This document shows positions 1 to 43,807 of a stretch of 43,807 bases of DNA, piece by piece. This stretch comes from an uncultured Methylopila sp. (GTDB lineage Bacteria; Pseudomonadota; Alphaproteobacteria; Rhizobiales; Methylopilaceae). How positions within the stretch are numbered: position 1 is the stretch's first letter; each line of letters starts with the position of its first letter. The position numbers were made by a program, and so were the translations under genes. The stretch spans positions 1 to 43,807 of the forward strand of contig CABHPB010000065.1 in NCBI GenBank assembly GCA_902168115.1, written 5' to 3'. The notes below the pieces were generated by a model. It saw only the letters and a program-made list of their open reading frames with translations. It was not told the DNA's origin and made no database searches.

Positions 1-393
1 CTGCTCGCGTTCGTCAGCAAGGACGGCGAGGAGGAGGTCGAGCAGCTTCGCCTCGGCGACCAGATCGACGGCTGGCTCGTCACGGCGATCGATTTTCAGG
101 CTTTGAAGCTCACGCTCGACGAACGCGAGCAGGAGTACCGCCTGTTCGTCCGTCCGGACGACGGCTCCGCGACCAGCGGGGACGACGCAAGCAGCGACGA
201 GGACAGTTCCGACAGTTCGGACGAGGGCGCCGCCGCGTCGGACGACGACAGTTCGGCCAACCGGCGGCTGAAGCCCGCGCAGCAGAAATCCGGCGCGGCG
301 CACGAGATGGAGGCGGCCCGCAAGGCGCAGCGCGACTCCCGCCGCCGGCCGCACGACGACGGCCAGAGGCCGCCGCAGCAGCAGCCGGACTAG
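1..393 (+). CDS. 3' end of an unrecognised gene, possibly secretion-related (GspC/PilP-like fold)
   Basis: The reading frame is open from the first base to a TAG, so only the last 130 codons are present. The first 50 residues include GDQIDGWLVTAID and look like a small beta domain of the kind found at the C-terminus of GspC/PilP-type secretion proteins; this is a weak resemblance and not an assignment. From about residue 50 the chain becomes low complexity: a Ser/Asp/Glu-rich acidic stretch, then a basic Arg/Lys stretch, and a Gln/Pro tail (QQQPD). Such a tail is probably disordered. It converges with the actR-like gene, leaving 10 bases between the stops. The function cannot be named from this fragment. 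Confidence 0.6.
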   Translation: MLAFVSKDGEEEVEQLRLGDQIDGWLVTAIDFQALKLTLDEREQEYRLFVRPDDGSATSGDDASSDEDSSDSSDEGAAASDDDSSANRRLKPAQQKSGAAHEMEAARKAQRDSRRRPHDDGQRPPQQQPD

Positions 394-403
394 CCGGCGA
401 CGA

Positions 404-988
404 TCAGCGCGGCGCGCGCTTGGCGAGGATGCGCTGCAGCGTCCTGCGATGCATGCTGAGGCGACGGGCCGTCTCGGAGACATTCCGCCCGCACAGCTCG
501 TAGACCCGCTGGATGTGCTCCCAGCGCACCCGGTCCGCCGACATCGGGTTCTCCGGCGGCTTGGGCTTCTCCTCGCCCGCGATCAGCGCGTTGTGGATCT
601 CGTCGGCGTCGGCGGGCTTGGCCAGGTAGTCGACTGCGCCGAGCTTCACCGCGGTCACCGCGGTCGCGATGTTGCCGTAGCCGGTGAGCACGATGCCGCG
701 CGCGTCCGGACGCTTCGCCTTGAGCGCGGAGATCACGTCGAGGCCCGAGCCGTCGCCGAGCCGCATGTCCACGACGGCGAAGGCCGGCGCGGACCGCTCG
801 ACCGCCTCGAGCCCGTCCCGAACCGTCTCCGCGACGGTCACGGCGTAGCCGCGCGCTTCCATGGCGCGGCCAAGCCGCTGCACGAACGCCCGATCGTCAT
901 CGACGATCAGAAGGGTCCGGTCCTCGACCGCGGCGGCGGAGCCGTCCGTGGCGTTCATCCCCGAGGCTGGGTCGGCGTTCGCCTGCAT
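404..988 (-). CDS. actR: ActR/RegA/PrrA-family redox response regulator
   Basis: A 194-residue response regulator. The N-terminal receiver has the acidic pocket (IVDDD), the phospho-acceptor Asp in VVDMRLGDGSG, the conserved Thr in VLTGYG and Lys in LAKPAD. A proline-bearing linker (EKPKPPENP) leads to a Fis-type helix-turn-helix (GRNVSETARRLSMHRRTLQR). This layout is that of ActR/RegA/PrrA/RegR, which controls respiration, carbon and nitrogen fixation and photosynthesis genes in response to redox state. I chose ATG 988 because GGAG lies six bases upstream; in-frame ATG 994 and GTG 1015 are alternatives. The usual sensor kinase (ActS/RegB) is not adjacent. The gene follows infC on the same strand, 166 bases downstream. 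Confidence 0.9.
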   Translation of the reverse strand: MQANADPASGMNATDGSAAAVEDRTLLIVDDDRAFVQRLGRAMEARGYAVTVAETVRDGLEAVERSAPAFAVVDMRLGDGSGLDVISALKAKRPDARGIVLTGYGNIATAVTAVKLGAVDYLAKPADADEIHNALIAGEEKPKPPENPMSADRVRWEHIQRVYELCGRNVSETARRLSMHRRTLQRILAKRAPR

Positions 989-1052
989 ACACATCTCCGC
1001 CGAATCACTCGTCACGCGGCCTCAGTCTATCGATCCGCGACCAATCGAAGCA

Positions 1053-1079
1053 CTTATACCCTGTCCCAGCGCTGATCAA
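1053..1079 (-). promoter_or_regulatory. Candidate promoter of the actR-like gene
   Basis: Read on the minus strand, TTGATC (1079-1074) and TATAAG (1058-1053) are separated by 15 bases. The -10 is good (5 of 6) but the spacer is short. It would start RNA about 55-60 bases before ATG 988. Confidence 0.35.
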
Positions 1080-1084
1080 TGGCG

Positions 1085-1102
1085 GGGCGCGCATGCGCGC
1101 CC
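1085..1102. repeat. Perfect 18-bp palindrome between infC and actR
   Basis: The sequence GGGCGCGCATGCGCGCCC is a perfect palindrome. It lies after the infC stop and just upstream of the candidate actR promoter. It has no run of T on either side, so it is not a standard intrinsic terminator. It may be an operator or an RNA hairpin at the end of the infC transcript. Confidence 0.6.
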
Positions 1103-1154
1103 GTCGGTGGAAAGCTCTCGAATCTGATGGTTAAACGGGCAGGCTGGCCGCGCC

Positions 1155-1694
1155 TCAGCGCGGCGCCAGCACCATCGTCATCTGTCGGCCTTCGAGCGAC
1201 GGCTCGCTCTCGGGCTTGGCCAGCTCCGCAACTTCCTCGCGAACCTTGATGAGCAGCCTCAGCCCAAGGTCCTGATGCGCCATCTCGCGTCCGCGGAACC
1301 TCAGGGTCACCTTGACCTTGTCGCCTTCGTCGAAGAACCGGCGCATGGCCTTCATCTTCACGTCGTAGTCGTGATCGTCGATGTTCGGACGCATCTTGAT
1401 CTCTTTGACTTCGACGATCTTCTGGTTCTTGCGAGCCTCGGCCGCCTTCTTCTGGCTCTGGTACTTGTACTTGCCGTAATCGAGCAGCTTGCAGACAGGC
1501 GGGACCGAATTCGGGGCGATCTCGACGAGGTCGAGCCCGGCGTCCTCTGCGGCCTGCAGCGCGTCGTTGATCTTGGTCGGGCCAAGATTGCGCCCATCGG
1601 CGTCGATGAGCTGCACTTCGAGTACGCGAATCTCCTTGTTCACGCGCGGCCCGTCTTTCTGGACCGGACCAACTGGCCTCATGGGACGACGAAT
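1155..1694 (-). CDS. infC: Translation initiation factor IF-3 (probable AUU start)
   Basis: IF-3 binds the 30S subunit, blocks premature joining of 50S and proofreads the start codon. Both domains are visible: an N-domain beginning [19 protein letters not shown], the linker helix rich in Lys/Gln/Glu ([17 protein letters not shown]), and the C-domain ([24 protein letters not shown]), ending [11 protein letters not shown]. The start is the point of note. ATG 1682 has no usable ribosome-binding site, while an in-frame ATT at 1694-1692 lies seven bases after GGAGAG (1707-1702). That gives an N-terminus MRRPMRPVG and a 179-residue protein. AUU starts on infC are known to let IF-3 repress its own translation. 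rpmI and rplT do not follow here. Confidence 0.95.
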
Positions 1695-1741
1695 GGCTCA
1701 ACTCTCCTCTAGTCGACGACTGGATGACGCCTGAAAACGCG

Positions 1742-1765
1742 AAAAACCCCGTGTCTTCCACGAGG
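1742..1765 (-). terminator. Intrinsic-terminator-like hairpin in the infC leader
   Basis: On the minus strand CCTCGTG (1765-1759), loop GAAGA and CACGGGG (1753-1747) form a 7-bp stem with one G-U pair, followed at once by TTTTT (1746-1742). It sits about 50 bases before the infC start. No minus-strand gene ends nearby (the closest upstream one starts at 4359 and ends at 3577), so an attenuator in the infC leader fits better than a terminator for another gene. Confidence 0.5.
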
Positions 1766-1803
1766 CGATGCCGCGTCGGCGTCCCTGCGCCGGCGTCGAG
1801 CCA

Positions 1804-1832
1804 AAGATCGTGACAAAGCCTTGGGAAGTCAA
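1804..1832 (-). promoter_or_regulatory. Candidate infC promoter
   Basis: On the minus strand TTGACT (1832-1827) and GATCTT (1809-1804) are 17 bases apart. The -35 is good (5 of 6) and the -10 weak (3 of 6). RNA starting near 1797 would have a leader of about 100 bases that includes the terminator-like hairpin. Confidence 0.4.
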
Positions 1833-1987
1833 TGTCTGCGGGCGCACACGAACCGCGAGAGACGACGGCGCCTGCGATTTCGGCTCGCTCTCGCGACTGC
1901 TTCGCCCCATCTTAAGGCGACAAGGCGCGCCGCGAGCGGCCGTCCCCCGCCGAATCAGAGACCGGTCGAGACCGGCTGCATGGACAC

Positions 1988-2485
1988 GTGCCCGACCGCG
2001 AACCGCCACATCTCTACATCGACGCCGACGCCTGCCCCGTGAAGGACGAGGCATATCGGGTCGCCGCCCGGCACGGCCTGAAGGTCACGCTCGTCGCGAA
2101 CCGCTTCATCGCCGTCCCGCGGGACGACGCGATCCGCCTGCAGGTCGTGGGCGAGGGGCCTGACGCGGCCGACGACTGGATCGCAGACCACGTCGAGGCC
2201 GACGACGTGGTCGTCACCGCTGACATTCCGCTGGCGGCGCGCTGTCTCGCCAAGGACGCCGCCGTGATCGGGACGACGGGCAAGCCCTTCACGAAGGAGT
2301 CGATCGGCTCGGCCCTCGCGAGCCGGGAGCTGATGAGCCACCTGCGCGAGGTCGGCGAGATCACCGGAGGCCCGAGGCCCTTCGCGGCCAGGGACCGCTC
2401 GCGCTTCCTGCAGGAGCTCGAGCACGCGGTGAATCGCGGCAAGCGCGCCCGCGCCGCACGTCAGAGCCTCGAGGCCGCCCCATGA
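1988..2485 (+). CDS. yaiI: YaiI/UPF0178 (DUF188) family protein
   Basis: A 165-residue protein of a widespread family with no established biochemical role. The conserved blocks are present: YIDADACPVKDEAYRVA near the N-terminus, VVTADIPLAARCLAKDA in the middle (a PIN/NYN-nuclease-like arrangement of Asp residues), and GTTGKPFTKESIG. The start is GTG 1988; upstream ATG 1980 is out of frame. The last codons overlap the next gene by four bases (ATGA), so the two are probably co-translated. Nuclease activity is an inference from fold similarity only. Confidence 0.88.
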   Translation: MPDREPPHLYIDADACPVKDEAYRVAARHGLKVTLVANRFIAVPRDDAIRLQVVGEGPDAADDWIADHVEADDVVVTADIPLAARCLAKDAAVIGTTGKPFTKESIGSALASRELMSHLREVGEITGGPRPFAARDRSRFLQELEHAVNRGKRARAARQSLEAAP

Positions 2486-3570
2486 CCCGGCGCGGAATCC
2501 TCGCCCTGATGACGCTCCCGGCGCTCGGCAGCGCTTGGTTCGCCCACGCCCGCGGGCGCAACCCCTATTACGCAGGTCCCGTCACCGACCATTTCGACGG
2601 CCTGCGTTTCTTCAATCCGGACCATCTGTGGTCGAAGTCGCCGGTCGAGGCGATCCGGGCGCTCGCGCTCGCCGACAAGGCCAAGTGGCCGACGCGATGG
2701 CCGAGCCCGTTCGCCGGCGCGACACCCCCCGGCCGGATCGAGGGGGCCGGACTGCGCGTCACCGCCGTCGGCCATTCCACGCACCTGATCCAGGCCGCGG
2801 GCCTCAACATCCTCACCGATCCGGTGTGGTCGGCCCGCTGTTCGCCGGTCGGCTTCGCCGGCCCGAAGAGGGTCGTCCCGCCCGGCATCCGCTTCGCCGA
2901 CCTGCCGAAGATCGACGTCGTCCTGCTCTCGCACAACCACTATGATCACATGGACGTCGCGACCCTGTCGCGGCTCGCCGCCCGCGACGCGCCGCGCGTC
3001 GTCACGCCGCTCGGCAACGACGTCATCCTGAAGAGCCACGACCCTGCCATCGCCGCCGAAGCCTACGACTGGCGCGACACGGTCGAGCTGTCGGACCAGG
3101 TGCGGGTGACGCTGACGCCGGCCTATCACTGGTCGGCGCGCGGCCTGTCGGACCGGCGCAAGGCGCTGTGGTCGGCCTTCGCGATCGACGCCGGGCCAGC
3201 CGGAAACATCTATTACGCCGGCGACACCGGGCTCGCGGGCGGCGAGATCTTCTCCGCCGCGCGCGCGGAGCACGGACCGTTCCGGCTCGCGATCCTGCCG
3301 ATCGGCGCCTATGAGCCGCGCTGGTTCATGAAGGACCAGCACATGGACGCCGAGGAGGCGGTCTCGGTCATGGAGCTGCTCGACGCCGAGCACGCGGTCG
3401 GCTGCCACTGGGGCGTGTTCCAGCTGACCGCCGAGCAGATCGACGCGCCCGCCGAACTGCTCGCGGCGACGCTCAAGGCGCGCGACATCTCGCCGGAGCG
3501 CTTCCGCGCGCTGAGGCCTGGCGAGGTCTGGGCGAGCCCCGAAATCCAGGGAGACGCGCCGACGAGCTGA
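2482..3570 (+). CDS. Metallo-beta-lactamase-fold hydrolase, NAPE-PLD/UlaG-like
   Basis: A 362-residue MBL-fold enzyme. The metal site is shown by SHNHYDHMD (HxHxDH), a later His in PAYHWSARG, Asp in YYAGDTGL and a C-terminal His in GCHWGVF. The opening block GHSTHLIQAAGLNILTDPVW is typical of the N-acyl-phosphatidylethanolamine phospholipase D-like/UlaG branch. The N-terminus (RRGILALMTLPALGSAWFAHA) is hydrophobic after two Arg and may be a signal or anchor sequence. The substrate cannot be read from sequence; phospholipid-type esters are one possibility. It shares ATGA with yaiI and converges with the enoyl-CoA hydratase, leaving six bases. Confidence 0.85.
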   Translation: MTRRGILALMTLPALGSAWFAHARGRNPYYAGPVTDHFDGLRFFNPDHLWSKSPVEAIRALALADKAKWPTRWPSPFAGATPPGRIEGAGLRVTAVGHSTHLIQAAGLNILTDPVWSARCSPVGFAGPKRVVPPGIRFADLPKIDVVLLSHNHYDHMDVATLSRLAARDAPRVVTPLGNDVILKSHDPAIAAEAYDWRDTVELSDQVRVTLTPAYHWSARGLSDRRKALWSAFAIDAGPAGNIYYAGDTGLAGGEIFSAARAEHGPFRLAILPIGAYEPRWFMKDQHMDAEEAVSVMELLDAEHAVGCHWGVFQLTAEQIDAPAELLAATLKARDISPERFRALRPGEVWASPEIQGDAPTS

Positions 3571-3576
3571 GGCGCC

Positions 3577-4359
3577 TCACCTGTTGCGGAAGGCGGGCTT
3601 TCGCTTCTCGACGAAGGCCGCCATGCCTTCCTTCTGGTCCTCTGTCGCGAACAGCGACTGGAACGCGCGCTTCTCGAAGCGCACGCCCTCCGACAGCCCG
3701 GTCTCGTGCGCGACCTCGACGGCCTCCTTGGCCGCGAGCACCGCGGCGCGCGAGAAGCCGGCGATCTTCTCCGCGGCGGCGAGCGCCTCCTCGAGCAGCT
3801 TTTCACCCGGCACGACGCGCGAGACGAGGCCGGAGCGCTCGGCCTCCCCAGCGTCCATCATCCGCCCGGTCAGGATGAGGTCCATCGCCTTGGCCTTGCC
3901 GACGGCGCGCGTCAGCCGCTGCGTGCCGCCGAAGCCGGGAATGATGCCGAGCGTGATCTCGGGCTGGCCGAACTTCGCGGTCTCGGAGGCGATCACCAGG
4001 TCGCACATCTGGGCGAGCTCGGCCCCGCCGCCGAGCGCATAGCCCGACACGGCGGCGATGCGCGGCTTGCGGCAGGCGAGCAGCCGGCTCCAGGCGCCTC
4101 CGAGGTCGGCGAGATAAACGTCCGTGAAGCTCTTCGTGGCCATCTCAGTGATATCGGCGCCGGCCGCGAACGCCTTTTCGCTGCCGGTGATCACCGTCGC
4201 GCCGACCGCTCCGTCCGCCTCGAACGCCTCCAGCGCCTCGCCGAGCTCCCGGATGAGCGTCGCGTTGAGCGCGTTCAGCGCCTTCGGGCGATTGAGCGTG
4301 ATCAGGCCGACCGCGCCGCGGGTCTCGACGAGGAGGGTTTCGTAAGGGGAGTTGGTCAT
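3577..4359 (-). CDS. Enoyl-CoA hydratase (crotonase family)
   Basis: A 260-residue crotonase hydrating trans-2-enoyl-CoA to 3-hydroxyacyl-CoA in fatty-acid oxidation. The oxyanion-hole blocks [11 protein letters not shown] and [14 protein letters not shown] are present. The two catalytic glutamates appear as Glu in GGAELAQ and Glu in FGQPEITLG, so true hydratase activity is likely. The start is ATG 4359 ([12 protein letters not shown]); open frame continues upstream, but that part has no family similarity. No other beta-oxidation gene is next to it, so its exact pathway is unknown. Confidence 0.92.
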
Positions 4360-4504
4360 GAGGCCTCTTGGCGGGCAGGGCGGGAGCCGGGGTCGAGGCC
4401 AGCATAGAGCGCCGGATGCGGAAAACGATGCCGCGGCAGGTTCGCGCTCCCGGGATGACGACGAGCGCGGCCGCTTTATGTCCCTGATCCGAACGGAGAA
4501 CGTG

Positions 4505-4960
4505 ATGGCCCGACCGAAACTGCCGCTCGAAGGCGGCTGCCGCTGCGGAGAGGTCCGGATCAGGATCAGCGCGCCGCCGCTGCTGACGATGGCCTGCCAC
4601 TGCACCGGCTGCCAGCGCATGACGGGCGGGCCCTACTCGCTCTCCGTCGCCATCCCCGCCGAGGGCTTCGAGATCATCCGGGGTGAGCCGACGCTCGGCG
4701 GCCTGCGCACCGAGCTGCAGCACTACTGCTGCCCGAGCTGCCTCAGCTGGATGTTCACGAAGATGCCCGGCATGGACTGGTTCGTGAACGTGCGCGCCAC
4801 GATGCTGGACGACGTCAGCTGGTTCACGCCCTTCGTCGAGACGATGACGAGCGAGATGCTGCCCTGGGCGCAGACGCCCGCGCCGCACAGCTTCCCGAAG
4901 TTCCCGCCGATGGAGGCCTTCGGCGACCTGACGGCGGAGTTCGCGGCGCTGCCCGACTGA
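4505..4960 (+). CDS. GFA/CENP-V-domain zinc protein
   Basis: A 151-residue protein of the glutathione-dependent formaldehyde-activating (GFA) fold. Cysteines likely to bind zinc occur as [21 protein letters not shown] and [11 protein letters not shown], the usual CxC...CxxC...CxxC order. Many family members have no proven activity, so formaldehyde-glutathione condensation is not assured. ATG 4505 is preferred because GGAG lies six bases upstream; in-frame ATG 4478 lacks such a site. It converges with mutM with only three bases between the stop codons. Confidence 0.85.
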
Positions 4961-4963
4961 CCC

Positions 4964-5845
4964 TCACTTCTGGCATTCGGGGCAATAGAAGGTGGAGCGG
5001 CCCGTCTGGACGATGCGCTTCACGACGCCCCGGCAGCCCGGCCTCGGGCAAGGCTCGTCCTCCCGGTCGTAGACGCGAAAAGAGTGCTGGAAGTAGCCGA
5101 GCTCGCCGTCCGCATGCCGGAAATCGCGCAGCGTCGAGCCGCCCGCGGCGATCGCAGCCTCCAGCGTCGCGCGGATGGCGGGCGCGAGCGCCTCGGCGCG
5201 TTTTGTCGGCCGGCCCTCCTTCGTGGAGATCGTGCCGGCCGCACGCTTCGGCGACAGCTTCGCCTCGTGCAGCGCCTCGCAGACATAGATGTTGCCGAGC
5301 CCCGCGATCAGCCGCTGGTCAAGCAGCGCCGCCTTCAGGCTGGTCTGCTTTCCGGCGAACAATCTTGCGAGCAGCCCGGCGTCGAGTTCGTTGCCCAGCG
5401 GCTCCACTCCGACGTGACGGAACAGCGGATGCGCCTCCAGCCCCGCGCGCGGGACCAGCGCCATGAAGCCGAAACGGCGCGGGTCGTTGTAGGTGATGGT
5501 CGCCCCGCCGGAGAGAACGAAGGCGACGTGGTCATGCGCCGAAGCGGCCGAGCGCGGGTGGTGGAAGGCGCCGGGCGTCGTCTCCGCCTCGGGCAGCGCC
5601 ACGCGGAACGAGCCCGACATGCCGAGATGCATGACCAGCGTCTCGCCGTCGTCGAGATCGGCCAGCAGGTACTTTGCGCGGCGGCCGAGCGAGACGATCT
5701 CCCGGCCGGCGAGCCGCTCGGCGAAGCGCTCGGGAAACGGAAACCGCAGGTCGGGCCGGCGGGCGTCGACGCTTTCGATCCGCCGCCCCTCCATGACGGG
5801 CGCGAGGCCCCGGCGGACGGTCTCGACTTCGGGAAGTTCGGGCAT
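4964..5845 (-). CDS. mutM: Formamidopyrimidine-DNA glycosylase (8-oxoguanine repair)
   Basis: MutM (Fpg) removes 8-oxoguanine and formamidopyrimidines and cuts the abasic site. The mature N-terminus [13 protein letters not shown] carries the catalytic Pro and Glu, which fixes the start at ATG 5845. The helix-two-turn-helix region ([17 protein letters not shown]) and the C-terminal zinc finger (CPRPGC ... FYCPECQK) are intact. The length, 293 residues, is normal. A longer open frame upstream runs through a palindromic repeat and is not part of the gene. It is divergent from ubiE, an arrangement common in Hyphomicrobiales. Confidence 0.97.
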
Positions 5846-5857
5846 GAAGCGATCCCT

Positions 5858-5965
5858 TGTCCCGGCCTCGAGCCGGGACCCAGACGCGCCTGCGGCCAAA
5901 ATCATTGCGTCGGCGCTTGACCTTGCTATGTCGGCGTTTCTGGGTCCCGGCTCAAGGCCGGGACA
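5858..5965. repeat. Palindromic repeat element with 27-bp imperfect inverted ends
   Basis: Left arm 5858-5884 (TGTCCCGGCCTCGAGCCGGG...) and right arm 5939-5965 are reverse complements with one mismatch. Each arm also folds on itself (CCCGGC..GCCGGG). The core of about 54 bases is unrelated. The element fills the mutM-ubiE divergent gap. This looks like a REP/MITE-type intergenic unit. Confidence 0.75.
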
Positions 5966-6039
5966 CGAGCGTCGGCGCTGGCGTCCCCCGGTTTCGCGGG
6001 CTAGGGTCCGCGCGCCCAACGCGTCCCAGCAAGACCCTG

Positions 6040-6810
6040 ATGTCCAGCAGCGAAACCTTCGACAACACGGCCCATTTCGGCTTCGCCGACGCCGCGCCCG
6101 GCGCCAAGCAGGGGATGGTCGACGACGTCTTCCACAAGGTCGCCTCGCGCTACGACGTGATGAACGATCTGATGTCGGGCGGCCTGCATCGCGCGTGGAA
6201 GTCCGCGATGGTGACAACGCTCGGCGTTCCGAAGGGCGCGCGCGGCTTCCGGCTGCTCGACGTCGCGGGCGGCACCGGCGACATCGCCTTCCGGGCGCTC
6301 GCCCGGGGCGGGGAGGGCGTGAAGGTTGTCGCGCTCGACATCAACGGCGCGATGCTGGACGTCGGCCGCGCGCGGGCCGCGGAGAAGAAGCTCGGCGAGC
6401 GCATCGAGTTCATCCAGGGCAACGCCGAGGAGCTGCCGTTTCCCGACAGGAGCTTCGACGCCGTCACCATCGCCTTCGGCATCCGCAACGTGCCGCGCGT
6501 CGACGTCGCGCTCTCCGAGATGCGCCGCGTGCTGAAGACCGGCGGGCGGGCTCTCGTGCTGGAATTCTCCAAGGTCGACGTGCCGGGCTTCGACCGGGTC
6601 TACGACGCTTTCTCGTTCAACGTCATCCCGCGGCTCGGCCAGATGGTGGCGGGCGACGCCGAGAGCTACCGCTATCTCGTCGAGTCGATCCGCCGCTTTC
6701 CGGATGCTGCGACCTTCGCCGACATGATGCGCGAGGCCGGCTTCGAGCAGGTCGAGGCGACGCCGATGACAGGCGGGATCGCCTGCCTCCATTCGGGCTT
6801 CCGGATTTGA
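6040..6810 (+). CDS. ubiE: Demethylmenaquinone/2-polyprenyl-6-methoxy-1,4-benzoquinol methyltransferase
   Basis: UbiE C-methylates the quinone ring using S-adenosylmethionine during ubiquinone synthesis. The 256-residue protein has the family signature [20 protein letters not shown] motif [14 protein letters not shown], the acidic residue in [11 protein letters not shown], and the second signature around [15 protein letters not shown]. The start at ATG 6040 gives the expected N-terminus ([15 protein letters not shown] is typical of alphaproteobacterial UbiE). It is followed 25 bases later by ubiB, forming a ubiquinone pair. Confidence 0.96.
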
Positions 6811-6835
6811 GCGGCGCCGGATCGATCCTCGGCTG

Positions 6836-8410
6836 ATGTCCGCGCTCGGCCTCTTTCCCAACTTCCTGCGGCTCGCGCGCGCCGGCTTCGTCATGGCGCG
6901 CGAAGGCGCCTTGCGGCTCGCCGATCCGATCGAGCTCCCGCCCTCCGTCCGGGCGCTGATCCGGGTCGGGCGGCTGATCGAGAAACGCTCGGCGAGCGAC
7001 GACGCCAAGGGCCTCGCGCGCGCCTTCGAGCGGCTCGGGCCGTCCTACGTCAAGCTCGGCCAGTTCCTGGCGACCCGGCCGGACGTCGTGGGACTCGAGA
7101 TCGCGAAGGACCTCGAGGAGCTGCACGACCGCGTGCCGGCCTTCCCGCAGGAGGAGGCGGAGCGCACTGTCGTCGAGGCGCTCGGCGGCGCCCTTGACCG
7201 GAAGTTCCTGGCGTTCGGACCCGCCGTCGCCGCCGCCTCCATCGCGCAGGTCCACCGCGCGCGGATCCGCGACGTCGACGGCTTCGAGCGCGACGTCGCG
7301 GTCAAGGTTCTGCGGCCGGGCGTCACCCAGCGTTTCTCGAAGGACCTGCGCGCCTTCTACGCCGTCGCGCGCTTCTTCGAGAAACGCGTGCCGAAGGCGC
7401 GGCGCCTGAAGCCGGTCGAAATCGTCGAGACGCTCGCCCGGTCCGTCGCGATCGAGATGGACCTGAGGCTCGAGGCCGCCGCGCTGTCGGAGATCGCCGA
7501 GAACACGGCGGCCGATCCCGGCTTCCGCGTGCCCGCGGTCGACTGGGAGCGCACCGCGCGCACGGTGATGACGCTCGACTGGGTCGACGGCGTGAAGCTC
7601 TCCGACCACGCCGGGCTCGCGGACGCCGGCCACGACCTGCCGGCGCTCGGCCGGCACCTGATGCAGACCTTCCTGCGGCACGCGATGCGCGACGGCTTCT
7701 TCCACGCCGACATGCATCCGGGAAACCTGTTCGTCGACGCCGGCGGGTCGATCGTCGCGGTCGACTTCGGCATCACCGGGCGGCTCGGGCCGAAGGAGCG
7801 GCGGTTCCTCGCGGAAATCCTGCACGGCTTCATCGTGCGCGACTACAAGCGCATCGCGGAGGTGCATTTCGAGGCCGGCTACGTGCCGTCCGGGGAGTCG
7901 GTCGACGAGTTCGCCCGCGCGCTCAGGGCGATCGGCGAGCCGATCCACTCGCGCACCGCCGACCAGATCTCGATGGCCAAGCTCCTGACCCTCCTTTTCG
8001 AGGTGACCGAGCTGTTCCAGATGCAGACCCGGCCTGAATTGTTGATGCTGCAGAAGACCATGGTCGTCGTCGAAGGCGTCGCGCGGTCGCTCGACCCCAA
8101 GCTCGACATGTGGCGCACGGCCGAGCCGGTCGTCCGCGAATGGCTGGAGCGCAATCTCGGACCGATCGGGATCGGCGAGACCGCCGGCGCCGAGCTTCGC
8201 AAGCTGGCGCTGGGCGTTTCGCGCATCCCCGACCTGCTGCTGCGGGTCGAGCGCACCTCGATCGAGCTGGAGGAAGTCGTGCGCGGCGGCCTCAGCTATT
8301 CCGAGGACAGCATCCAGGCCATCATCAAGGGCGTGCAGCGCGCCACCCTGATCGGCAACCTGGCGCTCGGGGCGGTGGCGATCGCGCTGGTGGTGTTTGT
8401 GGTGTGGTGA
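6836..8410 (+). CDS. ubiB: UbiB/ADCK-family ATPase for ubiquinone biosynthesis
   Basis: UbiB is an atypical kinase-like ATPase needed for aerobic ubiquinone synthesis at the inner membrane. The 524-residue protein shows the KxGQ motif (YVKLGQFLATRPD), the Ala-rich loop (AAASIAQVHRA), the catalytic block HADMHPGNLFVD and the metal-binding Asp in VAVDFGITG. The C-terminus ends in a hydrophobic segment (LALGAVAIALVVFVVW), here one clear membrane span. It sits between ubiE and a toxin-antitoxin pair; in many relatives coaBC follows directly. Confidence 0.96.
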   Translation: MSALGLFPNFLRLARAGFVMAREGALRLADPIELPPSVRALIRVGRLIEKRSASDDAKGLARAFERLGPSYVKLGQFLATRPDVVGLEIAKDLEELHDRVPAFPQEEAERTVVEALGGALDRKFLAFGPAVAAASIAQVHRARIRDVDGFERDVAVKVLRPGVTQRFSKDLRAFYAVARFFEKRVPKARRLKPVEIVETLARSVAIEMDLRLEAAALSEIAENTAADPGFRVPAVDWERTARTVMTLDWVDGVKLSDHAGLADAGHDLPALGRHLMQTFLRHAMRDGFFHADMHPGNLFVDAGGSIVAVDFGITGRLGPKERRFLAEILHGFIVRDYKRIAEVHFEAGYVPSGESVDEFARALRAIGEPIHSRTADQISMAKLLTLLFEVTELFQMQTRPELLMLQKTMVVVEGVARSLDPKLDMWRTAEPVVREWLERNLGPIGIGETAGAELRKLALGVSRIPDLLLRVERTSIELEEVVRGGLSYSEDSIQAIIKGVQRATLIGNLALGAVAIALVVFVVW

Positions 8411-8421
8411 GCGCCCCGCGC

Positions 8422-8460
8422 TTGAACGCTTCACGCATTCGCATACATTGACAGCAATGC
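8422..8460 (+). promoter_or_regulatory. Promoter and overlapping operator-like inverted repeat of the fitAB-type module
   Basis: TTGAAC (8422-8427) and TACATT (8444-8449) are 16 bases apart, a plausible promoter 45 bases before the antitoxin start. An inverted repeat CATTG-ACAG-CAATG (8446-8459), framed by GCAT (8441-8444) and ATGC (8457-8460), overlaps the -10 and start site. This placement suits autorepression by the antitoxin-toxin complex. Confidence 0.5.
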
Positions 8461-8493
8461 TTTCACTAAAGGTCGGACGAAGCGGAGTGGCGC

Positions 8494-8760
8494 ATGAGCA
8501 CGCTGACGGTCCGAAAGCTGGATGACCGCATCAAGGCGCGGCTGCGGGTCATCGCCGCCGAGAACGGTCGATCGATGGAAGACGAGGTTCGCCGCATCAT
8601 CGAGCGCGTGGTCGATGAGCACGACCGTCCCAAAGCGGGAAATTTGGCCGACGCCATCACGGCGATCTTCGATCCGCTCGGCGGCGTCGAACTGGATGTT
8701 CCGCCCCGCGGCCCTGGGAGGCCTTCGCCGGATTTTAGCGGGGCCGAGTACGATCGGTGA
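8494..8760 (+). CDS. FitA-like ribbon-helix-helix antitoxin
   Basis: An 88-residue antitoxin. The N-terminal ribbon-helix-helix (STLTVRKLDDRIKARLRVIA, then ENGRSMEDEVRRIIERVV) binds operator DNA. The C-terminal part (LADAITAIFDPLGGVELDVP) resembles the FitA segment that inserts into the FitB active site. GGAG lies six bases before ATG 8494. The stop overlaps the toxin start as GTGA, the usual layout of VapBC/FitAB modules. The pair lies between ubiB and coaBC. Confidence 0.9.
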   Translation: MSTLTVRKLDDRIKARLRVIAAENGRSMEDEVRRIIERVVDEHDRPKAGNLADAITAIFDPLGGVELDVPPRGPGRPSPDFSGAEYDR

Positions 8761-9191
8761 TCGTGCTCGACACGAATGTGCTGTCGGAAGTGATGCGGGG
8801 GCCGGCCGTCAGATCGGCCGCCGTCGTCGACTGGCTTGGCGGGCTCGATCCGGACGCCACGGCGATGACGGTGATATCTGTGGCCGAGATCGCGACGGGC
8901 GTGTGGCAGCTTCCGGCCGGCAAGAGACGAGACGACATGATTGATGCGGCGGACCGCCTCTTCTCGCTGTTCAGCGGACGCATCCTGCCTTTCGATGTCC
9001 CCTCCGCCCGCCTCTACCCCGAGATGACGATCGCCAGGAAGCGCGCGGGACTGCATTTCGAGCATGTCTTCGACTTGCAGATCGCCGCCATCGCGAGCGC
9101 TCGCAGCGCCGCCGTCGCGACCCGCAACGTCTCGGATTTCGAGGGGCTCGGCCTCACCGTCATCAACCCGTGGGACCACCCCGCCCCGTGA
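8757..9191 (+). CDS. FitB/VapC-like PIN-domain toxin ribonuclease
   Basis: A 144-residue PIN-domain protein closest to FitB. Acidic active-site residues are Asp5 (VLDTNVLSE), Glu44 (VAEIATG) and Asp106 (HVFDLQIAAIA); the fourth position is Asn124 (ATRN), which is usual in this branch. FitB-type landmarks SGRILPFD and the final NPW are present. VapC-type toxins are Mg-dependent RNases that commonly cut tRNA; the target here is unknown. The start is GTG 8757, overlapping the antitoxin stop. Its own stop overlaps the GTG start of coaBC, which is unusual for a toxin gene. Confidence 0.9.
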   Translation: MIVLDTNVLSEVMRGPAVRSAAVVDWLGGLDPDATAMTVISVAEIATGVWQLPAGKRRDDMIDAADRLFSLFSGRILPFDVPSARLYPEMTIARKRAGLHFEHVFDLQIAAIASARSAAVATRNVSDFEGLGLTVINPWDHPAP

Positions 9192-10393
9192 CCGCCCCCC
9201 GCATCCTGCTCGTCATCGGCGGCGGCATCGCGGCCTACAAGTCGCTGGACCTGATCCGGCGGCTGAAGGAGCGCGGCTTCTCCGTGAGGGCGATCCTCAC
9301 CGCCAGCGGCGCGCAGTTCGTCACGCCGTTGTCCGTGGCGACGCTGACCGGCGAGCGCTGCTTCCAAGAGCTGTTCGATCTCACCGACGAGCATGACGTC
9401 GGCCACATCCGGCTCGCCCGCGACGCCGAGCTCGTCCTGGTCGCGCCGGCGACCGCCGACCTCATCGCGAAGATGGCCAACGGCCTCGCGAACGACCTCG
9501 CCTCGACCGCGCTTCTCGCGACCACCGCGCCGATCCTGCTCGCGCCCGCGATGAACCCGACCATGTGGGCGAACCCCGCGACGCGGCGCAACGTCGAGCG
9601 GCTGACGGCCGACGGCGTGACCTTCGTCGGCCCCGAGACCGGGCTGATGGCCGAGCGCGGCGAGAGCGGCCTCGGACGCATGAGCGAACCGCTCGACATC
9701 GTCGCGGCGGTCGAAAACAGGCTGCGCGGCCGGCGCGAGGGCCCGCTCTCTGGCCTGCGCGTGCTGGTCACCTCCGGCCCGACTCACGAGCCGATCGACC
9801 CGGTTCGGGTGCTCGCCAACCGCTCCTCCGGGCGCCAGGGCCACGCAATCGCCGCCGCGGCCGCCCGGGCCGGCGCGGAGGTCACGCTGGTCTCGGGGCC
9901 CGTTTCGATCCCCGATCCCAAAGATGTGACGGTCGTCCGCGTCGAGACAGCGCGAGAGATGCTGGACGCGGTCGAGCGGTCGCTTCCGGCCGACATCGGC
10001 GTCTTCGCCGCGGCCGTCGCGGACTGGCGCACCGACGGCGCGACCCAGAAGCTGAAGAAGGGCGGGGGAGGGCCGCCGGCGCTGTCGCTGGTCGAAAACC
10101 CCGACATTCTCGCGACCGTCGCCAGGCGTCACGATCGTCCGCGGCTCCTCGTCGGCTTTGCGGCGGAGACCGAGAACGTCGTCGCCCACGCCAAGGAGAA
10201 GCTTGCCCGCAAGGGTTGCGACCTCATCGTCGCCAACGACGTCTCGCCGGCGAGCGGGGTGATGGGCGGCGAGGCCAACACCGTCCATCTCGTCAGTCCG
10301 GAGGGCGTCGAGTCCTGGCCGGCGATGAGCAAGGGCGCGGTGGCGGAAGAGCTCGTGGAGCGCTTCGCGGCCTCGATCGGGCGGGCGGAATGA
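9188..10393 (+). CDS. coaBC: Bifunctional phosphopantothenoylcysteine decarboxylase/synthetase
   Basis: CoaBC makes 4'-phosphopantetheine for coenzyme A: CoaB joins cysteine to phosphopantothenate and CoaC decarboxylates the product using FMN. The CoaC half has the opening [17 protein letters not shown], the catalytic His in [11 protein letters not shown], and PAMNPTMW. The CoaB half has [20 protein letters not shown] and KLKKGGG. The substrate-clamp Cys of E. coli CoaC (ACGDIGPGRM) aligns with Arg here ([10 protein letters not shown]). The start is GTG 9188, overlapping the toxin stop as GTGA; the stop overlaps dut as ATGA. 401 residues, normal length. Confidence 0.95.
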
Positions 10394-10842
10394 CCGTCCA
10401 ACTAAAGATACTTCGCCTGCCCCACGCGCATGGGTTGCCGTTCCCGGCCTATGAGACAGCGGGCGCCGCAGGCATGGATCTGAGGGCGGCCGTCGAGCAA
10501 TCGGCGCCTTTGACGCTTCCGCCGCGTGGAAGGGCCCTTGTCCCGACCGGACTGTCGCTCCAGTTCCCGAAGGGGTTCGAAGCGCAGATTCGGCCCCGTT
10601 CGGGCCTTGCGTTGAAGCATGGCGTGACGGTGTTGAACGCGCCTGGGACGGTCGATGCGGACTATCGTGGAGAGGTCAGGGTCCTTCTCGTCAATCTCGG
10701 CGAAGAGGACTTCGTGGTCGAGCGTGGCGCGCGGATCGCCCAGCTCGTCATGGCCGCCGTCGCGCATGCCGATGTCATCGAAGCGGATGCGCTGGACGCC
10801 AGCGCCAGGGGGGAGGGCGGTTTCGGCTCGACAGGCGTCTAA
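10390..10842 (+). CDS. dut: dUTP pyrophosphatase
   Basis: Dut hydrolyses dUTP to dUMP and pyrophosphate, keeping uracil out of DNA and feeding dTMP synthesis. All five motifs of the trimeric family can be found, including AGMDLRAA (I), RPRSGLALK (II), [11 protein letters not shown] (III), GARIAQLVM (IV) and the C-terminal GEGGFGSTG (V). The 150-residue length is normal. It shares ATGA with coaBC, so the two are probably co-translated. Confidence 0.97.
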
Positions 10843-10860
10843 CCGCAGGAGTCCGAGACC

Positions 10861-11322
10861 ATGAACCTGCTTCCGCGCCGAGGGTTGCTCGCCGTCGCCG
10901 CCGTCGTCGACATCGCCTATCACGCAAGGCCGACGCCGATCGCCGCGAAAACGCTCGCGGCGCGCCACGGCCTTCGCCCGCGTCATCTTGAGACGCTTCT
11001 GCAGGTGCTCGTGCGCGCCGGCATCCTCAAGGGCGTCCGCGGGCCCCGCGGCGGATACGAGCTGGCGCGCGAGCGCCGCCGGATCTCGATCGCCGACATC
11101 GTGCTCGCCGCGCTCGGCCAGGCCGAGGACAAGGACGGCGACGGCGACGGAGACGAGGACGCCTCGCCTCTGGTCGTGGAGGTCGTCACCCCCATGATCG
11201 GCTCGGCCTCCAAGAGCTTTCTCGAGCGGCTCGGCGAGATCAGCGTCGACGACCTCTGCCAGGAGGCCGAGCGCCGCGCCGTGTTCGGCGACTCCCGCCC
11301 GATCTACGATTTTACGATATAA
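10861..11322 (+). CDS. Rrf2-family transcription regulator with an acidic loop in place of the Fe-S cysteines
   Basis: A 153-residue Rrf2-family winged-helix regulator (helix-turn-helix around PIAAKTLAARHGLRPRHLET, wing around VRGPRGGYELAR). IscR-type members bind a [2Fe-2S] cluster through three Cys near residues 92-104. Here that loop is an acidic run, AEDKDGDGDGDEDAS (residues 88-102), and the only Cys is near the C-terminus (DDLCQEA, about 133). It is thus not an Fe-S sensor of the IscR kind. cysK follows downstream with operator-like repeats, so control of cysteine synthesis, as with CymR, is the likely role. AGGAG lies nine bases before ATG 10861. Confidence 0.85.
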   Translation: MNLLPRRGLLAVAAVVDIAYHARPTPIAAKTLAARHGLRPRHLETLLQVLVRAGILKGVRGPRGGYELARERRRISIADIVLAALGQAEDKDGDGDGDEDASPLVVEVVTPMIGSASKSFLERLGEISVDDLCQEAERRAVFGDSRPIYDFTI

Positions 11323-11361
11323 TTTAGTATATTATACCAATCATCGACACGATCCTGTGTC
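11311..11361 (+). promoter_or_regulatory. cysK promoter with two operator-like inverted repeats
   Basis: TTTACG (11311-11316) and TATACC (11333-11338) are 16 bases apart, at the very end of the Rrf2 gene. A perfect inverted repeat TATAAT-N7-ATTATA (11318-11336) covers the spacer and part of the -10. A second, GACAC-N6-GTGTC (11346-11361), lies at the expected transcript start. This AT-rich patch stands out in GC-rich surroundings. The adjacent Rrf2 protein is the obvious candidate ligand. Confidence 0.5.
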
Positions 11362-11435
11362 TTTGCTAGCGTTCTGGTGGATTGTACGGATCGAGCGCCG
11401 CCCGGACGACGGCGGCGCCAATGGAGACATCGTCC

Positions 11436-12422
<987 letters not shown>

Positions 12423-12440
12423 GCAGCTTCCAATGATGCG

Positions 12441-12590
12441 TCATGCCCGGACTTGAACCGGGCATCCATCCCTCATCAGGAACTCGGATGTTTCCGAGTT
12501 CCTCCTTGAAGGTAGCGAAGTCGGAGACATCCGACTTTGCAGGCGCGCCCCGCCCGATGGAGATCGCCGGGTCAAGGCCGGCGATGACGG
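12441..12590. repeat. Composite palindromic intergenic element (long-core version)
   Basis: The outer hairpins are ATGCCCGG-N7-CCGGGCAT (12443-12465) and ATCGCCGG-N7-CCGGCGAT (12563-12585). The 80-base core (12472-12551) adds two more: a perfect 10-bp stem AGGAACTCGG/CCGAGTTCCT (12478-12503) and an 8-bp stem AAGTCGGA/TCCGACTT (12518-12537). The borders match the element at 31708-31787. It lies between convergent cysK and the TPM-domain gene and may also end their transcripts. Palindromes of this kind are common between genes in Hyphomicrobiales. Confidence 0.75.
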
Positions 12591-12621
12591 CTTCGCAGCC
12601 CAGATCCACAGATCGGTCGTC

Positions 12622-13281
12622 CTACCGAACCACCGGCTCGTCCGGCAGTTCGTTGCCGAGGCCCGGCTCTGGCGGCAGCACCTCGGCGAGCGCCTGACCG
12701 CAGCGGCGCACCGCCGTTACGACCCCCTCGACCAGCCGATGGTCCTTCGCGGCGCTGGTGATGTCCGCGACGGCCTCGCGCCAGCTTTCCGGCGAGACCG
12801 ACTCGTGGACGCCGTCGTCGGCGATCACCTCGACATGCCGGTCGGCGACAGCGACATGGATCAGCACCGCCGTCCGCTCGCGGGTGCGATGCAGCTTCAG
12901 CTCGTCGAACGACCGGACGGCGGCCTCATGCGCAGCGGCGGACGGCAGCCGGTCGATGTGGAGCGCATGGCGCACGCGCCATGACGCCGCGAGCGCGGCG
13001 AGGCAGGCGAACACGGACAGCTGCGCGAACACGATCCAGTGCAGCGCCATGCCGGTCAGGGACAGCGGCCCGGCCGAGAAGATCGCGATGACGCCTGCCG
13101 CGATCAGCGCGACGGTGGCGTCGAACTCCTCGCAGGGATCGGTCTCGATCACGACGACGATCTCGCCCGCCGTGGCCGTCTCCGCCTCGCGGATGGCCTG
13201 CGCGATCACCGCGCGGTCATGCTCGGAGACCACGTCCCCGCCGGGCCTCGGGGCAGAAGAAGCTGCGCCTGCGCTCACCAT
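12622..13281 (-). CDS. TPM-domain membrane protein
   Basis: A 219-residue protein of the TPM (YgcG) family. The N-terminal part (IREAETATAGEIVVVIETD) and the block RTAVLIHVAVADRHVEVIAD match the TPM fold, which is split here by two hydrophobic spans between about residues 57 and 100. The C-terminus (PEPGLGNELPDEPVVR) is typical of the second of two tandem TPM genes. The start ATG 13281 overlaps the stop of the upstream ygcG-like gene (ATGGTGA), so translation is coupled. Cellular role unknown. Confidence 0.8.
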   Translation of the reverse strand: MVSAGAASSAPRPGGDVVSEHDRAVIAQAIREAETATAGEIVVVIETDPCEEFDATVALIAAGVIAIFSAGPLSLTGMALHWIVFAQLSVFACLAALAASWRVRHALHIDRLPSAAAHEAAVRSFDELKLHRTRERTAVLIHVAVADRHVEVIADDGVHESVSPESWREAVADITSAAKDHRLVEGVVTAVRRCGQALAEVLPPEPGLGNELPDEPVVR

Positions 13282-14063
13282 CCGCCCGACGCGCCTCCGC
13301 CGCCCGAGGATCCGCCGCCTCCGCCGCCGAAACCACCGCCGCCGCCGGACCAGCCTCCGCCCCCGCCGGACCAGCCGCCGGAGCTCGGGCCGCCAATGAT
13401 CCAGGGGCCGTGGCGTCGCCGCGCGGCGCCGCTCGGGCCCGAGCGGATCGCGCGCCAGAGGATGTAGATGAACAGGATCCAGAAGCAGATCATGAACACC
13501 GTAACGATCAGCGGCGTCTCTTCCTCGATCTTGTCGTTGAGCGCGGCGCGCTTCTGGTAGTCCTCGGCCTGTCCGGAGAAGACCGCCATCACGTCGTCGG
13601 CGCCCCGGGAGATTCCGCCCGGAATGTCGCCGGCCTTGAAGCGCGGCAGGATGGCGTTCTCGATGATCAGCCGGGAGACGGCGTCGGTGAGGTCGCCCTC
13701 GAGGCCGTAGCCGACCTCGATGCGGACCTTGCGCTCGTTCGGCGCGACGAGGATCAGCGCGCCGTCGTTGCGCGTCCGGTCGCCGAGCTTCCAGTCGCGG
13801 AACAGGCGGTTGCCGTAGTCCTCGACCGAGGTCCCCTCCAGCGAGGAGACGGTCGCGACCGCGAGTTGATGGCCGGATTTTTCCTGGAAGGCCTTGAGCC
13901 TGGCGATCAGCGCTTGCTCGTCGGCCGGCGGAATGACGTTCGCCTGGTCGACGACGTAGTTGGTGAAGGCGGGGAAGGTGAGGTCGGCGCGCACACCCGA
14001 GCCGAGGGCGCACAGGGCCAGCAGGCCGAAGACTGCCGATGCGATGCGCCGCCGAGCCGTCAT
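13275..14063 (-). CDS. YgcG-family TPM-domain protein with Gly-rich tail
   Basis: A protein of about 262 residues: signal peptide (RRRIASAVFGLLALCALGSGVRA), TPM domain (YVVDQANVIPPADEQALIARL, then QLAVATVSSLEG and VGYGLEGDLTDA), one membrane span (IVTVFMICFWILFIYILWR), and a cytoplasmic Gly/Ser/Trp-rich tail. The layout equals that of YgcG proteins usually paired with LemA, but no lemA gene is beside it. ATG 14063 is chosen; ATG 14072 in frame is equally possible, and neither has a strong ribosome-binding site. It lies 83 bases after rho on the same strand. Confidence 0.85.
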   Translation of the reverse strand: MTARRRIASAVFGLLALCALGSGVRADLTFPAFTNYVVDQANVIPPADEQALIARLKAFQEKSGHQLAVATVSSLEGTSVEDYGNRLFRDWKLGDRTRNDGALILVAPNERKVRIEVGYGLEGDLTDAVSRLIIENAILPRFKAGDIPGGISRGADDVMAVFSGQAEDYQKRAALNDKIEEETPLIVTVFMICFWILFIYILWRAIRSGPSGAARRRHGPWIIGGPSSGGWSGGGGGWSGGGGGFGGGGGGSSGGGGASGGW

Positions 14064-14146
14064 GACGCGCATTGGGAGCACGAAGCGCCTCGCTCGGGCA
14101 AGGGTTCGGCGCGTCGCGGCGGCGGGCCGGAACGCGCCGATGATCC

Positions 14147-15412
14147 TCAGGTGTTCATCGAGTCGAAGAAGTCCGAGTTCGACTTGGTCGAACGGAGCTT
14201 GTCGAGCAGGAACTCCATGGCGTCGACGGTGCCCATCGGATTGAGGATGCGGCGCAGGACATACATCTTCTTGAGCACGTCCGGCGGCACGATGAGCTCT
14301 TCCTTGCGCGTGCCGGAGCGGGTGATGTCCATCGCCGGGAAGGTGCGCTTGTCCGAGACCTTGCGGTCGAGGATGAGCTCGGAATTGCCCGTGCCCTTGA
14401 ACTCCTCGAAGATCACCTCGTCCATGCGGCTGCCGGTGTCGATCAGCGCCGAGGCGATGATGGTCAGCGAGCCGCCTTCCTCGATGTTGCGCGCCGCGCC
14501 GAAGAAGCGCTTCGGGCGCTGCAGGGCGTTGGCGTCGACGCCGCCCGTCAGCACCTTGCCGGAGGACGGCACGACGGTGTTGTAGGCGCGGCCGAGGCGG
14601 GTGATCGAGTCGAGCAGGATGACGACGTCGCGGCCGTGCTCGACGAGGCGCTTGGCCTTCTCGATCACCATCTCGGCGACCTGCACGTGGCGCTGGGCCG
14701 GCTCGTCGAAGGTCGAGGAGATGACCTCGCCCTTCACCGAGCGCTGCATGTCCGTGACTTCCTCGGGCCGCTCGTCGATGAGCAGCACGATCAGGTAGCA
14801 CTCGGGGTGATTGGCGGCGATCGCGGTCGCGATGTTCTGCATCATGACCGTCTTGCCGGTCCGCGGCGGCGCGACGATCAGGGCGCGCTGGCCCTTGCCG
14901 AGCGGGGCGACGATGTCGATCACGCGGGTCGACATATCCTTCTTGGTCGGGTTCTCGATCTCCATCCTGAGGCGCTCGTCGGGATAGAGCGGCGTCAGGT
15001 TGTCGAAATGGACCTTGTGGCGCGCCTTGTCCGGGTCCTCGAAGTTGATCGTGTTGACCTTGAGCAGCGCGAAGTAGCGCTCGCCTTCCTTCGGGGAGCG
15101 GATCTGGCCCTCGACCGTGTCGCCGGTGCGAAGCGAAAAGCGGCGGATCTGGGAGGGCGAGATGTAGATGTCGTCGGGGCCGGGCAGGTAGTTGGCGTCC
15201 GGCGAGCGCAGGAAGCCGAAGCCGTCCTGCAGCACCTCGACCACGCCGCCGCCGATGATGTCGACTTCGCGCGCCGCGAGCTGCTTGAGAATTGCGAAAA
15301 GAAGCTCCTGCTTGCGGAGCGTGGATGCGTTCTCGACCTCGAGCTCCTCGGCTTGCGCGAGGATTTCCGTCGGCGATTTCGCCTTGAGATCGAAGAGCCT
15401 GACTTCGGGCAT
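14147..15412 (-). CDS. rho: Transcription termination factor Rho
   Basis: Rho is the hexameric RNA helicase that ends transcription at Rho-dependent sites. The 421-residue protein has the N-terminal helical domain, the cold-shock-like RNA-binding domain ([20 protein letters not shown]), Walker A (APPRTGKT), Walker B (VVILLDS) and the R-loop/Q-loop region ([20 protein letters not shown]). It lacks the long insertion of actinobacterial Rho. A 276-base leader separates it from hemJ; rho genes often regulate themselves through such leaders. Confidence 0.98.
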
Positions 15413-15688
15413 TTAAGGCCTTTGAGGGATTTGACGCTTATCGCGCGTCGGCAGGTGGCGGGGATTGGAGCAGGCAGGAGAGGTCGCCCGGCGCAGCGCT
15501 CGGGGCGCTGGACGCGCCCTTCTTTGCAAGACTGGTCGGGGGACGAACCGCAGGGACCCGGGCCTTGGCGGACCGTCGGCCGGAACATGGGCGCGGACGT
15601 GCCTGTCCGACTCCAATGTCACGTACATATCGGCTGGGGCCTTCGCCCACAAGTGCCGCTGCGGTCAGCTGATGCGGATTTTCGATGC
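15413..15688 (-). other. Long non-coding leader between hemJ and rho
   Basis: This 276-base stretch carries no convincing gene on either strand. A weak promoter may lie near its upstream end (TTGTGG-N17-TATGTA on the minus strand). By position it is the 5' leader of rho, where Rho self-attenuation is known in other bacteria. I see no strong intrinsic terminator in it. Confidence 0.35.
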
Positions 15689-16117
15689 TCAGAACGGCTT
15701 TACGATCACGAGGACCACGATCGCGAGCATCAGAAGCGTCGGGACCTCGTTCAGGATCCGGAAGAATTTCTGGCTCTTTTCGTTCCGGTCCTCGGCGAAG
15801 GAGCGCACGCAGGCGGCGAGATAGCCATGCGCTCCGGACAGCACGATCACGAGAGCGAGCTTGGCGTGCAGCCAGCCCGCGGTCGTCCATCCGCCCTTCC
15901 AGACGAGGGCCAGGCCGGCGAGCCAGGCGACGATCATCGCCGGCGTCATGATCGCCTTCAGCAGCCGACGCTCCATGACCTTGAAGGTCTCGGAGACCTC
16001 GGATCGAGGCGTCGCGACCGCGTGATAGACGAACAGCCGCGGCAGATAGAGCATCGCCGCCATCCACGAGATGACCGCGACGACGTGCAGGGCCTTGATC
16101 CAGAGGTAGAGGTCCAT
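15689..16117 (-). CDS. hemJ: HemJ-type protoporphyrinogen IX oxidase
   Basis: HemJ oxidises protoporphyrinogen IX to protoporphyrin IX in haem synthesis. The 142-residue protein has four hydrophobic spans and the conserved His in IKALHVVAVISWMAAM and Lys in GWLHAKLALV that are needed for activity in this family. The motif LYLPRLFVYH is characteristic. ATG 16117 follows an AGAGAGG stretch; GTG 16135 is a possible longer start. The location beside hemE and rho is the standard order in this group and supports the function. Confidence 0.93.
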   Translation of the reverse strand: MDLYLWIKALHVVAVISWMAAMLYLPRLFVYHAVATPRSEVSETFKVMERRLLKAIMTPAMIVAWLAGLALVWKGGWTTAGWLHAKLALVIVLSGAHGYLAACVRSFAEDRNEKSQKFFRILNEVPTLLMLAIVVLVIVKPF

Positions 16118-16170
16118 CGCCTCTCTCACATCCACAGCAACAAAGATGCGCCGCTTACATGGCCGTCCCG

Positions 16171-16291
16171 CTCTCCCCTCGCGGGAGAGGGGCGCGGTTC
16201 AGGATAGGGCTTAGACGCTGCGCCGGCGGAAACGCGCCCCTCATCCCACCTCGGGCCGCGCCGAGGCCACCTTCTCCCGCGAAGGGAGAAG
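16171..16291. repeat. Intergenic element with two hairpins at its ends
   Basis: CTCTCCC-N5-GGGAGAG (16171-16189) and CTTCTCCC-N5-GGGAGAAG (16271-16291) flank about 80 bases. The arrangement matches a widespread intergenic repeat of Hyphomicrobiales. It lies just after the hemE stop and may act as a transcript end between hemE and hemJ. Confidence 0.6.
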
Positions 16292-16303
16292 CAGAGAAAG
16301 CCG

Positions 16304-17374
<1,071 letters not shown>

Positions 17375-17484
17375 CGGCGAGCTCCTTCCAAGAATCTTAG
17401 AGAAGACTCTTCTGCTTCTTTTTCTAGGGAGGCGGATTACAGGCGTTCTCGGCCGTCCACAAGACGTCCACAGAGCGGCGTTCG

Positions 17485-17499
17485 TTTACCATTCGTTAA
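17485..17499. promoter_or_regulatory. CtrA-type site 1
   Basis: TTTA-CCATTCG-TTAA differs at one base from the CtrA consensus TTAA-N7-TTAA and contains the favoured ACCAT spacer. In Caulobacter, CtrA bound at such sites silences the origin. Confidence 0.5.
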
Positions 17500-17521
17500 G
17501 AACTGCGGCGGGCTTGGGGTC

Positions 17522-17536
17522 TTAACAATTCATTCA
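17522..17536. promoter_or_regulatory. CtrA-type site 2
   Basis: TTAA-CAATTCA-TTCA matches TTAA-N7-TTAA at seven of eight positions. It lies 37 bases from site 1 in the same orientation. Confidence 0.45.
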
Positions 17537-17718
17537 CCATTCCATCGACTCCCTCCTCGGGCCAGTCCCGGACGGCGGCCCTGTTGATGAAAATCCGCCC
17601 CTCGGCGAAGGTGAGGCCGGCGGGGCTAGACCGCGCCGGAGTCATCCACAGACGTCCACCGCTGCGTCGACAGGCTGTCGCGCATCGCTCCCCAGCCCGC
17701 ACCCGCCAGTTTCCGGTC

Positions 17719-18603
17719 ATGTCCTCCCCGCCGAACTTCCATTTCCACCTCGTCTCTGACGCGACGGGAGAGACGCTGGTCGCGGTCGCCCGCGCCGCCG
17801 CCTCGCAGTTCCGGAGCGTCTCCAGCGTCGAGCACGTCCACCCGCTGGTGCGCTCCCCGCGCCAGCTCGAGCGCGTGCTCGCCGAGGTCGCGTCCGAGCC
17901 CGGCATCGTGCTCTACACGCTCGTCGACGAGGGGCTGATCTCGGAGCTCGAGCGCCGCTGCGCGGAGCTCGGCTGCCCGTGCCTGTCGGTGCTCGCCCCG
18001 GTGTTCCAGTTGCTGCGGACCCATCTTGGCCTCGAAACCGCCGGACAGGCGGGCGCGCAGCACGATCTCAACGAGAACTATTTCCGGCGGATCGACGCGC
18101 TGAACTACACGATGGCCCATGACGACGGGCAGGGCGCCGACGACCTCGCGGGCGCCGACGTCGTGCTGCTGGGCGTCAGCCGCACCTCCAAGACGCCGAC
18201 GTCGATCTACCTCGCCAATCGCGGAGTGAGGGCCGCGAACATCCCGCTCGTGCCGGACATTCCGCTGCCGCCGGGCGTCGAGGGGCTGACGGGTCCGCTG
18301 ATTGTCGGGCTGATCGCCCAGCCGGACCGGATCGTCGAGATCCGCCACAACCGCCTGCTCGGTCTCGACGCCAATCCGGGCGCGAGCTCGACCGCGATGT
18401 TCCTGACCGACAGCGCCTATATCGACAGGGAATACGTCGCGGCCGAAATCCGCGCCTCGCGCCGGCTCTGCGCCAAGAACGGCTGGCCGACGATCGACGT
18501 GACCCGCCGCTCGATCGAGGAGACGGCGGCGGCCGTCATCGCGATGCTCGGCGAGCACAAGGCCAAGCGTGCGACCGCCGGGGCCGCGGGCGGGGCGGCG
18601 TGA
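17719..18603 (+). CDS. ppsR: PPSR/DUF299 kinase-pyrophosphorylase
   Basis: A 294-residue member of the DUF299 family, bifunctional serine/threonine kinases and phosphorylases that switch PEP synthase or pyruvate phosphate dikinase off and on. The opening FHFHLVSDATGETL and the P-loop-like GVSRTSKTPTSIYLAN are diagnostic, as is the later NPGASSTAMFLTDSAYID region. ATG 17719 fits the family N-terminus. Its target enzyme is not in the window. It starts the rightward cluster leaving the probable origin and shares GTGA with maf. Confidence 0.93.
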   Translation: MSSPPNFHFHLVSDATGETLVAVARAAASQFRSVSSVEHVHPLVRSPRQLERVLAEVASEPGIVLYTLVDEGLISELERRCAELGCPCLSVLAPVFQLLRTHLGLETAGQAGAQHDLNENYFRRIDALNYTMAHDDGQGADDLAGADVVLLGVSRTSKTPTSIYLANRGVRAANIPLVPDIPLPPGVEGLTGPLIVGLIAQPDRIVEIRHNRLLGLDANPGASSTAMFLTDSAYIDREYVAAEIRASRRLCAKNGWPTIDVTRRSIEETAAAVIAMLGEHKAKRATAGAAGGAA

Positions 18604-19211
18604 CCGGCCTCTGGCTGAAGCGCGAGCCGCTGGTCCTCGCCTCGAAGAGCGCCGTTCGGGCGATGATCCTGGAGGATGCGGGCGTGCCGGCGGAAATCCG
18701 GCCGGCGGTGGTCGACGAACGGGCCGTCGAGGCGCAGCTGCCGTCGTCCGGCGCCGCGGACGTCGCCGTCGGGCTCGCTTGCGCCAAGGCGCTCGATGTC
18801 TGCGCCGGGGCGCCGGGCCGCCTCGTGCTCGGCTGCGACCAGACCCTGTCGCTCGGCTCCGAACGCTTCACCAAGCCGCGCTCGCGCGAGGACGGACGGG
18901 CGCAGCTCGCGCGGCTCTCGGGGAAAACCCACGCCCTGTCGTCCGGCGCGGCGCTGGCGCGGGACGAAAAAATCGTCTGGAGCGCGGTCGCCGAGGCGCG
19001 GCTGACGATGCGGGAGTTTTCGGACGACTTCGTCGAGGCCTATCTGGACGCAGCGGGGGACGCGGTTCTGACCAGCGTCGGCGGCTACCAGTTCGAGGGC
19101 GTCGGGGCGCAGCTGTTCGAGCGCGTCGAGGGCGACTTCTTCACCATCCTCGGCCTGCCGCTGCTGCCGCTGCTCGCGGGCCTGCGCGACCTCGGGGCGC
19201 TCGCCCGATGA
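18600..19211 (+). CDS. maf: Maf-like nucleotide pyrophosphatase (YceF type)
   Basis: Maf proteins hydrolyse non-canonical or modified nucleoside triphosphates. The 203-residue protein has the substrate loop LASKSAVRAMILEDAG, where the usual SxSPRR is altered, the catalytic Asp in LGCDQTLSLG, and the C-terminal VGGYQFEGVGAQLFERVEGD. The Gln after the catalytic Asp recalls the m7GTP-preferring YceF branch rather than the dTTP/UTP branch. The start is GTG 18600 (GTGA with ppsR) and the stop overlaps aroE (ATGA). Confidence 0.9.
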   Translation: MTGLWLKREPLVLASKSAVRAMILEDAGVPAEIRPAVVDERAVEAQLPSSGAADVAVGLACAKALDVCAGAPGRLVLGCDQTLSLGSERFTKPRSREDGRAQLARLSGKTHALSSGAALARDEKIVWSAVAEARLTMREFSDDFVEAYLDAAGDAVLTSVGGYQFEGVGAQLFERVEGDFFTILGLPLLPLLAGLRDLGALAR

Positions 19212-20047
19212 CCGCCCCGCGCGCCGTCGTGCTCGGCTGGCCAGTGCGCCATTCGCGCTCGCCGATGATCCACGGCCACTGGCTGAAGACCTACGGGATC
19301 GAGGGGACCTACGAGCACGCGGAGGTTCCCCCGGAGGATTTCGCGCAGTTCGTGCGCGGGTTCGAGGCGGCGGGGATCGTCGGCGGCAACGTCACCATCC
19401 CGCACAAGGAGGCCGCCTTCGCGCTGGTCGACGAGGCCGATCCGGAGGCGGCCGCGCTCGGGGCGGTCAACACGCTCTGGCGCGAGGGCGGAAAACTCCT
19501 CGGCGCCAACACCGACGGGCTCGGCTTTCTCGCCAATCTCGACGCCGGCGCCCCCGGCTGGGAGGGTGACCGCAGCGTCGCCGTCGTGCTCGGCGCGGGC
19601 GGCGCCGGCCGGTCGGTGGTCCGCGCGCTCGCGGGCCGCGGCTTCGACAGGATCGTGGTCGCGAACCGCACCGCCGCGCGGGCCGAGGCGGTCGCCGCGC
19701 TGGCGGGCCGCGCGGGAGTCGCGATCGGCTATGACGAGCTCTGGCGCTGGCTTCCGAAGGCGAAGCTTCTTGTGAACTCGACCTCCCTCGGCATGACCGG
19801 CAAGGATCCGCTCGACGTCCACATCGGCGAACTGCCAGAGGACGCGGTCGTCAACGACCTCGTCTACGTGCCGCTCGAGACCGGCCTCCTCGCCTCCGCC
19901 CGCGCCAACGGGAACCGCACGGTCGACGGCCTCGGAATGCTGCTGCACCAGGCGGCCCCCGGCTTCGAACGCTGGTTCGGCGTCCGGCCCGAGGTGACGG
20001 ACGAGCTTCGCGCGCTGGTGGTCGCCGACATCGAGGGACGGCGATGA
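19208..20047 (+). CDS. aroE: Shikimate dehydrogenase
   Basis: AroE reduces 3-dehydroshikimate to shikimate with NADPH in aromatic amino acid synthesis. The 279-residue protein has the shikimate-binding [12 protein letters not shown], the catalytic Lys in GNVTIPHKE, Asp in GANTDGLG, and the nucleotide-binding [13 protein letters not shown] followed by NRTAARAEA, typical of NADP binding. The stop of maf overlaps ATG 19208. Confidence 0.96.
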
Positions 20048-20063
20048 CGGGCGCGTCCGGAGC

Positions 20064-20657
20064 ATGATCGTCATCGGCCTCACCGGCTCGATCGGCATGG
20101 GCAAGTCGACGACCGCAAAACTCTTCGCCGAGGATGGCGTGCCGGTCCACGACGCCGACGCGGCGGTCCACCGGCTCTATTCGGGCGAGGCCGCGCCGCT
20201 GATCGAGGCGGCGTTTCCGGGAACGACGGCCGCCGGCGTAGTCGATCGCAAGGCGCTCGGACAGCGCGTTCTGGGCGACCCCGCCGCGCTGAAGCGGCTC
20301 GAGGCGATCGTCCATCCGCTGGTGCGGAAGTCCGAGACGGCTTTCCTGAAGGAGGCACGCCTCCAGAACGCCCGCGCGGTGGTGCTCGACATCCCGCTGC
20401 TTTTCGAGACGGGACGCGAGGGCCAGGTCGACAAGGTCGTGGTGGTCTCCGCAGGCGAGGAGGAGCAGCGCCGCCGCGTCATGGCGCGGCCGGGCATGAC
20501 CGAACAGGCCTTCGCCGCGATCCTCGCGCGCCAGACGCCGGACGCCGAAAAACGCGCCCGCGCGGATGTGGTGATCGACACGTCCCGCAGCGTCGAGGAT
20601 GCCCGCGATCAGGTCCACCGCCTGCTGGATACGCTCGGCTTTTTCGCCGGGCGCTAG
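20064..20657 (+). CDS. coaE: Dephospho-CoA kinase
   Basis: CoaE phosphorylates dephospho-CoA, the last step of coenzyme A synthesis. The 197-residue protein has the P-loop [22 protein letters not shown], and the substrate/lid region including DIPLLFETG and [18 protein letters not shown]. The start at ATG 20064 has GGAG only one base away, so the exact first codon is not certain. It continues the conserved maf-aroE-coaE-dnaQ order. Confidence 0.95.
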
Positions 20658-20723
20658 CCCGACGCCGTGGATACCGGCGCGACGGGGCGAGCGCCGGCGC
20701 TCGCGTCAGGCTAGACTGCGCTC

Positions 20724-21434
20724 ATGCGCGAAATCGTTCTCGACACCGAAACCACCGGCCTCGATCCGGCGACCGGCGACCGGATCGTCGAGATCGGCTG
20801 CGTCGAGTTGCTGAACCGCATCCCGACCGGCGCGAACTATCACGTCTACATCAACCCCGAGCGCGACATGCCCGAGGGCGCCTTCCGGGTGCACGGACTG
20901 TCGAGCGAGTTCCTGTCGGACAAGCCGAAATTCGCCGAGGTCGCGGACGAGTTCCTGGCCTTCATCGGCGACGACGCGCTGGTCATCCACAACGCCGCCT
21001 TCGACGTCGGTTTCATCGACCACGAGCTCGGGCGGATCGGCCATCCGAAGATCGGCCGCGAGCGGGTGGTCGACACGCTGATGCTGGCGCGGCGCAAGAA
21101 CCCGGGCGGGCAGGCCTCGCTCGACGCGCTCTGCGCGCGCTACGGCATCGACAACTCCAAGCGCACCAAGCACGGGGCGCTGCTCGACAGCGAGATTCTG
21201 GCGGAGGTCTATCTCGAGCTGCTGGGCGGCCGTCAGGCCACGCTCGGCCTGTCGCAGCTGGACGCCAAGGCCGCCGCCGCGCGCGGCCAGGCCGTGGCGC
21301 GCCGGCCGGCTCCGCTCGCGCCGCGCCTCACGGAAGCCGAGGTCGCGGCGCATCTCGCCTTCGTCGCGACGCTCGGCGGGACGCCGCTATGGCGGGAATA
21401 CCTCGCCGAGCCCGACGCGGTCGCGGCGCAGTAG
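20724..21434 (+). CDS. dnaQ: DNA polymerase III epsilon subunit (proofreading exonuclease)
   Basis: DnaQ is the 3'-5' exonuclease that proofreads for the replicative polymerase. The 236-residue protein has ExoI (VLDTETTGLDP), ExoII (VIHNAAFDVGFID) and the ExoIII His-x4-Asp (KHGALLDSEILAEVY). The C-terminal tail would bind the polymerase alpha subunit. It converges on secB with three bases between the stops. Confidence 0.96.
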   Translation: MREIVLDTETTGLDPATGDRIVEIGCVELLNRIPTGANYHVYINPERDMPEGAFRVHGLSSEFLSDKPKFAEVADEFLAFIGDDALVIHNAAFDVGFIDHELGRIGHPKIGRERVVDTLMLARRKNPGGQASLDALCARYGIDNSKRTKHGALLDSEILAEVYLELLGGRQATLGLSQLDAKAAAARGQAVARRPAPLAPRLTEAEVAAHLAFVATLGGTPLWREYLAEPDAVAAQ

Positions 21435-21437
21435 GCC

Positions 21438-21926
21438 TTACGCCTTCGCGCCGCCCTGCTGGGCCGCCTCTTCGGCGCGGGCGCGGTAGAGCGCGGCGAA
21501 GTCCACCGGATCGATCATCAGCGGCGGGAAGCCGCCGTTGCGGACCGCGTCGGCGACGATGTGGCGGGCGAAGGGGAACAGCAGGCGCGGGCACTCGATC
21601 ATGACGACCGGATGGATCTGGTCTTCCGGGATGTTCACGATCCGGAACACGCCGCCATAGGTGAGGTCGACGCGGAAGATCAGGCTGTCGGCGTCCTTGG
21701 CTTGGCCCTCGATGACGAGCTCGACCTCGAAGTCGGTGTCGCCGACCTTGCGGGCGTTGACGTTGACGTTGATCTCGATCTGCGGCGCCGTCTGGCGGGC
21801 GGCGAGCGAACGCGGCGCGTTGGGATTCTCGAAGGAGAGATCCTTGGCGTATTGCGCCAGCACGTTGATCGCGGGCGCCTTGTTCTCGGCGGCCGCGGGG
21901 CCGCCGTTTCCGTTCGTGTTGGCCAT
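21438..21926 (-). CDS. secB: Protein-export chaperone SecB
   Basis: SecB is a tetrameric chaperone that holds precursor proteins unfolded and hands them to SecA. The 162-residue protein has the family blocks [42 protein letters not shown] and [19 protein letters not shown], followed by the [15 protein letters not shown] segment. The C-terminal tail is short and Gln/Ala-rich. It is divergent from timA, with fxsA lying between on the same strand as secB. Confidence 0.96.
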
Positions 21927-22039
21927 CAGACTTCCTCGGGACGCGCGTCGGCGTCAGGGCGCGTCAGGACGAGGCGCCACGACAGGCCGCGCGGGTAACA
22001 CGAGGGACCGTGGGGAACAAGCCGACGATCGGCTGCCGA

Positions 22040-22495
22040 TCAGGCCTTGCCGCGGCCGGCCGGTTCGACTTCCCGCCATTCGCGCGCGTCGAGGTCGAGC
22101 ATCCCGCCTTCCGGCCGGCGCTCGGCGCGCGGGCGCTGCGGCGAGGGGTCGATCGTCTGGGCCTTCTCGCCTGCGAAGAAGCGACGCAGCCGCGCCCTGA
22201 GGCTCGGGGCGAGCGCGACGACGCCGAGCGCGTCGGTGATGAAGCCCGGAACCGCGAACAGCAGGCCGGCGAGGCCACGCATGCCCGCCTCTCCGTCGAG
22301 CGCCATCGCAAAGACGCCGCCGCGCGCCTTGGCGCGGGCGTCGGTCACCAGCGAGCCGATCATGGCCACGCCCACGAGCGAGAAGGCGAGCTGCAGCAGC
22401 ACCGCCTTGCCGAAGCCGATCGCGGCGGCGACGGCGAGGAACGCGACCAGCTCGAGGGCCGGCAGCAGAAGCAGGAGGCCGAGAATCCGGGCCAT
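22040..22495 (-). CDS. fxsA: FxsA-family membrane protein
   Basis: A 151-residue inner-membrane protein of the FxsA family, named for suppressing exclusion of phage T7 in F-plasmid E. coli; its normal role is not known. It has three or four hydrophobic segments (LGLLLLLPALELVAFLAVAA, then LLQLAFSLVGVAMIGSLV, and GLLFAVPGFITDALGVVAL) and a charged tail. It is divergent from the timA-like gene across a 177-base gap that must hold promoters for both. Confidence 0.9.
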   Translation of the reverse strand: MARILGLLLLLPALELVAFLAVAAAIGFGKAVLLQLAFSLVGVAMIGSLVTDARAKARGGVFAMALDGEAGMRGLAGLLFAVPGFITDALGVVALAPSLRARLRRFFAGEKAQTIDPSPQRPRAERRPEGGMLDLDAREWREVEPAGRGKA

Positions 22496-22672
22496 GACGT
22501 GTCCGTGAAGCTCCTTGAAGCGCGGATGCGCGTAGATCTATTTGGGGATCAAGGACCCTCGAATTCAAGCGTTTGCCCCGGGCGACTGGAATCGTGGGCC
22601 GATCTCCTCACATATAGCGGGATGAAGGCGCGCCTCGCTGGGCGCGCGCTTGGGTTCTGACTGCGAGACCAA

Positions 22673-23389
22673 ATGAACGACGGCTTCGACATCTACACGA
22701 TCATTTTCGCCGCTCTGGCGCTGTTCGTGTTCTGGAAGCTGCGCTCCGTGCTCGGAACGCGCACGGGCAACGAGCGCCCGCCGCAGGATCCCTTCGTCGG
22801 CCGGCCGCAGTCGGACCCGGCCAACGACAAGGTGATCCCGCTTCCCCAGCGCACGACCGAGCAGGCCGCACCCAAGCCGGCGCCCGACGTCGACGAGCCG
22901 GCCGGCCCCCGCTGGGCCGGCGTCGCCGAACCCGACACGCCTGTGGCGCGCGGCCTCGACCAGATCGCCGAGGCGGAACGCGGTTTCGACGCCAAGGAAT
23001 TTTTGGTCGGCGCCCGCGCGGCCTACGAGATGATCGTCACCGCCTTTGCAGCCGGCGACCGAAAGACGCTGAAGCCGCTGCTCGCCCGCGAAGTGTTCGA
23101 GAGCTTCAGCGCCGCCATCGCCGACCGCGAGAACCGTGGCGAGACCGTCGAGTCGAACTTCGTGTCGATCGAGAAGGCCGAGATCGCCGCAGCGGAGGCC
23201 GCGAACCGGACCGCGCAGGTCACCGTGCGCTTCGTCTCCAAGCTGATCACGGCGACCCGTGACCGGACCGGCGCGGTGATCGACGGCAGCCCGACCGAGA
23301 TCGCCGACCTCGTCGACGTCTGGACATTCTCGCGCGAGCTCAACGCCCGCGACCCGAACTGGCGGCTGATCTCAACCGAACCGCTCTGA
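22673..23389 (+). CDS. timA: Tim44-domain membrane protein (TimA)
   Basis: A 238-residue protein with one N-terminal membrane span (IYTIIFAALALFVFWKL), a Pro-rich linker, and a C-terminal Tim44-like domain (FLVGARAAYEMIVTAFAAGD, then VTVRFVSKLITATRD and DVWTFSRELNARDPNWRLIST). It is the alphaproteobacterial relative of mitochondrial Tim44, thought to act at the inner membrane in protein handling. secB, fxsA and mltA are its usual neighbours. Confidence 0.92.
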   Translation: MNDGFDIYTIIFAALALFVFWKLRSVLGTRTGNERPPQDPFVGRPQSDPANDKVIPLPQRTTEQAAPKPAPDVDEPAGPRWAGVAEPDTPVARGLDQIAEAERGFDAKEFLVGARAAYEMIVTAFAAGDRKTLKPLLAREVFESFSAAIADRENRGETVESNFVSIEKAEIAAAEAANRTAQVTVRFVSKLITATRDRTGAVIDGSPTEIADLVDVWTFSRELNARDPNWRLISTEPL

Positions 23390-23402
23390 CGGCCCCCTTG
23401 CG

Positions 23403-24545
23403 ATGCGCCGGGGGGCAGCCATCGTGACGGCTCTACAGCTTGCTGCTGCGGCTCTGCTTGCAGGCGCGGGCGCGAAAGCCGATCCGGCCGCCCTGACGCC
23501 CGTCGCTTTCTCTCAGATCCCCGGCTGGGAGAAGGACGACCATTCGGCCGCCTTCTCGGTCTGGATGAAGTCCTGCGGCATGATCGACGCCGCCGCGCCA
23601 GCTCTGCGGCCGGGCGTCCCGGCGGGCGACGCGCTCGCCTCCGTCTGCGCGCGGGGCATGGCGCTCAACCCGGCCGAGGACGGCGCCGCCAAGCGTTTCT
23701 TCGAAACCTCGTTCCAGCCTTTCCGCATCGGGCGCGGCGTGCTGACCGGCTATTACGAGCCGGAAGCCTTCGGCTCGCTGACCCAGACGAAGCGGTTCAC
23801 GACGCCGCTGCTCGGCCGTCCTCCCGACCTCGTCTCGATGATGCTCGGCGAGACGCTGCCCGGCGTCCCTGGCAACCTCCAGGCGGCGCGGCGCAAGGGG
23901 GAGGGGTTCGAGCCCTATCCGACCCGCGCGGAGATCGAGGACGGCGTTCTTGGAGAGCTCGCGCGCCCGCTGGTCTTCCTCGACTGGATCGACGCCTTCT
24001 TCATCCACATCCAGGGGTCCTCGCGCGTAAAACTGCCGGACGGGCGGATGATCCGCCTCGCCTATGACGGCCGCAACGGCCGCCCCTTCACCGGCATCGG
24101 CCGCCTGCTGGTCGAGCGGGGCGAGATGACCAAGGAGGTCGCGACCATGGCGCAGATCCGCGCCTGGCTCGCCAAGAACCCCGGGGACGGCCGCGCCCTG
24201 ATGCGGCGGAACGAGAGCTACATCTTCTTCAAGATCGACGAGGTGCTGCGTCCCGAGGACGGCCCGCGCGGCGCGCAGGACGTCGCGCTGACGCCCGGCC
24301 GCAGCCTCGCCGTCGACCGGGCGCTCTGGCCCTACGGTCTGCCGATGTGGATCGACGGCCGCTTTCCGGACGGCGACCGCTTCCGACGGCTGATGATCGC
24401 GCAGGACACCGGCTCGGCGATCAAGGGGATCGCCCGCGGCGACTATTTTGCGGGGACGGGCGATGCGGCCGGCGCGATCGCGGGCGGCATGCGCCAGCAG
24501 ACCGATTTCGTCGTGCTGCTGCCGCGACCCGAGCCGCTCCGTTGA
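23403..24545 (+). CDS. mltA: Membrane-bound lytic transglycosylase A
   Basis: MltA cuts the glycan strands of peptidoglycan, forming 1,6-anhydromuramic ends. The 380-residue protein has a signal sequence (VTALQLAAAALLAGAGAKA, no lipobox Cys seen), the MltA domain (GRGVLTGYYEPEAFGS, FIHIQGSSRVKLPDG, RLAYDGRNGRPFTGIGR) and the C-terminal 3D domain with its Asp residues (MIAQDTGSAIKGIARGDYF). It overlaps the Smr gene by four bases (TTGA). Confidence 0.95.
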   Translation: MRRGAAIVTALQLAAAALLAGAGAKADPAALTPVAFSQIPGWEKDDHSAAFSVWMKSCGMIDAAAPALRPGVPAGDALASVCARGMALNPAEDGAAKRFFETSFQPFRIGRGVLTGYYEPEAFGSLTQTKRFTTPLLGRPPDLVSMMLGETLPGVPGNLQAARRKGEGFEPYPTRAEIEDGVLGELARPLVFLDWIDAFFIHIQGSSRVKLPDGRMIRLAYDGRNGRPFTGIGRLLVERGEMTKEVATMAQIRAWLAKNPGDGRALMRRNESYIFFKIDEVLRPEDGPRGAQDVALTPGRSLAVDRALWPYGLPMWIDGRFPDGDRFRRLMIAQDTGSAIKGIARGDYFAGTGDAAGAIAGGMRQQTDFVVLLPRPEPLR

Positions 24546-25090
24546 GCGGACGGCGCAGGCGCACGCCGAGCGAGGCAGAGCTTTCCCTCTGGGCGAAGGT
24601 CGTCGAGACGGTCGCTCCGCTGCCCGGAAAGACGCGGCCCGTCGCGTCGGCCGCCCCGATCCCCGAGCCGCCGGCGGCCCAGCCCGCCGAAGCCGCGCCC
24701 GCTGCGCTGCTCCGCCGGCCCGCCGCCAAGCCGCCGACTCCGCTCGCTCCGCTGGAGCAGCGCTTCCGCCGCCGGCTCGCGCGCGGCGTCGTCGAGATCG
24801 ACGCGCGCATCGACCTGCACGGCCTGAGGCAGGAGGACGCGCACCGCAGGCTCGCGGCGTTCCTCGCCGGCGCGCAGGCGCGGGGCCACAAGGTCGTCCT
24901 CGTCATCACCGGCAAGGGCCAGAGCGCCTCCGACCCCCACGCCGAGCGCGGGGTCCTGCGCCGGGCCGTGCCGATGTGGCTCGGCGAGCCGCATATGCGG
25001 TCGATCGTCATCGGCTTCGAGGCGGCCGACCCTGTCCATGGCGGCGCCGGCGCCCTCTATGTGCGGGTCCGCAAGTCCGGACGCCGCTGA
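24542..25090 (+). CDS. Smr-domain protein
   Basis: A 182-residue protein: a Pro/Ala-rich, probably flexible N-terminal half, then a Smr domain (ARIDLHGLRQEDAHRRLAAF, VLVITGKGQSA, and GGAGALYVRVRK). Smr domains are small nucleases related to MutS2 C-termini, and some act on RNA in stalled-ribosome rescue. The frame begins at TTG 24542, which overlaps the mltA stop as TTGA and is the only reasonable start. mltA-smr pairing is usual here. The substrate is unknown. Confidence 0.88.
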   Translation: MSGRRRRTPSEAELSLWAKVVETVAPLPGKTRPVASAAPIPEPPAAQPAEAAPAALLRRPAAKPPTPLAPLEQRFRRRLARGVVEIDARIDLHGLRQEDAHRRLAAFLAGAQARGHKVVLVITGKGQSASDPHAERGVLRRAVPMWLGEPHMRSIVIGFEAADPVHGGAGALYVRVRKSGRR

Positions 25091-25123
25091 AACGCGACCC
25101 GCACTCTCTGAAAAGGACGCTCC

Positions 25124-25726
25124 ATGACCGGCCCGCACCGCGCTCCGCTCGACGACGCCACGCTCGACACGCTGTTCCGCTCGGCGCGCACCCACAATTC
25201 CTTCGAGGCGAAGCCGGTTCCGGAGACGACCCTGCGGGCGCTGTTCGAGCTCGTGAAGATGGGGCCGACCAGCGCGAACGGGCTGCCGGGGCGCTTCGTG
25301 TTCGTGACCTCCGAGGAGGGCAAGGCGAAGCTCTCGCCCGCGCTCTCGTCGCAGAATCGCGAGAAGACCATGAAGGCGCCGGTCTGCGTCATCGTCGCCC
25401 ATGACTCCGAGTGGCACGAGAACCTGCCACGCTTCTTCCCGCATGCGGACGCCAAGAGCTGGTTCGCCGGGAACCAGGCGGCGATCGACGAGACCGCCTT
25501 CCGCAACGGCACGCTGATGGGCGGCTACCTGATCCTCGCCGCCCGCGCGCTCGGGCTCGACACCGGCGCCATGTCCGGCTTCGACAAGAAGAAGGTCGAC
25601 GAGGCGTTCTTCCCGGACGGAAAGTTCAAGACGAACTTCCTCGTCAATCTCGGCTTCGGCGACGGCAAGAACCTGTTCGAGCGCCTGCCCCGCCCCGACT
25701 TCGACGAGTTCTGCAAGATCGTGTGA
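25124..25726 (+). CDS. Nitroreductase-family oxidoreductase (RutE/HadB-like)
   Basis: A 200-residue FMN-dependent nitroreductase-fold protein. Landmarks are [32 protein letters not shown] and the C-terminal FLVNLGFGD. It most resembles the RutE/HadB group, which reduces malonic semialdehyde to 3-hydroxypropionate in pyrimidine degradation, but no rut genes are nearby, so the substrate remains open. AAGGA precedes ATG 25124 at good spacing. Confidence 0.88.
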
Positions 25727-25746
25727 CGAGCGCGTCGTCTCAGAAA

Positions 25747-25768
25747 CCCTCCCTTTGAAAGGGGAGGG
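25747..25768. terminator. Hairpin after the nitroreductase gene
   Basis: CCCTCCCTTT and AAAGGGGAGGG form a near-perfect stem with a tiny loop. There is no T-run after it on the plus strand (GATCAG follows), so it may be a repeat unit as much as a terminator. It resembles the arms at 41913-42048. Confidence 0.4.
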
Positions 25769-25863
25769 ATCAGCCATGGCTTGAGGCGCTGCAGATTTCC
25801 GGCGCGCGATTGCGCCGATCGCCGCAATGTCCCTCTCCGCGCGAACCTGCTACGCACCCGCCC

Positions 25864-26547
25864 ATGCGGGTCCTCGCGATCGATACCGCCCTTGGCGCAT
25901 GCTCCGCCGCCGTGATCGACACGGCGGACGACGACGCGCCCGCTTATGTCGCTTCGCTCGCCATGGAGCGCGGCCACGCCGAGGCGCTGATGCCCGAGGT
26001 CGCGCGCGTGCTCGAGCAAGCGGGCGGCCTCAAGTCGATCGACCGCATCGCCGTCACCGTGGGGCCGGGCAGCTTTACGGGGCTTCGCGTAGGCCTCGCC
26101 TGCGCCCGCGCGCTCGGCCTCGGCGGAGGTATCCCCGTCGTCGGCGTGACCACCCTGTCGGCGCTGGTCGCGCCGCTGCTTGTCGTCGACAGCGGAGCGC
26201 TGCCGGTCGCCGCCGCGATCGACGCGCGGCACGGCCGGGTGTTCTTCCAGGCGTTTGCAGCGGACGGACGCCCGCTGGTCTCGGCGCGTCTCGTCGAGGC
26301 GCGCGACGCCGCGCGGGCGATCGGCGGCGGGCCGGCGCTGGTCGTCGGCTCGGGCGCGGACGCGGTCGTCGCCGCCGCGCAGGACGCGTCCATCCGGCGG
26401 GCGGATCCGGCGCTCGACGCGCCCGCCCCGGCATGGGTCGCCCGGCTCGGCGGGGCATCCGAGCCCGACGCCTCGCCGCCGAAGCCGCTCTACCTCAAGG
26501 CCGCCGACGCGCATCCGCAGGAGCGCGGCCGGATCGCCCGGCGCTGA
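25864..26547 (+). CDS. tsaB: tRNA t6A37 biosynthesis protein TsaB
   Basis: TsaB is the scaffold partner of TsaD in making N6-threonylcarbamoyladenosine at position 37 of tRNAs that read ANN codons. The 227-residue protein opens with VLAIDTALGACSAAV and has the family block ERGHAEALMPEVARVLEQAG and VTVGPGSFTGLRVGLACARAL. It lacks the metal-binding His motif of TsaD, as expected. ATG 25864 gives the family N-terminus. rimI follows after ten bases. Confidence 0.94.
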   Translation: MRVLAIDTALGACSAAVIDTADDDAPAYVASLAMERGHAEALMPEVARVLEQAGGLKSIDRIAVTVGPGSFTGLRVGLACARALGLGGGIPVVGVTTLSALVAPLLVVDSGALPVAAAIDARHGRVFFQAFAADGRPLVSARLVEARDAARAIGGGPALVVGSGADAVVAAAQDASIRRADPALDAPAPAWVARLGGASEPDASPPKPLYLKAADAHPQERGRIARR

Positions 26548-26557
26548 GGGCCCGCCG

Positions 26558-27058
26558 ATGTTCTGGCTCTGGTTCTGGGAGTCCTGGTTCGACCGCACCG
26601 CCGACTGGGCGGCGGCGCAGGCCGACGCGGGCGACGCCGACGAGCTCGCCGCGATCCATGTCGCCTCCTTCGCGCGCGGCTGGGACGTCCCCGAGATGGA
26701 GGATCTTCTGCGCGACCGGGCGGTGATCGCCTGCAAGCTGATGCGCGAAGGGCGCGCAAAACCCTTCGGCTTCGCGATCTCGCGCATCGCCGGCGACGAA
26801 GCGGAGGTTCTGTCGGTCGCGGTCGCGGAATCGCGCCGCGGATCGGGCGGCGGCGCGACGCTGATGGCGCGCCACCTCGGCCGGCTCGCAGGCCACGGCG
26901 TACGCCGCGTCGTGCTCGAGGTCGACGAAGACAACGGCGCGGCGATCGCGCTCTACAGGCGCTTCGGCTTCGTCGAGGTCGGCAAGCGCAAGGCGTATTA
27001 CGCCCGCAAGGACGGCACGCGCGGCGCGGCGAAGGTGATGGCGCTGGAGATGCGCTGA
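26558..27058 (+). CDS. rimI: RimI-type GNAT N-acetyltransferase
   Basis: A 166-residue GNAT acetyltransferase in the rimI position after tsaB; RimI acetylates the N-terminus of ribosomal protein S18. Acetyl-CoA-binding motif A is seen in VAVAESRRGSGGGATLMARHL and motif B in VLEVDEDNGAAIALYRRFGF. The N-terminus starts with an unusual Trp/Phe-rich stretch (MFWLWFWESWFDR), which could be a membrane-facing segment or be bypassed by a later start, though no later ATG fits well before the domain. The fur promoter overlaps just beyond its end. Confidence 0.9.
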   Translation: MFWLWFWESWFDRTADWAAAQADAGDADELAAIHVASFARGWDVPEMEDLLRDRAVIACKLMREGRAKPFGFAISRIAGDEAEVLSVAVAESRRGSGGGATLMARHLGRLAGHGVRRVVLEVDEDNGAAIALYRRFGFVEVGKRKAYYARKDGTRGAAKVMALEMR

Positions 27059-27079
27059 GCGTCGCGGTCCCCCGCGCGG

Positions 27080-27108
27080 TTTACGGCGGGGTCTGCCGAT
27101 CCTATAAG
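27080..27108 (+). promoter_or_regulatory. Promoter of the Fur/Mur-type gene
   Basis: TTTACG (27080-27085) and TATAAG (27103-27108) are exactly 17 bases apart, matching the consensus at 4 and 5 of 6 positions. RNA would begin near 27115, about 50 bases before the GTG start. Confidence 0.55.
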
Positions 27109-27165
27109 CGGCCGACGGGACGAAGAGCGAACCAAGCGCCCGCGAGATCAGGGAACGCGCCCCTC

Positions 27166-27612
27166 GTGTCCACGCCAAAAACCGAACCGGCAAAGCACGA
27201 ATCGATCGAGGCGATCTGCGCCCGCAAGGGCATGCGGATGACGGAGCAGCGCCGCGTCATCGCGCGCGTGGTCGCCGAGGCGGACGATCATCCCGACGTC
27301 GAGGAGCTGCACCGCCGCGCCGCCGCCGTCGACGCCCGCATCTCGATCTCGACGGTCTACCGGACGGTGAAGCTGTTCGAGGACGCCGGCATCATCGCCA
27401 AGCTCGACCTGCGCGACGGGCGCTCGCGCTACGAGCCGCAGCCGGACGAGCATCACGATCATCTGATCGATCTGCGCTCCGGCGAGATCCTGGAGTTCCG
27501 CGACGAGGAGATCGAGGCGCTGCAGGCGGCGATCGCGCGGCGCCTCGGCTACCGCCTGGTCGACCACCGGCTCGAGCTCTACGCCGTGCCGCTCGACGAC
27601 CGCGAAGGCTGA
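27166..27612 (+). CDS. fur: Fur-family metal regulator (Fur/Mur type)
   Basis: A 148-residue Fur-family repressor with a winged-helix N-domain (GMRMTEQRRVIARVV, ISISTVYRTVKLFEDAGII) and a metal-sensing C-domain (YEPQPDEHHDHLIDLRSGEI). The structural-zinc CxxC that follows HHDHL in enterobacterial Fur is absent (LIDLRSG instead of LICLKCG). That is the state of alphaproteobacterial Fur/Mur proteins, which often respond to manganese. The start is GTG 27166. The metal and targets cannot be decided from sequence. Confidence 0.9.
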   Translation: MSTPKTEPAKHESIEAICARKGMRMTEQRRVIARVVAEADDHPDVEELHRRAAAVDARISISTVYRTVKLFEDAGIIAKLDLRDGRSRYEPQPDEHHDHLIDLRSGEILEFRDEEIEALQAAIARRLGYRLVDHRLELYAVPLDDREG

Positions 27613-27617
27613 CCCGC

Positions 27618-28484
27618 TTGGTCCGCCGCCCCTTCCGCGCCGTGGCCTCGGCCGCGACCCTGATCCCGGTCGTGCTCGCGCTGGCCCCGATCCAGCTGTT
27701 CCTGATGTGGCGCGGCTCGCACAGGGCGCAGGACCTGCCGCTCTGGTTCCATCGCTTCGCCATGAAGGTCGTCGGCGTGAGGGTGAAGGTCGTCGGCGCG
27801 CCCTCGACCGAGCGTCCGCTCCTGATCGCCTCCAACCACGCCTCCTGGCTCGACATCCCGGTGCTGGGCTCGGTATGCCGCATGTCCTTCGTCGCGAAAT
27901 CCGAGATCGCCGGATGGCCGGTGTTCGGCTGGCTCGCGCGGCTGCAGCGCACGATCTTCGTCGACCGCGCGCGCCGCACCCACACCGCGACGGTGAACCA
28001 GGAGATGGCCGAGCGCATGATCGCCGGCTCGCCCGTCGTGCTGTTCGCCGAGGGCACCTCGAGCGACGGCAACCGCGTGCTCGCCTTCCGCACCTCGCTG
28101 CTCGGCGCGGCGCGTGCGGCGATCGCCGCGAGCGGCGGCGACAGCGTCGCGGTGCAGCCGGTCTCGGTCGCCTACACCCACCGCAACGGCCTGCCGCTCG
28201 GCCGGCTCGGCCGGCCGTTCGTCGCCTGGTACGGCGACATGACTTTCGGCTCGCACCTCTGGTCGATCCTGCGCGACGGGGCGATCGACGCCACGGTGAC
28301 CTTCGGCGAGGTGATGCGCGCCGACGCCGCGACCGACCGCAAGCGCCTCGCCGCGATCGCCGAGCGCGAGGTGCGCCGCCTCACCACCAACGCGCTGCTC
28401 GGTCGGACGGCCGACGACGTTCAGGCGCAGGAGGCGGAGAAGGCTGGCGCTCTGCGCGAGGCCACGGCGCCCGAGGCGGCCTGA
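27618..28484 (+). CDS. plsC: 1-acyl-sn-glycerol-3-phosphate acyltransferase family protein
   Basis: A 288-residue PlsC-type acyltransferase of phospholipid synthesis. It has an N-terminal membrane span (TLIPVVLALAPIQLFLMW), the catalytic NHASWLD (HX4D), the block GTSSDGNRVLAFRTSL containing the FxEG-like motif (FAEGT), and a VQPVSVAYTH block. A relation to OlsA, which makes ornithine lipids, is possible. The start is TTG 27618 shortly after the fur stop. The next gene begins at the stop codon (TGATG). In many relatives miaB follows here, but not in this window. Confidence 0.9.
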   Translation: MVRRPFRAVASAATLIPVVLALAPIQLFLMWRGSHRAQDLPLWFHRFAMKVVGVRVKVVGAPSTERPLLIASNHASWLDIPVLGSVCRMSFVAKSEIAGWPVFGWLARLQRTIFVDRARRTHTATVNQEMAERMIAGSPVVLFAEGTSSDGNRVLAFRTSLLGAARAAIAASGGDSVAVQPVSVAYTHRNGLPLGRLGRPFVAWYGDMTFGSHLWSILRDGAIDATVTFGEVMRADAATDRKRLAAIAEREVRRLTTNALLGRTADDVQAQEAEKAGALREATAPEAA

Positions 28485-29191
28485 TGCTCTCTGACGCCGT
28501 CCTCGCCGCGCGGCAGACGCTGTCGCCGCCCTTCCGCATGGTGCTGTTGAAGTCGCTCGGGATCACCGTGCTGCTGCTCGTCGTCGGCTGGATCGGGCTG
28601 CAGGAACTCGCCGAGCGGCTGCTGGTCCTGCAGAACCAGACCTTCAACTGGATCGCCCACATCGTCCTCGGCCTCGGCACGGCGCTCGGGCTGCTGTTCC
28701 TCGTGACGCCCATCACCGCGGCGGTCGCGGGCCTGTTCCTCGACGACGTCGCCGCGCTGGTCGAGCGCACGCACTACCCGGACGACCCGGCCGGCCGCGA
28801 GCTTCCGATCGTCCGCTCGCTGCTGATCTCGGCGCGCTTCTTCCTGGTGGTGCTCGGCCTCAACATCCTGCTGCTGCCGCTCATCTTCGTGCCGGTGGTC
28901 AACATCGTCGCGTGGGTGGCGCTGAACGGCTACCTGCTCAGCCGGGAGTATTTTTCGCTCGCGGCCCTGCGCTTCCGGCCGGAGGTCGAGGCGACGGCGT
29001 TGCGGCGGCGCAACAGGCTGAGGATCTTGGCGGGGGGCGCTGTGGTGGCGGGTCTCGCCGCGCTGCCCTTCGCGAATCTGCTCACGCCCTTGTTCGCGAC
29101 CGCTTTCTTCGTCCATCTGCACAAGCGGATCTCGTCCGATGAGGCCCGCCGGCTCGAGGATGGCGCCGCCGGGCCCCGGCTCGCGCCGTAA
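28484..29191 (+). CDS. EI24-domain (CysZ-like) membrane protein
   Basis: A 235-residue membrane protein with about four to five spans (LLKSLGITVLLLVVGWIGL, HIVLGLGTALGLLFLVTPI, FFLVVLGLNILLLPLIFVPV, LAGGAVVAGLAALPFANLL). It matches the EI24 family that includes CysZ, a sulfate channel. Sulfate transport is not assured for this branch. It is coupled to plsC by a one-base overlap, an unusual neighbour. Confidence 0.82.
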   Translation: MLSDAVLAARQTLSPPFRMVLLKSLGITVLLLVVGWIGLQELAERLLVLQNQTFNWIAHIVLGLGTALGLLFLVTPITAAVAGLFLDDVAALVERTHYPDDPAGRELPIVRSLLISARFFLVVLGLNILLLPLIFVPVVNIVAWVALNGYLLSREYFSLAALRFRPEVEATALRRRNRLRILAGGAVVAGLAALPFANLLTPLFATAFFVHLHKRISSDEARRLEDGAAGPRLAP

Positions 29192-29294
29192 CGCCCCTTA
29201 AACCTGCCGCAATCAAAGTCCACCCGGATATCCTTGAGGACGGTCAGGCCCTTGCGGCCCGATCGAGCGTGGGACGTGCGAGGGTTCGGCGGGA

Positions 29295-31676
29295 ATGGGT
29301 TTCGGACGAGGGTCCGGGCGCGAGGAGCGGCGCGAGCCGAACTTCGGCGCAGGATCGGACAAGGGCGACATGCGCCTCACGGCGGCCGACCGGCCGACGG
29401 GCGCCGCCTCGTTCGACGAGCCCGCGCCGGCGGCGCGCAAATCCTTCTTCGGGCGCGACAGGCAGGATCGCCGGGAGCCGAACTTCGATCTCGGCGACGG
29501 CCGGCGCGAGCCGGAGCTGGACGGGGATCGCCGCGAGCCGAGCTTCGGCGCGCCGCGCGGGGACGGCGGACCGGACATGGCTGAGCGTCGCAAGAGCTCC
29601 TACTGGTCCTGGGTGATGGGCCGCAGCCGCCCGGCGCGCTCCTCGTCGTCGTCCCGCGGCCGCGCGCCTGCGCGCCGCAGGCGCAGTTTTCTCGGCCGTC
29701 TGGTCTCGCTGGTCTTCGTGCTGTTCCTGCTCGGCGGGGCGACGGCCGGAGGCGTCGTGTTCTATTACGCCTCGCGCCTGCCGCCGATCGAGAACCTCGA
29801 GATCCCGAAGCGGCCGCCGAACGTCGTCATCGCAGGCTTCGACGGCAAGCCGATCGCCAATCGCGGCGAGACCGGCGGCGCCTCCGTGCCGCTAGGCGAG
29901 ATGCCGAAATTCGTGCCGCAGGCCTTCATCGCGATCGAGGACCGGCGCTTCCGCGACCATTGGGGCGTCGACGTCGTAGGCCTCGCCCGCGCGGTCGCGA
30001 CCAACGTCATGAAGGGTCGCCTGACGCAGGGCGGCTCGACCCTGACGCAGCAGCTGGCGAAAAACCTGTTCCTGACGCCGGCCCGTTCGCTGGAGCGCAA
30101 GGTGCAGGAGGCGGTGCTCGCCTTCTGGCTCGAGCGCAAGTTCGGCAAGGACAAGATCCTCGAGATGTACCTCAACCGCGTCTATTTCGGCGCGGGCGCC
30201 TACGGCGTGGAGGCGGCGGCGCAGCGCTATTTCGGCAAGTCGATCCGCAAGGTGAACGTCACCGAAGCCGCGATCCTGGCCGGGCTCGTCAAGGCGCCGT
30301 CGCGGCTCTCGCCGATGAACGACCCGGACGCCGCGCGCCGCCGCGCCGACCTCGTCCTGCAGGCGATGGCGGACGAAAACTACCTCACGCGCGACCAGGC
30401 CAACGTCGCCTTCCGCGTCACGCCGCCGTCCCCCGCGCCGAAGCCACAGGGCGCGGTCGGCTATGCGGCCGACTGGGTGATGGAGCAGCTCGACGGCCTC
30501 GTCGGCCTCTATGACGAAGACCTCGTGGTTGAGACCACGATCGACCCTAAGCTCGAGGCGGAAGCCGAGAAGGCGCTGGCCGACGGCGTCTCCAAGCGCG
30601 GCGGCAAGCTCGGCGTGACGCAGGGCGTCGTCGTCTCGCTCGCGCCGGACGGCGCGGTGAAGGCGCTGGTCGGCGGCAAGTCCTATGCGGAGAGCCAGTT
30701 CAACCGCGCGGTGGCGGCCAAACGCCAGCCGGGCTCGGCCTTCAAGCCCTTCGTCTATCTGGCCGCGCTGGAAGAAGGCCTCGATCCGGAGACGGTGCGC
30801 ACCGACGCGCCGCTCAAGATCTCGGGCTGGACGCCGGAGAACTACACGCGCCGCTACGGCGGGCCGATGACGCTGACCTACGCGCTGTCGCAGTCCGTGA
30901 ACACGGTCGCGGTGCGGCTCGGCGTCGAGGCCGGTCCGGTCAACGTCACCCACGCCGCCGAGCGGCTGGGCGTCGCCTCGCCGCTGGTGCCGAACCCCTC
31001 GATCGCGCTCGGCACCTCGGAGGTGACGCCGCTCGAGCTGGCCGGCGCCTACGCCGCCTTCGCCAACGGCGGCACGCTCGCAAAACCCTACATCGTCCGG
31101 CAGGTGAAGACCGCGCAGGGCGAGACGCTTTACAAGCGCAAGCCCGAGCCCGCGAACCACGTCGTCGACGCGACGCGCGTCGGCATGATGAACTACATGC
31201 TGGAGCAGACGCTGCGCTCCGGCACCGCGCGCTCGGCCTCGCTGCCAGGCTGGCAGGCGGCGGGCAAGACCGGGACCTCGCAGGATTTCCGCGACGCCTG
31301 GTTCATCGGCTACACCTCGCACCTCGTCACGGCGGTGTGGGTCGGCAACGACGACAACTCGCCGACCAAGCACGCCTCCGGCGGCGGCCTTCCGGTCTCG
31401 ATCTGGAGCCGCTTCATGACCGCAGCGCATCAGGGCGTGCAGCCCGCCGCGCTTCCGGGCGACTGGTCGCCGGCGCCGCCTGCGGTCGCCGACACCGGCG
31501 AGCAGCCCGGCGACGTCTACCAGACCGGCCGCGGACCTTCGGGCGCGCCGGTCGAGGAGGAGCCTTACCCGAGCACGGCCCGGATCGAGGAGGACTACCC
31601 CCGCGAACGCCGCGTCGAGCGCCGCCGCGAAGACGGCCCGATTGGCTTCCTCAAGGGCCTGTTCGGCGGGTTCTGA
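29295..31676 (+). CDS. mrcA: Penicillin-binding protein 1A, bifunctional, with repeated N-terminus
   Basis: A 793-residue class A PBP that polymerises glycan strands and cross-links peptides. Order: a disordered charged N-terminal tail (1-130) with four copies of an RREPxF-like unit (11-20, 59-67, 70-78, 79-86); one membrane span (131-158); a glycosyltransferase domain with catalytic Glu215 (AIEDRRFRDHWG); and a transpeptidase domain with Ser481 (SAFK), Ser534-Val-Asn536 and Lys658-Thr-Gly (KTGTSQDFRDAW). The C-terminus is Arg/Glu-rich. ATG 29295 is chosen because the first repeat unit lies right after it. It converges with a sulfotransferase-like gene across a palindromic element. Confidence 0.94.
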   Translation: MGFGRGSGREERREPNFGAGSDKGDMRLTAADRPTGAASFDEPAPAARKSFFGRDRQDRREPNFDLGDGRREPELDGDRREPSFGAPRGDGGPDMAERRKSSYWSWVMGRSRPARSSSSSRGRAPARRRRSFLGRLVSLVFVLFLLGGATAGGVVFYYASRLPPIENLEIPKRPPNVVIAGFDGKPIANRGETGGASVPLGEMPKFVPQAFIAIEDRRFRDHWGVDVVGLARAVATNVMKGRLTQGGSTLTQQLAKNLFLTPARSLERKVQEAVLAFWLERKFGKDKILEMYLNRVYFGAGAYGVEAAAQRYFGKSIRKVNVTEAAILAGLVKAPSRLSPMNDPDAARRRADLVLQAMADENYLTRDQANVAFRVTPPSPAPKPQGAVGYAADWVMEQLDGLVGLYDEDLVVETTIDPKLEAEAEKALADGVSKRGGKLGVTQGVVVSLAPDGAVKALVGGKSYAESQFNRAVAAKRQPGSAFKPFVYLAALEEGLDPETVRTDAPLKISGWTPENYTRRYGGPMTLTYALSQSVNTVAVRLGVEAGPVNVTHAAERLGVASPLVPNPSIALGTSEVTPLELAGAYAAFANGGTLAKPYIVRQVKTAQGETLYKRKPEPANHVVDATRVGMMNYMLEQTLRSGTARSASLPGWQAAGKTGTSQDFRDAWFIGYTSHLVTAVWVGNDDNSPTKHASGGGLPVSIWSRFMTAAHQGVQPAALPGDWSPAPPAVADTGEQPGDVYQTGRGPSGAPVEEEPYPSTARIEEDYPRERRVERRREDGPIGFLKGLFGGF

Positions 31677-31707
31677 AGGGGTTTCCAGAACGGAATGCAT
31701 CACGCGT

Positions 31708-31787
31708 CATGCCCGGACTTGATCCGGGCATCCATCCAAGCGGGCGCGTCCGCGCCCGATGGATCGCCGGGTCAGGCCCGGCGTGAC
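31708..31787. repeat. Palindromic intergenic element (short-core version)
   Basis: It has the same borders as the element at 12441-12590 (ATGCCCGG hairpin, CATCCATCC, GCCCGATGG, CGCCGGGTCA) but only a 16-base core (31738-31753), so the inner part ATCC..CGGGCGCG/CGCGCCCG..GGAT also pairs. It lies between convergent mrcA and a sulfotransferase-like gene and could end both transcripts. Confidence 0.75.
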
Positions 31788-31817
31788 GACCTTGCATGAT
31801 GGGATCCCGCGTTACGC

Positions 31818-32825
31818 TCAGAGCCAACGCGGCGCGGCGTATCGCGCCAGAAAGGCGGCATAGTCCGGCGCGAAGCGCTCCATGAGGAGCTTCTGCAGAA
31901 AGCCGCTAGGCGCGCGCTCCTCCTCGAAATGCAACCGGATCATGTTGACGAGGCGGTCGCCCGCCTTGAGGCCGCAGTCCGTGAAAACACGCTCGATCAT
32001 GGCGTTCGCCTCGGTCTCGGAAGCGTCGGCGATATCCGCTTCGGCGCCGGACAAAGCGAGGGCGACCGGGCCGTCGGGCCGCGTGTCGAGCGATTTTCGG
32101 GCGCGGTTGAAGACCAGCGTGGCGGCGCGCATCAGCGGCCCGCTGGAGGCGTTCGGCGCATCGAGCGGCGCCTCGTCAAGGCCCGGCGCGACGAAGCGCA
32201 GGATCTCGCCGACGTCGGCCGCGCGGCCGTCGTCCCCCAGCCATTCGATCGGCAGCACGCGCCACTCATAGGCAGCGCCGTCGAACAGCGTCGCGCCAAG
32301 CTTCTCCCATGAGATCGAGCTGAGGTCGTAGGCCTCGAGGAAGCCGGCGTAGCCGAGGGTCATCCCCATGCGCACTCGGAATTGGTGGCTCGACTTGAGG
32401 TAGCCCGCCGTCTCGCGCGACTGGAGCAACACGCGGGTCGGGAAGCGGCGGCCGACGCCCTCAATCGCCTCGCGGGCCAAGCCGGCGCGCGGATAGAAAC
32501 TCCAGCGCAGGCCCGGCATGCCGCCGAGGATGTATTCGTCCGAGAATACGATCCTTTCGCGATCGCCATGCGCCTCGATCAGGCGGCAGAGCCCGTCGAC
32601 GACGCCGTCGAGCGGAAGGGCGGCCTCTTCGCCGCGCCCGACCAGACGGACGAGATCGTGAAGCGCCTGCGCACGCTCGGCCCCGGGCGGCGCGCCGGCG
32701 CCGCCTCTTCGGCTCGGAGGGACATAGACGATGCAGGGATCGGAAGCGGCGATCCGCCCTAGCCCGGCCTGGATCGCGGTCGTCGCGCATTTGTGCGCGC
32801 CGACATGGAAGACGACCTCGACCAT
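31818..32825 (-). CDS. P-loop sulfotransferase-like protein
   Basis: A 335-residue protein beginning with a PAPS-binding-loop-like motif HVGAHKCATTAIQ (residues 7-19), the hallmark of P-loop sulfotransferases. A second family feature is a strand followed by Arg and aromatic residues (RVLLQSRETAGYLKSSHQF). The remainder matches no named enzyme. Bacterial members sulfate lipids, glycans or exported polymers; no acceptor can be inferred. It lies 19 bases after typA on the same strand. Confidence 0.75.
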   Translation of the reverse strand: MVEVVFHVGAHKCATTAIQAGLGRIAASDPCIVYVPPSRRGGAGAPPGAERAQALHDLVRLVGRGEEAALPLDGVVDGLCRLIEAHGDRERIVFSDEYILGGMPGLRWSFYPRAGLAREAIEGVGRRFPTRVLLQSRETAGYLKSSHQFRVRMGMTLGYAGFLEAYDLSSISWEKLGATLFDGAAYEWRVLPIEWLGDDGRAADVGEILRFVAPGLDEAPLDAPNASSGPLMRAATLVFNRARKSLDTRPDGPVALALSGAEADIADASETEANAMIERVFTDCGLKAGDRLVNMIRLHFEEERAPSGFLQKLLMERFAPDYAAFLARYAAPRWL

Positions 32826-32844
32826 GAGCGGCGAGGCCGCCCGG

Positions 32845-34671
32845 TCAGGCGAGCTCGGCTTCGCGCTTGCGCTCCTCGCGCTTGCGGTCGTTGGGGTCGA
32901 GCAGGCGCTTGCGCAGGCGGATCGACTTCGGCGTCACCTCGACCAGCTCGTCGTCCTGGATCCAGGCCAGCGACCTTTCGAGGGTCATGCGGATCGGCGG
33001 GGTCAGGCGCACCGCCTCGTCCTTGGACTGGGTGCGGATGTTGGTGAGCTTCTTGCCCTTGAGGACGTTGACCTCGAGGTCGTTGTCGCGGCTGTGGATG
33101 CCGATCAGCATGCCCTGATAGACCTTCCAGCCCGGCTCGATGATCATCGGGCCGCGATCCTCGAGGTTCCAGAGCGCGTAGGCGACCGCCTCGCCCGGCT
33201 CGTTGGCGATCAGCACGCCGTTGTTGCGGCCCGCGATCTCGCCCTTGAACGGCCCGTAGCTGTCGAACACCCGGTTCATGATCGCGGTGCCCTTGGTGTC
33301 GGTCAGGAGCTCGCCCTGGTAGCCGATCAGGCCGCGGGTCGGCGCGGTGAAGACGAGGCGCAGGCGGTTGCCGCCGGACGGCTTCATCTCGAGCATGTCG
33401 GCTTTGCGCTCCGACATCTTCTGCACGACGATGCCGGAGTGCTCCTCGTCGACGTCGATCATGACCTCTTCGAAGGGCTCGATGACCTCGCCGGCCTCGT
33501 TCTTCTGCAGCACGACGCGCGGGCGCGACACGCCGATCTCGAAGCCTTCGCGGCGCATCGTCTCGATCAGGATGGCGAGCTGCAGCTCGCCGCGGCCGGA
33601 GACGATGAAGCTGTCCTTGTCGGCGGCCTCCTCGACCTTGAGCGCGACGTTGCCCTCGGCCTCCTTTAGGAGGCGGTCGCGGATGACGCGGCTCGTGACC
33701 TTGTCGCCCTCGGTGCCGGCGAGCGGCGAGTCGTTCACGAGGAACGACATCGAGACGGTCGGCGGGTCGATCGGCTGGGCCTGGATCGGCTCGGTGACCT
33801 GCGGGTCGCAGAAGGTGTCGGCGACGGTCGCCTTGGACAGGCCCGCGATCGACACGATGTCGCCCGCCTCGCCGAGCTCGATCGGCTGGCGCTCGATGCC
33901 GCGGAAGGCGAGGATCTTCGAGACGCGGCCGTTTTCGACCAGGGCGCCGTGGCGGTCGAGGACCTTGACGGTCTGGTTCGGCTTCACCGTGCCGGACGCG
34001 ATGCGGCCGGTGATGATGCGGCCGAGGAACGGGTTGGCCTCGAGCAGCGTGCCGAGCATGCGGAACGGGCCTTCCTCGACCTTCGCCTCGGGCACGTGGC
34101 TGAGGATGAGGTCGAACATCGGCGCGAGGCCTTCGGACTTGTCGCCGTCGGCGGTGGTGTTCATCCAGCCGTCGCGGCCCGAGCCGTAGAGGATCGGGAA
34201 GTCGAGCTGCTCGTCATTGGCGTCGAGCGCGGCGAACAGGTCGAAGACGTCGTTGATGACCTCGGACGAGCGCGCGTCCGGGCGGTCGACCTTGTTGACG
34301 GCGACGATCGGCTTCAGGCCGATCTTGAGCGCCTTCGACACCACGAACTTGGTCTGCGGCATCGGGCCTTCGGCCGCGTCCACCAGCACCACCACGCCGT
34401 CGACCATCGACAGGATGCGCTCGACCTCGCCGCCGAAATCGGCGTGGCCCGGCGTGTCGACGATGTTGATGCGCGTGTCCTTCCAGACGACCGAGGTCGC
34501 CTTGGCGAGGATCGTGATGCCGCGCTCCTTCTCGAGGTCGTTCGAATCCATGACGCGCTCGGCGACGCGCTGGTTCTCGCGGAACGAGCCGGACTGCTGG
34601 AGCAGCTTGTCGACGAGCGTGGTCTTGCCGTGGTCGACGTGCGCGATGATCGCGATGTTGCGGAGTTTCAT
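32845..34671 (-). CDS. typA: Ribosome-associated GTPase TypA/BipA
   Basis: BipA/TypA is a translational GTPase that helps 50S assembly and growth under cold and other stress. The 608-residue protein has G1 (AHVDHGKTTLVD), G2 region (ERGITILAKATSV), G3 (DTPGHADFGGEVE), G4 (NKVDRPDAR), elongation-factor-like domains II, III and V, and the BipA-specific C-terminal domain (MLIGIHSRDNDLEVNVLKGK ...). It is intact. It sits between two sulfotransferase-like genes, which is not its usual company. Confidence 0.97.
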   Translation of the reverse strand: MKLRNIAIIAHVDHGKTTLVDKLLQQSGSFRENQRVAERVMDSNDLEKERGITILAKATSVVWKDTRINIVDTPGHADFGGEVERILSMVDGVVVLVDAAEGPMPQTKFVVSKALKIGLKPIVAVNKVDRPDARSSEVINDVFDLFAALDANDEQLDFPILYGSGRDGWMNTTADGDKSEGLAPMFDLILSHVPEAKVEEGPFRMLGTLLEANPFLGRIITGRIASGTVKPNQTVKVLDRHGALVENGRVSKILAFRGIERQPIELGEAGDIVSIAGLSKATVADTFCDPQVTEPIQAQPIDPPTVSMSFLVNDSPLAGTEGDKVTSRVIRDRLLKEAEGNVALKVEEAADKDSFIVSGRGELQLAILIETMRREGFEIGVSRPRVVLQKNEAGEVIEPFEEVMIDVDEEHSGIVVQKMSERKADMLEMKPSGGNRLRLVFTAPTRGLIGYQGELLTDTKGTAIMNRVFDSYGPFKGEIAGRNNGVLIANEPGEAVAYALWNLEDRGPMIIEPGWKVYQGMLIGIHSRDNDLEVNVLKGKKLTNIRTQSKDEAVRLTPPIRMTLERSLAWIQDDELVEVTPKSIRLRKRLLDPNDRKREERKREAELA

Positions 34672-34790
34672 GGGGTGCGCGCGCTTTCAGCCCGCGGGTT
34701 CACGCGGGCGCTCGTTCTCGAACAAGGATTGTGCGGCGCACAGATGCGTCAGACCGCGCGGAAACGCAAGCCGGACGGCCCGAACCGGCC

Positions 34791-35969
34791 TCAGGCGTCG
34801 GCCTTGCTGGCCTCGGCATGGGCCTTGCGGGCGACGTCCGCGGCCCCGGCGCCGTGGCCCTTGCCCTTCTTGCCTTTGCCCTTCTTGCCCTTGAGCGGCG
34901 GCAGGACGATGTCGGCGTCGGCGCGCGAGGCCTCGATGGCGTGGACCATCTGGTCGACCACCTCCAGCACGTCGCGGCGGTCCTCGTCGGGGGCGCCCTC
35001 GAAGTCGAACTCGCGCAGCGAGGCCGAGCGCGGCGGGCAGATCGTCGCCCAGTCGGCGCCGAAGAACTTCTGGGCGAAGGCGTCGTTCGACGCCTTGTAC
35101 CGGTCGCGGATCAGCGCCTCTTCCTCGGGCGTGAAGCCGATATAGGCGGTCTTCTCCCAGTCGCGGCCGCGCATCAGCTTCTTGAAGCGCTCGTACAGCT
35201 GGTTGTAGTTCGGCATCGACCGGACGCGGCCGTTGACCCTGCGCATGATCTCCTGCGCCGCGTACATGCCCTTCACGCCGAGGTTGGGATTGGAGGCGCT
35301 CGGCTCCGCGATCTCGAAGGCGGGATCGACGCCGATGGCGTCGAGGAAGCTGCGCGCGAGGCCGGCCTTGACCGCGCGCTCGAACGAGACGACCCGAACG
35401 TCCGTGCGCGGATCGTCGATGAAGCGGCCGAGATAGCCCCAGGGGTCGACGAGGCCGAGCTCGAACGCGCGATCAAGGAACGCGCTGAAGCTGTCGCGCG
35501 ATTTGAAGTTGCGTTGGTCCTGCGTGTACCAGGAGTTCAGCCAGCCCGGCTGGTCGCGGACATAGGCGACGGCGACGACCTTGAAGCCGCGGCTCTCGAA
35601 GAAGTCGACCACGCGCTCATAAACGTCCTCTGGCCGCAGGGTCTCGGCGAAATGCTCGCTTGAGATGACGATCGAGCCGCGGATGTTCGCGATCTTCGAC
35701 GACAGCTCCTCCCAGAACGGGGAGGCGAGCAGGTCGTCGGCCTTGAAGTTCGACGTCCGGGTCAGCGGCGTGTGGTTGCGCCGCTGCCGGCCCGCGCGAT
35801 CGCCGCTGATCGTCGGGTAATACACCCCGATCTCGGCAAGGCGCTCGGCGTTGTCGAACAGCGCGTCCTGGATCGACGTCGTGCCGGTCTTGTGCGGCCC
35901 GATATGCAGGAAACAGGTTCTGTCGGGCGCGCCGTCGCCCGACCGACCGCTATTTTCCACCTGCGTCAT
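34791..35969 (-). CDS. P-loop sulfotransferase-like protein with Lys/Gly-rich tail
   Basis: A 392-residue protein with the PAPS-loop motif HIGPHKTGTTSIQDAL (from about residue 22) and the second motif region VVAVAYVRDQPGWLNSWYTQ, which in sulfotransferases contacts the 3'-phosphate. Past residue 350 the tail turns low complexity (KGKKGKGKKGKGHGAG). ATG 35969 is eight bases after the argG stop; a longer start at 36005 would overlap argG. No clear ribosome-binding site was seen at either. The likely activity is sulfation of an unknown acceptor. Confidence 0.78.
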   Translation of the reverse strand: MTQVENSGRSGDGAPDRTCFLHIGPHKTGTTSIQDALFDNAERLAEIGVYYPTISGDRAGRQRRNHTPLTRTSNFKADDLLASPFWEELSSKIANIRGSIVISSEHFAETLRPEDVYERVVDFFESRGFKVVAVAYVRDQPGWLNSWYTQDQRNFKSRDSFSAFLDRAFELGLVDPWGYLGRFIDDPRTDVRVVSFERAVKAGLARSFLDAIGVDPAFEIAEPSASNPNLGVKGMYAAQEIMRRVNGRVRSMPNYNQLYERFKKLMRGRDWEKTAYIGFTPEEEALIRDRYKASNDAFAQKFFGADWATICPPRSASLREFDFEGAPDEDRRDVLEVVDQMVHAIEASRADADIVLPPLKGKKGKGKKGKGHGAGAADVARKAHAEASKADA

Positions 35970-35976
35970 AGACTGA

Positions 35977-37209
<1,233 letters not shown>

Positions 37210-37387
37210 GCCTCGACCGGGGGTTTCGTGGATTTCGGAGGCGGCACTTAATCCGTCGGAGCCTGCGCGCGCAACCCCGTGAAGCGTTCGAAAGCCCGGC
37301 TACTCGAACGTCGTTTCGAACCGCCCCGGCGAAGCGGCGGGATCCGCGGGCGGAGAGGGCGTCGACCGCCCCCCGGCCGCGCGGTCG

Positions 37388-37654
37388 TCAGGCGACGCGG
37401 GCGGGTCGAAACGGGATGACGGCGGCTCCTCCGTGCGCCGCCGTCGGACGCACGCCGCGCAGGTCGCCGAACGAGACCACCGAGTCGATCGCCTTCTTGA
37501 GCCCGTCCGGGGTTTCGGCGTGCTCTCCGAGATCCGAGGCGACGGTCGCGGCCGCCCCGATCAGGGCCGCGAAGACCACTCCGGAGTCCTCGCCGCAGCG
37601 CTGCAGGGTGCGGGCGAGACGCAGAACGACCGCATTGACGTCGTCGTTGGACAT
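37388..37654 (-). CDS. Small conserved-looking protein of unknown function
   Basis: An 88-residue protein (MSNDDVNAVVLRLARTLQRC...) that I do not recognise. It has an amphipathic N-terminal helix, a central Ala-rich helix (VVFAALIGAAATVASDL), and a C-terminal region ending IPFRPARVA. GGAG lies nine bases before ATG 37654. Codon use resembles the neighbours, so it is probably real. It stands alone between argG and mmcB on the minus strand. Confidence 0.55.
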   Translation of the reverse strand: MSNDDVNAVVLRLARTLQRCGEDSGVVFAALIGAAATVASDLGEHAETPDGLKKAIDSVVSFGDLRGVRPTAAHGGAAVIPFRPARVA

Positions 37655-37832
37655 GATTCCAGGCTCCACCGACCGGACCGGACGGCGCTCGAGAAAAAAC
37701 GACCGGGGAAGACTTCCACCGCGCGAGAACTGCGCGAGAAAGACGAATCACCGCTGCGACAATGATTTAGGGTCGATTGTGACAAATTAAGACGTGAAAG
37801 CGGCGGAAGCTTTGCGCCCCATCACGGCTCAG

Positions 37833-38333
37833 TCACAATCCTCCAAGGGCGGGCGGATCCAGCATCGCCTGCAGACGCATCGCCGAAAGGCGCGCGAACC
37901 GCAGGCTGACGGCTTTGCGCCGCGCCCCGGCGAGCCGGTGAACCGGCCCGTCGCGGATCGCAGCGGCGCCGTAGCGGTCCGCGACCAGCAGGCCGATCTC
38001 CGACGGGATCAGTGTCTGCGGGAAGGTTTCGCCGACGGCGAAGTAGAAGCGGTCGCAGAACTCGCGGTAGTCCCGCCATTTCTGGTCGGACCGGTAGTCC
38101 TGGGCGCCGGACTTGATCTCGACGATCACCACCTCGCCGTCGGCGCCCAGCGCCATCACGTCGGCGCGGCGACCGGAGCGGAGCGGGACCTCGATCAGGC
38201 AGCCATAGCCCGCCGCCAGGAAATGCCGGCACACGCCTCTTGCGATCCCGGCCGCGACGCCCGACAGGGACGTCGCCGCCGCAGCGCGCGGCAGGTCGTC
38301 CTCGATCAGCGCCTGGGGCCAGATGTTCTCCAT
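37833..38333 (-). CDS. mmcB: MmcB-family DNA repair protein
   Basis: A 166-residue protein of the MmcB family, an SOS-induced factor for mitomycin C resistance in Caulobacter. It contains a PD-(D/E)xK-nuclease-like core, RRADVMALG then VVIVEIKSGAQDY, with Asp, Glu and Lys in the expected order. The N-terminus (SGVAAGIARGVCRHFLAAGY) and the C-terminal blocks are typical. A LexA-type box lies inside its promoter just upstream. The start at ATG 38333 has no ribosome-binding site but lies at the predicted transcript start, so translation may be leaderless. Confidence 0.9.
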   Translation of the reverse strand: MENIWPQALIEDDLPRAAAATSLSGVAAGIARGVCRHFLAAGYGCLIEVPLRSGRRADVMALGADGEVVIVEIKSGAQDYRSDQKWRDYREFCDRFYFAVGETFPQTLIPSEIGLLVADRYGAAAIRDGPVHRLAGARRKAVSLRFARLSAMRLQAMLDPPALGGL

Positions 38334-38340
38334 ACGTTCG

Positions 38341-38368
38341 ATTATGGCACGAAACAGGAACGGCGCAA
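38341..38368 (-). promoter_or_regulatory. mmcB promoter with embedded SOS (LexA) box
   Basis: On the minus strand, TTGCGC (38368-38363) and CATAAT (38346-38341) are 16 bases apart. The spacer and flank hold GTTC-CTGTTTC-GTGC (38361-38347), seven of eight matches to the alphaproteobacterial LexA box GTTC-N7-GTTC. The predicted RNA start falls at or one to two bases before ATG 38333. Confidence 0.65.
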
Positions 38369-38387
38369 GCGAGATCGGGGAGAAACG

Positions 38388-39008
38388 TCAGCCTGTCGCT
38401 GAAAGAACCTCCCGGAGCCGGCCGCGATTCAGCGCAAGCCACTGGAGCGCAATGAGAAGATAGGCGTTCCGCGTCCGCGGATCGGCGAGCGCCTCAACCG
38501 CGTCCGCGATCGGAACGGCGAAGGGGCGGGTGTGCTCGTGCTCATCCTCCGCGCCCGCCTCGGACCGCAGCGCGGAGGCGTCGACGGAGGCAAGGAACAG
38601 GGTCGCGTGCTCGTCGGCGATGCCGGGCGAGGGAAGGAAGGCGAGCAGCCTCGCCAGCGCCCCGGCCTCGAGACCGGTCTCCTCCATCAGCTCGCGGCGC
38701 GCGGCTTCCTCCAGATCCTCGCCGTGCTCGACCCGGCCGGCGACCACCTCGACGAGGTCGCCGTCGCCAGTCGCAAGGTGCGCGGGGACGCGGAACTGGC
38801 GAATCAGCACGAGTTCGTCGCGCGCGAGATCGACCGCGATAACGGCGACGCAGGGGCCGGCGCGCAGCACCTCGCGGCGCTGTTCGATCTCGCCGCGGCG
38901 GCCGGCGTCGAACCGCACAGTCCAGCCCTCGAGCCTCCGGTATCCCTCGTGGAGAATCTCCGGGCCTTGGAGCGAAACGTCGCCGGGCTTTGCGGAAAGG
39001 TCGGTCAC
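38388..39008 (-). CDS. NUDIX hydrolase (ADP-ribose pyrophosphatase-like)
   Basis: A 206-residue NUDIX enzyme. The Nudix box is intact (GRVEHGEDLEEAARRELMEE followed by TGL), matching Gx5Ex7REUxEExGU, and an Mg-binding Glu can be expected in it. The preceding VLIRQFRVPAHLATG and following LLAFLPSPGIADE fit the ADP-sugar pyrophosphatase branch. The start is GTG 39008, overlapping the yejF stop as GTGA, so it is translated with the peptide importer; the reason for that link is unknown. Confidence 0.88.
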   Translation of the reverse strand: MTDLSAKPGDVSLQGPEILHEGYRRLEGWTVRFDAGRRGEIEQRREVLRAGPCVAVIAVDLARDELVLIRQFRVPAHLATGDGDLVEVVAGRVEHGEDLEEAARRELMEETGLEAGALARLLAFLPSPGIADEHATLFLASVDASALRSEAGAEDEHEHTRPFAVPIADAVEALADPRTRNAYLLIALQWLALNRGRLREVLSATG

Positions 39009-40636
39009 TGCGCCACCGCGTGCTGCGCCCGGGTCTCGGCGTCGAAGGCGGCGGCGAGGAGGGCGCGGGTGTAGTCGCTCGCCGGCCGGCTCATCACCTC
39101 GGCGGCGGGGCCGGACTCGACCACCTTGCCGTTGCGCATCACGACGACCTCGTTGGCGAGCGCGCGGACCACCTTGAGGTCGTGGCTGATGAACAGGAAG
39201 GAGAGTTTTCGCCGCGCCTGGACCGCCCTCAGCAGCTCCACGATCTGCGCCTGCACCGACATGTCGAGCGCGCTGGTCGGCTCGTCGAGGACGATGAAGG
39301 CGGGGTCGAGCGCGAGCGCCCGCGCGATCGCGATGCGCTGCCGCTGGCCGCCGGAGAATTCGTGCGGGTAGCGATCCATCGAATTCGGGTCGAGCCCGAC
39401 GTCGGCGAGCGCGCGGCCGGCCGCGGCGCGCCGGTCCGCCGCCGTCAGCGCCTTGCCCTGCACCGTCAGGCCTTCCGTCACGATGTCGAGCACCGACATG
39501 CGCGGGCTGAGCGAGCCATAGGGGTCCTGGAAGACGATCTGCATGTCGCGGCGGAGGGGCCGCATCGCGGCGAAGCCGTAGCCGGAGATGTCCTGGCCGA
39601 GATAGGCGATGCGCCCCTCGCTCGAAATCAGCCTGAGGATGGCGAGGCCGAGCGTCGTCTTGCCCGAGCCGGACTCGCCGACCACGCCGACCGTCTGGCC
39701 CTCGCGCACCGTCACGCTGACGCCGTCGACGGCCTTCACGTGGCCGACCGTGCGGCGCAGGAAGCCGCGCTTGATGGGGAACCAGACCTTCAGGTCGTCG
39801 ACCTGAAGCACGGGTTTCGCTTCCGGATCGGCGGCCGGCGGCATGCCCTTCGGCTCGGCGGCGAGCAGCTTCCTGGTGTAGGCGTGCTCGGGCGCGGAGA
39901 AGACGCGGGCGGTCTCGCCTGTCTCGACGATCTTCCCCTGCGTCATGACGCAGACCCGATCGGCGATCTTCCGCACGACGCCGAGATCGTGGGTGATGAA
40001 CAGCATCGCCATGCCGAGCCGGCCTTGCAGCTCCTTCAGCAGCTTCAGGATCTGCGCCTGCACGGTGACGTCGAGCGCCGTCGTCGGCTCGTCGGCGATC
40101 AGCAGGTCCGGCTCGTTGGCGAGCGCCATGGCGATCATCACGCGCTGGCGCTGCCCGCCCGAGAGCTGGTGCGGGAAGGAGGCGAGCCGCGTCTCGGGCT
40201 CCGGGATGCCGACCTGCGTCAGCAGCTCGATCGTCCGCGCCCGGCATTTCTCCGCCGACCAGCCGCGATGGACCGACAGGATCTCGCCGACCTGCCGCTC
40301 GATGGTGTGGAGCGGGTTGAGCGAGGTCATCGGCTCCTGGAACACCATCGAGATGTCGGCCCCGCGAACGCGTCTGAGTTCCCGGTCGGACGCCTTCAGC
40401 ATGTCCTTGCCGTCGAACAGGATTTCTCCGGACGGATGGCTGGCGGCCGGATAAGGCAGTAGGCGCACGACCGAGAGCGCGGTGACGGATTTGCCGGACC
40501 CGCTCTCGCCGACCAGCGCCAGCGTCTCGCCCTTGGCGAGGTCGAACGACACCCTGTCGACCGCGAGCGCCGTCCCGCCCTCGACCCGGAAGGCGACGGA
40601 AAGATCGCGGACGCGGAGGAGGGGGGGCGCGCTCAC
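39005..40636 (-). CDS. yejF: Peptide ABC transporter, fused dual ATPase (YejF)
   Basis: YejF powers the YejABEF importer of oligopeptides and microcin C-like compounds. The 543-residue protein has two ATPase domains: the first with GESGSGKS, signature [12 protein letters not shown] and Walker [13 protein letters not shown]; the second with [21 protein letters not shown] and [11 protein letters not shown]. The start is GTG 40636, sharing GTGA with yejE. In rhizobia this importer helps resist host peptides. Confidence 0.95.
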
Positions 40637-41871
40637 CGGAAGGTCTTCCGCGGGTCGAAGGCGTCGCGCACCGCCTCGCCGACGAAGATCAGCAGCGACA
40701 GCATCATCGCGATGACCATGAAGCCGGAGACGCCGAGCCACGGCGCCTGCAGGTTGGCCTTCCCCTGCGCCAACAGTTCACCGAGAGAGGGCGAGCCCGG
40801 CGGCAGGCCGAACCCCAGGAAATCCAGGGCCGTCAGGGTCGAGATCGAGCCCGACAGGATGAATGGCATGAAGGTCAGGGTGGCCACCATGGCGTTCGGC
40901 AGCAGGTGGCGGAACATGATCGCCCCGTTCGACACGCCGAGCGCGCGAGCGGCGCGGACATATTCGAAGTTCCGCCCCCGCAGGAACTCCGCCCGCACCA
41001 CCCCAACCAGCGCCGTCCAGGAAAACAGCAGCAGGATCCCGAGCAGCACCCAGAAGCTCGGCGCCAGCACGGCCGACAGGATGATCAGCAGGTAGAGCGT
41101 CGGCACCGAGGTCCAGATCTCGATGAAGCGCTGGAACAGCAGGTCCGTCCAGCCACCGAAGTAGCCCTGAACGGCGCCGGCCGCGACGCCGATGATCGAG
41201 GACAGGACGGTCAGCACCAGCCCGAACAGCACGGAGATGCGGAATCCGTAGATCAGCCGGGCGAGCACGTCGCGGCCCTGGTCGTCGGTGCCGATCCAGT
41301 TCCACTCGATGTCGTGGCAGTTCTTCGCCCGCGGGGCGCTCACGTCGGCGACGGCGGCGTCGCCCTCCGGCGTGCGGTCGGCGGCCGCCTTCGAGCACTG
41401 CTCGTCTGTCAGCATCCAGGTCGGCGCGGAGGGGGCGGGAGTCGGCAGGTTCCGGTTGATGGTGTCGTAGGAGTAGCGCACCGGCGGCCAGACCATGTAG
41501 CCGCCGGACTTCCTGATGAGGTTCTGGAGGTAGGGGTCGCGATAGTCGGCCTCGGTCTCGAAGTCTCCGCCGAAGGTCGTCTCGGTGTAGGTCTTTACCG
41601 CCGGGAAGTAGAAGGCGCCGTCGTATTTCACGAGGAACGGCTTGTCGTTCGCGATGAACTCCGCGAACAGGCTGACCACGAACACCGCCGCGAAGATCCA
41701 GAACGACCACCAGCCGCGCCGGTTGGCCCGAAAGTTCGCGAAGCGCCGCCGGTTGAGCGGCGACAGCCGTCCGCGCGGCGCGGGAGCGTGCGGGCCGCCG
41801 GGCGTCGTCGGAACGGCGATCGGCGGCCGATCCTCGGGCGCGGGGGGCGGGGCGGCGAAGGCGTCGGTCAT
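40633..41871 (-). CDS. yejE: Peptide ABC transporter permease (YejE)
   Basis: A 412-residue inner-membrane permease. It has a Pro-rich cytoplasmic N-terminus, a first span (WWSFWIFAAVFVVSLFAEFI), a large periplasmic loop that is usual for YejE, and a C-terminal set of spans with the EAA-type loop (EYVRAARALGVSNGAIMFRH). The block HDIEWNWIGTDDQGRDVLAR is highly conserved in YejE. The gap to yejB (199 bases) holds a repeat. Confidence 0.95.
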   Translation of the reverse strand: MTDAFAAPPPAPEDRPPIAVPTTPGGPHAPAPRGRLSPLNRRRFANFRANRRGWWSFWIFAAVFVVSLFAEFIANDKPFLVKYDGAFYFPAVKTYTETTFGGDFETEADYRDPYLQNLIRKSGGYMVWPPVRYSYDTINRNLPTPAPSAPTWMLTDEQCSKAAADRTPEGDAAVADVSAPRAKNCHDIEWNWIGTDDQGRDVLARLIYGFRISVLFGLVLTVLSSIIGVAAGAVQGYFGGWTDLLFQRFIEIWTSVPTLYLLIILSAVLAPSFWVLLGILLLFSWTALVGVVRAEFLRGRNFEYVRAARALGVSNGAIMFRHLLPNAMVATLTFMPFILSGSISTLTALDFLGFGLPPGSPSLGELLAQGKANLQAPWLGVSGFMVIAMMLSLLIFVGEAVRDAFDPRKTFR

Positions 41872-41912
41872 CGGACGCTTTCCCGCATGGGCGCGCAGCG
41901 ACGCTGGCCGCG

Positions 41913-42048
41913 CCCCTCCCCCTTGAGGCGAGGGTAAGGGTGGCAGTGACGGCGGCGGCTGGGGCTTATGATTCGCGCTGTGGCGACGCTTCCGCAGATG
42001 GCGCCGCCCGCACCCCTGCCCCCGAGCCCTCTCCTCAAGGGGGAGGGG
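41913..42048. repeat. Element with perfect 16-bp inverted ends inside the yej operon
   Basis: CCCCTCCCCCTTGAGG (41913-41928) and its exact reverse complement (42033-42048) flank about 104 bases. It splits yejB from yejE. Transcribed RNA could form a very long hairpin here. No gene is seen inside. Confidence 0.75.
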
Positions 42049-42070
42049 AGAATGAGCGCTCTGCCCGCCA

Positions 42071-43186
42071 TCAAACCTCCCGCGCCTCGAAGTCGATGCG
42101 CGGGTCGACCCACATGTAGGCGAGATCGGAGATCAGCGTCACGACCAGACCGAGCAGCGAGAAGATGTAGAGCGTCGCGAACACCACCGCGTAGTCTCGG
42201 TTCACCACCGACTCGAAGCCGAGCAGCCCGAGACCGTCGAGCGAGAAGATCGTCTCGATCAGCAGCGCGCCGGAGAAGAACGCCCCGATGAAGGCGCCCG
42301 GAAAGCCCGCGATCAGCAGCAGCATCGCGTTGCGGAACACATGGCCGTAGAGCACCTGGTTCTCGGTCAGCCCCTTCATCCGCGCGGTCTGGACATACTG
42401 CTTGCGGATTTCGTCGAGGAACGAGTTCTTGGTCAGCAGCGTCGTCGTCGCGAAGGCCGAGATGCCGAGCGCGATCAACGGCAGCGTCATGTGCCAGGCG
42501 TAGTCGACGATCTTCTCCCAGAGCGAGAGCTGGTCGAAGTTGTCCGAGGTGAGGCCGCGCAGCGGGAACAGGTCGAGGAAGGTTCCGCCCGCGAACAGCA
42601 CCACCAGCAGGATCGCGAACAGGAAGCCGGGGATGGCGTAGCCGATCACGATGACGCTCGAGGTCCAGACGTCGAAGCGCGAGCCGTCGCCGACCGCCTT
42701 CGCCACCCCGAGAGGCACAGAGATCATGTAGGAGATCAGCGTCATCCAGAGGCCGAGCGAGATTGAGACCGGCATCTTCTCCTTGACGAGGTCGATGACA
42801 TCGATGTCGCGGAAGTAGCTGCGGCCGAAGTCGAAGCGGATGTAGTTCCACAGCATCATCACGAAGCGCTCGGGCGCCGGCTTGTCGAAGCCGAACTGCT
42901 TTTCGAGCTGCTTGATGAACTCGGGGTCGAGCCCCTGCGCGCCTCGGTATTTCGAGGCGATGGGGTCGTTCGAGACGTTGCGCTGGTTCTGGATCTGCTG
43001 GGAGATGTCGGAACCGGAGCCGCCGGAGATGCGGGAGGTGGCGTCCGAGCCCTGGCCCGTCACCTGCGCGATCACCCGCTCGACCGGCCCGCCGGGCGCG
43101 AACTGGATGATCACGAACGACACCAGCATGATCCCGAACAGGGTCGGGATCATCAGGCCGATGCGGCGCAGGATGTAGGCGAGCAT
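42071..43186 (-). CDS. yejB: Peptide ABC transporter permease (YejB)
   Basis: A 371-residue permease with the first span (YILRRIGLMIPTLFGIMLVS) and GGPVERVIAQVTGQG typical of YejB, five further spans, and the EAA-type loop (EIRKQYVQTARMKGLTENQVLY). The periplasmic region YRGAQGLDPEFIKQLEKQFG is also characteristic. It starts four bases after the yejA stop. Confidence 0.95.
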   Translation of the reverse strand: MLAYILRRIGLMIPTLFGIMLVSFVIIQFAPGGPVERVIAQVTGQGSDATSRISGGSGSDISQQIQNQRNVSNDPIASKYRGAQGLDPEFIKQLEKQFGFDKPAPERFVMMLWNYIRFDFGRSYFRDIDVIDLVKEKMPVSISLGLWMTLISYMISVPLGVAKAVGDGSRFDVWTSSVIVIGYAIPGFLFAILLVVLFAGGTFLDLFPLRGLTSDNFDQLSLWEKIVDYAWHMTLPLIALGISAFATTTLLTKNSFLDEIRKQYVQTARMKGLTENQVLYGHVFRNAMLLLIAGFPGAFIGAFFSGALLIETIFSLDGLGLLGFESVVNRDYAVVFATLYIFSLLGLVVTLISDLAYMWVDPRIDFEAREV

Positions 43187-43190
43187 GGCG

Positions 43191-43807
43191 TCAGTCCCGC
43201 CCGATCCGCTTGGCCTTGTCGGCGTCGAACCACCACGTCCCGGGGGCGCCGAGGTCGTATTTCGGCGGCGTCGCCGGGCGGCCGTACACGTCCCAGAGGG
43301 CGAGGCGGTGGGTCGAGGCGTACCACATCGGCACCCAGTAGCGCCCGGCCCGCAGGACCCGGTCGAGGGCCCGGCAGGCGGTGGTCAGGTCTGCCCGCGA
43401 CGTCGCGTCGGCGACGGCGGTGAGCAGCGCGTCGACCGCCGGGTTCGCGATCCCCGAGAGGTTGTTGGAGCCGGCGGTCCCGGCGGACCGGGAGCCGTAG
43501 GTCTCGCGCAGCTCCGCGCCGGGGGTGAGCCCGCTGCTGTAGCGGCGCGGCGTGACGTCGAAGTCGAAATCCTTCAGCCGGGCCTGGTACTGGGACGGGT
43601 CGACCGTGCGCAGGCTCGCCTTGATGCCGAGCAGCCCCAGGTTGCGGATGAAGGGCTGCGTGACCGCCTGGAAGACCGGATCCTCGTCGAGGAACTCGAG
43701 GGTCAGGGGCTGACCGCCGGGGAGCAGGAGACCACCACCCTGGCGTGTGCAGCCGGCCTCCCGCAGGAGCGCGTCGGCGCGCTTCAGCAGCGCCCGGTCC
43801 TGGCCGG
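43191..43807 (-). CDS. yejA: Peptide-binding protein YejA, C-terminal part (cut by window end)
   Basis: The frame is open from the window end to TGA at 43193-43191, giving about 205 codons of the C-terminal portion of a family 5 extracellular solute-binding protein. Recognisable blocks are DFDFDVTPRRYSSGLTPG, SGIANPAVDALL and GRYWVPMWYASTHRLALWD, all typical of YejA. The N-terminus and signal peptide lie outside. It is the first gene of the yejABEF run. Confidence 0.9.
   Translation of the reverse strand, partial: GQDRALLKRADALLREAGCTRQGGGLLLPGGQPLTLEFLDEDPVFQAVTQPFIRNLGLLGIKASLRTVDPSQYQARLKDFDFDVTPRRYSSGLTPGAELRETYGSRSAGTAGSNNLSGIANPAVDALLTAVADATSRADLTTACRALDRVLRAGRYWVPMWYASTHRLALWDVYGRPATPPKYDLGAPGTWWFDADKAKRIGRD

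Follow-up and report, generated by a model that had tools for sequence, protein, structure and literature searches.

The 344-bp gap between the divergent genes hemE and ppsR, at positions 17375-17718 of the stretch analysed here, is with high probability (about 0.88) a chromosomal replication origin, belonging to the hemE-ppsR class already described for Caulobacter and Rickettsia. A sequence-only reading had proposed an origin between these two genes, and our analysis supports it on four grounds: the neighbour order (found in 169 of 188 loci), conserved DnaA- and CtrA-type motifs, a tandem DnaA-type pair that is unique in the genome, and a cluster of motifs confined to hemE-ppsR gaps in the 2.24 Mb of genus sequence scanned. 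Overall, this is an ordinary, well-supported alphaproteobacterial origin of a kind already known. What the analysis adds is the spread of putative CtrA-type origin sites outside the well-studied Rhizobiales families.

The analysed stretch (43,807 bp; hereafter the window) forms contig 65 of a draft genome of 4.10 Mb in 154 contigs. Its features in and around the gap are as follows (a dot in place of a strand marks features without orientation):

16304-17374, minus strand: hemE, uroporphyrinogen decarboxylase, left flank (profile matches)
17375-17718, dot: oriC candidate, hemE/ppsR intergenic gap (neighbours, motifs, conservation, uniqueness)
17392-17396, dot: GANTC, candidate CcrM-type methylation site (motif match)
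17405-17409, dot: GANTC (motif match)
17409-17427, plus strand: CT-rich tract CTTCTGCTTCTTTTTCTAG, hemE-proximal, candidate unwinding region (conserved in the genus alignment)
17456-17472, plus strand: tandem DnaA-type cores TCCACA-AGACG-TCCACA (cores at 17456 and 17467)
17485-17499, dot: CtrA-type site 1, TTTACCATTCGTTAA (7/8 to TTAA-N7-TTAA)
17522-17536, dot: CtrA-type site 2, TTAACAATTCATTCA (7/8 to TTAA-N7-TTAA)
17547-17551, dot: GANTC (motif match)
17582-17594, plus strand: TGTTGATGAAAAT with TGTTGAT core (core invariant in all 14 aligned gaps)
17639-17643, dot: GANTC (motif match)
17642-17650, plus strand: DnaA-type box TCATCCACA (8/9; TCCACA core at 17645), followed by a weaker GTCCACC
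17719-18603, plus strand: ppsR-type gene, Kinase-PPPase, formerly DUF299, right flank (profile matches)

Profile matches on both flanks bear out the earlier claim that the neighbours are those of the Caulobacter origin, namely hemE and a DUF299 gene. The hemE product matches PF01208 (E 2.8e-104) and TIGR01464 (366.5 bits against a cut-off of 302.95), and the ppsR-type product matches PF03618 (E 9.2e-84, 281.5 bits) and NF003742 (316.5 bits against a cut-off of 225). Because the stricter NCBIfam PpsR model NF049928 scores 141.5 bits, below its cut-off of 350, "ppsR" is used here as a family-level name. By the criteria of PMC1914354, origins of the hemE-COG1806 type are flanked by hemE and/or COG1806 (ppsR), and this gap has both. 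They are also richer in AT than their genome: the gap has a GC content of 61.3% versus 69.3% for the 43.8-kb window (AT 38.7% versus 30.7%). An Rfam scan of the whole window at gathering scores gave no matches.

The two CtrA-type sites start 37 bp apart, neither is perfect, and they are the only sites matching TTAA-N7-TTAA at 7/8 or better in the window; sites of the kind expected at a hemE-COG1806 origin are thus present here only when one mismatch is allowed. Of 16 TCCACA cores in the window, three lie inside the gap, one of them within the 8/9 box, and these three provide the expected DnaA sites, with no consensus 9-mer among them. We therefore recover all the motifs named in the sequence-only reading: two CtrA-type motifs 37 bases apart, the 8/9 DnaA box TCATCCACA and two weaker TCCACA-core sites. 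Its account does not include the four GANTC sites, against 0.46 expected in the gap and at a density about nine times that of the window. The TTWTCCACA box does not occur on the whole contig, and was rejected as an origin marker: in six genomes its 3-11 matches per genome all lie outside hemE-ppsR gaps and are fewer than those of the reversed control in 6/6.

On the hemE side, the 60-bp stretch 17381-17440 is 55% AT. With WATCAANNNNTTR, which we take to be the IHF consensus, no IHF-type site of the kind expected at a hemE-COG1806 origin was found in the gap with up to one mismatch. The conserved TGTTGATGAAAAT, whose TGTTGAT core is found in 41 of 162 Rhizobiales gaps, is a candidate protein-binding site. 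A reading of the CT-rich tract (complement) as a DnaA-trio array was set aside: in the BUS module, as described in PMC8287927, the first DnaA box lies 0-16 bp from the array, and here the tract ends at 17427, about 25 bp (by eye) from the nearest DnaA-type 9-mer. The tract may still be the unwinding site.

These elements are conserved among relatives. The genus group comprises 13 Methylopila/Hansschlegelia-type genomes, the window's included, and we aligned their 13 gaps with one sister-genus gap; across all 113 gaps measured, hemE-ppsR gaps range from 311 to 535 bp. The alignment conserves the hemE-side CT-rich tract, the DnaA pair TCCACAAGnCGTCCACA, then GTTAACC-AT-CGTTAAG, a second GTTAACGannTTCACC, the invariant TGTTGAT and, on the ppsR side, TCRTCCACAGnCGTCCACCG. 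Taken together, the genus gaps hold 11 perfect CtrA sites, distributed over 10 of the 13 gaps (0.01 in dinucleotide shuffles), 39 TCCACA cores (1.2 in shuffles) and 44 GANTC sites (24 in shuffles). CtrA site 1 is perfect (8/8) in 9/13 aligned genus gaps and scores at least 7/8 in 13/13, and site 2 scores at least 7/8 in 12/13. The window, L141 (whose gap is identical to that of L032) and L144 read GTTTACC and the other ten read GTTAAC, which sets these three apart as a sub-lineage with 7/8 sites only. The gap of the sister genus, G013, has no TTAA-N7-TTAA site at 7/8 or better. Among 80 named loci, the window's nearest relative is L032 (93% HemE; JADBEO010000079.1), which is titled Chelatococcus sambhunathii S14 but clusters within the Methylopila/Hansschlegelia group, so that its title is probably wrong.

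The tandem pair TCCACA-N5-TCCACA has a single match in the 4.10-Mb genome, at 17456, and lies inside the gap in 12 of the 13 genus genomes. A count over 14 genomes gives 17 matches, of which hemE-ppsR gaps account for 12, against zero for the reversed control; G005 and G013 are the two genomes without a match. We also scanned 2.24 Mb of genus sequence, consisting of the window and samples of G012, G007 and G008 (with about 70 kb counted twice), for clusters of motifs. Three TCCACA cores within 400 bp occur at five places, and three cores together with a CtrA-type site occur at four, which are the four hemE-ppsR gaps. Thus no comparable region lies elsewhere within the 2.24 Mb, and for the DnaA pair alone this extends over the whole window genome (G000).

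Chromosome polarity gives a less specific signal. GC skew and third-codon-position skew in the closed relative G012 (1.0 Mb, or 0.93 Mb without overlaps) were noisy and showed no switch point. We turn to GGGCAGGG, which we take to be the FtsK guide motif KOPS and read by the polarity rule we assume for it. In G007 (two contigs), the best-fitting origins lie at 3.22-3.33 Mb with 32 of 38 sampled sites (equalled by 18 of 5000 shuffles), with a terminus at 0.74-1.16 Mb and hence near-equal arms; the gap at 3.285 Mb fits 31/38 and parS at 3.314 Mb fits 32/38. For G008, a genome 88% complete and 5% contaminated, the best fit of the sampled sites is at 1.91-2.71 Mb (23/27), the gap at 2.829 Mb gives 21/27, and the density of plus-strand KOPS increases at 2.69-2.94 Mb, a changepoint that comes from the listed plus-strand positions and is consistent with the sampled stretches. 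The best fit in G012 is at 2.41-2.47 Mb (73/78, reached by 0 of 5000 shuffles), and the position of ppsR (2.149 Mb) gives 71/78, two sites short of the best. Within two sites of the best, contig 1 of G012 would have its terminus at 1.22-1.30 Mb and its origin at 2.15-2.81 of 4.45 Mb; such very unequal replichores, unlike those of G007, reflect either a rearrangement or an assembly error. In both G008 and G012 the best switch lies on the hemE/parS side of the gap, by two sites each, and this offset is either chance or a real distance between polarity switch and origin. Overall, KOPS polarity places the gap in the right part of the chromosome for an origin in G007, and less sharply in G008 and G012; it is compatible with the gap as origin and does not single it out.

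The par locus and dnaA are both displaced from the gap. In the 10 genus genomes that carry both on one contig, the parS pair is 14-90 kb from ppsR. Six of these genomes (G002, G007, G008, G010-G012) have it on the hemE side and four (G003-G006) on the ppsR side. G001, G009 and the window genome carry parS and ppsR on different contigs, the window genome's parS pair being on contig C50 at 28700-30694. The nearest parS-type match in seven other-genus genomes, including G013 of the same family, is 2-7 kb from ppsR, which argues that either the par locus or the origin surroundings have been rearranged in the genus. The distance from dnaA to ppsR is about 93-95 kb in G007, G010 and G011; it rises to about 128 kb in G008 and to about 1.9 Mb in G012. 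Being large and variable, it makes dnaA a poor origin marker in this genus.

We surveyed CtrA-type sites at 188 loci, of which the 169 with the hemE-gap-ppsR arrangement gave 162 distinct gaps (7 duplicates left out); the other 19 loci matched one of the two genes only, and some of them are short contigs or fragments. Among the 19 are seven hemE loci (L040, L041, L069, L070, L087, L103 and L108) that lack a neighbouring ppsR despite 6 kb of upstream sequence, so the gene pair is not universal, and in those lineages the origin neighbourhood may be broken up. Conversely, G051 (L150) shows no hemE in the roughly 2.5 kb available upstream of its ppsR.

Perfect TTAA-N7-TTAA sites, present in 10/13 gaps of the genus, occur in 28/85 gaps of the other sampled groups (1.24 expected from shuffles) and in 10/64 gaps of named records (0.38 expected). 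In a tree of HemE and PpsR (FastTree), we delimited from the tree order, after the result was known, a block of 54 rows that contains named Rhizobiaceae, Brucellaceae and Phyllobacteriaceae together with other records, two f24 rows and one row titled Bacillus subtilis. This last, L074 (JAHREI010000001.1, titled Bacillus subtilis SK6B4), is a Rhizobiales hemE-ppsR locus that sits beside Phyllobacteriaceae/Brucellaceae, and its title is probably wrong. The block has a perfect site in 1/54 gaps (0.33 expected; mean GC 48%) and the gaps outside it in 47/108 (about 1.3 expected), or in 37/95 (1.28 expected; mean GC 52%) when the genus is left out as well. A Fisher test on the block gives p 4.8e-8, ignoring relatedness. 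The count on the tree takes relatedness into account: 21 changes suffice for the perfect-site trait, whereas 1000 label shuffles require 41.7 on average and never fewer than 34. The groups f2 (0/4), f18 (0/4), f20 (0/3), f29 (0/3) and f31 (0/3) likewise lack perfect sites, which disfavours a single loss; together with the post hoc choice of the block, this makes the pattern a patchy one that needs more than one gain or loss. In the four Bosea-type gaps L042, L063, L068 and L084 the same DnaA pair recurs, and a perfect CtrA site comes about 53 bp after it, a distance that is about 18 bp in the genus (both counted from the start of the second core to the start of the site). In other families some perfect sites fall near the end of a gene and could be unrelated.

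By this motif survey, many Rhizobiales beyond the well-studied families carry putative CtrA-type origin sites, in a pattern structured by phylogeny, and the near-absence of perfect sites from the block is in line with reports of CtrA not binding such origins. We offer only tentatively, with doubt outweighing confidence, the broader idea that CtrA acts directly on oriC in a wide range of Rhizobiales, that this control is probably ancient there, and that it has disappeared more than once. The loss would be most complete in the lines near Rhizobiaceae, Brucellaceae and Phyllobacteriaceae, with another route now coupling replication to the cell cycle. If true, the model species behind the current view of Rhizobiales would not be representative of the order. 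Among the abstracts listed in a literature search covering few subscription journals, we found no report of CtrA sites at Methylopila-type or other non-model Rhizobiales origins, which is weak evidence of absence.

The window genome encodes several cell-cycle regulators. CtrA is encoded on G000:C69 (NF045991, 418 bits against a cut-off of 350), with ChpT about 6 kb away on the same contig; DnaA is also encoded, as is GcrA by a profile match whose model also matches a Sulfolobus control. No TTAA-N7-TTAA site at 7/8 or better was found in the 600 bp upstream of ctrA, so that region lends no independent support to the idea that this CtrA reads the motif. Genome-wide, perfect TTAA-N7-TTAA sites number 16, against 7 for the reversed control.

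A working model can be drawn from these elements. DnaA would load on the tandem TCCACA pair (17456-17472) and on the distal box (17642), and would then open the hemE-proximal CT/AT-rich stretch, from which forks would depart both ways. CtrA~P at the two TTAA-type sites would block this opening until CtrA is cleared as S phase begins, and the GANTC sites may mark newly copied DNA through CcrM-type methylation. Since the CtrA-type sites lie between the DnaA pair and the distal box, competition between CtrA~P and DnaA, as in Caulobacter, would be the simplest model. From the conserved CtrA-type sites and the CtrA, ChpT and GcrA genes, we infer a link between replication and the cell cycle, with the proviso that the window's own sites are imperfect. 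Direct CtrA control of the origin appears somewhat probable for the genus. In the window's own lineage with its 7/8 sites it comes close to an even bet but falls short of one, and control in the window genome may be reduced because its sites are imperfect.

Three other explanations bear on different parts of this reading. The gap could be a conserved divergent promoter region and nothing more, with the origin in another place, perhaps closer to the displaced par locus. Both genes are indeed transcribed divergently from the gap, the parS pair lies 14-90 kb off in the genus, and KOPS polarity prefers other points in G007, G008 and G012. In G012 the best fit lies past ppsR towards parS, by about 0.26-0.32 Mb, and in G007 the parS position outscores the gap. 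These preferences amount to one or two sites, however, and dnaA is far off at a variable distance. Against a promoter-only gap stand the tandem DnaA pair, unique in the window genome and placed inside the gap, and the confinement of the combined DnaA and CtrA cluster to hemE-ppsR gaps in the 2.24 Mb scanned. We consider a promoter-only gap very unlikely.

With the gap taken as the origin, the question becomes what the TTAA-type sites do. They might serve transcription of hemE or ppsR, with CtrA acting as a promoter regulator and not on initiation; they do lie within a divergent promoter region, and in S. meliloti CtrA is described as a transcription factor without origin binding (PMC4433202). 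In both the genus and the Bosea-type gaps, the site nonetheless keeps to one side of the DnaA pair, just beyond it, and the 54 block gaps are nearly devoid of the site while still flanked by both genes, although those rows were selected for having both. A purely transcriptional role is unlikely in our judgement, though it deserves real weight. The sites might instead be AT-rich opening or architectural elements for another protein, such as IHF, GapR or similar, a notion favoured by the imperfection of the window's own sites, the mild genome-wide enrichment of TTAA-N7-TTAA and the lack of the motif upstream of ctrA. This reading fits poorly with a TTAA-N7-TTAA spacing kept perfect in most genus gaps far beyond the shuffles, with a site presence that tracks the tree, and with a site-poor block that is no poorer in A+T than the rest. 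We hold this architectural role to be quite improbable.

Read as an origin with CtrA-type sites, the gap has several uses. The genus offers a clean test pair, in which lineages with perfect sites can be set against the window's 7/8-site sub-lineage. If sister families carry CtrA at the origin, a comparison of the two groups would show what took the place of direct control. Moreover, the draft genomes of the group gain a defined position 1.

Among known origins, the closest comparison is Cori of Caulobacter crescentus, the hemE/CC0001 origin, which is AT-rich, with five CtrA sites, five DnaA boxes and one IHF site (PMC1914354). Judged by these published features, the gap shares with Cori its flanking genes, its DnaA-type and CtrA-type sites and its AT-richness; it differs in having two CtrA-type sites at 7/8, weaker DnaA cores and no IHF-type match. 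In the predicted origins of Rickettsia and of Wolbachia, Ehrlichia and Anaplasma, the number of CtrA sites varies by lineage, down to zero (PMC1914354). Like the gap, these origins have a hemE flank and mixed DnaA and CtrA sites, but those of the Wolbachia type are flanked by COG1253 and hemE, whereas the gap keeps both hemE and COG1806 (ppsR).

CtrA is bound next to the origin in Hyphomonas neptunium (PMC7200025), a stalked budding bacterium placed in Caulobacterales (PMC8116508); binding was measured in that species, whereas the window's gap is known from its motifs. The origin of Sinorhizobium meliloti is reported to be without CtrA motifs and not bound by CtrA, and CtrA depletion there over-amplifies the genome by a route its authors call indirect and unknown (PMC4433202). 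For Brucella abortus, too, CtrA is reported not to bind the origin (cited in PMC2877005). Gaps from the same genera as these two species (L092, L097, L057 and L072) share the hemE-gap-ppsR arrangement of the window but have no perfect CtrA site, in contrast to the genus of the window, where 10/13 gaps carry one.
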